Source: Sneathiella aquimaris (GTDB taxonomy: Bacteria; Pseudomonadota; Alphaproteobacteria; Sneathiellales; Sneathiellaceae). From it: a DNA stretch of 64,000 nucleotides. The position numbers and the translations under genes are program-made. Position 1 is the stretch's first letter; the number at the start of each line of letters is the position of its first letter. Of this stretch, positions 1 to 64,000 are shown piece after piece. The notes under the pieces are model-generated. The model worked only from the letters and a program-made list of their open reading frames with translations. It did no database searches and had not been told where the DNA came from. The DNA lies in contig NZ_CP112881.1 of assembly GCF_026409565.1 (NCBI RefSeq), positions 2,673,501-2,737,500 of the forward strand, given 5' to 3'.

Positions 1-561
1 GGCTGCGTAGGCGCTGTAATCATTGATGACAGATACCTTTTCGAAACGGGCCGCATCTCTACCCAAAAGTTTATTATCCAAAAGACGTTTAACATTCCAA
101 CTGACAGTAAGCTTAGCCTTGCCTGTGTCATCTTGTATGAATTCACGGATTTCGATGGAAACCTGCAAACTGTTTTCTGATGGGTGAAAATTTGCTGGAT
201 AGGCAAAAACCTGCTGCGGGCGAAGAAGCATCGATACATTTTCGATTAATACCCGTTTCACACTTTCCTGAACAGGTTCTGCCCAGTGATGAAGGTCCGC
301 CACAACCAATGTATTACCCGAACCAATAGTGACCATTTGAGGCCGATCTACATATCCCGGAATTTCAACCGGTCCAATGCCAATTTGGATTTGAGCGGGC
401 ACCTCCCCAACAGGTGCTTCATTGCTGGCTGGTGAGCCCCCGCTTAAAACATAAAACTGAGTCGGTGCCGATGGTGTAATCACACTGCATCCGGACACGC
501 CAAATACCAGCAACGCAATCAGCAGATATTCTAAAGGAAGTTTTGAAACCAATTTAGTCAT
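1..561 (-). CDS. pqiC: PqiC/YmbA-family outer-membrane lipoprotein (partial, runs off left edge)
   Basis: The reading frame is open from the ATG at 561 to the window edge (187 codons), so the C-terminus is missing. The N-terminus is a lipoprotein signal (hydrophobic stretch LLIALLVFGVSGC, lipobox VSGC at about residues 22-25), followed by TQFYVLSGG, typical of ABC-type transport auxiliary lipoproteins of the PqiC/YmbA family. PqiC is known to sit in the outer membrane and to cooperate with the PqiB MCE tunnel in moving lipids across the periplasm. Its start lies 3 nt downstream of the pqiB stop codon, so the two are probably translated from one message. Family assignment is firm; the lipid substrate is unknown. 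Confidence 0.85.
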   Translation of the reverse strand, partial: MTKLVSKLPLEYLLIALLVFGVSGCSVITPSAPTQFYVLSGGSPASNEAPVGEVPAQIQIGIGPVEIPGYVDRPQMVTIGSGNTLVVADLHHWAEPVQESVKRVLIENVSMLLRPQQVFAYPANFHPSENSLQVSIEIREFIQDDTGKAKLTVSWNVKRLLDNKLLGRDAARFEKVSVINDYSAYAA

Positions 562-563
562 GA

Positions 564-2279
564 CTAGTTATTCTTTCCGCTCAGCAGAGAGCTAGGATTG
601 CGTTCTAGAAAATCTGCGAGATTACGCACAGACCGACTGGCTGCGGCAAGCTCCCGAAGCATTATGGACAGGTCATATTTCAATGGGGACCCATCCTTCA
701 ATAACGCATCAGCGTTCTTGAACAATGACGTTGCCGTGCCTAGAGTTTCATCCACCCTTTGCAACGCAACGCGAGTATCTCCGACAGTCGCTTCGATCGA
801 AGGCAAGGTATTCTTGTCAATATTGTCGATCATCGATCGAACCGAAACGGCCAACTTACTGTAGTCTTTAATCGCCCGGTCCAGATCACCCGAATTTACA
901 ATCCGCTCTAACCCCTCCGCTGTGTTCAGAAAAGACTGAGAAATACGATCGATGGGCAACCGTTCGATCTTTTCAACAAGATGTGTAAGCGATGTTGTGA
1001 TCTCTTCCAGTTCCATCGGCAATGTTGGGATTTCGTTGATCTCTTCGCCTCTGGCACGATAAAGGGCTGGTTTATTGGGAAACATATCCAGATCCACAAT
1101 CAATTGACCAGTCAGAAAATTAGCGGATTTCAACCTAGCCCTAAGACCCCGTTCAATAAGCAGTTGTAGAACTTCACCGCGTATCTTTTCTGCCTCCAAT
1201 ACCGAGTAAATTTTATTCTCGCTTCCCGCGATTTTCACCCGTTGAGGCTCAATATCAATAATTACGGGGAGAAAATAATCACCCGTATCCTGATTAAATT
1301 CCAGATTGATCTGGCGAACCGAACCAATTTTCATACCTTTAAATTCGACGGCAGCACCGACTTCCAAGCCGCTTACAGAACCATCGAAGTACAAAATGTA
1401 GCTCACACGTTCTGTATATTTTGCCTCCTCCATGGCATTGCGGCTTTTATAAAGGGCAAATTCGCGCCCTTCCTCTGCAACCCATGTGTCCTTAAACAAT
1501 TCAGGCGTTTCAAATTCAACCGCACCTGACAACAAGGTTTCAAAAGACTCTGATCCAACTTCAATACCCGATGTCGACAACGATACAGTCACCCCTCCGG
1601 CATCCCAGAAGCGGGACCCTTCTTGAACCAATTCATGATAAGGGGCCTCAACAAACGCATATAATTCAACCGACTGTTTATCCTCAGCCAATTTATGGCC
1701 CAGTATTTTACCAACCCGTATGCCGCGATAAATAATCGGAGTGCCCCGTTTACTATTCCCAAGGCGTTCGGTTCGCAAAAGAAATTCCCGGCCTGCTGTA
1801 CTGGAGGTAATAACCGGTGCCGTATCCAAGCCGACAAAATCAAATTTTTCCTCGCCCCCATCGCCTGGATCAATTTCCAGATAAGCCCCTGACAACAAGG
1901 TTTCCAATCCAGAGATACCCTCCAGACCAATTGCCGGAGCCACAACCCAGAACCGGGCTGTATCGGTCAAATATTTTTCCGCAAATTGCTGAACAGAAAC
2001 AATAACCCGGACATCACTTTCTTCATCTGGAATTTCAATCCGGTCAACGATGCCAATAACGACATCTTTATATTTCAAGGGTGTTTTGCCGGCCTCCATC
2101 CCACGTGCGGTCTGAAGTGAAATACTGATTTCCGGACCTTTTTCACTGACCGTTTTCACGACAAGCCAACCGGCGACAGCAATGGCGATCAAAGGGACGA
2201 GCCAGATACTCATCAATCCGGCATAGCCTTTTTTCACAACAGGCCGCTGCCCTTCAACATCATTCATGTCTTCAACCAT
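564..2279 (-). CDS. pqiB: PqiB-like intermembrane lipid transport protein with three MCE domains
   Basis: 571 aa, close to E. coli PqiB (546 aa). One transmembrane helix near the N-terminus (about residues 20-42) anchors the protein in the inner membrane. Three MCE/MlaD modules follow, recognisable by repeats of the type KTPLKYKDVVIGIVDRI, GTPIIYRGIRVGKILG and GAAVEFKGMKIGSVRQI. A long C-terminal helical part (about residues 420-550) matches the coiled-coil needle that lets PqiB span the periplasm. It lies between pqiA and pqiC; its ATG overlaps the end of the second pqiA gene by 8 nt, indicating translational coupling. A second ATG 12 nt further in is an alternative start. Confidence 0.9.
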   Translation of the reverse strand: MVEDMNDVEGQRPVVKKGYAGLMSIWLVPLIAIAVAGWLVVKTVSEKGPEISISLQTARGMEAGKTPLKYKDVVIGIVDRIEIPDEESDVRVIVSVQQFAEKYLTDTARFWVVAPAIGLEGISGLETLLSGAYLEIDPGDGGEEKFDFVGLDTAPVITSSTAGREFLLRTERLGNSKRGTPIIYRGIRVGKILGHKLAEDKQSVELYAFVEAPYHELVQEGSRFWDAGGVTVSLSTSGIEVGSESFETLLSGAVEFETPELFKDTWVAEEGREFALYKSRNAMEEAKYTERVSYILYFDGSVSGLEVGAAVEFKGMKIGSVRQINLEFNQDTGDYFLPVIIDIEPQRVKIAGSENKIYSVLEAEKIRGEVLQLLIERGLRARLKSANFLTGQLIVDLDMFPNKPALYRARGEEINEIPTLPMELEEITTSLTHLVEKIERLPIDRISQSFLNTAEGLERIVNSGDLDRAIKDYSKLAVSVRSMIDNIDKNTLPSIEATVGDTRVALQRVDETLGTATSLFKNADALLKDGSPLKYDLSIMLRELAAASRSVRNLADFLERNPSSLLSGKNN

Positions 2280-2898
2280 TTTTCTTTTGATCCAATCGAT
2301 CCCAAATCAGACGCGGATCAAATGTCATTGCTGCCAGCATCGTAAGGATAACCACCACGGCAAACGCCAATGCCCCAACTTCAGGCTCCACCGTTGCAAG
2401 CGCCTTTAGTTTCACGATAGCGGCAAGAATTGAAATCATAAAGACATCAATCATTGACCATCGGCCGATCGTTTCAATAAACCGGTATAACTTCGTCCGT
2501 TCAACCGCCCGCCATTTCACGTTCATATGCACAGAGATGACAAGATAGAATAATGCAATAATCTTGAAAATCGGCACAAATACACTGGCAATAAAAACGA
2601 CCACAGCCACCACCCACTGACCAGTCGCAAAGAGCGTAAAAATACCACTGAGTATGGTTTCACTTTTTTCTTCACCAAACGATATCAATGTCAGAATGGG
2701 ATAAAAATTGGCGGGAACATAAAAAATTGCCGCGGCTACTAGCAGAGCAAACGTGCGTCTTAAGCTGTTCTTTTTTCGGCTGCTGATGACAGCATGACAC
2801 CGCGGGCACATCGGATAGGAAGGATCATACCGCCCCTTCTCTATCAACAAATGACAGGTTGGACAGGAAATTGCGCCAATTTGCTTCGCGGTTGTCAT
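2272..2898 (-). CDS. pqiA: PqiA domain protein, second half of a split PqiA
   Basis: 208 aa, corresponding to the C-terminal half of the usual two-domain PqiA (about 420 aa in E. coli). It begins with a zinc-ribbon-like pair, CPTC and CPRC, followed by four predicted membrane helices. The frame is open further upstream (to 2991), but the ATG at 2898 is chosen because it overlaps the stop codon of the preceding half (TGATG), a classical coupling arrangement. PqiA is the inner-membrane partner of PqiB in an MCE lipid transport system. The exact function of each half is not known from sequence. Confidence 0.85.
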   Translation of the reverse strand: MTTAKQIGAISCPTCHLLIEKGRYDPSYPMCPRCHAVISSRKKNSLRRTFALLVAAAIFYVPANFYPILTLISFGEEKSETILSGIFTLFATGQWVVAVVVFIASVFVPIFKIIALFYLVISVHMNVKWRAVERTKLYRFIETIGRWSMIDVFMISILAAIVKLKALATVEPEVGALAFAVVVILTMLAAMTFDPRLIWDRLDQKKNG

Positions 2899-3536
2899 CA
2901 ACGTTTTTGTCCCCGAACCAATGCCAGGCGTTCCCACAAGATGTCCTGATCCAACGAAATGTACGCCATGACGGTAGCCGCGACCATACACATGAACGCA
3001 ATCATGGAAAGTCCGATATTTACTTCCGCAAAATCACCAAGCTTCACAAACGCAACCATGATCCCCAGGACAAATATTTCAGCCATCGCCCATGGGCGGA
3101 CATGTTCCAGCATTCGGATCTGGGTTTCAGGCCACAAAGGCGTAACACCCAATTTTAAGGGTAGAAGAATTCCGATCAGAAAAAGCAGAACCAGCAGCGG
3201 AGCAAGCGCGCTCGAAATCAAAACAAGGATACCCAACATCCAGTAACTGGAATCTAAAAACTCCACCGCCCCATCGATAAGCCGGTTGACCTGCATGTTT
3301 CCGTTCATTTCGAAAATCAGGATCGGGAACAGGTTAGCCAGAAAAAAGAAGATCAAACCCGTTGCGGCAAACGCCAGTGGTCGGTTCAGCCCATTGAGTT
3401 GATGACGGAACAAAATGGCATCGCATCGACAGCAACGCCCAATGTCCCCGGAATCCAATTCGGGAGCTGCATGCAAGAGATCGCATTCCGGACAAGCGAT
3501 CAACGCTTTCTGGGTTTCGTTCCGTATTTTCTTCAC
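2898..3536 (-). CDS. pqiA: PqiA domain protein, first half of a split PqiA
   Basis: 212 aa, matching the N-terminal half of two-domain PqiA proteins. CPEC at about residues 15-18 and CCRC at about 34-37 form a zinc-ribbon-like motif; four hydrophobic segments follow (for example LAFAATGLIFFFLANLFPIL). It is the first gene of a four-gene minus-strand operon (pqiA first half, pqiA second half, pqiB, pqiC) whose junctions overlap or nearly touch. The promoter should lie in the 281-bp gap shared with divergent cysD. Confidence 0.85.
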   Translation of the reverse strand: MKKIRNETQKALIACPECDLLHAAPELDSGDIGRCCRCDAILFRHQLNGLNRPLAFAATGLIFFFLANLFPILIFEMNGNMQVNRLIDGAVEFLDSSYWMLGILVLISSALAPLLVLLFLIGILLPLKLGVTPLWPETQIRMLEHVRPWAMAEIFVLGIMVAFVKLGDFAEVNIGLSMIAFMCMVAATVMAYISLDQDILWERLALVRGQKR

Positions 3537-3817
3537 GCGCCCCTCAATCGTCCTTTCTCATCAAAAAAAGACTTCTTAGATTAAAATAGAAGGAATTATC
3601 GACTTTGCATCAAATATTTACACGGCACCAACTGCCATTCGATTGATTTTGATAGTCAAAAGTGAAATTCATCACTTTTTTTGAAGAATATACATTAATA
3701 CACATACTTTTTGTGTGAAATATAGCTGTTTACCCTTGTAGAGGGCCTTAAAAGCCTATAACTGCTTAGGGCATAGAAACTCTTTTTTTCTTAAATTCCT
3801 TGAGTAGGCAGGCAAAT
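3537..3817. other. Divergent intergenic region between the pqi operon and cysD
   Basis: AT-rich stretch of 281 bp that must contain promoters for both the pqi operon (minus) and cysDN (plus). I could not assign -35/-10 boxes or a CysB-type site with confidence. No small ORF with a convincing ribosome-binding site was seen. Confidence 0.5.
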
Positions 3818-4726
3818 ATGAGCCGTTCACGACTATCCCACCTCCGTCAACTTGAAGCGGAAAGTATTCATATTTTTCGCGAAGTCGCCGCTGAATTTCA
3901 GAAGCCTGTCATGCTTTACTCCGTGGGAAAAGACTCCTCTGTCCTGATGCACCTTGCGCGAAAAGCGTTCTACCCCTCGCCTGTTCCTTTCCCGTTGCTG
4001 CATGTTGACACGACCTGGAAATTCAGGGAAATGATCGAATTTCGGGATAAAATTGTAAAAGAATATGGTCTGGACCTGTTAATCCATATTAATGAGGATG
4101 GCGTCGAAAAAGGGATTGGGCCGTTTACACACGGCTCCGCCCTTCATACCGATGTGATGAAAACAGAAAGCTTGAAGCAGGCGCTCGACCATTACAAGTT
4201 TGACGCCGCATTTGGTGGTGCCCGCCGCGATGAGGAAGCCTCACGCGCGAAAGAACGGGTCTTTTCCTTCCGGTCTGAAAATCACCGCTGGGATCCTAAA
4301 ACCCAGCGCCCGGAATTATGGAACCTGTATAACGCCCGTGTCAGAAACGGGGAAAGTATCCGGGCTTTCCCACTCTCTAACTGGACGGAACTGGATATCT
4401 GGCAATATATCTATCTGGAAGAGATCCCGATCGTGCCGTTATATCTTGCTAAAGAGCGCCCTGTTGTTGAACGGGATGGAATGCTGATCATGGTTGATGA
4501 CGACCGAATGCCATTGAAAGAAGGTGAAACGCCTCAGATGAAATCTGTACGTTTCCGGACCCTTGGCTGCTACCCGCTTACAGGCGCTGTTGAATCAACT
4601 GCGAACACCCTGCCTGAAATCATTCAGGAAATGCTGGTGGCGCGAACATCCGAACGGCAAGGCCGATTGATCGATAAAGATCAATCCGGATCGATGGAGA
4701 AGAAAAAGCAGGAAGGTTATTTCTAA
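3818..4726 (+). CDS. cysD: Sulfate adenylyltransferase subunit 2 (ATP sulfurylase small subunit)
   Basis: 302 aa from the ATG at 3818, the same length as E. coli CysD. The frame opens 18 nt earlier with a TTG, but the ATG gives the family-typical start just before [18 protein letters not shown]. The PP-loop-like ATP motif [12 protein letters not shown] lies near residue 40. CysD forms APS from ATP and sulfate, powered by the CysN GTPase. Its stop overlaps the cysN start (TAATG), so the two subunits are coupled. Confidence 0.95.
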
Positions 4727-6624
4727 TGGGCATTCAAATGAAAACGTCAAACCATGAAATTGACCTTTATCTTAAATCGCAGGAAGAAAAAGGCATGCTG
4801 CGCTTCATCACCTGCGGAAGCGTTGATGATGGTAAAAGTACATTGATCGGGCGGTTGCTCTGGGATTCCAAACTGTTGTTTGAAGACCAGCTGGCAACCC
4901 TGACAGCGGAAAGCAAACGCGTCGGCACCCAAGGCGGCAATATTGACTACGCACTATTGCTTGATGGTCTTCAGGCTGAACGCGAACAAGGCATTACTAT
5001 TGATGTGGCCTATCGGTTCTTCGCAACTGATAAACGAAAATTTATTGTCGCGGACACACCGGGACATGAACAATATACTCGCAATATGGTGACCGGCGCG
5101 TCCACCGCCGACATCGCGGTGATCCTGATTGATGCGCGCAAAGGGGTGCTGACACAAACCATGCGGCACAGCTTTCTGGTTTCTCTACTGGGCATTCGTA
5201 AAGTCGTCCTGGCCGTGAACAAAATGGACTTGAAAGGCTATGACGAAAAAACCTTTCATCAGGTGGTTTCGGATTATGAGAATTTTGCAAACCAATTGGG
5301 CTTTGAAGAAATTCAGGCAATCCCGCTATCGGCACTGAACGGTGACAATATTGCGTCTACCAGCACAAAAATGCCTTGGTATTCCGGCCCCTCGCTCATT
5401 CAATATCTGGAAACTGTGCAGATTGACGAAGACCGGGACAGCAAACCCTTTCGCCTTCCAGTTCAATGGGTTAATCGACCCAACCTCGATTTTCGTGGAT
5501 TTTCAGGAACCATTGCCAGCGGTACAATCCGGGTAGGCGATCCTGTTGTAGAGCCAGCATCAGGACAAACCAGTTCCGTTAAAGAAATCGTGACCTTTGA
5601 TGGTAATCTGGACGAAGCCATTGCAGGACAGGCCATTACACTGACGCTGGAAGATGAAATTGATATCAGCCGCGGTGATATGATCTGCGCGCTTCAGGAT
5701 CGTCCAGCAACAGCCGACCAATTTGAAGCCAAGCTTGTCTGGATGGGGGAAGAAGAATTACTGCCCAGCCGGAATTACATCTTGAAACTGGGCACAAATT
5801 CAACCACCGCCCGAATAAGTTCGCTTAAATATAAAGTGAACATCAACACGCTGGAACATACGGCAACCAAAACCCTTGCCCTCAACGAAATAGGAATTTG
5901 CAATCTGGCCCTTGATAAGCCGATTTCGTTCGATCCATATGCGGAAAACCGCGAGACCGGTTCCTTTATCCTCATTGATCGTTTTACCAATGCAACAGTC
6001 GGTGCCGGTGTCATTGATTTTGCCTTGCGACGGGCTGACAATATCCATTGGCAATCCGTGGATATCAATAAAGAAGCCCGAGCCGAACAAAAAGGACAAA
6101 AATCTTCTGTCCTCTGGTTTACGGGGCTATCAGGCTCCGGAAAATCAACAATTGCCAATCTGGTCGAGAAAAAACTGTTTAGCCAAGGCAAGCATACTTA
6201 CCTGCTGGACGGGGACAACGTACGCCACGGGCTGAATAAAGATCTTGGATTTACAGATGCTGATCGGGTTGAAAATATTCGTCGGGTGGGCGAAACAGCG
6301 AAACTTTTTGCTGATGCCGGATTGATTACGCTGGTGTCGTTTATCTCTCCCTTCCGCAGCGAACGACAGATGGCCCGCGGTCTTCTGGAGGAAAGTGAAT
6401 TTCTTGAGGTGTTTATTGATACGCCGATCGAAATCTGTGAAGAGCGGGATATCAAGGGTCTGTACGCAAAAGCAAGAGCCGGCGAAATTAAAAACTTTAC
6501 CGGAATTGATTCAGATTATGAACGCCCGGAAAACGCAGAAATCGTCATTGATGGCGCACAAATGACGGCTGAGGAAGCAGCCGACAGTATCATCGACTAT
6601 TTAAAAGAAAAGCGCTTTATCTAA
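4726..6624 (+). CDS. cysNC: Bifunctional sulfate adenylyltransferase subunit 1 / APS kinase (CysN-CysC fusion)
   Basis: 632 aa. The first ~440 residues are the EF-Tu-like GTPase CysN: P-loop GSVDDGKST near residue 30, [16 protein letters not shown], then beta-barrel domains. From about residue 460 a second P-loop, GLSGSGKST, starts an APS kinase domain (CysC). The fusion makes PAPS directly from the APS produced with CysD, as in rhizobial NodQ and many alphaproteobacterial CysNC proteins. Cytoplasmic. PAPS can serve cysteine synthesis or sulfotransferases; no reductase or sulfotransferase gene is adjacent, so the use here is open. Its stop codon overlaps the stop of convergent rfbA. Confidence 0.95.
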
Positions 6625-7496
6625 GCGCCTTTCAGCAAACTCATCAAATAAGCGCCATACCCGCTTTTTAACAGCGGGGTGGCCAAGGCTTCCAGTTGAT
6701 CAGGGGTTATATAACCTCTTTGATAAGCGATTTCTTCAGGGCAGGCGACTTTCAGTCCCTGCCTTTTTTCGATGGTTTGAACAAACGACGACGCATCCAT
6801 CAGGTGATCATGGGTCCCCGTATCAAGCCAGGCGCTGCCGCGCCCCAGATGTTCCATATGAAGCTGGCCTTTTTCGAGGTAAAGGCGGTTCAAGTCGGTA
6901 ATTTCCAATTCACCCCGGGCACTAGGCTTAAGATTTTTTGCCATCTCCACAACCTGATTGTCATAGAAATACAATCCCGTAATCGCAAAGTTTGATTTCG
7001 GATTGACCGGTTTTTCTTCGACACCAATGACCCGCCCCTCGCGATCAAACTCGGCGACACCATATGCTTCGGGGTTGGAGACGTGATATCCAAAAATAGT
7101 GGCCCCATCCGTTCTAGCGGCTGCACTTTTCAACAGTTTGGTAAATTGGGTCGCATAAAAAATGTTATCGCCCAGGATCAACACGGATGGATCATTACCG
7201 ATATGTGCTTCTCCGATCGTAAAAGCCTGCGCCAACCCATCGGGGGACGGCTGCACGGCGTAAGTGATCGAAATGCCCCATTTTTCACCATCCCCTAACA
7301 GACGCTGAAAAAGATATTGTTCTTCGGGTGTGGTAATGATCAGAATATCCCGAACGCCGGCAAGCATCAGGGTAGTCAAAGGATAATATATCATCGGTTT
7401 GTCATATACCGGCATAAGCTGTTTGCTTACACCCAGTGTCAGCGGATGAAGCCTTGACCCCGTTCCCCCTGCCAGAATTATTCCCTTATGCGCCAT
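6621..7496 (-). CDS. rfbA: Glucose-1-phosphate thymidylyltransferase
   Basis: 291 aa, full family length. Nucleotidyltransferase signature [11 protein letters not shown] at about residues 10-20, followed by [17 protein letters not shown] and [18 protein letters not shown], all diagnostic of RfbA/RmlA. It makes dTDP-glucose from glucose-1-phosphate and dTTP, the first step to dTDP-rhamnose and related sugars. The rmlBCD partners are not in the window, so it stands alone here. Convergent with cysNC, with overlapping stop codons. Start ATG at 7496 fits the family N-terminus. Confidence 0.93.
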
Positions 7497-7657
7497 TTCC
7501 GTTACCCCTCGTTCGTCAGATTAAACACAACAGGCCCCCTAGCCTGTTAAGCTCTAAGTACATGCATGGGTTAAACTAAACCCGCTATGACTTGATCCAA
7601 TTGTATTCATACCCGATATTTAGGATATAAACTATTAACAATCCGAAAAGAGCCCGA

Positions 7658-8818
7658 ATGACAACAGTTGAAAAATGGCTACTGACAGAAGGCCGTCTGA
7701 TTCCAGAAGTGCTGGATTTCATTGAACAACTTTGCGAACGGATCAACCAATCGGGTATTTCACTTTCTCGGCTTCGGATCGGAGTGCGGACTATTCATCC
7801 GCAAAATGATATCTGGGCCTATACCTGGACAGATGAAGATAAAAAAGCAAAAATCTGGGGGGCCGCCCATGGCATTCGTTCAACAGACAGTTACTTCGGA
7901 AGTCCCGCGGAATACGTACACTCTCAGAACAAACCGTTCCGAAAGACCCTGACAGATCTTGATCCGGATAAAGACCATCCTGTTCTTTTCGAACAACGGG
8001 ATGCGGGACAAACGGACTATATTATGTTTCCCATGCCTTTCATGGATAGAAGCAAGGCATTAATCTCTTATGTTACTGCCGATCCGGCCGGATTTTCAAA
8101 CGAAAACCTGACAGAACTTGGTCGACTAATTGACTATATCGCACCAATAATGGAAATCCATTCAACCCGTGAAGTCGCCATCACATTGCTGAATACATAC
8201 CTTGGCCGCAGATCAGGAAAGCAGGTTATGAATGGGCAAATCCAGCGGGGTACAGGAGAAACGATTGAAGCGGCCCTCTGGTTTAGTGATATCCGTGGAT
8301 ATACACAGCTTTCAGAAGAACTTGCCCCCTCCGAAGTCTTCTCGCTCCTGAACACTTATTTTCAAATTTTATCTGATCTTGCATTGGAATATGGCGGCGA
8401 GGTTCTAAAATTTATCGGTGACGCTGTCTTAATCATTTTCCCTGTCGATCAGAAAATGAACGCTCAGCAAGCCTGCGAGAATGCTGTCCATGCCGCACAG
8501 GATGCCTTCAAACAGTTTGAATTGGAAAACAGAAAACGGGCTTTGAAAATACAGCCTCTTATTGATTCCGGTGTGGCGCTTCATTTCGGAGAGGTAGTAT
8601 ATGGCAATGTCGGTGCCATCGATCGTCTGGACTTCACGGTAACAGGACCGGCTGTCAATCTGACGGCGCGTTTGGAAGAATTGACCAAAGAAACCAAGGA
8701 ACCTCTTCTTTTATCGGCTGCCCTTGCAAATCAACTCACAATACCCACCAAACATATCGGGACCTTCCCTCTAAAAGGGATCCGCGAAGCAACCCCGGTT
8801 TTCATCCTTGCCGATTAA
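7658..8818 (+). CDS. Class III adenylate/guanylate cyclase with an N-terminal sensory region
   Basis: 386 aa, soluble. The C-terminal ~180 residues form a class III cyclase catalytic domain: FSDIRGYT and KFIGDAVL carry the two metal-binding aspartates, and VTGPAVNLTARLEEL carries the transition-state Asn and Arg. The N-terminal ~190 residues have no motif I can name; they look like a globular sensor preceding a helical linker. Domain order (sensor then cyclase) is common among alphaproteobacterial cyclases. It is probably cAMP-forming by family frequency, but the purine-specifying residues were not examined closely enough to exclude cGMP. It is transcribed divergently from rfbA. Confidence 0.85.
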   Translation: MTTVEKWLLTEGRLIPEVLDFIEQLCERINQSGISLSRLRIGVRTIHPQNDIWAYTWTDEDKKAKIWGAAHGIRSTDSYFGSPAEYVHSQNKPFRKTLTDLDPDKDHPVLFEQRDAGQTDYIMFPMPFMDRSKALISYVTADPAGFSNENLTELGRLIDYIAPIMEIHSTREVAITLLNTYLGRRSGKQVMNGQIQRGTGETIEAALWFSDIRGYTQLSEELAPSEVFSLLNTYFQILSDLALEYGGEVLKFIGDAVLIIFPVDQKMNAQQACENAVHAAQDAFKQFELENRKRALKIQPLIDSGVALHFGEVVYGNVGAIDRLDFTVTGPAVNLTARLEELTKETKEPLLLSAALANQLTIPTKHIGTFPLKGIREATPVFILAD

Positions 8819-8897
8819 CGATCGTGTCTTGGAATGACTTTCCAATTCGCGTAAAAAAGAAATCACAAAAAATTATTCCACCCAAGGGATTAAAATA

Positions 8898-11800
8898 ATG
8901 AACCACACCTCCGCGTCACCAAAAACACAAAAATGGCAGTTTTGGGTAGATCGCGGGGGTACCTTTACGGACCTTGTCGCCCGCACGCCATCCGGGGCAA
9001 TCAAAACGCATAAGCTGTTGAGCGAAAACCCTGAACAATATGAAGACGCGGCGATAGAAGGCGTTCGGCAGCTTCTAGGTATAGAAAAAGGCCACGCGAT
9101 CCCGGCTGACCTGATTGATGCTGTCAAGATGGGAACAACGGTTGCAACCAATGCCCTGTTGGAAAGAAAGGGCGAAAGAACCCTTCTCGTAACAACAAAA
9201 GGGTTTCGCGACAGTCTTAGAATTGGATACCAAACACGGCCCCGATTATTTGATTTGAAAATCACTCTTCCTGAAATGCTGTACGAAACCGCCATCGAAG
9301 TAACAGAGCGAATTGGCGCACGCGGCGAAGTCATAACACCATTGGATAAAGAGGACGCCAGACAAAAATTTCAGGCCGTCTTTGATACCGGTATCAAGGC
9401 TTGTGCCATCGTTCTGATGCATGGCTACCGATATACGCAGCACGAAGCAGAATTGGCGAAAATTGCTGCTGAAATCGGGTTCACCCAGATTTCGACCAGT
9501 CACGGAACAAGCCCTCTGATGAAACTGGTCAGTCGCGGCGATACAACCGTTGTCGATGCCTATCTCTCGCCCATTCTTCGGCGCTATGTGGATCAGGTTG
9601 CCACTAAACTGGGAGATAGCCAGTTGATGTTCATGCAGTCCAATGGCGGACTGACAGACGCTCATTTCTTTCAAGGCAAAGATGCAATCCTGTCGGGCCC
9701 TGCCGGGGGTGTTGTTGGCATGGTTCAAACTTCTGCCCTTGCCGGTTTTGAGAAGGTCATCGGATTTGACATGGGAGGGACGTCAACCGATGTCTCTCAT
9801 TATGGCGGCGAGCTGGAACGCACTTTTGAAACAGAAGTCGCAGGCGTTCGGATGCGGGCACCAATGATGCTGATTAATACGGTTGCGGCCGGTGGTGGCT
9901 CCATTCTTCATTTCGACGGCGCCCGCTATCGGGTCGGACCTGACAGTGCCGGGGCTAATCCTGGGCCTGCATGCTATCGCAAAGGCGGCCCTCTAACCGT
10001 CACCGATTGCAATGTTATGCTTGGTAAACTAAATCCGGATTTCTTCCCGCCTGTTTTTGGCCCCAATGCAGATTTGCCGTTGGATGCTGATATCGTCCGA
10101 GAAAAATTCCAAGCCTTAACGGCCAAAATTAACGAAAGTACCAACAGTAACAAAACACCGGAAGAAGTTGCGGAAGGATTTCTCTATATTGCCGTTGAGA
10201 ATATGGCCAATGCCATCAAGAAAATATCGGTCCAGCGCGGCTATGATGTATCCGAATATGTCCTGACCTCTTTTGGTGGGGCCGGTGGGCAACATGCCTG
10301 CATGGTTGCGGACAGTTTAGGCATCAAAAAAATTCTTCTTCATCCTTATGCAGGTGTTCTTTCCGCCTTTGGCATGGGGCTAGCCGATTTGCGAATTATG
10401 AAAGAACAGGCCGTCGAACAGGAACTAACCTCAGAAAACCTAATCTCCATTCAGACTGTTTTGGACGAATTGGCAGATAACGGAACAAAAGAGATGCAAG
10501 CACAGGGGGTACTCCCTGTTCGCATTCTTGCCGAAAAAAAACTCCACATTCGGTATGATGGATCAGATACGAGCCTTGTTGTTGATAACGATACACTGCA
10601 AAATGTCCGAGACAGATTTGAAATCGCTCACAAGCAGCGTTTTGGCTTTATCAGCCCCGACAAAACTCTAATTGTCGAGGCCGCTTCGATCGAGGTCATC
10701 GGAAAATCAGAAGAAGTTTCGCTGCCCCTGCTTGAAAAGCTCGAGAGGCCCCCTACCCTGACGGCCATAGCAACGCATCCGTTATTCACCGGAAACAAGC
10801 ATCATCGCTGCCCCTTTTATGAAAGGGAAACGCTTGTTTTCGGTCAAACGGTTACGGGCCCTGCCGTTATTGTCGAAAAAACCGGAACAACGGTGGTCGA
10901 GGAGGGTTGGCAGGCTGAATTAAACAACCGCTCCGATCTGGTGCTAAGTCGCGTTGTACCTCTTGAGCGCGTGCAGGCAATTGGTACGACTGTCGACCCT
11001 GTTATGCTTGAAGTCTTTAACAACCTTTTCATGAATGTCGCCGAACAGATGGGCACTGTTCTGGAAAAAACCGCGTTTTCCGTCAATATTAAGGAACGGC
11101 TCGATTTCTCCTGCGCTGTTTTTGATCTAAAGGGTGATCTCATTGCCAACGCCCCTCATATGCCGGTTCATCTGGGGTCAATGTCGGAAAGCATCAAGTC
11201 CGTTATGCGTAAACATGGTCCGACCATGAAGGCAGGAGATGTATTCGTTCTGAATGCACCCTATAACGGCGGAACCCATTTACCCGATGTCACTGTTATT
11301 ACGCCGGTTTTTGACGAGGACGGAAAAGACATTCTGTTTTATGTGGCCAGCCGGGGGCACCATGCCGATATCGGTGGCCTGACCCCAGGCTCCATGCCCC
11401 CCGACAGCCGACGGGTAGAAGAAGAAGGCGTGTTGCTGGATAACATTCTGCTGGTCGACGGCGGCCGGTTTCTCGAGGACGAAATGACGGCCATTTTGAA
11501 GTCTGGCGAATATCCGTCACGGAATACACACCAGAATATTGCGGACCTAAAAGCCCAGATCGCAGCTTGCGAAAAAGGAATACAGGAACTTCGAAAAATG
11601 GTGGACCATTTTGGCTTGGACGTGGTGCACGCTTATATGGGGCACGTTCAGGATAATGCGGAAGAATCTGTCCGGCGGGTTCTGGATGTTTTAAAAGAAG
11701 GATCCTTCACCTATCCAATGGATGACGGATTTGAAATTGTCGTCTCTGTAACAATTGACCGGAAAACCCGATCTGCCGTCATTGATTTTACCGGCACCAG

Positions 11801-12524
11801 CGGCCCTCATCCAACAAACTATAACGCGCCCAGAGCCGTAACCACTGCTGCTGTTCTTTATGTTTTCAGATGTTTGGTTGATAGTGATATCCCGCTGAAT
11901 GCGGGTTGCCTGAAACCGCTTGATATTATTGTTCCGGACGGCTGCATGCTTTCCCCCGAATACCCGTATGCCGTTGTCGCGGGTAATGTGGAAACTTCGC
12001 AATGCATAACGGATTGCCTGTTTGGTGCATTGGGTGTAATGGCCGCGGCCCAAGGCACGATGAATAACTTCACTTTCGGAAATGAAACCTACCAATATTA
12101 TGAAACGATCTGCGGCGGATCTGGTGCGGGGCCAGATTATGACGGAACAAGTGCTGTTCATACCCATATGACAAATGCCCGCCTTACCGATCCAGAAATT
12201 CTGGAATGGCGTTTTCCTGTCACACTTGAAAGCTTTGAGATCCGAAAAGGTTCAGGTGGCAAAGGCCGTCATGTTGGCGGAGATGGCACTTTGCGCAAAA
12301 TAAAATTCCACGAAGCGATGACAGCCGCCATTCTCTCCAGCCACCGTAAAGTCCCGCCTTTCGGCCTTGACGGCGGGGAAAACGGAGAGCCCGGCAATCA
12401 ATGGGTGATCCGAAAGGACGGCTCGAAAGAAGCTTTGGAAGGACGGGATAAAACAGAAATGGCCCCCGGCGATACATTCGTTATTCAGACCCCAACGGGA
12501 GGAGGCTATGGGCGCGAAAATTAG
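8898..12524 (+). CDS. Fused hydantoinase A/B family protein, 5-oxoprolinase-like
   Basis: 1208 aa. The first ~690 residues are HyuA-like: phosphate-binding DRGGTFTD near residue 18, then GPAGGVVG and GFDMGGTSTDV, an actin-type ATPase fold. The rest is HyuB-like, beginning around DPVMLEVFNNLFMNVAEQMG. This single-chain layout is that of ATP-dependent 5-oxoprolinase (OPLAH/OplA, about 1200-1290 aa), which converts 5-oxoproline to glutamate. Related fused enzymes act on hydantoins or other cyclic amides, so the substrate is not certain. An AAGGGA ribosome-binding site precedes the ATG. It is convergent with the ornithine cyclodeaminase-like gene. Confidence 0.88.
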   Translation: MNHTSASPKTQKWQFWVDRGGTFTDLVARTPSGAIKTHKLLSENPEQYEDAAIEGVRQLLGIEKGHAIPADLIDAVKMGTTVATNALLERKGERTLLVTTKGFRDSLRIGYQTRPRLFDLKITLPEMLYETAIEVTERIGARGEVITPLDKEDARQKFQAVFDTGIKACAIVLMHGYRYTQHEAELAKIAAEIGFTQISTSHGTSPLMKLVSRGDTTVVDAYLSPILRRYVDQVATKLGDSQLMFMQSNGGLTDAHFFQGKDAILSGPAGGVVGMVQTSALAGFEKVIGFDMGGTSTDVSHYGGELERTFETEVAGVRMRAPMMLINTVAAGGGSILHFDGARYRVGPDSAGANPGPACYRKGGPLTVTDCNVMLGKLNPDFFPPVFGPNADLPLDADIVREKFQALTAKINESTNSNKTPEEVAEGFLYIAVENMANAIKKISVQRGYDVSEYVLTSFGGAGGQHACMVADSLGIKKILLHPYAGVLSAFGMGLADLRIMKEQAVEQELTSENLISIQTVLDELADNGTKEMQAQGVLPVRILAEKKLHIRYDGSDTSLVVDNDTLQNVRDRFEIAHKQRFGFISPDKTLIVEAASIEVIGKSEEVSLPLLEKLERPPTLTAIATHPLFTGNKHHRCPFYERETLVFGQTVTGPAVIVEKTGTTVVEEGWQAELNNRSDLVLSRVVPLERVQAIGTTVDPVMLEVFNNLFMNVAEQMGTVLEKTAFSVNIKERLDFSCAVFDLKGDLIANAPHMPVHLGSMSESIKSVMRKHGPTMKAGDVFVLNAPYNGGTHLPDVTVITPVFDEDGKDILFYVASRGHHADIGGLTPGSMPPDSRRVEEEGVLLDNILLVDGGRFLEDEMTAILKSGEYPSRNTHQNIADLKAQIAACEKGIQELRKMVDHFGLDVVHAYMGHVQDNAEESVRRVLDVLKEGSFTYPMDDGFEIVVSVTIDRKTRSAVIDFTGTSGPHPTNYNAPRAVTTAAVLYVFRCLVDSDIPLNAGCLKPLDIIVPDGCMLSPEYPYAVVAGNVETSQCITDCLFGALGVMAAAQGTMNNFTFGNETYQYYETICGGSGAGPDYDGTSAVHTHMTNARLTDPEILEWRFPVTLESFEIRKGSGGKGRHVGGDGTLRKIKFHEAMTAAILSSHRKVPPFGLDGGENGEPGNQWVIRKDGSKEALEGRDKTEMAPGDTFVIQTPTGGGYGREN

Positions 12525-12570
12525 CGTCAGCGCCCCCCTTACGGCTTGGAATCGAAAGGTGGCCGGTGTT

Positions 12571-13503
12571 TCAGCAACTCATCTTCTGAACAATCATGGT
12601 GCCTGTCATCAGGTCCAGATGGGCACCGCCGCCATTTTTGAAAACAGTGATGTCAGAAGAATGGCGACGTCCTTCGCTACCATTGCACAGATCGGTAAGA
12701 TCGCCCATGATATCCGCTTCGTTAATAACGCCCGCCGCCATCGGGATCATCAGCTCGCCAATTTCACCGATCGTCGTTTCTCGTGCGTCTACAAAGATTT
12801 TGGCTTTTTGCATCAAGATATCATCGGCTTCGCGCATGTCTGGCCGATAGGCACCGATCAGGTCCACATGGGTACCCGGTTTGACCCACTCTCCTTTTAG
12901 GACAGGATCCTTGGACAGAGTTGCCGTTGAAATAATATCTGCGGCTGCCGCTGCTTCGGCCAAATCAGTGGCAACGTGAACAGGAAACCCTTCAGCCAGC
13001 ATTTCCTTGGCAAACTCGTCAGCTTTTTCCTGGGATCGAGCCCATATAGTGAAGGTTTCAATACTGGGAAAAACTTCGTGGTAAGCTTGAAGGAGCGTTT
13101 TGGCCACCGTCCCCGCCCCCACGACCAGATAGGATTTCGGATCATCAGCGGCGAGCAAACGAGCCCCTAGAACACTATCTCCTGCGGTTTTCCATTTCGT
13201 TACCAAAGGGCCATCAACGATTGCGGTCAACGCACCGCTGCTGCTATCGAAAAGCAACATCGCGCCTTGAATTGAAGGTTCCGGAGGTTGTTTTTGGGTA
13301 TTTTCAGGAAACACAGTCACAGATTTCAAGGCCAATCCCACACCATCAATCCATGCGCCACGGCTCAGCAGACTTCGATCGCCTTTTGAAAGCAGCAAAT
13401 CTCCAATTTCAGCTTTTTCCAGCTTATGACCGGCATACAGCGCATCCGCTGTTTCTTTCCAACTTAATCTGTTATCCGCGGCGTCAAAGCTAATGAATTG
13501 CAT
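12571..13503 (-). CDS. Ornithine cyclodeaminase / mu-crystallin family protein
   Basis: 310 aa. It shows the family's KTAGDS segment (about residues 107-112, with the active-site lysine region) and a Rossmann nucleotide site VVGAGTVAKTLL near residue 127. Members include ornithine cyclodeaminase, 1-pyrroline-2-carboxylate reductase and ketimine reductases; sequence alone does not separate them here. The neighbouring 5-oxoprolinase-like gene is convergent, not in operon, so a shared proline/oxoproline pathway is only suggestive. Confidence 0.82.
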   Translation of the reverse strand: MQFISFDAADNRLSWKETADALYAGHKLEKAEIGDLLLSKGDRSLLSRGAWIDGVGLALKSVTVFPENTQKQPPEPSIQGAMLLFDSSSGALTAIVDGPLVTKWKTAGDSVLGARLLAADDPKSYLVVGAGTVAKTLLQAYHEVFPSIETFTIWARSQEKADEFAKEMLAEGFPVHVATDLAEAAAAADIISTATLSKDPVLKGEWVKPGTHVDLIGAYRPDMREADDILMQKAKIFVDARETTIGEIGELMIPMAAGVINEADIMGDLTDLCNGSEGRRHSSDITVFKNGGGAHLDLMTGTMIVQKMSC

Positions 13504-13585
13504 TCTGATTTTCCCGATATTTTTGATCGGGAGAGATTAGTCATCCAACCTCTAAACAGCAAGCGAGTGTTCCTCACAAAGAGTG

Positions 13586-14044
13586 TTATTTTTTCGCAAG
13601 ATACATTTTCCAGTTTTTATCAGCGTCTTTTATCCGGGCGTCAATACCGGTTCGCTCCCAGCGGTCTTTACCCGCCTGATGCCCAAAGAAATACAACCTG
13701 CCCTGATGAATAAGCCACACACCCGGATCGATGTCGGATAAATTCCCCAGACTCATCTGGTTAGAACAATATCCGCCATATTGAGGGGCATAAGCCGCCG
13801 GCTCTGCAGCGAACAGGTCGCGGCTTTGTGCGTCTGCAAACCGCCAGGTCGCCCCCTTCCATTCAAAAAAGAAGGCTTTTTGCCCTTCAATCGGGCGCTG
13901 CGACGAGTGATAGGCCGTACTGTCATAGCCCTTCAAAGCTGTTGATCCCAGATATCCGGTATTGATTTCATCAAAAGCGAAAGCGGGAGCCGCAATGAAC
14001 AGAGCAATCGCAACTGATAATGACATAAAAATTCTGGAAAACAT
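13586..14044 (-). CDS. Secreted YHS-domain protein
   Basis: 152 aa from the ATG at 14044, preceded by a good AGGGAG ribosome-binding site; the frame is open 45 nt further upstream but that extension would bury the signal peptide. Signal peptide FMSLSVAIALFIAAPAFA, then a YHS-like module (LKGYDSTAYHSSQ, FFFEWKGATWRFADAQSRDLF, YGGYCSNQMSLG). YHS domains are often metal-associated and are found in periplasmic proteins of alphaproteobacteria. No specific role can be assigned. It lies just upstream, in the same direction, of the ornithine cyclodeaminase-like gene and downstream of metH. Confidence 0.8.
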   Translation of the reverse strand: MFSRIFMSLSVAIALFIAAPAFAFDEINTGYLGSTALKGYDSTAYHSSQRPIEGQKAFFFEWKGATWRFADAQSRDLFAAEPAAYAPQYGGYCSNQMSLGNLSDIDPGVWLIHQGRLYFFGHQAGKDRWERTGIDARIKDADKNWKMYLAKK

Positions 14045-14124
14045 GCTTGGCTCCCTTGCCTGACCTGTTTTCCAGTTTTCAGATTTCATCCTGAAAGGGA
14101 AATCAAAATTCCGTCATTTATCGA

Positions 14125-17100
14125 TCAATTGCGGCTACGCGACCGATCATAGCCCAAGTTGGAGGCTAGAATACGCTCCGCTTCTATCATTGATATCTGC
14201 TTGCGTTTTGCGTAATCCTCGACCTGATCTTTCGCAATTTTCCCCACACCAAAATACTGTGCATTGGGATGGGCAAAATAATAGCCGGAAACAGATGATG
14301 CCGGCATCATCGCGTAAGACTCGGTCAGCGATATTCCAATTCTGTCTTCAACTTCCAACACTTCAAACAAACCCGGTTTTTCTGAATGGTCAGGGCAGGC
14401 AGGATAACCCGGCGCGGGACGAATACCCTGATAAGCCTCTCGAATAAGTTGGGCATTTGAGAAATTTTCATCCTTCGCATATCCCCAAAGCTCCTGCCGG
14501 ACATAAGAATGCATATATTCGGCTGTAGCTTCAGCAAAGCGGTCGGCCAAAGCCTTCAGCAAGATGCTGCTATAATCATCGTGGGTCCGTTCAAAATCTG
14601 CAAGCTTCCCTTCAATTCCAAGTCCCCCCGTGACGGCAAAACCACCAATATAATCAGGAACACCTGCCTCTTCGGGCGCGATGAAATCGGCAAGACAGTG
14701 ATTAGCCCGGCTATTAGTCCGGTTCATTTGCTGGCGCAGGAAATGGAACCGGTGTTTCTCAGTTGTCCGGCTTTCATCTTCATATACCACCACATCATCG
14801 CCGACACTCACCGCCGGGAAAAAGCCAACAACCGCTCTAATGGTCAACCATTTTTCTTCGATGATCTTTTTTAGCATCGCCTGAGCATCATTATATAGTT
14901 CGGTTGCCGTTTCACCGACAACGTCATCCTCAAGAATCTTAGGGAAATGCCCGGCAAGTTCCCAGGTTCTAAAGAACGGGGACCAGTCAAAAAACTCAAC
15001 AATCTTTGATGGATCGATGTCATCGAACTGCTTCAAACCAATAAACGTTGGTTTAACCGGTTTAAATTGATTCCAATCGATCTTGGCGCTATTTTTTCGC
15101 GCAGCCTCTATCGGAGCAAAATTATCGGGTTTCTGTTTGCGGTAATAATTCTCCCGCACCTGTTCATATTCAGCTTTAATATCCTGAACAATCGAGTTGC
15201 TGGTATCGTCACTGATTAAAGACGTGGCGACGCCAACAGCGCGCGACGCATCAGTAACATAAATCGTTGATCCTTCATATTGTGGAGCAATCTTGAGCGC
15301 TGTGTGTACTTTTGATGTCGTCGCCCCCCCAATCAACAAGGGCTTGCTAAAGTTCCCTCGCTGCATTTCCGACGCGACCGTTGCCATTTCTTCCAACGAC
15401 GGCGTAATCAATCCACTCAGGCCGATGATATCAACATTTTCGGAAATCGCTGTTTCGAGGATTTTTGTATAGGGGACCATAACGCCAAGATCAATGACCT
15501 CGAAATTGTTGCATTGCAAGACCACACCTACAATGTTTTTACCAATATCATGAACGTCGCCTTTCACCGTTGCCAACAGGATTTTACCTTTTGTTGAAAC
15601 TTCTCCGCCCTTTTCTTTCTCGGCTTCAATATAGGGCAAGAGGTACGCAACAGCCTGCTTCATCACGCGCGCGCTTTTAACGACCTGCGGCAGGAACATT
15701 TTACCCGAGCCGAACAAATCGCCCACAATGTTCATGCCGTCCATCAACGGCCCCTCAATAACCTGGATAGGGCGGGCAAATCCCTGGCGGGCTTCTTCCG
15801 TATCTTCTTCGATATAATCAGAAATTCCTTTTACCAGCGCATGGCTCAAGCGATCCGCCACATCAAGTTCACGCCAGGAAAGGTCCTTCACATTATCTTT
15901 TGTCTGGCCAACCGCCTGCTCGGCAACTTCCAGAAGTCTTTCTGTTGCATCCTCGCGACGGTTTAAAACCGCATCCTCGATCCGATTACGCAAATCCTCT
16001 GGAATGTCCGAATAAACAGCCAGCTGCCCCGCATTCACAATCCCCATGTCCATGCCTGCTTGCACGGCATGATACAGGAAGACAGCATGCATGGCTTCTC
16101 GCATCGGATTATTACCACGAAGCGAGAAAGACATATTCGAAACACCGCCACTGATCTTGGCGTGAGGCAGGGTTTCCTTGATGATTTTGGTGGCTTCAAT
16201 ATAGTCTTTAGAGAAGTTGTTATGATCATCAATCCCGGTTGCAATTGGGAAAATATTAGGATCAAAAATAATGTCTTCAGGCGGAAAGCCGACAACTTCT
16301 GTCAGTATCTTGTAGGATCGTGTGCAAATTTCGACCATCCGCTCTTTACTATCGGCCTGCCCGTCTTCGTCGAACGCCATTACGATGGTCGCGGCGCCAT
16401 ACCGGCGAATTTCCCGGGCTTGAGTAATGAACGCCTCTTCTCCTTCTTTAAGAGAAATTGAATTGACGACGGCTTTCCCTTGAACCGTTTTCAACCCGGC
16501 TTCAATCACGTTCCATTTCGAACTATCGATCATAACCGGAACCCGGCAGATATCCGGCTCTGAAGCGATAAGATTAAGGAATGTTGGCATGGCTGTTTCG
16601 GCCTCCAGCATGGCATCGTCCATATTGACGTCCACCACCTGCGCGCCATTCAGCACCTGATCCCGGGCAATATCCAGCGCGGTATCATAATCGCCGTTCA
16701 TCACCAGCTTTTTAAACTTGGCGGAACCAGCAACATTGGTCCGCTCTCCGACATTAACGAAACCAACTGTTTCGTCCAGATAAAGCGGCTCCAGTCCAGA
16801 CAGCCGTGCAATATGGTCAGCTTCAGGAATTTGCCGCGGGGTAATTGTCGATACTGCCTCGGCTATCGCCTTGATATGTTCCGGGCGCGTACCACAACAT
16901 CCACCAACAATATTTACTAGGTTACTGGACGCAAATTCTTGCAACTGCTCTGCCATATAGGCGGGTGTATCATCATATTCACCCAGTTCATTGGGAAGTC
17001 CCGCATTCGGATGAACGCTTACCCCGGTCGGTGCGATTGCTGAAACAGCCTGAACATGCGGCCTCAGGTCTTTTGCCCCTAGCGCACAGTTGAACCCGAT

Positions 17101-17832
17101 GCTGATGGGTTGGGCATGAGCCATGGACGCCCAGAATGCTTCGGCAGTTTGCCCGGACAAGGTCCGACCAGACGCGTCCGTAATGGTTCCTGAAACCATG
17201 ACAGGGTACCGAACACCAACTTCATCAAAATATCGTAAGACTGCGTAAATAGCGGCTTTACAGTTCAAGCTGTCAAACACGGTCTCAATAAGGATGATAT
17301 CAGCGCCGCCATCAATCAACCCCCGCAAAGCGCCATCATAAGCCGTGACGAGTTCGTCGAAAGTCACATTTCTAAAACCCGGGTCATTCACGTCCGGCGA
17401 GATGGAGGCTGTTCTATTGGTTGGTCCCAGAACACCCGCAACAAATCTTGGTTTATCGGGCGTTTTTGCAGTCCAGCGATCAGCAACTTTACGCGCCAGT
17501 TTCGCACTTTCACAATTTATGTCGTAAACCGCACTTTCCAAACCATAATCAGCCTGCGCAATCGTCGTGCCACTGAAGGTATTTGTTTCAAGGATATCAG
17601 ATCCGGCAGCCATGAACTGATCATGAATATCTTCGATGACATCCGGACGGGTCAGGGTTAGCAGGTCGCTGTTGCCTTTCAGGTCAATTGGTGATGCTTT
17701 GAACCGATCCCCACGGTAGTCTTCTTCCTGCAGGGAAAAAGTCTGAATCATCGTGCCCATGGCCCCATCCAGAACAAGAATTCTATTCTTCAGGGCATTT
17801 TCGATTGTTACGTAGGAGGCAGATTTTTTCAT
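14125..17832 (-). CDS. metH: Cobalamin-dependent methionine synthase
   Basis: 1235 aa from the ATG at 17832, full length for MetH (E. coli 1227 aa). An upstream in-frame TTG at 17856 is an alternative start. Modules in order: homocysteine-binding barrel with zinc cysteines (GFNCALGA and GGCCGT), methyltetrahydrofolate-binding barrel, cobalamin domain with DVHDIGKNI (axial His near residue 760), and the C-terminal AdoMet activation domain. It transfers a methyl group from 5-methyl-THF to homocysteine. It is the last gene of the regulator-metF-metH operon, placed directly after the enzyme that makes its methyl donor. Confidence 0.97.
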
Positions 17833-17886
17833 GGGAATGGTCCCGTTCCTGATCAATTACTTATAAATAATTCGGTTGCGCGTTAC

Positions 17887-18801
17887 TTAACGGTTGGGCC
17901 GGACACCCATTGTGTGACAAATGGCATATACCAGATCAGCACGATTTAGCGTGTAAAAATGAAAATCCTTCACTCCGGCACGCTGTAGTTGACGGCATTG
18001 TTCGGACGCGACCATCGCCGCTACCAGATTTCGGGTTGCCGGATCATCGTCCAGTCCTTCGAACAGATGTGTGAGCCATGACGGTATTTGTGTCCCACAT
18101 TGTCCACTGAACTGCCGAAGTTTGGAATAACTTGTTACCGGCAATATGCCCGGAATTATTGGAATATCAACGCCTTGGGCCTGTGCCCGGTCAATAAAGC
18201 GTAAATAGGTATCCGGATCAAAGAAAAATTGCGTGATTGCACGGTCAGCACCAGCATCCATTTTCCGCTTCAGATAATCAATGTCAGCAAGACTTGAAGC
18301 AGCATCGGGATGGATTTCCGGATAACAACCCACGCTGATCTCAAAATCGTGCATCTTCTTAAGATGCTCAATCAATTCAACGGATCCTTTAAAGCCGTCC
18401 GGATGGGCAACAAAACCGTCCTGCCCTTCCGGCGGATCCCCTCTAAGCGCAACAATATGTTTTACGCCACTTTCCCAATATTGTTCAGCCACCTCTTCGA
18501 TTTCTGATTTTGAGGCACCAACACAAGTAAGATGGGCTGCAGGCTCCAGATCCGTTTCTTTCCGAATTCGGCTAACAAGGCCATGGGTTCTCTCCCGCGT
18601 GGACCCGCCTGCCCCGTATGTCACAGACACAAAAGAAGGTGAGAGAGGGCCTAGCCGCTCGACTGTATCCCATAACTTGCTCGCCATCTTCTCGGTCGTC
18701 GGCGGGAAGAATTCAAATGAAATTGATAAAGGGTTGGACCCGCCAATATTGGACAAACGTTCAGTTTCTACCCGTTCTAAAAACGTGTCGGGAAGTGTCA
18801 T
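17887..18801 (-). CDS. metF: Methylenetetrahydrofolate reductase
   Basis: 304 aa, family-typical. SISFEFFPPTTEKM near the N-terminus carries the catalytic Glu; later ALRGDPPEG and QFFFDPDTY are diagnostic. It reduces 5,10-methylene-THF to 5-methyl-THF for MetH, using an FAD cofactor. Its start overlaps the end of the upstream regulator by 4 nt (ATGA), and metH follows after 54 nt, so the three genes form one transcript. Confidence 0.96.
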   Translation of the reverse strand: MTLPDTFLERVETERLSNIGGSNPLSISFEFFPPTTEKMASKLWDTVERLGPLSPSFVSVTYGAGGSTRERTHGLVSRIRKETDLEPAAHLTCVGASKSEIEEVAEQYWESGVKHIVALRGDPPEGQDGFVAHPDGFKGSVELIEHLKKMHDFEISVGCYPEIHPDAASSLADIDYLKRKMDAGADRAITQFFFDPDTYLRFIDRAQAQGVDIPIIPGILPVTSYSKLRQFSGQCGTQIPSWLTHLFEGLDDDPATRNLVAAMVASEQCRQLQRAGVKDFHFYTLNRADLVYAICHTMGVRPNR

Positions 18802-19754
18802 TCTCTCTCTCCTGAGGGATTATCAGTATTGGATTGCTCAGCAATCCAGATATTTACATTCAGCGGGTCACCCGCAAGCATATGAAAATCTTTTCTTTTA
18901 AGACCGGCTTCTTCGCACCATGACCAAACCTGGTCTGCATCAAAACCCATCTGGGTGTGAGCATGTTCTGTGCGGAGGGTTTCAACTTCATGCGGTGCAA
19001 AATCGACGAGAACAAGGCGGCCGTTCTTCCGCAATACTCTTTTTGCTTCTGCAATGACCATTTTCGGTCGATCCGCATAATGCAACACCTGATGGATGAC
19101 CACGACGTCCTGTGAGTCATTTAAAAACGGGAGCGTATACATGTCGCCCAGACGCACCTGACAGTTTCTCAGATCCGCCCCCTCAATCGCCGCACGCGCG
19201 AAAGCAAGCATTTCGCGGCTGGTATCCACACCAACGGCAAACTGGGACAAAGGCCCGAAAAGCTCCAGCATTCTACCTGTACCGGTTCCGATATCCAGAA
19301 AGTCAGTGATTTCCATGTCCTGAACGGAGGATAGAATCAACCGTTCGACTTCTTTTTCAGCCACATGCAAAGACCGAATCTTGTTCCAATGCTTGGCATT
19401 TTCCCGAAAATAATCGTCCGCAGCGTCCAAACGGGCCTGTTTGATGGTATTCAGGCGCTCCAGATCCCGAGAGACGACCGGATCATCTTCAGGAACCAGA
19501 TCAACCAAATACCGGGCTAATAAAGACGTCCCGCTTTTATTGGCAAGCCTGTAATACACCCAGCTCCCCTCTTGGAAGCGGTCGAGCAAACCTGCATCAC
19601 AGAGAAGTTTGAGATGTCGGGAAACCCGCGGTTGGCTTTGCCCCAAAATCTGAATGAGCTCACTAACAGTCAGTTCCGCGTGACCACACAACACAAGAAG
19701 CCGCATCCGCGTTTCTTCCCCCGCAGCCCGTAAACCTTGTAGCAATTGCTCCAC
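18798..19754 (-). CDS. ArsR-family regulator fused to an AdoMet-dependent methyltransferase domain (SahR-like)
   Basis: 318 aa. Residues ~1-95 are an ArsR-type winged helix (ELTVSELIQILGQSQPRVSRHLKLL is the helix-turn-helix area). Residues ~140-310 are a class I methyltransferase with the AdoMet motif DIGTGTGRMLELFG. The start is a GTG at 19754 because an in-frame stop lies two codons upstream. Fused ArsR-methyltransferase proteins in front of metF/metH are known in alphaproteobacteria; ArsR-family SahR regulators sense S-adenosylhomocysteine. The methyltransferase domain plausibly acts as the AdoMet/SAH sensor. A perfect palindrome 34 bp upstream of the start suggests self-regulation. Confidence 0.88.
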   Translation of the reverse strand: MEQLLQGLRAAGEETRMRLLVLCGHAELTVSELIQILGQSQPRVSRHLKLLCDAGLLDRFQEGSWVYYRLANKSGTSLLARYLVDLVPEDDPVVSRDLERLNTIKQARLDAADDYFRENAKHWNKIRSLHVAEKEVERLILSSVQDMEITDFLDIGTGTGRMLELFGPLSQFAVGVDTSREMLAFARAAIEGADLRNCQVRLGDMYTLPFLNDSQDVVVIHQVLHYADRPKMVIAEAKRVLRKNGRLVLVDFAPHEVETLRTEHAHTQMGFDADQVWSWCEEAGLKRKDFHMLAGDPLNVNIWIAEQSNTDNPSGERE

Positions 19755-19787
19755 GCGTCAATCCAATCATCAAAATGCCTGTGTCAT

Positions 19788-19809
19788 GATATAAACATAT
19801 ATTTATATC
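19788..19809 (-). promoter_or_regulatory. Candidate operator of the ArsR-methyltransferase regulator
   Basis: Perfect inverted repeat of 8-bp arms (GATATAAA and TTTATATC) separated by 6 bp, 34 bp upstream of the regulator's GTG start. Size, AT-rich composition and position fit an ArsR-family dimer site overlapping the promoter of the met operon. It resembles, from memory, the AT-rich palindromes described for SahR. Confidence 0.65.
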
Positions 19810-20055
19810 TTTGTACAGATGATTTTTGAGCGACTTTTTAGCAACATTTGAATTAATGAAATACCCGAAGGTGAGTTTCCCCACTGGTATATGCCCCCTC
19901 TCTATGATAGGTCTTCGAGATGTTTGGTAAAAAATTGTAACAAAATCATGATTTTGCTTTGGTCTAATTTTATTCTGATATAAATAAAGACTTCAGTAAC
20001 GATTGTTGTGCTTTTATCATGATCGATAAGCCGCGTTAGAAAGCTAAAGCTGGGT

Positions 20056-20919
20056 ATGAATATGAGTTCAAAAAAATTCAGAGCATCATTGTTGTCAGGA
20101 TGTATAGCGACTTTGGCGCTTGGTCTATTGGGCGGCTGCACAACACCTCCAGGAGAAGATCCTGCCAATGTTGTTTATAACGAAGTTCAGGATCCGATCG
20201 AACCATTGAACCGTTATTTCTTCGATGTGAATAACGCACTCGACGCCTTGGCCCTTAAGCCGGTTGCACATATTTATAATGAAGCTCTGCCTGATGCAGT
20301 ACAGGACAGCGTCACCAACTTCCTGAACAACCTGTCCCAGCCAATGTATTTCCTCAATAATATTGCCCAAGGCGACCTTGACGGCGCAGGCGACAATATG
20401 GGGGCTTTCTTCACAAATACATTCCTTGGCTTTGGCGGCCTTTTTGACATCGCCCAGATTGACTATGATGAGGAAGATCTCGGTCAGACTTTCGCGGTTT
20501 GGGGAATTCCCGAGGGCCCGTATCTGGTTTTGCCAGTCCTTGGCCCAAACACATCACGTGAAGCCGTCGGAATCGCTGGCGAATATTTCATTGATCCCGT
20601 TAATTTGATCGCACGGAACAACGACGTCGACAATGTACCGCTTTATCGTGGCATTGCCAGCGCAATTGATTTCCGCTCACGTTCATTGGAATCCCTTGAT
20701 GAGATCGAGAAGAATTCCATCGATTTTTACGCGACCATTCGCAGCCTGTATCGTCAAAACAGGAAAAGTGAAATTCTGGATGGGCAGGCTGATTTGACGC
20801 CACTTCCGGATATCTCTTTTGAGCAGGATGACGATGCACCGCTGGCAACTGACAGGGTTTCCCTCTTGTTTCAGGAAGACGAAGAGACTGTAAGAAGATC
20901 TGTCCCTTCAACTAAATAA
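20056..20919 (+). CDS. mlaA: MlaA/VacJ outer-membrane lipoprotein
   Basis: 287 aa. Lipoprotein signal with lipobox LLGGC (about residue 28-32), then DPIEPLNRYFFDVNNALDALALKPVA, the hallmark of MlaA. MlaA sits in the outer membrane and removes phospholipids from the outer leaflet, passing them to periplasmic MlaC. It is followed by mlaC after 16 nt, so both are co-transcribed; the inner-membrane MlaFEDB complex is not in the window. ATG at 20062 is an alternative start. Confidence 0.93.
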   Translation: MNMSSKKFRASLLSGCIATLALGLLGGCTTPPGEDPANVVYNEVQDPIEPLNRYFFDVNNALDALALKPVAHIYNEALPDAVQDSVTNFLNNLSQPMYFLNNIAQGDLDGAGDNMGAFFTNTFLGFGGLFDIAQIDYDEEDLGQTFAVWGIPEGPYLVLPVLGPNTSREAVGIAGEYFIDPVNLIARNNDVDNVPLYRGIASAIDFRSRSLESLDEIEKNSIDFYATIRSLYRQNRKSEILDGQADLTPLPDISFEQDDDAPLATDRVSLLFQEDEETVRRSVPSTK

Positions 20920-20935
20920 AAGGACTCTTGAAGGG

Positions 20936-21580
20936 ATGACTTTACAAAAATTACTCGTGGTATCGGTTACTGCATTTACTCTAACCGTTGCCCCCGCTCT
21001 TGTCAGCCCTTCTTTCTTTTCAGCGCATGCTGAAGCGAGTTCAGAAAAGTCTGCAACGGCTCTTGTCGAGAATCTCGGCAAGGAAGCCGTTACGCTCCTT
21101 TCAAACGATAAACTGGATGCTGACGCGAAACGGGCCGGTTTTGATAAATTAGTGTCTCGTGACTTTGACATGAGTTTGATCGGACGCTTTGTCCTCGGGA
21201 AACATTGGCGTAAAGCCTCTTCCGAGCAAAAATCCGAGTATCAGGAACTTTTCAAAAAATACATTATTACAACCTACCAGAAGCGCATTGGTGAATATTC
21301 AGGCGAGAACCTGACTATTCTCAAAGCGAAACCTCTTAACAAAAACGAGTATCTGGTCAAATCACAGATCATCCGCCCCAAGGGCCCACCCATTAAGCTT
21401 GACTGGCGCGTTCGAACCAACAAGTCAGGCGAACAGAAAATCGTCGATATCGTTGTTGAAAATGTCAGCATGGCATTAACGCACCGCGATGAATTTTCAT
21501 CTGTCATCAGCAAAAACGGCGGGAATGTTGATGGCTTGATCAGCACTTTGAAAAAACATATTGCAGCTGCTGAAAGCTAA
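20936..21580 (+). CDS. mlaC: MlaC-family periplasmic phospholipid carrier
   Basis: 214 aa. Signal peptide ending near FFSAHAEA, then the MlaC/Ttg2 fold: DFDMSLIGRFVLGKHWRKAS and LDWRVRTNKSGEQKIVDIVVENVSM are typical. MlaC shuttles phospholipids between MlaA and the inner-membrane MlaFEDB complex. It is the second gene of a two-gene operon with mlaA. Its 3' end faces phoB on the opposite strand, with a short hairpin between the two stops. Confidence 0.92.
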   Translation: MTLQKLLVVSVTAFTLTVAPALVSPSFFSAHAEASSEKSATALVENLGKEAVTLLSNDKLDADAKRAGFDKLVSRDFDMSLIGRFVLGKHWRKASSEQKSEYQELFKKYIITTYQKRIGEYSGENLTILKAKPLNKNEYLVKSQIIRPKGPPIKLDWRVRTNKSGEQKIVDIVVENVSMALTHRDEFSSVISKNGGNVDGLISTLKKHIAAAES

Positions 21581-21607
21581 TCAGAGTTTCATGTTCTGGT
21601 GGTGAAA

Positions 21608-21625
21608 AGGGGATTATTTTCCCCT
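21608..21625 (-). terminator. Short hairpin at the end of phoB
   Basis: Six-bp arms (AGGGGA and TCCCCT) with a 6-nt loop, overlapping the phoB stop and followed on the minus strand by TTTTC. It could terminate the pho operon; the stem is short, so efficiency is doubtful. Confidence 0.4.
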
Positions 21626-22304
21626 ATTCCTTTTCAAAACAATATCCAACCGCACGAACAGTTCGAATAAGGTCAACTTCATTTTCACTGTTCAATGCTT
21701 TGCGTAACCGCCTGATATGGACATCAACAGTCCTGTCCTCAACATACACATTCTGCCCCCAAACTCCGTCAAGAAGCTGTTCTCTTGTCAGCACCCGACC
21801 GGCGCGCTCCATAAAGTATCGCAGGAGCTTGAATTCCGTCGGACCTAAATGCAGCTCTCTCCCTGCCCGACTAACTTTATACGCAACCAGATCCATAGAT
21901 ACATCAGCAACAGAGATCATGTCGCTTCCCAGGTTTGGGTTATGGCGCCGCAATACAGCGCGAATTCGCGCAAGTAGTTCGTTCGGAGAGAACGGTTTTG
22001 ACATATAGTCATCTGCACCCACATCCAGTCCGCGAACCCGGTCGGTCTCTTCGCCGCGGGCTGTAATCATAATAACTGGCAGATTGCGCGTCTCTTGTTT
22101 ACGGCGCAGCATCCGACATACTTCTATTCCGGAAATCTTTGGCAGCATCCAATCCAAAAGAACCATGTCTGGAGTTTGCTCATCGATAAGCATCAATGCT
22201 TCTTCTCCGTCCATGGCAGAGCTCACCTCGAAACCGGCACTCACAAGATTGTAGCGCAGCAACTCAATCATCGAGGGCTCATCTTCAACAATTAGGACTT
22301 TCAT
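21624..22304 (-). CDS. phoB: Phosphate regulon response regulator PhoB
   Basis: 226 aa. Receiver domain with phospho-acceptor Asp in MVLLDWMLP and the conserved Lys in MSKPFSPNELLARI, followed by an OmpR-type winged helix (GPTEFKLLRYFMERAGRVLTREQLL is the usual signature area). PhoB binds Pho boxes when phosphorylated by PhoR under phosphate limitation. Its start overlaps the phoU stop (TGATG), placing it last in the pst operon, the usual order in alphaproteobacteria. Confidence 0.96.
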   Translation of the reverse strand: MKVLIVEDEPSMIELLRYNLVSAGFEVSSAMDGEEALMLIDEQTPDMVLLDWMLPKISGIEVCRMLRRKQETRNLPVIMITARGEETDRVRGLDVGADDYMSKPFSPNELLARIRAVLRRHNPNLGSDMISVADVSMDLVAYKVSRAGRELHLGPTEFKLLRYFMERAGRVLTREQLLDGVWGQNVYVEDRTVDVHIRRLRKALNSENEVDLIRTVRAVGYCFEKE

Positions 22305-23047
22305 CAGTTTTCAGTTCCTCGGGTCGCAAGATCTTCTGGAAGGTCTATCATTGTAATGCTGGTCTTATCGCCTTTCGGACGCTTTTCCTTCGGGGCTTGA
22401 CCTGTTATCTGATAAACGATGATTTCAGCGATATTTGTCATATGATCGCCTACTCTCTCGATATTTTTCGCCATGAAAATAAGATGGGTACAACTAGTTA
22501 TGCTGCGCGGATCTTCCATCATATAGGTCAAAAGCTCACGGAACATGCTGTTGTATAACTGGTCAACATCACGGTCGCGCCGCCAGACGTCATAGGCCAG
22601 CTCGACATCTTCCTGAGCATAAGCGGTCAGTATGTCATCAATCATGTGACGAACCATTTCACCCATCCTTGGAATGGCAGACACCGGCCGAATGGCCGGC
22701 GCAAGGTTCAGGGCAATCACACGCTTTGCAATATTCGCTGAATAGTCAGCAACCCGTTCTAATAACGACGCTATTTTCAGGGCAGAAATCACAAGGCGAA
22801 GATCGTCGGCAACCGGATTACGCAAGGCCAATAATTTTATCGCCAGACTGTCAATTTTCTGTTCCAGTTCATCCACAGCGACATCTGCTTCAATCGTCGC
22901 CTGAGCAAGATCAGTATTGCGGTCCATAAGCGCCCGAACAGCCGCTTCCAATTGACTTTCGGCAAGCCCCCCCATCTCGATGATGGTGTTGCGCATTTCC
23001 TGAAGATCTTCGTCAAAAGACCGGACGATATGTCCTGTTCCACTCAT
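22304..23047 (-). CDS. phoU: Phosphate signalling protein PhoU
   Basis: 247 aa, all-helical with two PhoU repeats (each with a conserved helical pair, for example LALRNPVADDLRLVISALKI and later LIFMAKNIERVGDHMTNIAE). PhoU links the Pst transporter to PhoR and keeps the pho regulon off when phosphate is plentiful. It lies between pstB (25 nt gap) and phoB (1-nt overlap). Confidence 0.95.
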   Translation of the reverse strand: MSGTGHIVRSFDEDLQEMRNTIIEMGGLAESQLEAAVRALMDRNTDLAQATIEADVAVDELEQKIDSLAIKLLALRNPVADDLRLVISALKIASLLERVADYSANIAKRVIALNLAPAIRPVSAIPRMGEMVRHMIDDILTAYAQEDVELAYDVWRRDRDVDQLYNSMFRELLTYMMEDPRSITSCTHLIFMAKNIERVGDHMTNIAEIIVYQITGQAPKEKRPKGDKTSITMIDLPEDLATRGTEN

Positions 23048-23071
23048 TCTATTTCTCCTCGATCTTCAAAA

Positions 23072-23893
23072 TTAACCGAAACGACCCGTAATATAGCCTT
23101 GTGTGCGTTCGTCTGACGGGCTTGTAAATAATTGTTCCGTGTCCCCAACCTCGACAATTTCTCCCAAGTGAAAGAAAGCCGTTTTCTGTGAGATACGGGC
23201 GGCCTGTTGCATGGAATGGGTCACAATAATGATGGTATAATTTTGCCGTAGTTCCTCGATCAACTCTTCAACCTTTGCCGTTGCAATAGGATCAAGTGCA
23301 GAGCACGGCTCGTCCATCAGAATAATGTCAGGCTGAACTGCAAGGGCGCGTGCGATACACAGCCGCTGTTGCTGTCCCCCTGAAAGGCCGGTGCCTGATG
23401 CGTTCAGGCGATCTCGGACTTCCTTTAACAACCCAGCTTTCTCAAGGCTTGTCAGGACAAGATCGTCCAACTCGTCCTTATCCTTGGCAAGGCCGTGAAT
23501 ACGCGGGCCATATGCAACGTTATCGTAAATCGATTTTGGAAACGGATTGGGCTTCTGAAAGACCATCCCTACTCTGGCACGCAACAACACCTCATCAACG
23601 GAAGAGGCATAAATATCCTGGCCATCCAAAAGAATAGTACCTTCAACGCGACATCCAGCAACCGTGTCATTCATCCGGTTCAAACACCTTAAAAAGGTGG
23701 ATTTTCCACACCCCGATGGTCCAATCAGTGACGTAATTTCATTTTCGAAAACATCGAGTGAGACGTCCTTCAACGCCTGCTTGTTATCATAAAAAACGCT
23801 GACATCCCGCGCTTCAATCATCGCGTTTTTTTCGGCGGTGTCTGTTGACGCTATATCTGCAAGCATCTGCATATCCTTGTGTCCTTGTTCCAT
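23072..23893 (-). CDS. pstB: Phosphate ABC transporter ATP-binding protein PstB
   Basis: About 273 aa from the ATG at 23893. Walker [10 protein letters not shown], signature [16 protein letters not shown], Walker [14 protein letters not shown]. The frame is open upstream to 23947, but that start would overlap pstA deeply. A further in-frame ATG at 23872 has a better-spaced AAGGA and may be the true start. PstB energises phosphate import through PstCA. Confidence 0.93.
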
Positions 23894-23900
23894 TGCCAGT

Positions 23901-25208
23901 CTACCAGCGGCGTTCAAATTTCTTGCGCAGCAAAACTGCCAGTGCATTCATAATCACCAAAAAACCGAGCAAAACCATAATTGCACCAGAGGTCTTCTCG
24001 ACAAATGCCCTCTCTGGGCTATCGGCCCAAAGGAAAACCTGAACGGGCAAAACAGTTGCTGGATCAGTTACCGAGCCGGGTATATCCACAATGAAGGCGA
24101 CCATTCCAATCATCAAAAGTGGAGCGGTTTCCCCAAGGGCTTGCGACAATCCAATAATCGTTCCCGTTAAAATCCCCGGCATGGAGAGCGGCAGGACATG
24201 ATGAAAGGCGGTTTGTTGACGCGATGCCCCCAACCCCAGGGCTGCACTGCGGATACTATCCGGTATGGCCCGGATCGCTGCCCGCGCGGCAATGATAATG
24301 GTCGGCAAGGTCATCAACGCAAGGGTCAATCCGCCAACCAAAGGCGCGGATCTTGGAAGATGGGCAACATTCAGAAACAACGCCAAGCCCAGCAATCCAA
24401 ATACAATGGAAGGAACCGCTGCTAGATTGTTGATATTGACCTCAATGATATCCGTCAGTTTATTTTGAGGCGCAAATTCCTCCAGATAAATGGCGGTCAT
24501 AACACCGATGGGGAAAGCGATGACAAATGTGATCAGCAATGTATAAAAAGAACCAACCGCCGCGCCCCATATTCCTGCGATCTCCGGCTCACCGCTATCA
24601 CCAGAAGTAAAGAATCCACTATTGAAAACGGTTTTCACGGCTCCTTTTCCATCAAGCTGATCAAACCAATGGATTTCATTATCTTTCACGCGACGATCGT
24701 CTTGCGGAATATCGCGTTCAATATATCCTTTATTGAACATGTCCATATCATCACTTGCGATCAGGCTCACTGTCTTCGTGGTGCCGATCAGTTCAGGGGT
24801 CTCCATCACCAATTTGCGAAGCTGAACATTAGCCCCCTTGCTAACGATACCGAACAAAGCCCTTAACTCTTTGCGCGACTTTACATCGGGAAATTCTGAT
24901 CGAAGAGCATTCCGAACCAAACTACCATAACTTGCCGCCCGCAGAACTTCAGGGTCATTCGTATTTTCTGGATCCAGAATGTCTTTTGAGAAGGTGATTT
25001 CAATATCAAACCGTGTCTGTACAAAGGCGGTATATCCCTTGCTTGTGATACTTACGATAAGAGTTGTCAGCATGCACAGGGCAATAATAATTGCGCCCAA
25101 TCCAAGGGATCTAAAAATCTTCTCGGAGCGATGCCGCTTTGCCAGCTTGGCACGGCTCTCTTTCGAACCCCACCCGGCGTTCTTTTTTGTCTGAGCAGTA
25201 TCAGTCAT
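23901..25208 (-). CDS. pstA: Phosphate ABC transporter permease PstA, long form with periplasmic insertion
   Basis: 435 aa from the ATG at 25208, which overlaps the pstC stop by 8 nt. It is much longer than E. coli PstA (296 aa) because a ~190-residue segment, mostly hydrophilic, separates the first membrane helix ([20 protein letters not shown]) from the permease core; this matches the DUF3333 extension of many alphaproteobacterial PstA proteins. The core has the binding-protein-dependent transport motif ([20 protein letters not shown]). Membrane partner of PstC in phosphate uptake. Confidence 0.92.
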
Positions 25209-26442
25209 ATTTTTCTCGATATTTGCGAACAACCACAAGGGCAATTACGTTAAGGGCAAGGGTAATAACAAACAGCACCAACGCGAGTGCGAAAGCCGCC
25301 AGTGTCTTGGCACTGTCAAACTCTTGATCACCGACCAGCAATCCGACAATCTGTACGGTCACCGTCGTCACCGCTTCCAGCGGATTAGCTGTCAGGTTTG
25401 CGGCGAAACCTGCCGCCATGACAACAATCATTGTCTCCCCGATCGCCCGGCTGACAGCCAGCAAGACAGCCCCGACAATCCCGGGAAGCGCTGCAGGAAG
25501 TATAACCTTTCGAACGGTCTCTGAATGGGTCGCCCCCAAACCGTAAGATCCGTCCCGAAGGCTTTGCGGGACGGCCATGATAATATCGTCACTCAGCGAC
25601 GAGATAAACGGAATGATCATCATTCCCATAACCACACCTGCGGCCAAAGCACTCTCCGAGACAACGGAAAGGCCTAAAGACGAGCCCACATCCCGAAAAA
25701 ACACGCCTACTGTCAGGGCTGCAAAAAAGCCATAAACCACCGTTGGAATGCCTGCCAGAATCTCCAGAATTGGCTTCACAACGGCTCTAAAACCGTTCGA
25801 CGCATATTCTGTCATATAGATCGCACTGAACAAGCCCAAGGGAACCGCGACGATCATCGCTATTAGAGTAATCAGCATGGTACCGGCAAAAAGCGGTATG
25901 GCACCGAATGCACCGGATGAACCAACCTGATCCGACCTCAAGGCAGTTTGCGGGCTCCAGTTCAAGCCTAGGAAGAACTCTGACAATGGTACTTTTTCGA
26001 AAAAGCTAAGCGTTTCAAATAACAGGGAAAACACAATTCCAACGGTCGTAAAAACTGAGATGGTCGATGCCAGAATTAATATGGCATAAACTGAACCCTC
26101 AAGCGTCTTACGAACCCTTAATCCCGGCTTGATATTCTGAATACCCAGAGACAAACCGGCCGCCGCGGCCAACATGGCCAGAACCGGAAAAATGATCTGA
26201 TCGACCTGCTGCAGGGGCCCCGTGCTGCGATCCAACGGAAGAAGTGTGAATGCAAACCATACCAAAAATAGAAGAAGCGGCGGAAGCCCCCCCCACACCA
26301 CAACATACATTCCAAACTGGTGGGGGCGACCAGCGTATCCGCCGCCGTCTGTTCCTTTTCCTGCAAGAACCTTCTTGGTTGCATACCAATAACCTGCGGT
26401 ACACATGGCCAAAAGCAGGAATATCAAAGGGGAGAAACTCAT
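25201..26442 (-). CDS. pstC: Phosphate ABC transporter permease PstC, with extra N-terminal membrane region
   Basis: 413 aa, about 100 residues longer than E. coli PstC (319 aa). The first ~140 residues add three or so hydrophobic segments ahead of the permease core. The core carries the loop that contacts PstB (GLGATHSETVRKVILPAALP). This long form is common in alphaproteobacteria and pairs with long PstA. It follows pstS after 75 nt that contain a stem-loop. Confidence 0.92.
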   Translation of the reverse strand: MSFSPLIFLLLAMCTAGYWYATKKVLAGKGTDGGGYAGRPHQFGMYVVVWGGLPPLLLFLVWFAFTLLPLDRSTGPLQQVDQIIFPVLAMLAAAAGLSLGIQNIKPGLRVRKTLEGSVYAILILASTISVFTTVGIVFSLLFETLSFFEKVPLSEFFLGLNWSPQTALRSDQVGSSGAFGAIPLFAGTMLITLIAMIVAVPLGLFSAIYMTEYASNGFRAVVKPILEILAGIPTVVYGFFAALTVGVFFRDVGSSLGLSVVSESALAAGVVMGMMIIPFISSLSDDIIMAVPQSLRDGSYGLGATHSETVRKVILPAALPGIVGAVLLAVSRAIGETMIVVMAAGFAANLTANPLEAVTTVTVQIVGLLVGDQEFDSAKTLAAFALALVLFVITLALNVIALVVVRKYREKYD

Positions 26443-26469
26443 TATAGCGCCTTATGCTGTCCAGCAGTC

Positions 26470-26509
26470 GAAGGAAGAAAGAAGGGGCAGAAAAACATTT
26501 CTCTGCCCC
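26470..26509 (-). terminator. Stem-loop between pstS and pstC (probable partial terminator or mRNA stabiliser)
   Basis: Perfect 8-bp stem GGGGCAGA / TCTGCCCC with a 10-nt loop, directly after the pstS stop; on the minus strand it is followed by a pyrimidine-rich run (TTCTTTCTTCC). The position between a binding-protein gene and its permease genes is typical for an element that lowers downstream expression. Confidence 0.6.
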
Positions 26510-26517
26510 GCCACCAC

Positions 26518-27546
26518 TTACATCATCAGGTTCGAAAGAGACGTACCAGCTTTACGTACCTTCGTCCGTTCTGCCTCAGAAAGAGGGATCAACCCTTTTT
26601 CAGAAAGATACCCGAACTCACCAAAAGCATCTTCACTTGTAAATTCAGCAACGAATTCCTTGATCCCGGGAATTTTGCCAACATGGGCTTTCTTTACATA
26701 GAAAAACAAAGAGCGGGAGATGCCGTATTTTCCAGAGGAAATATTTTCGAATGTCGGCTCAACACCGCCAATGACACCACCCTGAATTTTGTCAGCATTC
26801 TGATCAAGGAAACTGAAGCCGAACACACCCACCGCAGAAGGGTTTGCAACCAGTTTCTGAACGATCAGATTATCGTTTTCACCAGCTTCAATATAGGCGC
26901 CATCTTCGCGTACAGAGTGAGCCACTGCCTTAAATGCTTTTTTGTCTGATTTTCTCAGTGCTTTGAGGCTTGGGAATTTCTTCGCGCCGCCTTCCATTGC
27001 CAATTCTGAAAACGCATCCCGCGTTCCTGAGGTTGGAGGTGGGCCCAGAACTTCAATTTTTGTGTCTGGTAAAAAAGGGTCAACATCTTTCCATGTTTTG
27101 TATGGGTTATCGACGAGCTTTCCGTCAATCGGAACCTGTTTAGCAAGCGCCATGAAAATCTGCTTTTTGGTCAGCTTGATAGGAGCCGTAGATTTGGAAT
27201 TTGCCAGGACAATGCCATCAAATCCAACTTTAACTTCAGTAATTTCGGTAATGCCTGCTTTGGCACATTTTTCGACTTCAGATTTTTTAATGCGACGGGA
27301 AGCATTAGTAATATCAGGATGCCCTTCACCGATACCCGCACAAAATAATTTCAGTCCGCCACCGGAACCGGTGCTTTCCACAACAGGCGTCGCAAACTTG
27401 CCTTTGTTGCCAAAATTCTCAGCAACCGTTTTGGAAAATGGAAAAACCGTAGAAGATCCAACAATTCTGATCTGATCGCGGGCAATAGCCTGTCCAGCGA
27501 ATGCTACTGTCGCAATGACAGCAAGTCCGAGAGTTTTCTTTAACAC
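26518..27546 (-). CDS. pstS: Periplasmic phosphate-binding protein PstS
   Basis: 342 aa with a signal peptide (LGLAVIATVAFAGQAIA, cleavage before RDQ). IRIVGSSTVFPFSK and VESTGSGGGLKLFCAG are phosphate-contact segments of this family; GPPPTSGTRDAF is a further one. It captures phosphate for PstCAB. First gene after the Pho box at 27633-27650 and separated from upstream phoR by 131 bp, so it has its own phosphate-controlled promoter. Confidence 0.96.
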   Translation of the reverse strand: MLKKTLGLAVIATVAFAGQAIARDQIRIVGSSTVFPFSKTVAENFGNKGKFATPVVESTGSGGGLKLFCAGIGEGHPDITNASRRIKKSEVEKCAKAGITEITEVKVGFDGIVLANSKSTAPIKLTKKQIFMALAKQVPIDGKLVDNPYKTWKDVDPFLPDTKIEVLGPPPTSGTRDAFSELAMEGGAKKFPSLKALRKSDKKAFKAVAHSVREDGAYIEAGENDNLIVQKLVANPSAVGVFGFSFLDQNADKIQGGVIGGVEPTFENISSGKYGISRSLFFYVKKAHVGKIPGIKEFVAEFTSEDAFGEFGYLSEKGLIPLSEAERTKVRKAGTSLSNLMM

Positions 27547-27632
27547 GTCTAGTCTCCGTTCATTTGAGCGACAGTGTTTCCTGCCGATTTCGGGAACTTG
27601 CTCTTCGATGGTGACCGGAGTACTACATTTTT

Positions 27633-27650
27633 ATGACACTATTGTTACAG
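27633..27650 (-). promoter_or_regulatory. Pho box upstream of pstS
   Basis: Two 7-bp half-sites, CTGTAAC and GTGTCAT, separated by 4 bp (AATA), read on the minus strand and ending 87 bp before the pstS start. This matches the known PhoB site layout (CTGTCAT-like direct repeats with 11-bp period) with few deviations. Confidence 0.8.
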
Positions 27651-27677
27651 CCCCTCAAATGGCTATTTTATAGGGTT

Positions 27678-29054
27678 TTATTTAACGAGTGCAGGCAGAT
27701 GAATTGTAAAGCGAGAGCCTTTTCCAAGCTCAGAGTCGATTTCCAGCTGGCCCCGATGCCGACTCACAATATGTTTTACAATGGCAAGTCCCAGACCGGT
27801 TCCGCCCATTTCCCGGCTCCGGTCGCTATCCACACGATAAAACCGTTCCGTCAATCTGGGAATATGTTCAGACGGTATCCCCTCGCCCTGATCAATAATT
27901 GAAACGGCGATGCTTTTCTCCGACCCCGTCAGGGATATGGTCACAGCAGTATTTTCCTTGCCATATTTCAGAGCATTATCCACCAGGTTGGTGAAAATCT
28001 GTGCCAACTGATCCTTATCCCCTGAAACCAGCAAAGGCTCTTCTGGTGCCATAAGGTCAATTGTCTTCCCAAGATCACTGGCTCTGGTTGTGATAAGCCC
28101 GACAACCCCTCGCAGTACATCCGTGACATCGACCTGATCGGAAGGGCGTGCATGCTCGTTCATCTCGATTTGAGACAAAGATAACAGATCATCAATCAAT
28201 TGGGACATCCTGCGGGACTGAGCGTGCATCATACTCAAAAACCGCGCTTGCGCTTCCCGGTCAGCGGCCGCTGGCCCTTGCAATGTTTCAATCGCACCGA
28301 TCAAAATTGCCAGAGGCGTTCGCAATTCATGGCTTGCGTTCGCCACAAAATCCACCCGCATCTGTTCCGTTTTCTTGGCCGTGGTCAAGTCGTGCAACGT
28401 CAGGATAACCCGTAAATCTTTCCCGCCGTTGCCCGGAATTTGTGTCACATGTGCTTCAATATAGCGCCCTACACTTCCCGCCATTTTGAACTCAACGACC
28501 TGCGATTCAATCTCACCGCCGAGGGCAGCATCAACAGCCTTGATAAGGGATGGATGACGCAAATACGCTGTCAGGTCGGTTTCCGCTAAATCAGCACTAA
28601 AAAAATTTCTGGCCGCGCTGTTGAAGCGACTAATGCGGCGTTTTTGATCAAGAACCAAAACAGGGTCAGGAAGCAGATTGAACAGCAAAATCGCGTCGTC
28701 CTGGTGAGACCGGGCTTCCTTGAACAGGTTCTGCATACTGCGGCGATATTGCTGAATTGCCAGCAATAAATCATTAACAGGAAGCAGTCCCGACCGGATT
28801 GAGCCCGGCAACAAATGCCCAAAAAGTGGAGCGCTGGCCTCATGCTCGATCCGTTGCGACAATACTGTTGTTTCCCGAAGAAGGCGATTGTAAATCAAAA
28901 CACCGGGTCCGACCGGAGTAAGAATAAGCAACACCGCATATTCAGCAGGCAATAACCCCTGCGACACCAGCCAGATTGCAACAATGGCAACTGGTGTGGT
29001 GACCAATAGAAGGAAAACCAACATTTTCCCAATAAAACCGGTGCTATTCAGCAT
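27678..29054 (-). CDS. phoR: Phosphate regulon sensor histidine kinase PhoR
   Basis: 458 aa. Two membrane helices near the N-terminus (about residues 10-55), a PAS region (LLFNLLPDPVLVLDQKRRISRFN), a HisKA domain with the phospho-accepting His in ASHELRTPL, and a HATPase domain (NLVDNALKYG, DQGEGIP, GGTGLGLAIVKHI). PhoR phosphorylates PhoB when phosphate is scarce. It lies at the head of the pst/pho cluster, 62 bp downstream of the sirtuin gene on the same strand. Confidence 0.95.
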   Translation of the reverse strand: MLNSTGFIGKMLVFLLLVTTPVAIVAIWLVSQGLLPAEYAVLLILTPVGPGVLIYNRLLRETTVLSQRIEHEASAPLFGHLLPGSIRSGLLPVNDLLLAIQQYRRSMQNLFKEARSHQDDAILLFNLLPDPVLVLDQKRRISRFNSAARNFFSADLAETDLTAYLRHPSLIKAVDAALGGEIESQVVEFKMAGSVGRYIEAHVTQIPGNGGKDLRVILTLHDLTTAKKTEQMRVDFVANASHELRTPLAILIGAIETLQGPAAADREAQARFLSMMHAQSRRMSQLIDDLLSLSQIEMNEHARPSDQVDVTDVLRGVVGLITTRASDLGKTIDLMAPEEPLLVSGDKDQLAQIFTNLVDNALKYGKENTAVTISLTGSEKSIAVSIIDQGEGIPSEHIPRLTERFYRVDSDRSREMGGTGLGLAIVKHIVSRHRGQLEIDSELGKGSRFTIHLPALVK

Positions 29055-29068
29055 CTAAATTCTCTTCT

Positions 29069-29086
29069 TTAACTGAATTATGACAA
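29069..29086 (-). promoter_or_regulatory. Possible weak Pho box upstream of phoR
   Basis: TTGTCAT, 4 bp, CAGTTAA on the minus strand. The first half-site matches the Pho consensus at 6 of 7 positions, the second at only about 4. It ends 15 bp before the annotated ATG, too close for a normal activator site unless translation starts further downstream. Confidence 0.25.
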
Positions 29087-29116
29087 ATTTAGTTCAAGAC
29101 ACCCACTATGAGTCAT

Positions 29117-29869
29117 TCACGCTACAAATTTGTGACAGCGAGTAAGGGTCTCTCCGATTTCACGATTAAGCGCGAGTGTTGCAAATCTGTCGAGTGCTGT
29201 TTCTTCCCGGTTGATAATAACAAGCTCAGCACCATGCTGGCGGGCGATAACCGGAATATCTGCCGCCGGATAAACAACGAGGGAGGATCCTGCCACGACA
29301 AACAAATCACAATTTATTGCCTCCATTTCAGCGCGTTGCATAGCCTCTATTGGCATTGCCTGACCAAATGAAATGGTAGCAGTTTTAACTATTCCCCCGC
29401 ATGCCGGGCAGACAGGCAACGTTTCGTCGACCTGAAAAATGGAGCGCACTTCTTCCAAGCTCATCCGTTGATGGCAATCGAGACATTTTGCGTAGGTTGT
29501 ATTCCCATGAATTTCGATGACATCCTTTTCATCGACGCCTGATACCTGGTGTAAACCGTCAATATTCTGTGTAATGACAGATGACACCTTGCCCATTTGA
29601 TAAAGGGACGCGATCACCTTATGGCCATCATTCGGTGCGGCTTTAGACAACACCGTTTCCATATTGAACTTTCGGCGCCAGGATTCTTTACGTGCCTCTT
29701 CAGACGCCATGAATTCAGAAAAATCAATAGGCCGGTTCTTCTCCCAAAAACCTCCGGGGCTTCTGAAATCTGGTATGCCAGACTCAGTACTTATTCCCGC
29801 GCCAGTGAAAAAAACCATATTTTCACTTTCCGCCATCAATCGCGTCAGATGGTCAATCGCGTCATCCAT
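29117..29869 (-). CDS. Sir2-family NAD-dependent protein deacylase
   Basis: 250 aa from the ATG at 29869, chosen for its AGGAG ribosome-binding site 7 nt upstream (the frame extends to 29905). NAD-binding GAGISTESGIPDFRS, TQNIDGLH, catalytic His in EIHGNTTYAKC, and two zinc pairs CLDC and CPACGG. Sirtuins remove acyl groups from protein lysines using NAD. Same strand as phoR with a 62-bp gap, so co-transcription with the phosphate sensor is possible but unproven. Confidence 0.92.
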   Translation of the reverse strand: MDDAIDHLTRLMAESENMVFFTGAGISTESGIPDFRSPGGFWEKNRPIDFSEFMASEEARKESWRRKFNMETVLSKAAPNDGHKVIASLYQMGKVSSVITQNIDGLHQVSGVDEKDVIEIHGNTTYAKCLDCHQRMSLEEVRSIFQVDETLPVCPACGGIVKTATISFGQAMPIEAMQRAEMEAINCDLFVVAGSSLVVYPAADIPVIARQHGAELVIINREETALDRFATLALNREIGETLTRCHKFVA

Positions 29870-29997
29870 TCCAAGTCTCCTGTTCATTTTTTGCCAGTAT
29901 AGCAACAGGCCTGAACAATTTCACAAATATTAACCACACGCGTCTTGCAATCATAGACACATACAAGGATAGGTTCCACTTGTTGAGGAGATCATAA

Positions 29998-30444
29998 ATG
30001 ACAGCGGCAAACACCAACAACATCGTCGCAAAAGAACTGTCTGATGCGCTTGCAAAATGCAAGGGACAAGGCGTTGATGAGCAAACCCTCAGAACAGGGC
30101 TTCTTACAATTACGATAGCAAATTTTGTGAACCGGATCGGTATGGCAAATACAATTTCCTTATTTCAGGCCTTACCTGAACAAATAGGATCCGGAATGTT
30201 CGATCGCTATATTGATCCAAATACAAACACGCCTCAGGCCGCACCGTATCAGGCGGCGGGCGCAAATCAATCCTATTCAAACAACGCACTGCCCGGCAAC
30301 TTTATCCAGCCGAATGGGGTTCCTTCAAACGGAACCCCACCAGCTGCTCAACCGCAATATGCCCAAAACGTGCATCCCCCTGTGACAGAATATCAGGAAC
30401 ACCCCTCCCCTATACCGCCCACGCGGAGAAGACTAAATCAGTGA
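29998..30444 (+). CDS. Conserved-looking hypothetical protein with Pro/Asn/Gln-rich tail
   Basis: 148 aa with a strong GAGGAG ribosome-binding site. Residues ~1-65 are predicted helical (ELSDALAKCKGQGVDEQ and LLTITIANFVNRIGMANTISLF); the remaining ~80 residues are low complexity, rich in Pro, Asn, Gln and Ala, ending PPTRRRLNQ. No signal peptide or membrane helix. I do not recognise the family. It is divergent from the sirtuin gene and its stop overlaps the convergent VOC gene by 7 nt. A hairpin-forming sequence lies within its tail-coding part. Confidence 0.7.
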   Translation: MTAANTNNIVAKELSDALAKCKGQGVDEQTLRTGLLTITIANFVNRIGMANTISLFQALPEQIGSGMFDRYIDPNTNTPQAAPYQAAGANQSYSNNALPGNFIQPNGVPSNGTPPAAQPQYAQNVHPPVTEYQEHPSPIPPTRRRLNQ

Positions 30445-30860
30445 CCTTCTTCACCGAGTGTTTCATCCCAATACATGGCTTCAATTTTATTACCATCCAG
30501 ATCGCGGACGAAGCATCCGTAATAAGCCTTTCCATAATGGGGACGATCGCCGGGTTCGCCGTCCGGGCTGCCCCCGGCTTTTACAGCTGCTTCAAAAAAA
30601 TCCACAACGGCCTGTTTTGTGCTCGCGAGAAAAGCCACATGAGTGCCATTGCCAACCGTGGCTTTCGATTGATCATGGGGCGCCTGTATCCAAAATTCAG
30701 GGAATTGCCGCCCATATGCTGTCGCATTATATTGATGCAGCTCCAGTATCCTTTTTGCACCAATGGCTGCCAGAACACCGTCATAAAAGTCTAATGCCTC
30801 TTGATAACGGTTTGTTCCAAGGGATATGTGAGAAACAATACTAGGAGGTAAATCAGTCAT
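30438..30860 (-). CDS. VOC (glyoxalase/bleomycin-resistance) superfamily protein
   Basis: 140 aa, one VOC module pair: IVSHISLGTNRYQEALDFYDGVLAAIGAKR at the start and GKAYYGCFVRDLDGNKIEAMYWD near the end, with likely metal ligands His and Glu in the usual places. Such proteins include glyoxalases, dioxygenases and drug-binding proteins; the substrate cannot be read from sequence. Stand-alone gene. Confidence 0.85.
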   Translation of the reverse strand: MTDLPPSIVSHISLGTNRYQEALDFYDGVLAAIGAKRILELHQYNATAYGRQFPEFWIQAPHDQSKATVGNGTHVAFLASTKQAVVDFFEAAVKAGGSPDGEPGDRPHYGKAYYGCFVRDLDGNKIEAMYWDETLGEEGH

Positions 30861-31080
30861 TTCAGGATCCTTTTATTTGATCTGTGAGGTCGCCTGCTGG
30901 CGAATAACAAGGATACTAAAACACGCCAGTGACAACTTTTGTCAGGGGCAGGACGGATAATCATACGGGATCCCAATTTTACTAAAATTTTGAGCAAATA
31001 GCCGGCCTTTTCTTAACAGTTTTTAAGGATGAATTGGCTATTGTTACCCCTTATTCAGTATTGGATTGGGAGGACGCACC

Positions 31081-32886
31081 GTGTCCCGGATGAACAATAT
31101 GCTTTCTATGAACAAACTTGCCTTGCTTATGACGACAAGTTTAGTTGTTGCAGGCTGTAATACGACAGACAATACCCCTGCAGCTTCGAACACGATGGAA
31201 CCGCCAAAAGCCCCTGTTGCTTCGGTGCCACAAAGCGCAACCAAGGGAATGTCCGTACAAAGCTTAATGCGTATTGCAGACCGTGCCTGGAAAAAAGGCA
31301 GTCCTGCAACCGCGTTGCGCTTATATACAATGGCAGCGCATAAAAGCCCCAAAAACCCGGCTCCTGTTCTTGCGATGGCAGATATCCTGAGGAAAACCAA
31401 AAAACCAGACGCTGCGATTGAGCTTTACAAAAGCGTTTTGGAAACATCTCCGGATGTTATCGCCGCGCATACAGGTATTGGATACAGCCTACTCAATCAA
31501 GACAAGCCCTATATGGCCGCACAGTCGTTTGAATCAGCGATCGCCCTTGATCCCAACAATGCGCGCTCTCTTGGGGGGATGGCGGTGTCTCTGGATACAG
31601 CCGGCGAACATGGCAAAGCGCAGGATTATTACAGGCTCGCCATCAAGGCGGATACCAACAATCTGACTTACCAGAACAATCTGGCCTTATCATTGGCGCT
31701 GTCCGGGCGCACAGATCAAGCCATTGCCATGTTGGAAATCATTACCACGCATCCTCATGCCAATGCGAAACACCGTCAAAATCTGGCGTTGGTTTACGGA
31801 ATGGCTGGTAAGTCTGCGGATGCAATGCGGTATTCCCGCATGGATTTGAGTGAAAAAGAAGCACGGAACAACGCCCTTTATTTTAAGGCGCTAAACCAGA
31901 ACACTTCTGACAACCTTAAGGAACAGGAACAGCAGGCAAGTTTAATTGCCCAGCACAACAATATAGAGTACCGGGCGCCGGAAACCTCTCGCAAGCCACA
32001 TAACCTGCTTGTTGCCCGTGAAGAAAGCACAGAGCTTAACACCGTTGCACAGGTTGCCGAGACAAAGAGCACACTGCCGACCATCCCTCGCACACCTCAT
32101 TTTGAACAATATGCGAAGGCTCCGGCTCCAGCTGAAATGGTTGCCAGCATCGGCGAACAACAGCCAAAAACTGAAGGACCAAAAGTCGCGGCGGCTCCCG
32201 TTGCGGATGTTGAAGCGGACGCCCTTTCCAAACCTGTGACCTATAGTAAAGTTGATCCTGACTTCAGTAGTTTCGATACCCCTACCGCCAAAAATGAAGT
32301 CTTCGCCCCGAAGGCCGAAGTCTCCAGCGCGAACACAGTCGCAGACATTCCTGAAAAAGTGGACATGAAATCTGAAGACACCTCGCTTGCAAAGGCGGAT
32401 ATTACCCCTGTTGTTGAACATAACAATTTCGAGGCGACTGACAAGGTGATCGGTGAACAGGTTAGAACCCATGACTATTACATACAGCTTGGGTCATTTA
32501 AATCTGAAGACCGTGCCAATAGAGGGTGGTCACTTCTGCAGAAACGCCATTCTGACCTGCTTGGCGATCATAAGCCATTGATTGCCAAAGTAGAACTTGG
32601 CGAAGAAAAAGGAACATTCTATCGGGTACGGGTGGGCGCATTTTCAAATGCCGCAACACCAATGACAATATGCGAAACCCTCATTAGTCGTTCTGAGGCA
32701 TGCTACACACCGCGTGTCCGCATTGATACCGTTGAAAACCAAACCAACGAGCAAAAGTCCAGCCCGCCTACACCAGAAAATGTTGTGGCTGCGATTGTCG
32801 ACCCGACAACACATTATTCTACCTTAAGATCATATAATCAAGAATGGTCTCAGCGTATTACGGATATTGGATCTGGGTCCTACTAA
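31081..32886 (+). CDS. TPR-repeat lipoprotein with C-terminal SPOR domain
   Basis: 601 aa starting at GTG 31081, which has GGGAGGA just upstream (an in-frame TTG lies 15 nt earlier). Lipoprotein signal ending LVVAGC (cysteine near residue 26). Residues ~45-250 are TPR repeats (ALRLYTMAAHKSPKNPAPVL, AIELYKSVLETSPDVIAAH, AAQSFESAIALDPNNARSL). A long Ala/Pro/Glu-rich linker follows, then a SPOR-type domain at ~465-560 (YYIQLGSFKSEDRANRG, FYRVRVGAFSNAATP). It faces the Tad locus and may be its TadD-like TPR lipoprotein; SPOR domains bind denuded septal peptidoglycan. An intrinsic terminator follows directly. Confidence 0.85.
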   Translation: MSRMNNMLSMNKLALLMTTSLVVAGCNTTDNTPAASNTMEPPKAPVASVPQSATKGMSVQSLMRIADRAWKKGSPATALRLYTMAAHKSPKNPAPVLAMADILRKTKKPDAAIELYKSVLETSPDVIAAHTGIGYSLLNQDKPYMAAQSFESAIALDPNNARSLGGMAVSLDTAGEHGKAQDYYRLAIKADTNNLTYQNNLALSLALSGRTDQAIAMLEIITTHPHANAKHRQNLALVYGMAGKSADAMRYSRMDLSEKEARNNALYFKALNQNTSDNLKEQEQQASLIAQHNNIEYRAPETSRKPHNLLVAREESTELNTVAQVAETKSTLPTIPRTPHFEQYAKAPAPAEMVASIGEQQPKTEGPKVAAAPVADVEADALSKPVTYSKVDPDFSSFDTPTAKNEVFAPKAEVSSANTVADIPEKVDMKSEDTSLAKADITPVVEHNNFEATDKVIGEQVRTHDYYIQLGSFKSEDRANRGWSLLQKRHSDLLGDHKPLIAKVELGEEKGTFYRVRVGAFSNAATPMTICETLISRSEACYTPRVRIDTVENQTNEQKSSPPTPENVVAAIVDPTTHYSTLRSYNQEWSQRITDIGSGSY

Positions 32887-32900
32887 CACTGCTAATCATT

Positions 32901-32933
32901 AAAAAAACCCGCCTCGTTATGGCGGGTTTTTTT
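32901..32933 (+). terminator. Intrinsic terminator after the TPR-SPOR gene
   Basis: Stem of AAAACCCGCC / GGCGGGTTTT type with a 7-nt loop and a run of seven T, 14 bp after the stop codon. The A-run on the other side means it could also work for minus-strand transcripts leaving the tad operon. Confidence 0.92.
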
Positions 32934-33306
32934 ATCCCTTATCCTTGAACAAGGATCGCCTTCATTCCCTCGCCGATCCCAGCACCAGCGATATGGAGTC
33001 CACACTGTATGAAGGCGCAGAGGAGAAGAGAACAAGCTTTTTCCTATAATAAATGGCACCACGCCCGTGCCTTATTCCCAACAACTGCAGTACCGACGTT
33101 TTGAGCGTCGAATGGACCTACGCATATAACAGGAAATGTTGATGAGACTGCTGATAGATCGGTGCGAAAAACGGACCCCTCGCGCCTTGTTCCGCTATGA
33201 ACAGTTTTATTATTATGTCCTTGCAGCTGCCGATCAGGACAGCCTGGGAAAATAAGAAAACCGAATAGGCGATATAGGCTAATCGCAATTGGAGAAAGCC
33301 TGCGCG
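32934..33306. other. Intergenic stretch between the TPR-SPOR gene and tadC
   Basis: About 370 bp without a recognised gene. The only candidate is a 37-codon plus-strand ORF at 33142-33255 (ATG with AGGA nearby, encoding RALFRYEQFYYYVLAAADQD), of unknown reality. No clear repeat or structured RNA seen. Confidence 0.4.
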
Positions 33307-34287
33307 TTAGCCACCACTGAAGGCATCAATTGCTTTAAGAACGGCCGGGCCGATCAGCACAATGAACAGGGATGGCAGAATAAAAACAATCATTGGCACT
33401 GTCATGATCGCAGGAAGTCGGGCGGCTTTTTCTTCTGCTTTCATAAGCCGTTCATCCCGCATTTCTGCAGATAGGACGCGCAAAGCGACCGCAAGAGGAG
33501 TACCATATTTTTCAGTTTGAAGGAGAGTATTGACCAAGGTGGTCATGGATTGGAAATCCACCCGTCTGGCAAGGTTCATCAATGCTTCCTTGCGGTCCGG
33601 CAAAAAGCCCAATTCGATGGCCGTCAGTCCAAATTCGTCTGCTAGCTCCGGTGCGGAGTTAGAAACTTCGCGACAGACACGATCGAGACCACTATCCAGA
33701 TTAAGACCTGCTTCTGTACAAATCACCAACAAGTCCAGCGCATCGGGCAGGCTTTTCCGCATAGCCGCATACCGCTTTGATATCTGGTTTTTTAGTATCA
33801 GGCGCGGCAACGCATAACCGATTAGGGCAAGAAAGGCTGACGCCCCAAGTGAAACAGAGGGCACCCATTCGAACGGATTGGTCCCAAAAAGATAAAGTGC
33901 CCCCAAACCGCCAAAGACTATCGGCAGACAAATGCGGGCGAAAAGATAGGTGACCAGGGCATCTTTTGAACGCCAACCACCCTGCGCAAGGTGAACGGAT
34001 ATCTGCCGTGCCTTTTCCCCCTTCATCAACTGCATCTTTTTAACAACACGATGCATCATGGTTTCTCGGGCAATAAGCTGACTGCGCTGCCGAGTCTGGT
34101 TGACCACGTCTTCCCGCAATTTATTTCGGCGTTTTTCAAGATTTTTGATTCTGTCAGGCAGTGTATCCTTGACCAGCAATGCGTTCCATATAATCAGGAA
34201 AGAGGCCATTGCTGCGATACCGGCGATCATTGCCAGAACATCTTCAGATTTGAGCCAATCAGGAAGTAACGTTGATAAGTCGACCAT
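33307..34287 (-). CDS. tadC: Tad pilus assembly inner-membrane protein TadC
   Basis: 326 aa of the GspF/TadC family: helical cytoplasmic part with LPDALDLLVICTEAGLNLDSGLDRV, the family signature, and membrane helices at the start, middle and C-terminal end (PMIVFILPSLFIVLIGPAVL). It forms the inner-membrane platform together with TadB. Last gene of the long flp-cpa/tad operon, 13 nt after tadB. Confidence 0.93.
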   Translation of the reverse strand: MVDLSTLLPDWLKSEDVLAMIAGIAAMASFLIIWNALLVKDTLPDRIKNLEKRRNKLREDVVNQTRQRSQLIARETMMHRVVKKMQLMKGEKARQISVHLAQGGWRSKDALVTYLFARICLPIVFGGLGALYLFGTNPFEWVPSVSLGASAFLALIGYALPRLILKNQISKRYAAMRKSLPDALDLLVICTEAGLNLDSGLDRVCREVSNSAPELADEFGLTAIELGFLPDRKEALMNLARRVDFQSMTTLVNTLLQTEKYGTPLAVALRVLSAEMRDERLMKAEEKAARLPAIMTVPMIVFILPSLFIVLIGPAVLKAIDAFSGG

Positions 34288-34300
34288 CTTTCATTCCTTC

Positions 34301-35302
34301 CTAGATTTCAAATCGAACCATTTTTGCCATGACACCAACACCCGATGCGATCATGACAAGGCCGACACCGATCATATAAACGCCGCGAGGATCTTCGACC
34401 AACGCCATGACATAACCATCATTAGCAAGCCACAGTAGGAAGAACATGATGAAAGGCAGGGAGCCGATAATCCAGGCACTTGCTCGTGCTTCTGAAGACA
34501 TGGCCTTAATTTTTAATTTGATCTGACGACGTTTACGCAAAGTGTTGGCAAGGCCGCCCAATGTTTCCGCCAGGTTACCACCTGTTTCCCGCTGAATTGA
34601 AATCGCGATGATTAGAAACTTGAAATCAGGAAGATCAATTCGTTTTGCAACGTCCCAAAGGCTTTCTTCTAAAGACTTACCCATGCGAACCGCATCCGCA
34701 ATTCCGCGAAATTCTTCACCTACAGGATCCGGTGCATCTGTACCGACAGTAACAATTGCCTCGCTGATCGGCAAACCAGCGCGCAGGCTTCGAACAAGCA
34801 GTTCAATTGCTTCTGGGAAGGTTTTCATAAACTTGTTAATCCGGCGTTTTCCTAAATACCCGATCACAAAATGGGGAAAAAACAATCCACAAAAAATCGC
34901 TGCTGGTATGGCCAACATCATTCCAAAATCGTAAAGGACAGTCAGAATAATCAGGGCAAAGGCAATCACCACAACAACCATAAGAGAGTATTCCGCAATG
35001 GTCAGTTTCATCCCCGTCTTTTCAAGACGACTGCGTAATTTGGCCGGATTAGGGACAAACTTTCGAACAATCATATCCAAGATTTTGATACTGCTTTGTT
35101 GGTCGTTCAATCGCGCTGTATTCCGGCGTGTCGGTTTCGTTGGCATAGGGCCATCGCCCCGTCCAACCTCAGCTAAACGCCGTTTTGTGTTCGCTCCGAC
35201 TTCATTGCCGCCCATCAACGCAAAACCAAGGATAAGCGCAACAATGAGGGTCGCGCCCCCCACAACCAAAGTCATCATCATTTGATCTTCTGCGCCGATC
35301 AT
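34301..35302 (-). CDS. tadB: Tad pilus assembly inner-membrane protein TadB
   Basis: 333 aa, GspF/TadB family: LVRSLRAGLPISEAI and LIIAISIQRETGGNLAETL are the characteristic segments; hydrophobic helices at the N-terminus, around residues 100-150, and at the C-terminus. Partner of TadC in the pilus platform. Its ATG overlaps the cpaF stop (TAATG), so it is translationally coupled to the motor ATPase. Confidence 0.93.
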   Translation of the reverse strand: MIGAEDQMMMTLVVGGATLIVALILGFALMGGNEVGANTKRRLAEVGRGDGPMPTKPTRRNTARLNDQQSSIKILDMIVRKFVPNPAKLRSRLEKTGMKLTIAEYSLMVVVVIAFALIILTVLYDFGMMLAIPAAIFCGLFFPHFVIGYLGKRRINKFMKTFPEAIELLVRSLRAGLPISEAIVTVGTDAPDPVGEEFRGIADAVRMGKSLEESLWDVAKRIDLPDFKFLIIAISIQRETGGNLAETLGGLANTLRKRRQIKLKIKAMSSEARASAWIIGSLPFIMFFLLWLANDGYVMALVEDPRGVYMIGVGLVMIASGVGVMAKMVRFEI

Positions 35303-37209
35303 TACATTGCTCCTATCAACATTTTATCCAGTCCGAAATAGGCCGCTCTTGGTGCAAAATGAGGTCGTAGACCAGACGACTTAAAGTCACCGATCAGGCG
35401 GCCACCTTTATCTTCACCCTGGAATTCATACCAAAACAGATCCTGCATGGTGATCACGTCTTCTTCCATGCCAACAACTTCGGAAATATAGGTGATGCGG
35501 CGCATACCATCGCGCATTCGGCTAACCTGCACGATCAGGTCAATTGCTGACGCAATCTGCATTTTAGTAGCCTTTGCAGGGAGGTTTACCCCTGACATAC
35601 CCACCATGTTTTCCAGTCGGGTCAAAGCCTCACGCGGTCTGTTGGCGTGAATAGTAGACAGAGAGCCATCATGGCCCGTGTTCATTGCCTGAAGCATATC
35701 AATGGCTTCACCGCCCCTGATCTCGCCCAGAATAATCCGGTCCGGGCGCATCCGAAGGGAGTTTTTCAGCAAATCGCGCATTGAAATCTCGCCGCCACCT
35801 TCAAGATTTGCAGAGCGGGTTTCAAGACGCACAACATGCGGCTGTTGCATTTGCAGCTCGGCAGCGTCTTCAATCGTTACAATCCGTTCACCGGGATCAA
35901 TCAGCTGTGAAATTGCGTTCAACAACGTCGTCTTACCAGAGCCCGTACCGCCTGAAATCAGGATGTTAAGGCGACACCGACCGGCCACCCGTAAAACTGT
36001 TGCCGCAGCAGGCGACAGGTTTCCCTGCTTTTCCATGACATCAAGGGTAATTTTTTGCTTGGCAAATTTACGAATGGAGATGCTGGGGCCGTCAATGGCA
36101 AGTGGCGGGATAATAATATTAACACGGCTACCATCTGCAAGGCGGGCATCCACCAATGGATTGGATTCGTCCACCCGGCGTCCGACATGACTCACAATTC
36201 GGCTGGCAATACTCATGACATGGGCATTATCGCGGAACTGGCAATCAGAAAGGATCAACTTCCCTTTTTTCTCCACATAGACCTGTTTCGGGCCGTTCAC
36301 CATAATGTCCGTTACGCCGTCATCAGCCAGTAGAGGTTCCAATGGTCCCAGCCCGAGCATGTCATGCATCAGGCTTTCGATCAGTTCCCGTTGTTCACGT
36401 TGGTTGAGCTGAATTTTCTCTTCCAGCAAAATATCGCCGACAATGTCAGAAATATCTCGTGCAAGATCCAAACGGTCCATAGTAACAGCAGCGCTGATAT
36501 CGATGCGTTCAAGCAGCAAAGGTTGCACCCGTTCTTTTACAACCTCTGTTTGGGACGCGGCACGGGGGGCCGCTTTTTCAGTGACAGCCTGAAGCCTCAG
36601 CGTATCGCTGGTATCCTCTGGTTCCGGGAGTGGCTCTGGTGAGATTACTGGCGCTGTTTTCGGCTCCGGACTGGATGCTTTTGGGATAATCGGCTCGGGA
36701 TAATCCTCGCCCTCTTCAAAACTATCCGGGTCACGAACCGGTACGTCGACCGGCTGTTCGAATTGAGCTTTCACTTCAACAGGCGCCGCCGTGTCTGCGC
36801 CGAACACTGTGATCCCTTCTTCAAGGATCTGAGTTGCATCTGGAATGGACTGGTCGCTTGTGACGTCCCCCTGAATACCGGGATTTTCCGCTTGTTCCAG
36901 CTCTGGTTCTACAATCTTTTCAGCTGCGTCAGCAAGCAGTCGCTTGGAGACGGTTGCAACAAGGTTGCGTTGCTCTAAAACGTTTAGTTCGACCTTTCGT
37001 TGAGAAAGTGTCTCCCGAACAAAAACCTTAACCTGCTGGGCAACATCGTTGCGCGGAGTAGTCGCATCGAACCCGTCCAACAGGGCTTCTCGCGCAAGCT
37101 CTCCAATACTATCGGCCAGCGCAGCACTATCGGTCTCCGGAACTTTATTAGGACCGGAATTGTCTTTCCCGCGCTGATTAGAAGATGTTGAAGAACGCCA
37201 TAAACTCAC
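35302..37209 (-). CDS. cpaF: Tad pilus motor ATPase CpaF/TadA with long N-terminal extension
   Basis: 635 aa; the ATPase core (from about residue 225) is the usual CpaF: SLMHDMLGLGPLEPLL, GLISGGTGSGKTTLL-type Walker A near residue 420, RPDRIILGEIRGGEA and the HANRPREALTRLE region. The first ~220 residues are an addition: a helical module (about 57-93) and a Pro/Glu-rich linker (about 165-200). The module resembles the segment at 249-285 (both K-x-x-LN-x-x-EQR-x-L), suggesting duplication. CpaF powers pilin polymerisation. It overlaps cpaE by 4 nt. Confidence 0.94.
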   Translation of the reverse strand: MSLWRSSTSSNQRGKDNSGPNKVPETDSAALADSIGELAREALLDGFDATTPRNDVAQQVKVFVRETLSQRKVELNVLEQRNLVATVSKRLLADAAEKIVEPELEQAENPGIQGDVTSDQSIPDATQILEEGITVFGADTAAPVEVKAQFEQPVDVPVRDPDSFEEGEDYPEPIIPKASSPEPKTAPVISPEPLPEPEDTSDTLRLQAVTEKAAPRAASQTEVVKERVQPLLLERIDISAAVTMDRLDLARDISDIVGDILLEEKIQLNQREQRELIESLMHDMLGLGPLEPLLADDGVTDIMVNGPKQVYVEKKGKLILSDCQFRDNAHVMSIASRIVSHVGRRVDESNPLVDARLADGSRVNIIIPPLAIDGPSISIRKFAKQKITLDVMEKQGNLSPAAATVLRVAGRCRLNILISGGTGSGKTTLLNAISQLIDPGERIVTIEDAAELQMQQPHVVRLETRSANLEGGGEISMRDLLKNSLRMRPDRIILGEIRGGEAIDMLQAMNTGHDGSLSTIHANRPREALTRLENMVGMSGVNLPAKATKMQIASAIDLIVQVSRMRDGMRRITYISEVVGMEEDVITMQDLFWYEFQGEDKGGRLIGDFKSSGLRPHFAPRAAYFGLDKMLIGAM

Positions 37210-38447
37210 GAATTATTACTCTCTACCTTGGATTTGCTTTTTTTCATGCGGCCAAAAAAGCCTTTTTTCTTCGGTTCCTGATAATCAGAAACAACCGCAG
37301 CCAATTCTCTCAATGCCTTGGAAATGGGCGCCTTCGTTGCAACAGATGGAATGGCCTTTCCTGCATTTGCACAAATTGTCAGGGTTTTCGCGTCCTCTGG
37401 TATCGTGCAATCGATTGGTTCTTCCAGTGCGCGGGCGAAGTCAGATTTTGAAACCTGTGCTGCTCTGTCCGCGCCGACCCGGCTAACCACTCGAAGGATA
37501 CGGCCTTTCGTTGAAAGAGATGTCATGGCTTGGGTAATCCGGTTGATATCTCGAATACCCGCCAATGTCTGATCCGCAACCAGGACAACGGTATCTGCGG
37601 ATGCAAGCAATGCCCCTTGAGACGGAAGTAAATGACGTGGCAGGTCTATGACAACCTGATTATAATCCTGATTTACTTCACCGATCAGCGCATCAACTGA
37701 GTCCGGATTGATATCAACAAATTCATCGATCGGCTCTTCTGTTCCCAAAACCGCGAGCTTGTCGCCTGATTTTGAAATAGCACTATCCAAAAACAGCTTG
37801 TCCAATCGATGAGGATTTTCCAGCGCTTCTCTGAAGCCGCCGCCCGTTTCAATATCGAGCGCAAGCGTGGTTGTTCCAAAATGCAGATCAAGATCGATCA
37901 GAGCCGTCGTCAGTTTCTCTTCATTTGCCATTATCCATGACAGATTTGTTGCGATCGTCGAGGCGCCAACGCCTCCGCGTACGCCGATAATAACCGTCAG
38001 CCGGCTTCCTTTTGACAATTTGTTGGCAGAAGACGCCTGATCCAGTCTTTGAACCGCATCGGCCAACAGTTCTGGGGTAATCGGCTTAACCAGATAATCA
38101 CTCGCCCCCAGCGCGACCATGCGACGGAAAACGCTAACGTCATTTGACGCGCCAAGAATGACCAGCGAATTATCAGGTCCCATTTTACGCACAAGCCGGG
38201 TCACGTCCCCTTCAGGATCGAGACTTCTGCTAATATCCGCGAAAATTATTTTGGGAGAGTGTCCCGCTTCAATGCGATCCACCGCAACATGAATACCTCC
38301 GTCCAGAATGGCGTCAACGGACCATCCGTTTTCTGACGCTTCCTGACGGAAGATCTCCAGAGTCTGCTCATCGTCAACGAAAGCCATAAAGTCTTCATTG
38401 ACCTGGTTTCCGAAAAGCGTGCTTAAATTAGATGCTGCACTCGCCAT
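37206..38447 (-). CDS. cpaE: Tad pilus localisation protein CpaE/TadZ
   Basis: 413 aa. The first ~140 residues form a receiver-like domain (LVILGASNDVSVFRRMVALGASDYLVKPI), followed by a MinD/ParA-type ATPase domain with an atypical Walker A, GVRGGVGAST, lacking the usual first lysine. This combination is CpaE/TadZ, which places the Tad machine at the cell pole. Between cpaD (26-nt gap) and cpaF (4-nt overlap). Confidence 0.92.
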   Translation of the reverse strand: MASAASNLSTLFGNQVNEDFMAFVDDEQTLEIFRQEASENGWSVDAILDGGIHVAVDRIEAGHSPKIIFADISRSLDPEGDVTRLVRKMGPDNSLVILGASNDVSVFRRMVALGASDYLVKPITPELLADAVQRLDQASSANKLSKGSRLTVIIGVRGGVGASTIATNLSWIMANEEKLTTALIDLDLHFGTTTLALDIETGGGFREALENPHRLDKLFLDSAISKSGDKLAVLGTEEPIDEFVDINPDSVDALIGEVNQDYNQVVIDLPRHLLPSQGALLASADTVVLVADQTLAGIRDINRITQAMTSLSTKGRILRVVSRVGADRAAQVSKSDFARALEEPIDCTIPEDAKTLTICANAGKAIPSVATKAPISKALRELAAVVSDYQEPKKKGFFGRMKKSKSKVESNNS

Positions 38448-38473
38448 TTGTCATGCCTTCCAAATATTAAGAC

Positions 38474-39166
38474 TTACTTTTTCCCGCCAGAAGGCGCTGG
38501 TTTTCCGGCTGCACTCTTGCCGCCGGAACGATACTTCAAGATAGACTGCGCGGCCCTGTGTCCGTCATAGGCACCCATTGTCTTCGGATCGACCAGATCT
38601 TTCGGATCGGCAATCATTTGAGCAAGTGAAGACGCTGTCGAGCACCCCATATGTGGCAAGGGAAGATTCTCATAGTTCGTGCCTTCTGGACGCCGCCAGC
38701 CTTTTGCGCAGTCCGGATCGACTGTTGCTACATATTTGGTGTAGTAAACACGCAACGAATTTTCCAGACCATCCCGGGCGAGCTTAGGTTCAACAACAAA
38801 TCCCTGATCTTGTAAAAAGCTTCCAATGGCGCCGAACCGGGCTTCATTGATACCGGCAGAATCCGAAAATGGCGGCAATTCTACTTGAAGCGCATCTCCG
38901 AAACCGGTGCCTTGTGCTTCCAGAAACCCGAGAAGACGACCTTTTTCCAGATCGGAAAAGACATCATCATTTTGCGGAAAGTTGACGACAAATGTTGGCG
39001 TCACCTTGGACACATTGATCTGCTTATTCAGCGTTGAATTTTCAGGGTTCGCCCGCAGGACCTTTTCCCCCGTCACAGGATCTGTTGGTGCACAAGCCCC
39101 AAGAGCGAGAAGCCCCAGCCCAATCAAGCCAGCCTTTTTAGAGAATTTTGAAGTATTGGACATCAT
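38474..39166 (-). CDS. cpaD: Tad pilus lipoprotein CpaD
   Basis: 230 aa from the ATG at 39166, which gives a lipoprotein signal KAGLIGLGLLALGAC and has GGAG 8 nt upstream; the open frame extends to 39343 but that part overlaps cpaC. CpaD-type features: VNFPQNDDVFSD, SLRVYYTKYVATVDPDCAKGW and a C-terminal GCSTASSLAQMIADPKDLVDP. It is thought to help the CpaC secretin in the outer membrane. Ends in a Gly/Ala/Lys/Pro-rich tail. Confidence 0.9.
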   Translation of the reverse strand: MMSNTSKFSKKAGLIGLGLLALGACAPTDPVTGEKVLRANPENSTLNKQINVSKVTPTFVVNFPQNDDVFSDLEKGRLLGFLEAQGTGFGDALQVELPPFSDSAGINEARFGAIGSFLQDQGFVVEPKLARDGLENSLRVYYTKYVATVDPDCAKGWRRPEGTNYENLPLPHMGCSTASSLAQMIADPKDLVDPKTMGAYDGHRAAQSILKYRSGGKSAAGKPAPSGGKK

Positions 39167-39170
39167 CTGA

Positions 39171-40577
39171 TCACTCCATGATAAATCCGGCAGGGCCGAG
39201 TAACTTGACATCCTGAGACGCTGTTTCTGTATTTTTCGGCTTTGCAGGTGCCTGAGACGTTTCATCCGCCGGACGGAAATTCTTACCGTCCTTGTAAAGA
39301 TCCGTATCATTTGGTGGTGTATAACCATCCGTTGGCAACGCAATCCGCGAACTTGTAGGCTTCACAAGATAAGGCGTTACGATAATTACCAGTTCGGTCT
39401 CATTTTTCTGAAACGAACTTGAGCGGAAAAGCGCTCCGATTATCGGTAGGTCGCCCAACAAAGGTGTCTTGGATACATTATTGTCTGTGTCACTGTTCAA
39501 AAGGCCTCCCAGCACAAAGCTTTGACCACTTGCCAGCTCAACTGTAGTTTCCGCACGTCTTGTGACAAGTGATTGAATAAAAATACCGCCAATATTAAGG
39601 GCCGAATTCGAAGAAAGCTGACTGACTTCCGGTTTCACCTTAAGATTGATCCGATCGTTTCCAACAAGGTTGGGCGTAAAATCCAGTGACACACCAAACT
39701 CTTTATATTCAACGGTTACTGCGCCATCTTCACCCGGCACCGGAATAGGAAACTCACCGCCGGCTAGAAAACTTGCTGATTCACCGGAAAGGGCTGTCAA
39801 ATTCGGTTCTGCCAATAACGTGATCAGTCCTTCATCTTCGAGCGCATCAATCAATGTATTAATCGAAGTCGTACCGTCATTAAATCCTAAAAGAGCACTG
39901 GAAACTGTTCCTGTCCGCGTGACAGTGGCCGCCCCGCTAATGACATCCCGACCTGTTCCCAAGCCAACCGCAAAATTACCGATATTCGCAAGGTTTTCCC
40001 AATTTACGCCCAGCTGCTTGGTCACGGAACGGGCGACTTCTGCTACCTGCACCCGTAAATTAACCTGAACAGCACCTTCGACAACGATACGGTTGAAGAC
40101 TTTACTTTTCGCACCGTATAAAGAAGCCAATTGAAGTGCACTTGCAGCGACTTCAGCAGAAGAGGCCTGGCCCGACAAAATGATGCCCTCATTCATGGAA
40201 TGGGCTTTTAAATTCGAGTTTGGTGATAAGTCCTTCAACGCGGCGTCAAGTGCTGAAATGTCATGCTCAATAATAACCGGCGAATTAATCAGAACCTGTC
40301 CTTGTCCATCCAGCGCAAACAAGTTTGTTTTGCCCGGCTTTTTGGCAAAGATATAAATAATACGAGGGGACTGAACATGCACATCTGCCATTTCAGAATT
40401 ACCGACAAAAACAGATGTTGCTGATTTTTCAAGCCGGATCAGCTTACCTGCATTAAGGGTAATGTGAAGCGGATCACCGACATCATTCACAACCTTCGCT
40501 GCATTTCCTGTCGCAGGTATGGTTAAGGCCGTTATGAACAGCAGACCTATAGCAGCAATTACGTGTAGACTTTTCAT
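39171..40577 (-). CDS. cpaC: Tad pilus outer-membrane secretin CpaC/RcpA
   Basis: 468 aa with a signal peptide (AAIGLLFITALTIPATGNAA). The N-terminal pilus-associated domain (LHITLNAGKLIRLEKSAT, a BON-like segment around residue 105-165) precedes the secretin core (VNLRVQVAEVARSVTKQLG, LIDALEDEGLITLLAEPNLT, SGQSFVLGGLL). It forms the outer-membrane channel for the Flp pilus. Between cpaB (11-nt gap) and cpaD. Confidence 0.93.
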   Translation of the reverse strand: MKSLHVIAAIGLLFITALTIPATGNAAKVVNDVGDPLHITLNAGKLIRLEKSATSVFVGNSEMADVHVQSPRIIYIFAKKPGKTNLFALDGQGQVLINSPVIIEHDISALDAALKDLSPNSNLKAHSMNEGIILSGQASSAEVAASALQLASLYGAKSKVFNRIVVEGAVQVNLRVQVAEVARSVTKQLGVNWENLANIGNFAVGLGTGRDVISGAATVTRTGTVSSALLGFNDGTTSINTLIDALEDEGLITLLAEPNLTALSGESASFLAGGEFPIPVPGEDGAVTVEYKEFGVSLDFTPNLVGNDRINLKVKPEVSQLSSNSALNIGGIFIQSLVTRRAETTVELASGQSFVLGGLLNSDTDNNVSKTPLLGDLPIIGALFRSSSFQKNETELVIIVTPYLVKPTSSRIALPTDGYTPPNDTDLYKDGKNFRPADETSQAPAKPKNTETASQDVKLLGPAGFIME

Positions 40578-40588
40578 TGATTTTGCCC

Positions 40589-41479
40589 CTATTCGAACGA
40601 CTGCTGATCAAGTTTTCCTGCACGGAAAATGATAACTTTGCGAGCAACTGTGCCACCAACATTCGGTGCTGAGATCAACGCGCTAACATCACTATCGCGT
40701 GTATATCCCCGGCCCCGTTCTTTTTTCATAACCGGAGATCCGTCCGCATTTTTTCGGCCATCTTCAATCCGCGCAATACTGCGCAAGGAAAGCGACAAAC
40801 GTCCTAATTCCCGACTGACAGAAACCATCTCGGCTTCTTTCGGGCTAACCTCCAAAGTCGCTACGCGGCGGATGGAGGCTTCCTGCGTTTGATCATCTGT
40901 TGATTGATCCATGGCAACAACACGAACATCTGTCAAAATGGTTTCACTGGCCCGTGATGCGGCGACATTTTCGCCTTCATTGGCCTGCGCAAGATCCATG
41001 GTCAAAATCATATCAACCCGATCTCCTGGGAAAACAAACCCTGCCACACCGGATGTCGCATCCACTTCAATTGATATCGCGCGTGTCCCTGGCCGTAAAA
41101 CAGCTGCAAGAAAACCACTTTGGCCCGGTTTAACCAGACGTCCGTCCGTAACCGGCTCACCATTTGCAATACCTTGCCGAACAACCGTTCCAATCAGTTC
41201 TTCAATTGGCCGTTTATTCTCGACAATATACTTGTCTTCAAGGCTTTCATCTTCAGGCCATGCCTGCCACGTAACATGCTCATCCCGAACCAGCGTCCCT
41301 GCGGGGAGGTCGCTCGCGGCAACAAGAATTTTCACCGTTGGTTTAACGGGTTCAGCTTTTAGTTCAGTGACCGTCTGTACAACAGTCTGCCCCTGATTTC
41401 CGGCCCAGTTCCGCACAAACCAGACGGTCGTACCGGCAATGATAAGGGCGAACAGGACTAATATAAGTTTACGTGCCAT
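40589..41479 (-). CDS. cpaB: Tad pilus assembly protein CpaB/RcpC
   Basis: 296 aa with one N-terminal membrane helix (LILVLFALIIAGTTVWFVRNW), then a SAF domain (VKILVAASDLPAGTLVRDEHVTWQAWPED) and the RcpC region with PGTRAISIEVDATSGVAGFVFPGDRVD. CpaB is a periplasmic component, thought to contact peptidoglycan and the secretin. Standard position between cpaA and cpaC. Confidence 0.92.
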   Translation of the reverse strand: MARKLILVLFALIIAGTTVWFVRNWAGNQGQTVVQTVTELKAEPVKPTVKILVAASDLPAGTLVRDEHVTWQAWPEDESLEDKYIVENKRPIEELIGTVVRQGIANGEPVTDGRLVKPGQSGFLAAVLRPGTRAISIEVDATSGVAGFVFPGDRVDMILTMDLAQANEGENVAASRASETILTDVRVVAMDQSTDDQTQEASIRRVATLEVSPKEAEMVSVSRELGRLSLSLRSIARIEDGRKNADGSPVMKKERGRGYTRDSDVSALISAPNVGGTVARKVIIFRAGKLDQQSFE

Positions 41480-41558
41480 AACCTTGGTTCCAGCAGTTGA
41501 AATGATTCTTAGAATACCGCACCAGTACTTAATTTCCTGTTAAGTACAGCAACGTTCT

Positions 41559-42065
41559 TTAGGTCCCGGTGACATTGGCATAATTGTAAAAAATGACGAT
41601 GCCACCGAGAGCAATTGCGACTCCATACGGAACCTGGAGTTTTGATCTCAGATTTATTTTGAAAGAGGCTAAAAACTGCCCCCCATTCGCGGCTTGCTGA
41701 ATGGCGTTCCGAACCAGAATAAACAAGACCAGAACACCACCCGCCAATGCGACACAGAATAAAAATGAAAGGATCAATTCTGGGCCTGCCCAAAAACCAA
41801 GGGCAGCTAGAATTTTCACATCTCCCCCACCGATCAGTCCAGCTGCAAATAATGCAAAACCTAGAACCAAAACAATTAAACCGGTTAAGAGACCCCCAAT
41901 CCAGTTAATCTCAACAGGAGACACCAGAACGACGGCGGCGTACAAGGCCGTGATGGCCACGCTTATCCAGTTTGGTATTGTAAGGGATTTATAATCGGAG
42001 AAAGCGGCATAAAGGCTTAGTAAAAAAGCGATGATGACCACGATCATATATAAAGATGTCATCAT
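41559..42065 (-). CDS. cpaA: Prepilin peptidase CpaA/TadV
   Basis: 168 aa, all membrane helices. The two catalytic aspartates of A24 peptidases are visible in SDYKSLTIPNW and GGGDVKILAALG. It removes the leader peptide of Flp pilins and the TadE-type pseudopilins. Follows flp2 by 43 nt, precedes cpaB by 79 nt. The start could be either of two adjacent ATG codons. Confidence 0.92.
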   Translation of the reverse strand: MMTSLYMIVVIIAFLLSLYAAFSDYKSLTIPNWISVAITALYAAVVLVSPVEINWIGGLLTGLIVLVLGFALFAAGLIGGGDVKILAALGFWAGPELILSFLFCVALAGGVLVLFILVRNAIQQAANGGQFLASFKINLRSKLQVPYGVAIALGGIVIFYNYANVTGT

Positions 42066-42108
42066 TTAAAGCCAACTCTTTCCCGGTAAGTAAGCAGAGC
42101 GGAATATA

Positions 42109-42324
42109 TCAGAAGCTACAGCTTCCATCCCCCGCAACTGTGAGTGAAAAACTCCCACCGACTGCAGAACAAAAATTTCCTGCTATGTCTGTATAAGTTT
42201 CAGTGATCGTACCGCCTAAAGCCGTGTAAGCCACGATTCCGACGATGGCGACCAAAGAAGCAATCAGTCCGTATTCGATAGCTGTCGCGCCGTTCTTGTT
42301 TTCAATGAAAATAGAAATACCCAC
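42109..42324 (-). CDS. Flp-type pilin, second copy
   Basis: 71 aa from a GTG at 42324, which has AGGAGG 5 nt upstream; a longer open frame to 42414 lacks such a site and reads into flp1. Cleavage site G/ATAIEYGLI with Glu at +5, then the hydrophobic core LVAIVGIVAYTALGGTI. The C-terminal tail has two cysteines (residues 52 and 69), as does flp1. It differs from flp1 mainly after residue 40, so it may be a minor pilin. It follows flp1 after a stem-loop. Confidence 0.85.
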   Translation of the reverse strand: MGISIFIENKNGATAIEYGLIASLVAIVGIVAYTALGGTITETYTDIAGNFCSAVGGSFSLTVAGDGSCSF

Positions 42325-42350
42325 AACTACCTCCTGCTTTTTGCTTCGAA

Positions 42351-42381
42351 AAAAGAAAAGGGTCGCGTTAATAGCGACCCT
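42351..42381 (-). terminator. Stem-loop between flp1 and flp2 (probable partial terminator)
   Basis: Perfect 8-bp stem AGGGTCGC / GCGACCCT with a 7-nt loop, followed on the minus strand by TTTCTTTT. It lies between the two pilin genes, where it would let most transcripts stop after flp1 and pass only some into flp2 and the assembly genes. Confidence 0.75.
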
Positions 42382-42398
42382 TAACCTAAGCATGTATA

Positions 42399-42626
42399 TT
42401 AGCTGAAGGAACAATCACCAGCTGCAGATTTCGTAGAATCTGTGTATGTACCACCGGCACCAGTACAAAGCTGATCAGCAACTTCGTCGAAAGATTCCAT
42501 CACAGTATCACCGAGGGCGGTAAAGGCTACAACACCCACGAGGGCGACCAGAGCGGCAATCAAACCATACTCAATCGCTGTTGCACCGGACTCGTCTTTC
42601 AAAAATGAGCGAACCATTTTAATCAT
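42399..42626 (-). CDS. flp: Flp-type major pilin, first copy
   Basis: 75 aa from the ATG at 42626 (AGGAG 7 nt upstream; an in-frame ATG two codons earlier sits too close to it). Short leader MIKMVRSFLKDESG, cleavage before ATAIEYGLI with Glu at +5, hydrophobic segment LVALVGVVAFTALGDTV. The tail is longer than in most Flp pilins and contains two cysteines (residues 54 and 72). First gene of the operon and followed by a stem-loop, which fits the role of major structural subunit. Confidence 0.93.
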   Translation of the reverse strand: MIKMVRSFLKDESGATAIEYGLIAALVALVGVVAFTALGDTVMESFDEVADQLCTGAGGTYTDSTKSAAGDCSFS

Positions 42627-42647
42627 TGTCATTCTCCTAATAAGCTA

Positions 42648-42663
42648 CAGGATACATATCCTG
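42648..42663 (-). promoter_or_regulatory. Palindrome in the flp1 leader
   Basis: 7-bp arms CAGGATA / TATCCTG with a 2-bp centre, 22 bp upstream of the flp1 start and just ahead of its ribosome-binding site. It could be an operator or, if transcribed, a small hairpin. Confidence 0.35.
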
Positions 42664-42687
42664 AAAATCAAAACCTGGCGTTAAATC

Positions 42688-42705
42688 CGAGAGTTTGTTC
42701 TCTCG
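42688..42705. promoter_or_regulatory. Second palindrome upstream of flp1
   Basis: CGAGAG and CTCTCG, perfect arms 6 bp apart, about 60 bp upstream of the flp1 start. Candidate operator or 5'-leader hairpin; no regulator can be named. Confidence 0.35.
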
Positions 42706-43136
42706 ATCTTCAGACTTCCTAAGCTTGCAGTTGCTAACCGGGAAAGCCCCTTATTGTTTAAAGCGCTTTCCAAGCTTTTCTTCTTGCCTGCGCTGATTGA
42801 AATTTGCCCTAAAATCATTAATCAATAGTTAAACAAAGTAATTTTTCTGAAAAAAACATAAAAAAATATTGAATAAAATTTTATATAACTTCCTATACAA
42901 ATAAATAAGTGTTCTATACTGATTTTTTACTTCGTTTTTATTTATTATTTATTTAAATAAAATTTTCACTTTGCATTAAACTAAAAATTAACCACGTATT
43001 TGTTTTTGTTATTTATTGAGTATTTATTTTTACTATAAATTTAGCGAAATTCGACCGGTAAGTTTAGGCAAACTTAATAATTCTATGCGTAAATAAAGCA
43101 ATATTGACTTTCCCAAACTTTAGAACTGGTAGTCAC

Positions 43137-44705
43137 ATGAGTATTTCGCACATTTTTCAAATATATCGTCGTAAGATATCAGCTTTCGTCCGCGACACCC
43201 GGGGGGTATCTGCAATTCTGATTGCACTGATCGCTATCCCGCTTTTTGGTTTTGTTGGCCTCTCTGTCGACCTTGGTAGGGCTTATGTCTTGAAATCAAA
43301 GCTTTCGACAGCCTTGGATGCTGCTGGATTGGCCGCGGGCCGGAATATATTTGCAAGCGACAGCGAGATTTACGCCGACGCTCAGAAGTATTTTGATGCA
43401 AACTTCCCTTCCGGATACATGTCGACGACCCCAATAACCCTTGACAGTTCTAATCTAAAATGGAATTCCACGCGGGAGACAGTGACTCTAAATGTTCATG
43501 TGGACCTTAATACAACATTTATGAATGTGTTAGGACTGCCAAGCCTGACGGTTGGTGCTTTAGCAGAAGTGAACCGTGAAAACAGAGGCATGGAACTTGT
43601 ACTGGTTCTGGACAATACAGGCTCTATGAATTCATACACTTCCGGTGCAAAACGGATCGACACGTTAAAAACAGCATCAAAGAACCTGATTGATATCCTA
43701 TACGGTAATGACGAAATCAAGAAAAAGCTTTGGGTTGGCATTGTGCCCTACACAACTCAGGTAAATGTGGGTCCTCAGAATGTTAATTTTCTGTCAAATG
43801 CTGATCGCGACAACATTCTAAACAACACGACCAGTATCTTTACGGCAGACAGTAACAATACAGCGCTTGGCCGCAATGTGAACGGGAGCGGCGGAAATGA
43901 TACTGTTTATGGCTGGAAAGGATGCGTAGAAATGCGGGATCATCTTGACGGCGGAACAAAAGACCTGTCCGACGATCCGCCAAACAATGATTTTGTTCCT
44001 TATTTCTATAACTCCACAGAATCTTATTCGACCAGCTATAAGAACGAGTGGGCCACCAATGGTGTCAGCGGAAGCCGTGGTCCAAATAAATACTGCCCAC
44101 CACCTGTTTTACCACTGACCGCCGAAAAATCGACGATCAAAGGCCATATCGATAAAATGGAAACATCTGGTCCAACGGCCGTCAATATTGGTCTGATCTG
44201 GGGATGGCGCGCACTATCACCACGCTGGAACGGCCATTGGTACGGATCTTCCACGGTGAACCTTCCTTCCGGGTATTCTGCACTGCCCTTACAATACGGC
44301 GAGGAATTCATGGACAAAGTGGTGATTCTGATGACCGACGGTGAAAACACGCTTGGTACATATGGTATTTATCATGCTTATGGTCGCCAGAAACAGTTCG
44401 GGATCAAACAGGGCGAACCTGGTTACGATCCACACTATCACACGTCTGGCAGCGGCAATCTGGCCAGCAAAAGCAGCAGCTACTACAAAAATTTGGATGA
44501 TCAGAAAACTGCTCAGGCCTGCACTAACATGAAAGCCGCCGGCGTAATCATATATTCGGTTATCTTTGTGTCGGGGAATGAAACCCTGTTTCAAAACTGC
44601 GCAACGTCACCCAAACACTATTTTAAAGCCGCTACAGCAGACGCGCTCATTGACGACTTTAATACAATTGGGGAAGAGTTGAGTAATCTTCGAATTTCCA
44701 AATAA
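43137..44705 (+). CDS. tadG: TadG-like protein with von Willebrand factor A domain
   Basis: 522 aa from the ATG at 43137 (an in-frame TTG lies 33 nt upstream). The N-terminus is the TadG/TadE-type membrane anchor (DTRGVSAILIALIAIPLFGFVGLSVDLGRAYV). From about residue 155 a vWA domain begins, with metal-site motif LVLDNTGSMNS and a later LMTDGENT. TadG proteins are pseudopilin-like factors of the Tad system with a vWA fold. It is transcribed away from the flp operon and ends at a terminator. Confidence 0.9.
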   Translation: MSISHIFQIYRRKISAFVRDTRGVSAILIALIAIPLFGFVGLSVDLGRAYVLKSKLSTALDAAGLAAGRNIFASDSEIYADAQKYFDANFPSGYMSTTPITLDSSNLKWNSTRETVTLNVHVDLNTTFMNVLGLPSLTVGALAEVNRENRGMELVLVLDNTGSMNSYTSGAKRIDTLKTASKNLIDILYGNDEIKKKLWVGIVPYTTQVNVGPQNVNFLSNADRDNILNNTTSIFTADSNNTALGRNVNGSGGNDTVYGWKGCVEMRDHLDGGTKDLSDDPPNNDFVPYFYNSTESYSTSYKNEWATNGVSGSRGPNKYCPPPVLPLTAEKSTIKGHIDKMETSGPTAVNIGLIWGWRALSPRWNGHWYGSSTVNLPSGYSALPLQYGEEFMDKVVILMTDGENTLGTYGIYHAYGRQKQFGIKQGEPGYDPHYHTSGSGNLASKSSSYYKNLDDQKTAQACTNMKAAGVIIYSVIFVSGNETLFQNCATSPKHYFKAATADALIDDFNTIGEELSNLRISK

Positions 44706-44720
44706 ATCTATCCGTCATTT

Positions 44721-44758
44721 CACAAAAAACGGTCGGTTTTGCTGGCCGTTTTTTTGTG
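44721..44758 (+). terminator. Intrinsic terminator after tadG
   Basis: Stem of about 13 pairs, CACAAAAAACGG / CCGTTTTTTTGTG, with a 9-nt loop, starting 15 bp after the stop codon and rich in T on the 3' side. Confidence 0.88.
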
Positions 44759-44980
44759 CATATGGCTCACCTATCCATAAGACATATCTTCAAACAATCG
44801 ATACGATCACACGTAAACCTCTACATTTACCGTCATGGCCCGCCAAACAAAAACATTTCGAACGAAAAAGTTGGGCCACTCTCAGCCGGTCCTCCCTTCG
44901 GGTCATAGCATCCGGCCCCCGGAAAGATGCCAACTTCATTTAGTTCTGAGCAAAACAGCTGATAGAATATGTAAGCCCGA

Positions 44981-45190
44981 CCTTTTTGAACAGGATAGCT
45001 CCCTCTCGCCGCATTTATCGGTATGGCGATGTCTCTGCAGGCACCTTCTACCGCCCAAGTGCCTATGAATTAATGATTTGGGGCAGCCCGAAAGCGCATA
45101 GCAAGCAACCTCAAGACCCCTCCTGTCAACTGAGAAAACAGATCTACATAATTGGAAGCAGGCCTCCGCATCTTTAAGGCTATGCGCTGC
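44981..45190. repeat. Degenerate ~210-bp tandem repeat, copy 1
   Basis: Starts CCTTTTTGAACAGGA and ends CTTTAAGGCTATGCGCTGC. Aligns along its length with 45214-45420: the first ~45 bp, a middle GAATTAATGATT segment and the last ~65 bp are clearly similar, the rest less so. Noncoding by eye. Confidence 0.7.
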
Positions 45191-45213
45191 GTAAAGAACT
45201 GAAACCTTTCCCT

Positions 45214-45420
45214 CCTTTTTAAAAGGACAGCTCCGTCTTGCAACATTTATGGGTATGAACTAATCATTCGGTGAGTGTTCTCCCGGACAAGCCCGCAAGA
45301 CCTGTTTAATCGAAACAGCCGATGCGGTCATAGAAGGCAGCCTCACTCCCTACCTATCAGCCTGAGAAACAGACCACATAAATGGTGGCAAGCTTCTCTG
45401 CCTTTAAGGCTATGCACAGC
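45214..45420. repeat. Degenerate ~210-bp tandem repeat, copy 2
   Basis: Starts CCTTTTTAAAAGGACAG and ends CTTTAAGGCTATGCACAGC; 23 bp after copy 1. Shared features with copy 1 include CATTTATnGGTATG, GAAnTAATnATT, CTGAGAAAnCAGA and CTTTAAGGCTATGC in the same order and spacing. Confidence 0.7.
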
Positions 45421-45435
45421 AAAAGCACAACATAC

Positions 45436-45464
45436 AAAAACTGCTGAGCCCACGGGTTCAGCAG
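45436..45464 (-). terminator. Intrinsic terminator of the tadE pair
   Basis: On the minus strand an 11-bp stem CTGCTGAACCC / GGGCTCAGCAG (one G-U pair) with a 2-nt apex is followed by TTTTTG, 32 bp after the tadE stop. Confidence 0.85.
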
Positions 45465-45495
45465 CAAAATGAATATTATGTAATCGTTTTATGAT

Positions 45496-46125
45496 TTAGG
45501 GAGCGGAAGGAAACGTAATCCGCGCTGTAAAACGGGGCCGAAAATAGGCATCCCGATACAGGACCGTTTCGTCAAAAAGCCCTAATGCCCCGACAAGGTA
45601 CGGTTTATAGCTATAGATCAATTCCGCAACGACCAGTGTCTCTGTTTCCGGCAATGTTTCGCCGCTGCCTACATCAATAAAGGCAGGGGGTAAGGTCGCG
45701 TCACCATTGATTGTTTCACCGATTGCACTTTTCCCCCCCGTTACCGCACCTGAGACACGCTGACTTAAGATATAGGGGGCCGCTGAAGTCCGTCCCTGGA
45801 CTGAGGTCAACACGATCATGCTATCGTTGCTAAAATCAAAAGGGCGGGCCATATAGCGGGCTGAGTCAATAATGTTGGAGATTTCCGTTTCGGTCATACT
45901 TGTGCCATCAGACCGGGCAACCAGATCAGAAAGTGTCGCAACGATCCTATCCATTTTCTGATTGATCAAGGCATAGCGAGCGACTTCAAAACTACCGGCA
46001 GACAGGATCATGAGAACCGGCAACATCATGGCAAATTCAGTCATTGCCACGCCCGTTCGGTCAATCGCAAATGCCTTGATCTTGCCTGTGGTAAGGGTTC
46101 TAAAATTTCTAAGCAGTTTCTTCAT
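45496..46125 (-). CDS. TadE-family pseudopilin
   Basis: 209 aa from the ATG at 46125. N-terminal leader, then TGVAMTEFAMMLPVLMILSA with the Glu that marks TadE/TadF pseudopilins, followed by a periplasmic part with no other motif. Processed by CpaA and thought to act in Flp pilus assembly. It is 29 nt downstream of the other tadE-type gene and ends at a terminator. Confidence 0.85.
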   Translation of the reverse strand: MKKLLRNFRTLTTGKIKAFAIDRTGVAMTEFAMMLPVLMILSAGSFEVARYALINQKMDRIVATLSDLVARSDGTSMTETEISNIIDSARYMARPFDFSNDSMIVLTSVQGRTSAAPYILSQRVSGAVTGGKSAIGETINGDATLPPAFIDVGSGETLPETETLVVAELIYSYKPYLVGALGLFDETVLYRDAYFRPRFTARITFPSAP

Positions 46126-46154
46126 ACCTGCCGCGCTCCACATATATCCATCGA

Positions 46155-46799
46155 TTAAAAAGGTTCGTTCATAACGACGATTGATGCAGACATTGGAATT
46201 GTTCCCTTGAGAATAGGGATGACCTGCCCACTAAGGAAATTCCAGTTATAGGTCACTGTATAAAGGACAATGTCCCCTTGCGTTCCCAGACCGGCTTCAC
46301 CAAAATCTTCGTCCCAGACACCATTTCCGTTCACTTCTGTCCAAGGCTCGCCGTTCGGGTAAACCGTGCCATCCTCAGCGGTAACCGAGGTTTCCGTGCG
46401 AACGCCATTGCCATCAATATCAGTAAATTCTTCCCCTTTACCGACAGACGCAAAATTCTCATAAACAAGGGATGTAACATTCCCCGTCGTCAAATCCAGA
46501 AGGCCCAGAGACGCCTCATTCAGCATATCGACAATAGCCTGATCATTACTCGCGCCTTCCTGGATTTGGCCTGTCAGGCCGAGGCGTGAGGCCTCACGCA
46601 AGCTTCCTTCGACCACGGTATTGATAAACATACCGATACTCAATTCCATGATGCCAATAAGAACGAGAAGGAGCACAGGCAAGACCATTGCGAGTTCCAC
46701 CGCGGTAGCACCATCCTCGTTTTTTCTGAACTGCCGGATTAATCGTCGGCGCAGGAGCATTCTAACCATATCACTCAAGCCTCTGTTATATTGGCTCAA
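46155..46799 (-). CDS. TadE/TadF-family pseudopilin with acidic calcium-loop-like repeats
   Basis: 214 aa. Leader RKNEDG then ATAVELAMVLPVLLLVLIGI with the conserved Glu, the TadE signature. Residues ~124-169 are unusual: two acidic loops, FTDIDGNGVRTE and WTEVNGNGVWDED, resembling EF-hand/dockerin-type calcium-binding loops. Likely exported and anchored by its N-terminal helix. It lies 62 bp downstream of metG on the same strand but is functionally linked to the tadE gene that follows. Confidence 0.83.
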   Translation of the reverse strand: MSQYNRGLSDMVRMLLRRRLIRQFRKNEDGATAVELAMVLPVLLLVLIGIMELSIGMFINTVVEGSLREASRLGLTGQIQEGASNDQAIVDMLNEASLGLLDLTTGNVTSLVYENFASVGKGEEFTDIDGNGVRTETSVTAEDGTVYPNGEPWTEVNGNGVWDEDFGEAGLGTQGDIVLYTVTYNWNFLSGQVIPILKGTIPMSASIVVMNEPF

Positions 46800-46861
46800 G
46801 CATAAGAAACACAGATTAAATCCGGGTTAAATTAAAGCTCCGATTTACCTAAATTTTTAAC

Positions 46862-48559
46862 TTAGCCGTCAGAAGTGCCACCAAACCTGTCCTGCCATTC
46901 AGCGATTTCGTCATCACTGATCTTGCGGAACAGGACATCCGGGACTTCAAACGCGTGACCGGGCTTCAATATCTGCAATTCTTCCAGCATCCCGCCTTTA
47001 ATCCAGTCGAACTCACTCAGTTCCAGATTTAAGGCATCTGACAAAGTTTTAGATGCTGTCGGAATAACCGGGGCACTTAAAATCGCAAAAATACGGATCA
47101 GGTTAATTGCAATGCGCAATGATAATGCGGCCGCTTCTGGATCAGTTTTAAAGGCGGTCCAGGGGGCGGCCTCTGTCAGATACTCATTCCCCATCACCCA
47201 AATGGCGCGCAACTCCTGCATGGCTTTGCGAATTTGAATTTCGTCCATAAACTGATTATAGGTCGCAACCCGTTTATTCAATTCTTCTGCAAGTGCTTTT
47301 TCACGTTCTCCAATTTCACCGCCGGCAGGCAATTCTGATCCAAATTTTGACGTACAGAACTTCAAAATCCGGTTCACAAAATTTCCTAGTGTATCCGCAA
47401 GGTCTTTATTGCAGGTTCCCGCAAATCCTTCCCAGGTAAAGCTGGTATCAGAATTTTCTGGCGCATTTGCCAGCAGATAATACCGCCAGTAATCGGCAGG
47501 CAGCATTTCAATAGCGTCCGACATGAAGACACCGCGTTTCTGACTGGTCGAAAATTTACCGCCATAATAATTTAACCAGTTAAAACCTTTAACATAGTCA
47601 ACCATTTTCCATGGCTCACGGCTTCCCAGAATTGTTCCCGGAAAAGTTACTGTGTGAAAAGGAATATTATCCTTGGCCATAAATTCGGTAAAACGGACAT
47701 CCTTTGCATCATACCACCAGGATTTCCAATCCCGATCTTCAGGACTTTCGTCTGCCCATTCCTTTGTCGCAGCGATATATTCAATCGGGGCATCAAACCA
47801 GACATAATAAACCTTGTCTTCCATCCCTTCCCGGCCAACCGGCACACCCCATTTCAAATCGCGGGTAATTCCGCGATCATGAAGGCCTTCATCCAGCCAT
47901 TTCAAGGCGATAGAAGAAGACAAAATCGGCCAATCCGTATGTTTGGTAACCCATGCGCGAATTTCGTCTGACAGTTTGGATTGAAGCAAAAAGAGGTGAC
48001 GGCTTTCCCTTACCTCAAGGTTCGTGCTTCCGGATATGGCCGAGCGCGGATTTTTTAGATCCGTTGGATCCAGCAGGCGAGTACAACTTTCACACTGGTC
48101 CCCCCGCGCCTTGTCATAATCACAGTGAGGGCAAGTTCCCTCAACATACCGATCGGGTAGGAAACGATCATCGTCGATCGAGAAAACCTGCTTGGTCATC
48201 CGCTCTTCAATAAAACCGTTTTCCAGCAGCTTGTTCCCAAAATGCTGGGTCAATTCCTTGTTCTGTTGCGACGATGAACGTCCGAAATGATCAAACGAGA
48301 GCGAAAATGCCTCCCCCAAACGGGCCTGGACTTCATGCTGTTGTGCACAGAACTCCGCAACATCCAGATTAGCAGCGCGGGCTGCCAACTCTGCCGGCGT
48401 GCCGTGTTCGTCCGTTGCGCAGATTAGCAAAACCTCTTCGCCGTTCGCCCGTAAGTACCGCGCATACAGATCAGAGGGCAACATAGACCCCACCAGATTA
48501 CCCAAATGTTTGACGCCGTTGATATACGGCAGGGCAGAGGTAATTAGGTGACGAGTCAT
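46862..48559 (-). CDS. metG: Methionyl-tRNA synthetase
   Basis: 565 aa from the ATG at 48559; an ATG four codons upstream is also possible. HIGH-type motif HLGN near residue 19, zinc knuckle with CPHC and CESC (four cysteines), and KMSKS-equivalent [11 protein letters not shown]. It charges tRNA-Met. It lacks the C-terminal tRNA-binding domain of E. coli MetG (677 aa). The KFSTS loop and the four-cysteine knuckle recall archaeal/eukaryotic-type MetRS more than the compact form common in alphaproteobacteria. Confidence 0.93.
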
Positions 48560-48692
48560 CTGGTTTTCCATCTTCGAAAAAATACAGGGAATAATGCTGT
48601 TCCTTTTACAGGAACAATTTCGTTCAATCAAAAAACTTTTGTGGAAAAAGACCAGAATACGATCAGTTCTTCACAATTTTTCGATTTGCGCG

Positions 48693-48974
48693 CTATTCAC
48701 GACCACAGATGTTACAGATCGGGTCTTCTGCATCGACCAGTGTTTTACAGTGAACGCAGCGACGAAAAAAACCGTCCGGTTCATCCAAAAGAACGGTTCC
48801 ACGAGAGGCTGGCCGCCCCTGCCCTTGAGGCGGAAGCAGCACCAGAACAATCAAACTCAAAGGCATCATCGCAACAAGCAAAAGCCAAAATAGCTGTGAA
48901 CGCCCTTTAGTTTTTGCAAATTTTATGGCTCCGATCAGAAAGACCACCCAAACGAACAATCCGGCAATAACCAT
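48693..48974 (-). CDS. Small membrane protein with C-terminal zinc ribbon
   Basis: 93 aa from the ATG at 48974 (the open frame starts at a TTG, 49022). Two hydrophobic helices (MVIAGLFVWVVFLIGAI and LFWLLLVAMMPLSLIVLVLL), then a soluble tail with CVHC and CNIC, a likely zinc ribbon. Function unknown. Upstream of metG on the same strand, 133 bp apart. Confidence 0.65.
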   Translation of the reverse strand: MVIAGLFVWVVFLIGAIKFAKTKGRSQLFWLLLVAMMPLSLIVLVLLPPQGQGRPASRGTVLLDEPDGFFRRCVHCKTLVDAEDPICNICGRE

Positions 48975-49166
48975 GACATTTTGATTCCGCTTATTTGGAA
49001 AACCTGATCGTTTAACAGTCAAAGATTAAGGAAGCGTCAAAAGTCCAGTCCATTAGATATGCGTTTTTTGCAAGTCAGTGTCTTGAAAACTGCGCTTATC
49101 AAATGGGCTCCAATTCACTATTTCTGCACTGCAACATAAAATTTATATTCAGTCGGGAGACTTAAA

Positions 49167-49367
49167 ATGGCTTATGCAAAACAAACATTGATTACTACTC
49201 AGGCACCCATCGCTTATGATGACAGCTTCATTGAAACAATCAAAAATTACTTCGTTAAAAAACGCGCGACCCGCCAACTGGAAGCAATGACTGATCGCGA
49301 ACTGTCAGACATTGGCATCAGCCGCTCAGACATCCACAGAGCCGTTTCAGGTGACCTGTACAGATAA
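49167..49367 (+). CDS. DUF1127 small protein
   Basis: 66 aa with a GGGAG ribosome-binding site. The C-terminal half is the DUF1127 motif (RQLEAMTDRELSDIGISRSDIHRAV). In several alphaproteobacteria such small arginine-rich proteins affect RNA turnover and phosphate or stress responses; no specific role can be claimed here. Followed by a hairpin and then the DUF1989 gene 69 bp downstream. Confidence 0.88.
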   Translation: MAYAKQTLITTQAPIAYDDSFIETIKNYFVKKRATRQLEAMTDRELSDIGISRSDIHRAVSGDLYR

Positions 49368-49404
49368 AGTTGCCTTGTTCCAAGAACAAGAAAACGTTAA
49401 AAAT

Positions 49405-49435
49405 GGCGGTCCCTACTCACAATACTGAGACCGCC
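49405..49435 (+). promoter_or_regulatory. Hairpin covering the region just before the DUF1989 start
   Basis: Perfect 7-bp stem GGCGGTC / GACCGCC with a 17-nt loop; the 3' arm ends one base before the ATG at 49437 and no Shine-Dalgarno sequence is visible there. No T-run follows, so it is not an ordinary terminator. It could control translation. Confidence 0.45.
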
Positions 49436-49436
49436 C

Positions 49437-50297
49437 ATGCCGATTTCCCCGCCAGAAACCATTCCCGCCGATGCCGCGAAACGCCGGGCGATCAAGCCCG
49501 TCATCTGTTACCCGGTGCAAACTCTACCGGCCTATGATGCCGCATTCTACGAAAATGCCCGTGCAGGAATGTCGTTGATCGATACGGTAATCGTTCCACC
49601 AAGGGACGCCCGCTGTTTTACAGTACCCGCCGGTCATTTCTTCAGAATAGCCTATCAAGATGGTCCGCAGGTTGGGGATCTCAATCTTTGGAACAGCAAA
49701 GACCTTACCGAAAAATTCTTCAGCGGAAAAACCCGCGCCCTGCATGCGACCCATGTCACCACAGGCGACCGCCTTTGGAGCAATCTTCCAAGTTTGAGAC
49801 CCCTTGCAACCATTACCCACGACACCCTCGCATGGTATGGCTGGGATGAATATGGGGGCGGCGTGCATGATGTGATTGGCACCCGATGTGACCCTTACAC
49901 CAATTATCTATTGTCGGGTGAAGACTACCATTATTGCTGTCATTCCAATCTGACACGGGCACTGGCAGAGGAAAAAAATCTTAGCCTGAAAGACGCGGAG
50001 CAATATGTGCACGATGTCTTGAACGTGTTTATGTGCACAGGTTTCACAAAGGACACCCATCAGTATTTCATGAAAGCCAGCCCAGTTCGAGCAGGCGATT
50101 TTCTCGAGTTTTTCGCAGAAATCGACCTTCTGGGGGCCCTTTCCACATGTCCGGGCGGCGATTGCGGAAGCAGCCATTCCAGCGAAGATGCCGCCTGTTA
50201 TCCTTTGCGCATTGAGATCTATAAGCCCAAGGACGCCTCCCTGGCTGGCTGGGAACCTGCCAAGCAATCCGGTTACGACCAAAGTCACGGTGCCTGA
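49437..50297 (+). CDS. DUF1989 (urea carboxylase-associated) family protein
   Basis: 286 aa. The DUF1989 core is visible in IVPPRDARCFTVPAGHFFRI, DLNLWNSKDLTEKF, THDTLAWYG, RCDPYTNYLL and CPGGDC. Family members are found next to urea or amide degradation genes and may bind a metal through conserved Cys and His. No such partner genes lie nearby. The start lacks a ribosome-binding site and abuts a hairpin, so initiation may be regulated or the start may differ. Confidence 0.85.
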   Translation: MPISPPETIPADAAKRRAIKPVICYPVQTLPAYDAAFYENARAGMSLIDTVIVPPRDARCFTVPAGHFFRIAYQDGPQVGDLNLWNSKDLTEKFFSGKTRALHATHVTTGDRLWSNLPSLRPLATITHDTLAWYGWDEYGGGVHDVIGTRCDPYTNYLLSGEDYHYCCHSNLTRALAEEKNLSLKDAEQYVHDVLNVFMCTGFTKDTHQYFMKASPVRAGDFLEFFAEIDLLGALSTCPGGDCGSSHSSEDAACYPLRIEIYKPKDASLAGWEPAKQSGYDQSHGA

Positions 50298-50627
50298 CGG
50301 CTCACAGCAAAGGCAATCAGAAGGCCGGTCATTCATTCCGGCCTTTCCTTTTTGGCACAGGTCTTAGGCCAATGTTGAAAGTTAATCGCCCCATGCGTAA
50401 ATAGTCAGTCTATCCATTGTTGCAAGCGGCCTGACGCACAGTGCAGATCGGCTGCCCGCCGCGGCCTGGCGTATCCAGCGCATAGTAAGTGCGCCAGTAG
50501 ACAACCGAAGACAATATATCAAGCGACTGTCTAAATGATCAAAAACAGGATATTGCCAACCAGAACATCCTCGGCATTCTTTCGTTTCTCATACTGAAAG
50601 GCTCATAAATGGATAGACATCAGACTT
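50298..50627. other. Intergenic stretch after the DUF1989 gene
   Basis: 330 bp. Holds the DUF1989 terminator near its left end; beyond that I see no gene, repeat or clear motif. It also receives the 3' end of the convergent secreted-protein gene. Confidence 0.5.
50321..50353 (+). terminator. Intrinsic terminator after the DUF1989 gene
   Basis: 8-bp stem AAGGCCGG / CCGGCCTT, 9-nt loop, followed by TCCTTTTT; 24 bp after the stop codon. Confidence 0.8.
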
Positions 50628-51410
50628 TCACCATTTTGCACCCACCAATTCTTTCCATTCCATATCAATGCCGACAATCAGTGTTCCCCTCCCTTCATTT
50701 AAGGACAACACCGCATGTGGAGAGGATATCTTTCGGCTATAAGGTGGCGGCGATGTATCGTCAAAGTGATAGATCGGTTGTTTTCCGTATTGATGAAAAT
50801 ATTCAGCATCAAATAACGCTCGATATTTATCGTAATAGTCCTGCTTCAACGTCGAAACTGTTTGGCCGTCAGGTAAATTTCGTCCGGGAATAAACGTAAC
50901 CCTCTTGCTGAGCCAATAGACCTTGTCATTCAGAATGCGAACTGACAGCTTTTCATACCCTTGTTTCCTCGCTCCTTTAATGGTGGTGCCGAATTTGGCA
51001 CTAAAGCATGGTTTTTGTACGCTCTTTCCGGGCTCGGCACATTTTCCAAGTTTGTACCCTTTGGATTGCAGGGCTGCGACGGCATTTTCATGGGTCATTC
51101 CAAGGCCTACGCCATCGACAATCGCATTCACGACGCCACTGGAACCATCGCTCGACGTTTTCTGCACATTTTTCTTGGCACTGGCCTGCGCCACGTTGTT
51201 CTCAGATCGTTCAGATGTTGCTTGGCTTGTTGTAGCGTGAGTAACACTTGCATCACTTGCGCCCGCATATTTGGCCACTCTCACGTCAATACCGGTAGAT
51301 ATTGGTTTTGTTTTTCCCGCCAAATCTTCCCAGAAAGCAGCATGAAGTGATTGTGGAGCGATTACCAATAAACATAGTAAAGCAACATAAACATATGAAT
51401 GTATACGCAT
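50628..51410 (-). CDS. Secreted hypothetical protein
   Basis: 260 aa with a clear signal peptide (YVALLCLLVIAPQSLHA). The region ~35-90 is Ser/Thr/Ala-rich and low complexity. From about residue 95 a segment GVGLGMTHENAVAALQSKGYK resembles the G-M-x-x-x-x-(A/V)-x-x-x-L pattern of small BamE/SmpA-like folds, but this is weak. Two cysteines around residues 125-136 may pair. Family unknown; stand-alone gene with a G-rich ribosome-binding area (AGGGGGG). Confidence 0.6.
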   Translation of the reverse strand: MRIHSYVYVALLCLLVIAPQSLHAAFWEDLAGKTKPISTGIDVRVAKYAGASDASVTHATTSQATSERSENNVAQASAKKNVQKTSSDGSSGVVNAIVDGVGLGMTHENAVAALQSKGYKLGKCAEPGKSVQKPCFSAKFGTTIKGARKQGYEKLSVRILNDKVYWLSKRVTFIPGRNLPDGQTVSTLKQDYYDKYRALFDAEYFHQYGKQPIYHFDDTSPPPYSRKISSPHAVLSLNEGRGTLIVGIDMEWKELVGAKW

Positions 51411-51758
51411 GACACCCCCCTGAATTGTGAGATTTCAAGCAACACTCTATTTCAACTACCCGAAAAAACAACACGAAATTCTAATATTCAATTCGCCTGA
51501 TGAAGCAACCACGTTCTCTTTATTTTACAGTGGATCAGCGCGATAGCCGACGCGGAGAATGGCCAAAATAAGAAACTAAAAAGATAAACAAAACCCGCCC
51601 CTTATTTCTCAACAAAATATACCGGCTCATAGCAGCAAGCCGGTATTTCATTTACATCCGTCGTTCCAGCAAACGCGCGCTCGAGAAAAATAACCTCTCT
51701 GTTTGGCACACGTTCCTTCCATAGAGACGTCTCAATTAGCGCATTTCATATCGGTGGT
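51411..51758. other. Intergenic stretch between the secreted unknown and the HIT gene
   Basis: 348 bp, containing the promoter of the secreted-protein gene (minus) and, near 51619-51646, the hairpin that ends the HIT transcript. No gene seen. Confidence 0.5.
51619..51646 (-). terminator. Hairpin downstream of the HIT gene
   Basis: Perfect 9-bp stem ATACCGGCT / AGCCGGTAT with a 10-nt loop, followed on the minus strand by ATTTTGTTG. Probable terminator for the HIT gene, about 110 bp after its stop. Confidence 0.6.
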
Positions 51759-52178
51759 TTATGATTGCAGAACGGCGCGGATTTTATCAGCCTGGGCCTT
51801 GATTTTGGCCATATCGCCCATAACGCCGGGTGGGCGGGTCTTGATACCCTCATGACGCGGCAATACATGAAAATGTAAATGAAACACTTCCTGCCCACCG
51901 GCAGCCTCGTTGAATTGCTGAAGTGTCACGCCATCCGCGTCAAACGCTTGCATGACAGCCTTACCCAACTTCTGAACTGTTTCCATACACTGTGCCAACT
52001 GCTCAGGACTTGCATCCAGAATATTGCGTACAGGTCCCTTTGGTATAACAAGCAGATGACCATCGGCGCGTGGCATGATGTCCATGAAGGCATAAGTGTG
52101 ATCGTCTTCATATACACATTCTGAAGGAATTTCTTTTCGAAGAATTTTTGCAAAGATATTATCATTGTCGTATTGCAT
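51759..52178 (-). CDS. HIT-family nucleotide-binding protein
   Basis: 139 aa from the ATG at 52178 (AAGGA 7 nt upstream); the open frame runs further upstream to 52292 but that part is not conserved-looking. HIT motif HLHFHVLP with the catalytic His triad near residue 100, preceded by NEAAGGQEVF. Such proteins hydrolyse adenosine phosphoramidates or related nucleotides. Cytoplasmic, stand-alone. Confidence 0.93.
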   Translation of the reverse strand: MQYDNDNIFAKILRKEIPSECVYEDDHTYAFMDIMPRADGHLLVIPKGPVRNILDASPEQLAQCMETVQKLGKAVMQAFDADGVTLQQFNEAAGGQEVFHLHFHVLPRHEGIKTRPPGVMGDMAKIKAQADKIRAVLQS

Positions 52179-52508
52179 GGAATAGTCCTTGTTGTTTTTG
52201 TGCCGCCCGTGCCCCATAGCATTCTCATAAAGTATCGTCATCTGCAAACGAAGAAAACAGTTCAAACAATAGTTTAGAAAAAAACACCGCAATTTAGGAT
52301 TGTTAAATCCTGATTTGGATCCGGTCTGTGGCTATTGCCTGAAAACCATCTGTCCCTATTTAAGCATCCCTTCTGCTTTTTACCCCTGTCACCGGACTGA
52401 ACACCGACCTTACCCTATCTGTTTTCCTGTGAACCGTTCGGATAGACCTCCCCTCATACTTCACCTATAATCTTGCCATAGACAAAACCAACAATTGGGG
52501 GAGAACCC
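52179..52508. other. Divergent intergenic region between HIT and the alpha/beta hydrolase
   Basis: 330 bp with promoters for both neighbours. A small palindrome, AGGATT / AATCCT with a 4-bp centre, lies at 52296-52311. Nothing else recognised. Confidence 0.45.
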
Positions 52509-53369
52509 ATGGGGCCGACATCGAATAGTTATATTTCCCAACGATCAAAGCTGCATTATGTGGATTGGGGAAATGCAGGGGCACCCCCTTTGCTTTTGGT
52601 CCATGGGGGACGGGATCACTGCCGGAACTGGGACTGGGTAGCCGAAGAACTGCGTCATGACTGGCATGTTATCGCGCCAGATTTGCGGGGGCATGGGGAT
52701 AGCGAATGGTCCACGGACGGGAACTACACCCTTCAAAGCTATGTGTATGATATCGCCCAACTGATCCACCAGAAGGAACTGAGCCCGGTGACCATCGTCG
52801 CTCATTCCATGGGAGGCAACATTGCCCTGCGTTACACAGGCACATACCCCGAAACGGTCCGCAAGCTGGTCGCGATCGAGGGGCTTGGTATGTCGCCCAA
52901 GTCACAAGCAGAAACAGCAGCCAAACCGGTGGCCGAGCGTTGGCAGGAATGGATTGAGAAAAAACGCGGGGCCAGTGCACGCCCCCCGCGTAAATACAAA
53001 ACCTTTGCGGATGCCCTCGACCGGATGAAAGGGGAAAACAAGCATTTGTCTGACATTCAGGCGCTGCACCTGACCACCCACGCGGTAAACCAAAACGAAG
53101 ACGGGACATTCAGCTGGAAATTCGATCCCTATATGCGGGTCTGGTGGCCTTTTGATACAAGCGCCACAGAGATACAGGAACTGTGGTCCAATATTACCTG
53201 CCCCACCTTTTTATGTTATGGCGCAGACAGCTGGGCCTCGAACCCGTTGGAAGACGGGCGGATCGAGCATTTCAAAACTGCGACCGTCAAGACCTATCAG
53301 GAGGCTGGGCATTGGCTTCATCACGACCAGTTTGACGAATTTATCGCCGACCTGCGTGCCTTTCTGTAA
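52509..53369 (+). CDS. Alpha/beta-fold hydrolase
   Basis: 286 aa. Oxyanion segment LLLVHGGRDH, nucleophile elbow VAHSMGGN (Ser near residue 99), and C-terminal GHWLHHDQ with the catalytic His. The acid is probably the Asp in NPLEDGRIEHF. The substrate cannot be told. Transcribed in the same direction as the nitroreductase 250 bp downstream, so probably separate units. Confidence 0.88.
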   Translation: MGPTSNSYISQRSKLHYVDWGNAGAPPLLLVHGGRDHCRNWDWVAEELRHDWHVIAPDLRGHGDSEWSTDGNYTLQSYVYDIAQLIHQKELSPVTIVAHSMGGNIALRYTGTYPETVRKLVAIEGLGMSPKSQAETAAKPVAERWQEWIEKKRGASARPPRKYKTFADALDRMKGENKHLSDIQALHLTTHAVNQNEDGTFSWKFDPYMRVWWPFDTSATEIQELWSNITCPTFLCYGADSWASNPLEDGRIEHFKTATVKTYQEAGHWLHHDQFDEFIADLRAFL

Positions 53370-53618
53370 TCCCCTGGTTCAAAACCAGTCTGTTAGGCCG
53401 CCTGCCTGAAATTAGTGCGGCTTTCTGACCTTTTATTTCCTTACGGATTGTTCAGAGTATCATAAATTCAATAACGGATTTAAGGCGCGGACATACTTCG
53501 TCGCTGCCCTTTATGGTATTTGACTGGTTGCTAAATATCGAGCCTGCGATAAACTGAGCCTTGGAATTTTCCGGGGCGGAATTACCGCTAACATAAAAAT
53601 AAGAAGAGAAAAGCCAAA

Positions 53619-54293
53619 ATGGATTTTGATACTGTTGTGCGCGAACGGCGCTCCACCCGCGGCTTCAAGCCGGATCCCATCCCAAAGGAAACCCTGACCG
53701 AAATCATCGCGTTGGCTGCACGGGCACCGTCTTCAATGAATACCCAACCCTGGCATCTGCATGTGATCAGTGGCGAGCCGCTCGATCGTATTCGTGCTGG
53801 CAACACAGAAAGAACACTGGCCGGTGTACCGCCATCCCGTGAGTTCCGGGTTGAAGGAAAATATGAAGGGGTCCATCGCCAACGACAGGTGGACATCGCC
53901 GTTCAATTGTTCGAAGCCATGGGCATTGAGCGTCACGACAAAGAGCGGCGCCAGGATTGGGTGTTGCGCGGCTTTCGCCAATTTGACGCGCCCGTGTCCG
54001 TCATTGTCGCCTATGACAAGGAACTTGAGGGAGATATCCGGCATTTTGATCTTGGCGCCATCACCTATGGGTTGGTCCTTGCCGCCTGGAGTCGGGGCAT
54101 CGGTGCGGTGATCAACAGTCAGGGAATTATGCAATCACCCGTGGTGCGAGAGCATGCAAATATTCCGGACAATCACGTCATCCAAACGGCAGTTGCCATG
54201 GGTTATCCCGACGATAGTTTTGCCGCCAACGCCGTTATCTCCACCCGCCGACCAACCGAAGAAATCGCCACATTTATTGGCTTTGAAGACTAG
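53619..54293 (+). CDS. Nitroreductase-family FMN oxidoreductase
   Basis: 224 aa. N-terminal RERRSTRGFKPDPIPKETL with FMN-phosphate-binding arginines, ARAPSSMNTQPWHLHVI, and C-terminal AVAMGYPDDSFAANAV are diagnostic of the nitroreductase family (PnbA-like). NAD(P)H-dependent FMN enzyme; physiological substrate unknown. Ends at a terminator. Confidence 0.9.
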   Translation: MDFDTVVRERRSTRGFKPDPIPKETLTEIIALAARAPSSMNTQPWHLHVISGEPLDRIRAGNTERTLAGVPPSREFRVEGKYEGVHRQRQVDIAVQLFEAMGIERHDKERRQDWVLRGFRQFDAPVSVIVAYDKELEGDIRHFDLGAITYGLVLAAWSRGIGAVINSQGIMQSPVVREHANIPDNHVIQTAVAMGYPDDSFAANAVISTRRPTEEIATFIGFED

Positions 54294-54604
54294 TCTGGCA
54301 ATGTAAGTATCCTAAAATCCGTCGGGCACCATACGCGGCCTGACGGAGCCTTTTGTCGTTTTTCATTTGATCGAACCAATACTCAGCCAATTTGCCGAAT
54401 ACAGATTGGCTTGCTAAAACTCTCTCTTACGGCATTTAATGCCAAGCGCTTCTTCGTTCGGGACAATCGTTCTTTGAAGAAAGTGACTGACTTTTAAACT
54501 GCCAGTCACGGTATTGGATGCAAGGGCACATAACAGCTTTTATTTCCTGATTGCTGGCCTTTCGGGAAACTCTTTTATTCTGTAATGCACCCTTGCCTGT
54601 TCCT
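54294..54604. other. Intergenic stretch between the nitroreductase and mdeB 3' ends
   Basis: 311 bp between convergent genes. Holds the nitroreductase terminator at its left end; nothing else recognised. Confidence 0.45.
54318..54361 (+). terminator. Intrinsic terminator after the nitroreductase gene
   Basis: 10-bp stem TCCGTCGGGC / GCCTGACGGA (one G-U pair), 10-nt loop, followed by GCCTTTTGTCGTTTTT. Confidence 0.75.
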
Positions 54605-56971
54605 TTAATAGAGTGGGCGACCTGCGGTTAAGGCATTGACCTTTTTAATGATTGAGCTCGCGTCAATCCCATAGTGCTTATACACATCACCAATGGTTCC
54701 GGTTTGTCCAAAATGCTCAACCCCGAGTGGGATCGTCTGGTGACCCAGAACCGACCCGAGCCACGCCAAGGTCGCCGGGTGACCGTCTATCACAGTGACG
54801 ATACGGCAATGTGCAGGTATGTCCTGCAGCAGCGTTTCAATATGGGAGCTGGCCCCCTCCTGCCCACGTGAACGGGCACGTTGTGCTGCGGTCCAACCCG
54901 CGTTCAGACGATCGGCGGAGGTAACGGCCAGAACACCTATGTCACGGCGGCCTTCCGCCAGACGTCCCGCAGCCTTGATCGCTTCGGGTGCCACCACGCC
55001 CTGATATGCAATGATCACTTCGCAATTCGGCCCCGGCTGCCTTAGCCAGTAAGCGCCATCGATCGCCCCTTGGCGGAACGCACTGTCCCCCCGTTTCCCC
55101 GGCTGTTCGATCGGGTTGGTTGACAAACGCAGGTAAACCGCACCCCCCGTCTCATCCCGCAACCATGTCCGCTCATCCGGATCACCCTCGCCCTCGCGCT
55201 GTAAATAGTCAAACGCCCATTCCATGATCACCGCCAGTTCATCGGCAAAAGCAGGTTCAAAGGCCGCCAAACCGTCCTGGCTCATCCCGATCAAAGGAGT
55301 CCCGATGGATTGGTGTGCACCGCCTTCGGGCGCCAATGTCACACCAGAAGGCGTTCCGACCAAAAGAAAACGTGCATCCTGATAGCAAGCATAATTAAGA
55401 GCATCCAGCCCACGGCTGACAAACGGATCGTATAGAGTTCCAACAGGTATTACTCGCTTGCCAAAAAGGCTATGCGAGAGGCCCGCAGCCCCTAGAAGAA
55501 GCATCAGGTTCATCTCGGCGATACCGAGTTCAAGATGTTGACCCTCAGGTGTAAATTCCCATTTCGCGGTTGATGGGATGCGATGCTCGATGAACGCATC
55601 CGCCTGTGCAGTGCGGGCAAAAAGTTTACGGCGATTAACCCATGACCCCAGACCTGTTGTGCCGGTGACATCGGGTGACATCGTCAGAATTCGATCGGCC
55701 ATCGTCCCGCCGGTCTTGCCAAGGCCGTCAAGAATTTTGCCAAAGGCTGCTTGAGTGGATATCTCGCGATCGGTGATGCTGTCGATCCGGGGCACGTCGA
55801 TCTGTTCGTCGCAATATCGGCGGGCACCTTTTGCGAAAAATGGTACATCCGACAGAAACGCACGAAGGGCGCCCGGGTCCTCCACTCCGGCGATGGGTTC
55901 CCACTCTTGTCCTTCATCCACACCCATATGAGCCTGCCAGTCCTTAAACTGAGGGACATTCATCAGGCCTCCGTGGTTATCCTTATGCCCGGCGATTGGT
56001 GTCCCCCACCCTTTCACGGTATAGGCCAGAAAGCAAACAGGGCGGTCATGATCAATCCTGGCAAAAACCTCGGCCATGGTCTCTACACAGTTGCCCCCAA
56101 GATTTTCCATTAATGCAGCCAGTTCCTCATCACTGCGCCGCCCCAAAAGCTCGCTCACATCTCCCTGATCACCAAGATCATCCATCAAACGCTGACGCCA
56201 CACCTCACCTCCCATATAGGTAAGTGCCGCAAATTCCTGATTTGGACAGGCATCAATCCACGCCCGCAACTTATCACCGCCCGGTTCGGCAAACGCCGCG
56301 CGCTGGAGGGAGCCATGCTTCACGCGCACCACGTCCCATCCAAACGCATCGAAGATTTTTTCGATCCGACCAAACAGCCCTTCACGGACAACACCATCAA
56401 GCGACTGCCGGTTATAGTCGATAATCCACCAACAGTTCCGCAGATCGTTCTTCCAACCTTCCTGCAAGGTTTCATAAACGTTCCCTTCGTCAAGCTCGGC
56501 GTCGCCCACAAGCGCGACCATCCGACCAAAAGGCGCCCCCTTCCCCCAGGATTTCGCAGCAATATAATCCTGCATCAACGACGCAAAGGAGGTGATGGCA
56601 ACACCAAGACCGACCGAGCCAGTCGAGAAATCAACGTCATCAATATCCTTGGTTCGGCTGGGATAACTCTGCGCCCCCTCAAAGCCACGAAAATTCTCCA
56701 GTTTCTCGCGGGTCTGGTTTCCCATGAGATACTGCATCGCGTGGAAGACAGGGCTGGCATGGGGCTTCACAGCCACCCTGTCCTCAGGGCGAAGCGCCGA
56801 GAAATAAAGGGCCGTCATGATCGACACCATGGACGCGCTACTGGCCTGATGTCCGCCGACCTTGATTCCATCAATTTTGGGACGAATGTGGTTAGCGTGA
56901 TGAATTGTCCAGTGCGAAAGCCACAACAGACGCTGTTCTATGGTCTTGAGATGCTTGGTTTTGGCGATCAT
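54605..56971 (-). CDS. mdeB: Thiamine-diphosphate 2-oxoacid dehydrogenase E1, MdeB-like (AceE/transketolase family)
   Basis: 788 aa, related to homodimeric pyruvate dehydrogenase E1 (AceE, 887 aa in E. coli): GGHQASSASM near the start, the ThDP area VALVGDAELDEGNVYETL followed by WWIIDYNRQSLDG, and TVKGWGTPIAGHKDNH. It lies 11 nt after mdeA. In Pseudomonas putida the same pair with an Lrp regulator degrades methionine: MdeA yields 2-oxobutyrate and MdeB is proposed to act as 2-oxobutyrate dehydrogenase E1. No E2/E3 genes are adjacent, so it would borrow them. Confidence 0.88.
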   Translation of the reverse strand: MIAKTKHLKTIEQRLLWLSHWTIHHANHIRPKIDGIKVGGHQASSASMVSIMTALYFSALRPEDRVAVKPHASPVFHAMQYLMGNQTREKLENFRGFEGAQSYPSRTKDIDDVDFSTGSVGLGVAITSFASLMQDYIAAKSWGKGAPFGRMVALVGDAELDEGNVYETLQEGWKNDLRNCWWIIDYNRQSLDGVVREGLFGRIEKIFDAFGWDVVRVKHGSLQRAAFAEPGGDKLRAWIDACPNQEFAALTYMGGEVWRQRLMDDLGDQGDVSELLGRRSDEELAALMENLGGNCVETMAEVFARIDHDRPVCFLAYTVKGWGTPIAGHKDNHGGLMNVPQFKDWQAHMGVDEGQEWEPIAGVEDPGALRAFLSDVPFFAKGARRYCDEQIDVPRIDSITDREISTQAAFGKILDGLGKTGGTMADRILTMSPDVTGTTGLGSWVNRRKLFARTAQADAFIEHRIPSTAKWEFTPEGQHLELGIAEMNLMLLLGAAGLSHSLFGKRVIPVGTLYDPFVSRGLDALNYACYQDARFLLVGTPSGVTLAPEGGAHQSIGTPLIGMSQDGLAAFEPAFADELAVIMEWAFDYLQREGEGDPDERTWLRDETGGAVYLRLSTNPIEQPGKRGDSAFRQGAIDGAYWLRQPGPNCEVIIAYQGVVAPEAIKAAGRLAEGRRDIGVLAVTSADRLNAGWTAAQRARSRGQEGASSHIETLLQDIPAHCRIVTVIDGHPATLAWLGSVLGHQTIPLGVEHFGQTGTIGDVYKHYGIDASSIIKKVNALTAGRPLY

Positions 56972-56982
56972 CTTGCGCGTCC

Positions 56983-58188
56983 TTATGCTGCGGTTTGCTT
57001 CATATCCCGAGGCAGAGCCTGTTCCAGATCTGCAAATATATCAGCCGGATCTTCCAGCCCCACAGATAGCCTGACCAACCCGTCGCTAATGCCATGGGCT
57101 TGACGCTCTTGCGGCGTATAGGTCGAATGGGTCATGGAAGCCGGGTGCTGGATAAGGGTTTCAGCATCTCCCAAAGAAACTGCCCGCCCGATCATTTCAA
57201 GGCGGTTCATCATATCCTTTCCCGCCTGCATTCCGCCCTTCAGTTCAAAGGCGATCATTCCGCCCGGATTGGCCATCTGCTGCGTGGCGAGCTCATACTG
57301 AGCAAAACTCTTCAGCCCGGGATAATATACCGTACCAATGGCAGGATGCGCTTCCAGCCAAAGGGCTGTTTCCATCGCGGAAGCACAGTGACGATCCATC
57401 CGAAGGGCAAGCGTCTTTAATCCCCGCAAGATCAACATGGCATTGAAAGGGGCCATAACGGCACCGGTCATATCTTTCATGCCAATGAGCCGTATTTCGC
57501 TGATCTGCTCCTGCCCCCCAACCACCAGACCGGCGACAAGGTCACCGTGCCCGCCCAGATATTTAGTGGCGGAGTGCACCACAAGGTCAGCTCCCAGCTC
57601 AATCGGGCGGGTCAGGTAAGGGGTTGCGTAGGTGTTATCGACAACAACCAAGGCACCCGCATCATGAGCGATCGCGCTAACGGCACGAATATCAACCAAA
57701 CGCATGTTCGGATTAGCGGGTGTTTCAAAATAAACTGCGCGGGTCTTTTCACTGACAGCAGCCGACAGGTTCGCCGGATCGGTCAGATCGACATGAGTGA
57801 TCTTCACCCCCCATTTGGCGAGCCCATGACGCATGAAGGCAAAAGTGCATCCGTAAAGCGTTTCATCCACGATCAGTTCGTCACCCGGACTGAGAATGGT
57901 CCAAAGCGTTGCTGTAATCGCCCCCATTCCAGAGGACAGGGCCAACCCCGCTTCTGCCCCTTCGAGCTTGGCCACGCGGCGTTCTAAAAGATCCAGTGTC
58001 GGGTTTGAAATCCGGGAATAGACATGACCTTGTCTCTCTCCGGCGAACATCTCTGCACCTGCTTCGGCTGACTCAAACGCAAAAGTTGAGGTCAAATGGA
58101 GTGGCGGCGTCAAGGCCCCCTCGTTGTCCAGTGGATCGTAGCCATGATGAATAGCACGGGAGGCAAAGCCCTTCAGAGTGTTGGTCAT
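56983..58188 (-). CDS. mdeA: L-methionine gamma-lyase
   Basis: 401 aa from the ATG at 58188, which has AAGGA 8 nt upstream (an ATG three codons earlier sits directly on that site). PLP enzyme of the Cys/Met metabolism family: Lys in HSATKYLGGHGD, and TLYGCTFAFMRHG with the active-site Cys that marks methionine gamma-lyase rather than cystathionine lyases. The N-terminus FASRAIHHGYDPLDNEGAL strongly resembles P. putida MdeA. It splits methionine into methanethiol, ammonia and 2-oxobutyrate. Divergent from the regulator gene. Confidence 0.93.
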   Translation of the reverse strand: MTNTLKGFASRAIHHGYDPLDNEGALTPPLHLTSTFAFESAEAGAEMFAGERQGHVYSRISNPTLDLLERRVAKLEGAEAGLALSSGMGAITATLWTILSPGDELIVDETLYGCTFAFMRHGLAKWGVKITHVDLTDPANLSAAVSEKTRAVYFETPANPNMRLVDIRAVSAIAHDAGALVVVDNTYATPYLTRPIELGADLVVHSATKYLGGHGDLVAGLVVGGQEQISEIRLIGMKDMTGAVMAPFNAMLILRGLKTLALRMDRHCASAMETALWLEAHPAIGTVYYPGLKSFAQYELATQQMANPGGMIAFELKGGMQAGKDMMNRLEMIGRAVSLGDAETLIQHPASMTHSTYTPQERQAHGISDGLVRLSVGLEDPADIFADLEQALPRDMKQTAA

Positions 58189-58246
58189 TGTTGTCATCCT
58201 TCGTTTGAATATGGAAACATATTACCACACTAATCACAGTATTTTA

Positions 58247-58262
58247 TTGCCACTTATGCCAA
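58247..58262. promoter_or_regulatory. Candidate MdeR operator 1
   Basis: Half-site TATGCCAA at 58255-58262 preceded by a degenerate mirror half TTGCCACT (5 of 8 positions). It lies between mdeA and mdeR, 30.5 bp (centre to centre) from operator 2. Confidence 0.4.
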
Positions 58263-58276
58263 CTTTTGATACCAAA

Positions 58277-58293
58277 TTGACATAATATGCCAA
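58277..58293. promoter_or_regulatory. Candidate MdeR operator 2
   Basis: Near-perfect palindrome TTGACATA-A-TATGCCAA (one mismatch between arms), 12 bp upstream of the mdeR ATG, sharing the half-site TATGCCAA with operator 1. Position suggests autoregulation as well as control of mdeA. Confidence 0.5.
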
Positions 58294-58305
58294 AAAAGGA
58301 ACCTT

Positions 58306-58764
58306 ATGGACAACAAAGACCGACAGATAATCCGCGCACTTCAAAAAAACGGGCGAATGACCAATCAGGAGCTTGCTGAACTCGTAAATCTATCGCCGTC
58401 CCCCTGCCTGCGCCGGATACGCAACCTTGAAGCCCGCGGCGCCATTCTGGGGTATGCCGCCAGTGCCGATGCCGCCGCCTACGGACTTCCCGTGACGGTC
58501 TTTGTCAGGATAAAGCTCGAACGGCACAATGAAAAAGACGTTCAACATTTTGAAGCCCGCATCAAGGCGTTAGACGAAGTGCTTGAATGTCACGTCTTGA
58601 CGGGGCAGACAGACTATCAGCTTCGCGTCGTGGTCGCCGATCTCGACAGTTACGAAACGTTCATCCGTAACCGCATCCATCCGATCGGGTGCATCGCATC
58701 CATCGACACCAGCTTCGTATATGGTACGGTCAAAAAGACAGCGGTCTTCCCGCCCCTGAAATAA
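58306..58764 (+). CDS. mdeR: Lrp/AsnC-family regulator, MdeR-like
   Basis: 152 aa, full Lrp length. N-terminal winged helix (QIIRALQKNGRMTNQELAEL, recognition part SPSPCLRRIRNLEARGAI), then the RAM effector domain (ECHVLTGQTDYQLRVVVADLDSYETFI). AAGGA 5 nt before the ATG. Divergent from mdeA-mdeB, the same arrangement as mdeR in P. putida, where it activates methionine breakdown. Confidence 0.9.
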   Translation: MDNKDRQIIRALQKNGRMTNQELAELVNLSPSPCLRRIRNLEARGAILGYAASADAAAYGLPVTVFVRIKLERHNEKDVQHFEARIKALDEVLECHVLTGQTDYQLRVVVADLDSYETFIRNRIHPIGCIASIDTSFVYGTVKKTAVFPPLK

Positions 58765-59156
58765 TGGAACGGCTTGGAATGGGCGGCTGGTGTAGTTTAT
58801 TAAATTCACCGTGCCCGTCTTTCTTGTCCGCCCTTGCCACACTTAAACCCCTAAACGACAGGCCATAACAAACCTGGAAGAACTGACGTCCGCCAAGGCG
58901 CCAGCTCTTCAGGCTTCACAAAGCAAGGCCTCCACTGCCTCCTGTGTTTTGGCAACGGCATTGTTGTAACGGATTAAAAAGGGGATGTTGACCGCATCTT
59001 CACAGATCCTGATTAATCAAAGCCAGTTAAGGGACGCATTACCGATCAATGAACGGACACCCTTTGTCGTTGGCCTTTGCCCATACCCTGGCTAGTTTCC
59101 AGTCCCGCGGGACTTCCCCTACTGTCATGCTTTTCTTAAAGCCATCATTAATTTCG

Positions 59157-59192
59157 ACTGTGCACCCGACTGTGCACCCGACTGTGCACCCA
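59157..59192. repeat. Triple 12-bp tandem repeat
   Basis: Three copies of ACTGTGCACCCG (last copy ends in A instead of G). In the minus-strand frame they read GCTV three times. Short tandem array of unknown role. Confidence 0.85.
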
Positions 59193-59483
59193 CCCGTAAT
59201 CCTGAAACTTAAACGATTTACAAACGACCAGATCAGTTGAGTTTTTTTCTTTTCTGGTTTCGTACATTCATTCAATCAGTGGCCGTAAGTTTTTGAGACA
59301 TTTACTGTTACGAAACCGGACAGAACAATATTCATCGCCCCCATGCTGGACTGGACGGCATGTTTTTATGGAGATTTGACGGAAATGAAATTTTTTCGGG
59401 TCAAAAAGAACAAGTGCGCAATTGAAAGTAAATCCTCCACTTCGATATTCCTTCTCTGCGTAGAATTATGCCACCGACCTGCA

Positions 59484-59514
59484 AAAATACAGGCCCGAAA
59501 CAAACGTCTCGGGC
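59484..59514 (-). terminator. Probable terminator of the TRAP operon
   Basis: On the minus strand an 8-bp stem GCCCGAGA / TTTCGGGC (one G-U pair), 6-nt loop, followed by CTGTATTTTTGC; about 45 bp after the dctM stop. Confidence 0.65.
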
Positions 59515-59558
59515 ATGAAGTTAAGTCAGAAGCAAACCAACCTTTATTAAACATCTTG

Positions 59559-60866
59559 TTATGACATGCTATTTGGTAGCCATGTAGACAGGATTGGGAA
59601 TTGTATCAGGACATACAGAACAACCAGTTCGATCAGGAACAAAGGCGTAATCCCTTTATAGAGTGTGGTGAGTTTTAAGTCTTTATCCGAGGCACTGACC
59701 ACCGCAAACAAATTGATCCCTACTGGCGGAGTGATTACCCCGACTTCCATCAACTTGACTACGATGACGGCAAACCAAATGGGATCAAAGCCCATATTGT
59801 CGGCAACCGGAACCAGAACAGCTGCTGCCATAATCAGGATCGCAAGGCTATCCAGAAACATCCCAAGGATCAGGAACAGAACCACCATCGCGAACAGGAA
59901 ACCTGCATTTCCCAATCCCAAATCTGTGATCAAACTGATTGCTTCGCGCACAAATCCGGAGAATACCAGAAAGCGTGAGAATGTGAGCCCACCGATCACG
60001 ATAACGGCAAGAACAGCAGAGATTTTCACGGTCGCCTTAATCGCTTCCCAAATATCACCGCCATTCTGCCGCTTCATCATCAGAACAATCAGAATTGCTC
60101 CAACCGCGCCGACACTACCCGCAGCGGAAGGCGGAACTGTGCCGGTGTAAATCCCACCGATAACAATAAACGACAGCAGCAAAACTGCCCAAATAGGCTT
60201 CAATGAGGAAAACTTATCACCCCAGCTATATTTTTCAGAATGCTGAGGCACCCAGTCCGGTTTCACGCGGGCGATGATCATGATACCGACGATGTATCCG
60301 ACGACAGTAATAGTGCCAGGAATAATACCGGCAAGAAGAAGTTTCCCAACAGATTGCTGGGTCAGCAATGCATAGATAACAAAAGTGATAGACGGCGGAA
60401 TAAAAGCCGCGAGCGTGCCAGATGCAGCGATCACGCCCCCTGCCAGTCCTTTGTTGTAGCCAAGGCGTGTCATCTCTGGATACGCAATCCGTGTAAACAC
60501 CGCAGAATTCACAATAGTGCTTCCAGATACTGCCGCAAAAGCCGCAGAAGAAGCCACCGTTGACATAAGTAAGGAGCCTTTCAGACCGGCCAGCCATTTA
60601 TGGGCAGCATCAAACATATCCCGCATCAGCCCTGCATTGGAAGCCACAAGCCCCATCAGAATAAACATCGGCACAACAACAAGAGAGTAGTTTGAGGCAA
60701 CCTCGAACGGCATACCGAAAAGAATGATTGTCGCTTTTGCAACTCCAAATTGAAGACTAAGTCCGACGGCTCCCACTGTAAATAATGCAGCCCCAATGGG
60801 CATTCCCGTGAAAATAAGAACAATAAGCGAGAGGATACCCAATCCACCTGACAATATCGCGTCCAT
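59559..60866 (-). CDS. dctM: TRAP transporter large membrane subunit (DctM family)
   Basis: 435 aa, about 12 hydrophobic segments. DctM signatures include SGSTIVNSAVFTRIAYPEM, AASGTLAAFIPPSITFVIYA and the C-terminal GVITPPVGINLFAV. The main transport subunit, driving sodium-coupled uptake of a carboxylate. Overlap-free but only 3 nt after dctQ. Confidence 0.93.
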   Translation of the reverse strand: MDAILSGGLGILSLIVLIFTGMPIGAALFTVGAVGLSLQFGVAKATIILFGMPFEVASNYSLVVVPMFILMGLVASNAGLMRDMFDAAHKWLAGLKGSLLMSTVASSAAFAAVSGSTIVNSAVFTRIAYPEMTRLGYNKGLAGGVIAASGTLAAFIPPSITFVIYALLTQQSVGKLLLAGIIPGTITVVGYIVGIMIIARVKPDWVPQHSEKYSWGDKFSSLKPIWAVLLLSFIVIGGIYTGTVPPSAAGSVGAVGAILIVLMMKRQNGGDIWEAIKATVKISAVLAVIVIGGLTFSRFLVFSGFVREAISLITDLGLGNAGFLFAMVVLFLILGMFLDSLAILIMAAAVLVPVADNMGFDPIWFAVIVVKLMEVGVITPPVGINLFAVVSASDKDLKLTTLYKGITPLFLIELVVLYVLIQFPILSTWLPNSMS

Positions 60867-60869
60867 ATC

Positions 60870-61382
60870 TTAACTCTCCGCAGAAGGGGTATATTGTTTA
60901 CGTGATTTCGGGCTCAGCTCACGGATCAAACGAGCAGACAAAGCCATCAAAGCCAATGTCGCGCCAACGGCTGCAAGCAATTTAAACGGCCAAAGCTCAA
61001 AATTGATGGCACCTGTCATGACGTCGCCTTTCTCCAAGCCCTTCATGGCCAACTTCCAGCTGAGAAACGTCAGGATTGCGAAAAAGCCGATTGTGCAAAT
61101 ATTGTTAAAGGCCGATAACAATCGGCGAAATGTTACCGGGACAGCGTTAATCAGCAAATCTACGGAAATATTGTCGTCGTCTTTTGCCGCCATTGGCATG
61201 GCAAGGAAGAGACAGCTAACCAGTAACATGCTTGAAAATTCGATGGTTCCGGTAATCGGGGCATTAAACAAAGACATTGCCAGCACATCCAACGTCCCCA
61301 GTCCGGCCATCATCAGTGCGCAGATGGCAGATAAAGTTCCTGACTTGTCTACCAACCAATCAAGAGTTCGCAACAGCATCAT
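60870..61382 (-). CDS. dctQ: TRAP transporter small membrane subunit (DctQ family)
   Basis: 170 aa, four predicted membrane helices (SGTLSAICALMMAGLGTLDVLAM and FSSMLLVSCLFLAMPMAA among them). Small DctQ-type subunit pairing with DctM. 61 bp after dctP, with a stem-loop in the gap; 3 nt before dctM. Confidence 0.88.
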   Translation of the reverse strand: MMLLRTLDWLVDKSGTLSAICALMMAGLGTLDVLAMSLFNAPITGTIEFSSMLLVSCLFLAMPMAAKDDDNISVDLLINAVPVTFRRLLSAFNNICTIGFFAILTFLSWKLAMKGLEKGDVMTGAINFELWPFKLLAAVGATLALMALSARLIRELSPKSRKQYTPSAES

Positions 61383-61389
61383 AATAATC

Positions 61390-61425
61390 CAAAATTAAAA
61401 AATGGCCCGTCTTGCGGACCATTTT
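61390..61425 (-). terminator. Stem-loop between dctP and dctQ (probable partial terminator)
   Basis: On the minus strand AAAATGG-T-CCG / CGG-G-CCATTTT arms around a small loop, followed by TTTAATTTT. Right after the binding-protein gene, so probably lowers expression of the membrane subunits. Confidence 0.65.
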
Positions 61426-61443
61426 CATAATGCAATAAACCGA

Positions 61444-62460
61444 CTAGAGTTTTAGCTCTTTTACAAGGAAAGCTTCCACCTCTTTCGCTACGGCTTCAGC
61501 ATCCGGACCAAATTTGGCGGTGGATTGAACATATTGCCCCAGGAGCCATTTAGGCGAAAATTTCTCTTTAATCAGGTGGCTATCCGAAATCGTGATTTTG
61601 GTCAGCTTGCTACTGAATAGTTGATCTGCCTTACCTTGCAAGGTCGTTACAACTTTATTGCCTGTTACTTCACCTTTATCAGAGGCAGCCCAAAACGCTT
61701 TCTTCTGATCCTCTGACATTTCATTCAGAAGATCGTTATTGATATAAGCAAGGTAAGAACTTACCGCACCAAATTCGTAATCAACATAATATTTTGCAAC
61801 TTCGTGGATTTTAAAGACGAGATGAGCCACACGGGAGAAGTATGCACAATCAACGACGCCGCGCTGCATTGCCTCGTAAACTTCATGGGTCAGCGTATTA
61901 ACTGGCACGGCTCCCAACTCTTTGAATACTTTAGGGATGAAGGCACCAAATGTTCGAATTTTAAGGCCTTGCAGATCCGCGACTTTTTCAACCGGCTTGT
62001 TACACAACAGCACATATGGATCCAAGCCACGGAACATAAAGGGCGTAACGCCCGCCTTTTCATATGTTCTACGGGTTAGAGGAAGCGTTTGTAACGCTTT
62101 CTTGTAGAGCGCGGCAACCTGCTCCTGATTTTCAAACAACAGGGACATTCCAAACGCTTCATATGCCGGGAACTGTGAGGCGTAGTGGTTCGTTGGGAAC
62201 GAAGCAATGCCAACAACATTATTTGCAACGAAGTCCAGCATCTCTTTCTGACCGCCAAGAGATCCTCCGAAATGCAGTTTGATTTTATATTCGCCGCCTG
62301 TCCCTTGCTCCAAGGCTTCTGCAAAAGCAAGTTCAGCTTTGTTCGGTGGAAATTTCTCTGGCAGAAAATGCGCAAAATCCAATTCTTTTGCATATACGGA
62401 TTGCGCGGCAAGCAACGCGGCAGACAAACCAGCTAAAGCAACACCAACTTTACGAAACAT
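61444..62460 (-). CDS. dctP: TRAP transporter solute-binding protein (DctP family)
   Basis: 338 aa with signal peptide (VALAGLSAALLAAQSVYA). DctP features: HFLPEKFPPNKAELAFAEAL, LQGLKIRTFGAFIPKVFKELG with the Arg that usually binds the ligand's carboxylate, and VVDCAYFSRVAHLVFKIHEVAKYY. Ligand unknown, probably a carboxylic acid; the divergent CoA ligase suggests an aromatic or other acid (inference). First gene of dctPQM. Confidence 0.92.
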   Translation of the reverse strand: MFRKVGVALAGLSAALLAAQSVYAKELDFAHFLPEKFPPNKAELAFAEALEQGTGGEYKIKLHFGGSLGGQKEMLDFVANNVVGIASFPTNHYASQFPAYEAFGMSLLFENQEQVAALYKKALQTLPLTRRTYEKAGVTPFMFRGLDPYVLLCNKPVEKVADLQGLKIRTFGAFIPKVFKELGAVPVNTLTHEVYEAMQRGVVDCAYFSRVAHLVFKIHEVAKYYVDYEFGAVSSYLAYINNDLLNEMSEDQKKAFWAASDKGEVTGNKVVTTLQGKADQLFSSKLTKITISDSHLIKEKFSPKWLLGQYVQSTAKFGPDAEAVAKEVEAFLVKELKL

Positions 62461-62562
62461 TACTTATCTTCTCCACAAATAGAAGGAACTCCCGAGATGA
62501 GCCTGACTTGTTATCAACTTTTCAGATTGACTATTGACTTCATTCTGTCAGCTCAGCATCAT

Positions 62563-62582
62563 ACATGACACGAATGTCATGT
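62563..62582. promoter_or_regulatory. Perfect palindrome, candidate operator 1 between dctP and the CoA ligase
   Basis: ACATGACA and TGTCATGT, perfect 8-bp arms with a 4-bp centre (CGAA), about 100 bp upstream of both starts. Confidence 0.65.
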
Positions 62583-62598
62583 CTGGTCAATTAAAAAC

Positions 62599-62614
62599 AT
62601 GACGCCAGTGTCAT
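62599..62614. promoter_or_regulatory. Near-perfect palindrome, candidate operator 2
   Basis: ATGACG and TGTCAT with a 4-bp centre, the same design as operator 1 (one mismatch), 34 bp away centre to centre. A further lone half-site ATGACA lies at 62625-62630. Confidence 0.55.
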
Positions 62615-62666
62615 TTTCGTGTAAATGACACTGTAAACCGCCGAACAGGAGAGTTGAAAAATTCTA

Positions 62667-64000
62667 ATGAATGCAAATATTTACCATATGGAACAGGGCT
62701 TTACAGACAGAAGGGCCCTGGAAGAATTAAAGCTTGGAAAACTAAAAAAACAAATCCAGAGAGTGTATGACAACTCTCCATTCCATAAGGAAAGATTTGA
62801 TCTCGTTGGTTTTCGCCCTGAAATGTTGAAGCGCCCTGAAGATCTGAAAGATGTTCCATTTTTTGACAAAAATCAGGAACGTGCTAGTCAGGCGGAAAGC
62901 CAGAAAAAGGGGCTGACTGCCCTTGGAATGCATATCGCATGTGACCCAAGAGATGTTCAGCGGATCAGCTCTACATCAGGCACCACAGGCAACCCGACTT
63001 TTACCGGCTACACACAAAACGACAGTGAGGTCACAGCAGAAATTATGCGCCGGGCGATGCCGATCATGAACGCCAAACCCGGTGATATCGTGATGCATGC
63101 CTTTGTACTTTCCATGTGGATCGCAGGAGTGCCAGTTGTAGACATAATGCAAATGGCAGGTCTTTGTGTCGTCCCGATTGGCGGCACGAGCGGGGCGGAG
63201 CGGTTCGCGATTACTGCAAAATCAGTGATGCCAAAACAATTGAATTGCACTCCTTCATATGCAGTTTGGATGGCCAAAGAGCTTCAAAATAAATATGGTA
63301 TCGATCCAGCTGAATTTGGTTTTGAAAGGGTTCTACTTGCTGGTGAGCCCGGAGGTTCTATTCAGGAAGTCCGTGAAGAAATCTCAAGACTATGGGGTGG
63401 TGTGAAAATTTATGATGGTATTGGCGCCATGCATTCCAGTTTCTTCTCCTCTTTCAATTGCGACCATAACACCGGCCTGCATTTTCTGGCTGAAGACTTT
63501 GTCCATCTGGAGCTTATCGACCCGACAACCGGGGAGTTACTCCCTCTCGAAGACGGTGTGAGTGGTGAAGCCGTTTATACTGCTCTTGATAAGGAATGCG
63601 CACCAGCCATCCGTTTTCGCTCTGGCGATCGCTTTGCACTTCACCGGGGCCCATGCGCCTGCGGCCGCGACACCCTCAGATACCATGTGGAAGGTCGGAC
63701 AGACGATATGCTGCTGGTGCGCGGGGTGAATGTTTTTCCCGCCGCTATTAAAGCAATTGTCAGCCGCTTTGGTGATCGTGGCGTCACCAATAACATGCGG
63801 GTCGTCCTAACGTCAAAACCACCGGTGCAAGAGCCTCCGCTTGAGATTCGAGTTGAGCTCGGCACAGGCTTGCCTGACGAAACTTCAAAAAACCTAGCCG
63901 CCGAAATGTCAGCAGTAATTTCAAAAGAATTACGGTTCAAATGCCAGATTACCTTACAGGCGAGCGGCACACTTGACGCTTTTCAGCAAGACAAGAACCA
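62667..64000 (+). CDS. Phenylacetate-CoA ligase family protein (partial, runs off right edge)
   Basis: 444 codons visible without a stop. ATP/AMP motif SSTSGTTGNPT near residue 110 and the PaaK-type sequence YDGIGAMHSS (about residue 250), then FRSGDRFALHRGPCACGRDTLRYHVEGRTDDMLLVRGVN. It belongs to the adenylate-forming PaaK-like ligases that attach CoA to aryl acids. AGGAGAG is 15 nt before the ATG, a rather long spacing; the ATG at 62688 is an alternative. Divergent from the TRAP transporter, sharing the palindromes, so uptake and CoA activation of one acid may be co-regulated. Confidence 0.88.
   Translation, partial: MNANIYHMEQGFTDRRALEELKLGKLKKQIQRVYDNSPFHKERFDLVGFRPEMLKRPEDLKDVPFFDKNQERASQAESQKKGLTALGMHIACDPRDVQRISSTSGTTGNPTFTGYTQNDSEVTAEIMRRAMPIMNAKPGDIVMHAFVLSMWIAGVPVVDIMQMAGLCVVPIGGTSGAERFAITAKSVMPKQLNCTPSYAVWMAKELQNKYGIDPAEFGFERVLLAGEPGGSIQEVREEISRLWGGVKIYDGIGAMHSSFFSSFNCDHNTGLHFLAEDFVHLELIDPTTGELLPLEDGVSGEAVYTALDKECAPAIRFRSGDRFALHRGPCACGRDTLRYHVEGRTDDMLLVRGVNVFPAAIKAIVSRFGDRGVTNNMRVVLTSKPPVQEPPLEIRVELGTGLPDETSKNLAAEMSAVISKELRFKCQITLQASGTLDAFQQDKN

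Follow-up and report, generated by a model that had tools for sequence, protein, structure and literature searches.

Near one end of the analysed stretch of Sneathiella aquimaris DNA (64,000 nucleotides, hereafter the window), two palindromes lie between divergently oriented genes for the uptake and the CoA activation of an acid, raising the question of which regulator recognises them. On the minus strand, all three subunits of a TRAP (DctPQM) transporter are encoded by dctP, the solute-binding protein gene (61444 to 62460; PF03480, E 2.2e-37), dctQ, the small membrane subunit gene (60870 to 61382; PF04290, E 9.6e-22), and dctM, the large membrane subunit gene (59559 to 60866; PF06808, E 1.6e-75; TIGR00786 over its cut-off). 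On the plus strand, a CoA ligase gene begins at 62667 and is cut by the window end at 64000, its true end lying at 64031 in the window frame. The encoded ligase is PaaK-like but not PaaK, scoring 195.5 bits against a cut-off of 646.3 for the PaaK equivalog TIGR02155 (444 of its 454 amino acids were scored).

The original prediction had held that no regulator is encoded nearby. This was an edge effect, because the window stops inside the ligase gene. When the next 18 kb past the window end were examined, the ligase gene was found to be followed in the same direction by genes for an enoyl-CoA hydratase (ECH; 64028 to 64828 in the window frame, 2028 to 2828 of contig L011; ECH_1 PF00378, E 6e-40) and for a TetR regulator of 231 amino acids (64838 to 65533 in the window frame, 2838 to 3533 of L011; TetR_N PF00440, E 3.9e-10). 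The tetR gene, whose start lies 838 bases past the window end, is the third and last gene of an operon ordered ligase-ECH-tetR, in which the ligase and ECH genes overlap and tetR follows 9 bp after ECH. The regulator is a TetR-family member by domain, its N-terminal helix-turn-helix domain scoring 39.8 bits against the PF00440 gathering score of 24. The family assignments of the ligase, ECH and DctP are generic and indicate no particular substrate. Farther into the window, a methionine gamma-lyase gene (56983 to 58197, over the curated cut-off) adjoins a pyruvate-dehydrogenase-E1-like gene (54605 to 56971), and a divergent Lrp-type regulator gene (58306 to 58764) lies in the same region; positions 54605 to 58764 look like a module that would convert methionine through 2-oxobutyrate to propionyl-CoA.

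Both palindromes are situated in the 206-bp gap between dctP (minus strand) and the ligase gene (plus strand). Putative operator 1 (62565 to 62580, assigned to neither strand; ATGACACGAATGTCAT) is a perfect palindrome, ATGACA-CGAA-TGTCAT, whose palindromy reaches out to ACATGACA/TGTCATGT. Putative operator 2 (62599 to 62614, likewise assigned to neither strand; ATGACGCCAGTGTCAT) reads ATGACG-CCAG-TGTCAT, with one mismatch, and starts 34 bp from the start of operator 1. Thus, a perfect and a one-mismatch copy of ATGACA-N4-TGTCAT, 34 bp apart in a divergent gap, re-read exactly as originally claimed. Across the whole window, the 12-base pattern was in weak excess within two mismatches (8 matches against 3.23 expected). 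When the gap itself was shuffled with its dinucleotides preserved, at least one site within one mismatch appeared in 75 of 20,000 shuffles, two sites in 0 of 20,000 and a perfect site in 0 of 20,000, so the pair is not a product of chance; a twin palindrome of comparable quality and of any sequence arose in 0 of 1,500 gap shuffles.

The only close relative found was G023, a same-genus genome, apparently metagenome-assembled and from Sneathiella, which was counted together with contig L067 as one relative; a contig scan with the ligase, whose reach was close relatives, returned L067 as the single orthologue. Both sites and all six genes are kept in G023/L067, and the TetR orthologue is near-identical to that of the window (94%). 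None of the 61 positions from 62557 to 62617, which include both palindromes, differs in G023, whereas the dctP flank shows 9 differences in 96 positions and the ligase flank 14 in 48. Three of these 14 substitutions fall in a lone half-site read from the sequence (62623 to 62633, plus strand; AAATGACACTG), which, together with the right arm of operator 2, makes up a perfect inverted repeat of 11 bp. This half-site had been part of the original prediction and is indeed present, but because of the three substitutions it is not conserved, and it is probably dispensable.

The regions upstream of related tetR genes were then compared, taking the 350 bp that precede the matched start in each of 22 independent homologues of the TetR gene, a set that leaves out the window, G023 and the near-duplicates L124, L126 and L130. 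The word ATGAC-N6-GTCAT, which the regulatory gap of the window also carries, was present within zero, one and two mismatches at 3, 9 and 13 of the 22 loci, whereas 100 shuffled sets of these loci gave means of 0.00, 0.16 and 2.50 and maxima of 0, 1 and 6. Upstream of 16 other TetR genes used as controls (ten weak matches from the TetR search and six weak profile matches), the corresponding counts were 0, 1 and 1, the single match being L122; once three mismatches are allowed, the difference narrows to 20 of 22 loci against 7 of 16 controls. Inspection of Sulfitobacter locus L068 had led to the word being shortened from its initial 12 fixed bases to 10. Absence of the motif from related loci, named at the outset as an argument against joint control, was not observed: within two mismatches, the initial 12-base word occurred at 9 of the 22 related loci and at 0 of the 16 controls, and the 10-base core at 13 of 22. 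Furthermore, when all 1024 five-base half-sites were listed with 13 spacers (0 to 12), ATGAC-N6-GTCAT shared the top rank, at 9 loci, with AATGA-N8, a frame shift of the same word, and the best half-site in 60 shuffled sets reached 7 loci. The original prediction could name no known regulator for the motif; this association of word and TetR across genomes points to the operon TetR as the probable binder.

Several of these loci carry the word in tandem. Two copies lie 18 bp apart in Sulfitobacter L068, and two perfect core copies, also 18 bp apart, precede tetR in G025 (L076/L112). Upstream of tetR in G017 (L080/L130), three copies spaced 18 bp apart can be read in the sequence; the central copy is degenerate, while the outer two are also listed as matches to the word. 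Such copies suggest that several TetR dimers may bind side by side. The spacing itself is not kept, being 34 bp in the window and 18 bp in several relatives.

The gene context of the related regulators was also examined, and most of the distant homologues have an uptake system as well as ligase and ECH genes for neighbours. Both a CoA ligase and an ECH gene were recognised near the TetR gene at 22 of 28 other loci with wider context, a count that includes G023 and some near-duplicates, and the window TetR gene itself stands beside both. At L138 the ligase alone was recognised, and at L074, L075, L137, L139 and L140 neither gene was. Since recognition relied solely on BLAST against 24 proteins from the window, Sulfitobacter and Cupriavidus clusters, and since L137 and L140 are short contigs, module genes may have been missed. 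The word was found within two mismatches at 13 of 16 loci with ligase and ECH and at 0 of 6 without both, a split that was defined post hoc over partly related loci and to which no probability is attached.

Plasmids of Sulfitobacter, Cupriavidus and Azospirillum bear clusters that, like the window, group a transporter, a CoA ligase, ECH and a related TetR, but in them an ABC transporter replaces the TRAP transporter, and a long AMP-binding ligase the PaaK-like one. The Sulfitobacter cluster has the same operator word as the window. The Cupriavidus (L069) and Azospirillum (L165, L166) clusters add an acrylyl-CoA-reductase-family gene, and their gaps contain no site within two mismatches; at L104 and L102, the module is present with the word at three mismatches only. 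ATGAC half-sites at another spacing are visible in the Azospirillum gaps (L165, 6845 to 7000; L166, 6864 to 7006) and may represent an operator of this TetR clade that has drifted. The added gene, which in Cupriavidus (L069, 291 to 1292) scores 431.1 bits with the AcuI model, whose cut-off is 440, joins the ligase, ECH and ABC transporter genes in the Cupriavidus and Azospirillum clusters alike; its presence in these modules hints at a three-carbon acyl-CoA product.

Within the S. aquimaris genome (3.94 Mb), a single place carries the perfect 12-base form and 29 carry it with at most one mismatch, compared with 4 for the reversed pattern. All but one of the 27 other one-mismatch places (26) lie inside length-predicted genes, which is what a regulator acting locally would lead one to expect. 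A wider regulon in this genome was rejected, no other promoter being clearly matched among these 27 places. One site (L095) lies in a gap without an evident promoter, and another (L099) near the start of, but inside, an exporter gene. At L096 (1501 to 1516), a one-mismatch palindrome overlaps the beginning of a further enoyl-CoA hydratase gene, a weak candidate for a second target. Across 386 genomes of the class, the strict consensus ATGACRYTRAYGTCAT matched in 22 genomes, and the reversed-pattern control gave 0 among the matches listed. The strict consensus stood beside a TetR gene of the clade in one genome, G025 (L149 and L163 of the 24 loci scanned); of the remaining 22 sites, 19 fall within open frames of 60 codons or more, and L146, L151 and L154 do not. 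The exact ATGACRYTRAYGTCAT is absent from the genome of the window, whose two sites differ from it at one and two central bases. Because G025 alone had the strict word beside such a regulator, the word by itself predicts little, and its use as a predictor of clade TetR loci was discarded (22 genomes matched, one with a clade TetR).

Regarding the regulator itself, the best curated family match of its DNA-binding half was NCBIfam FadR, at 43 bits with a cut-off of 200, and the best solved chains were 3whb and 1vi0, over residues 34 to 94. Identity with Bacillus FadR was rejected, as this score is far from the cut-off and the N-terminal part alone aligns; identity with AcuR was likewise rejected (29.6 bits with the NCBIfam AcuR model, cut-off 247). 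A single-sequence structure model of the L067 orthologue was all helical and of poor quality (mean pLDDT 47.9). Searches with the TetR protein in 60 relatives, 386 genomes of the class and 397 of the phylum, with at most 7 candidates per genome scored in the class and phylum sets so that some may have been missed, yielded distant homologues only beyond G023, about 20-32% identical to the window TetR. In a quick tree from which L054 and L058 were left out, the window TetR was placed beside a long Cupriavidus branch (fork support 83) and inside a 24-row clade (support 84).

To relate the palindromes to transcription, promoter-like pairs were sought by a consensus scan, which gave 4 matches between 62400 and 62750 against 0.5 expected. 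The pair CAGACA-16-TATGAT (62558 to 62585, minus strand) faces dctPQM, and operator 1 occupies nearly all of its spacer. The pair TTGACT-17-CATCAT (62534 to 62562, plus strand) faces the ligase gene and is followed closely downstream by both operators. With the promoters taken as consensus matches, the sites are placed in a way that suits a repressor of both units. We consider it probable that the palindromes are operators of the operon TetR, which would repress uptake, CoA activation and its own gene and be released by the acid or its CoA ester; binding, repression and self-control at these sites are inferred. In the absence of substrate, TetR dimers would occupy the operators and shut off the two divergent promoters, that of dctPQM by filling nearly all of the likely -35/-10 spacer. 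Blocking the ligase-ECH-tetR operon would also entail self-repression, because tetR sits in that operon. An organic acid entering through the TRAP transporter would be converted to its CoA ester, and this ester, or the free acid, would bind TetR and free both promoters; by analogy, the ester is the more likely inducer. The original interpretation is borne out in part: the joint control of import and CoA activation that it predicted finds support in the order of the genes, in their conservation and in the association seen across genera.

Other explanations were weighed against this repressor. The sites could belong to a regulator encoded elsewhere, of the MarR, GntR/FadR or another TetR type, with the operon TetR acting at other places. 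MarR- and GntR-type sites may resemble such palindromes, and the genome contains 8 other, weak matches to the operon TetR (best E 1.5e-6). Nevertheless, the word tracks the clade of the operon TetR from genus to genus and hardly occurs ahead of the 16 control genes, all of which are themselves TetR genes; moreover, one protein in the genome, the operon TetR, matches the clade profile with an E-value of 1e-15 or lower, and 26 of the 27 other one-mismatch sites fall inside length-predicted genes. A regulator encoded elsewhere is thus improbable.

We assign a similarly low likelihood to the possibility that TetR activates, or that it acts oppositely on the two promoters through the two sites. The unequal distances of the sites from the two divergent promoters would agree with such a mode of action, some TetR members do activate, and the NCBIfam activators DhaS and FasR are among the weak matches of this regulator; against it stand the near-complete filling of the likely dctP promoter spacer by operator 1 and the location of both sites downstream of the ligase-side promoter, both promoters being consensus matches. 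That the palindromes are fortuitous, or part of an RNA or terminator feature that involves no regulator, is very unlikely: although the whole-window count at two mismatches is mildly above chance only, the pair was reproduced in none of the 20,000 gap shuffles, the 61-bp block is identical in G023, the word is associated with the clade as a whole, and a terminator-like site was looked for and not found.

Repression by the operon TetR has parallels in described systems. According to PMC3017554, AcuR of Rhodobacter sphaeroides represses its own operon, acuR-acuI-dddL, with acrylate as co-inducer, and its operator is TAATAGAC-N6-GTCTATTA. A repressor gene within its own operon and the core GAC-N6-GTC, common to that operator and ATGAC-N6-GTCAT, are shared with the window, but gene content and the outer operator bases differ; the window sites were not accepted as AcuR operators, since the outer arms do not match. 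MbdR of Azoarcus sp. CIB is described in PMC4424350 as a TetR repressor of 3-methylbenzoate genes whose inducer is a CoA ester and whose operators precede the CoA-ligase gene mbdA and mbdR itself. Here too a TetR protein has operators, putative in the window, before a CoA-ligase gene, but the MbdR operator is ATAC-N10-GTAT and the pathway is another one. For the Thermus FadR, a TetR protein of fatty acid metabolism, the site is TTRNACYNRGTNYAA (PMC5597230). The resemblance of the window TetR to FadR of the Bacillus type and of Thermus lies in the DNA-binding half, far below the FadR cut-off. Positions 23 to 225 of the 228 in the clade profile align with chains of EthR, a Mycobacterium TetR protein (E about 1e-14), and EthR_C is matched by 2 of 13 clade members but not by the window TetR. 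The target genes of EthR differ from those of the window.

Among the matches listed in open-licence PMC text, no paper dealt with this TetR clade or word, and a similar word appeared in four plant WHIRLY papers only. A local TetR switch for acid uptake and activation is of a well-known kind, while the clade and the word appear to be new. Across the modules, TRAP and ABC uptake systems and PaaK-like and long AMP-binding ligases replace one another, with or without the acrylyl-CoA-reductase-family gene. It is tentatively proposed, at somewhat less than an even chance, that the word (about ATGACRYTRAYGTCAT, sometimes in tandem) is retained by a TetR clade not described before, with members in several proteobacterial families, while the parts of the module swap.

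An orphan palindrome thereby becomes part of a putative regulator-operator pair, and the promoter pair together with its sensor offers a handle on the identity of the acid taken up and activated by this bacterium. Provided that the word holds across the clade, uptake-ligase-hydratase modules whose substrate is unknown could be grouped by their sensor. Should the clade reading be true, the common sensor would indicate CoA esters of a single chemical class, and following the TetR clade could bring to light acid-degradation modules as yet unknown.
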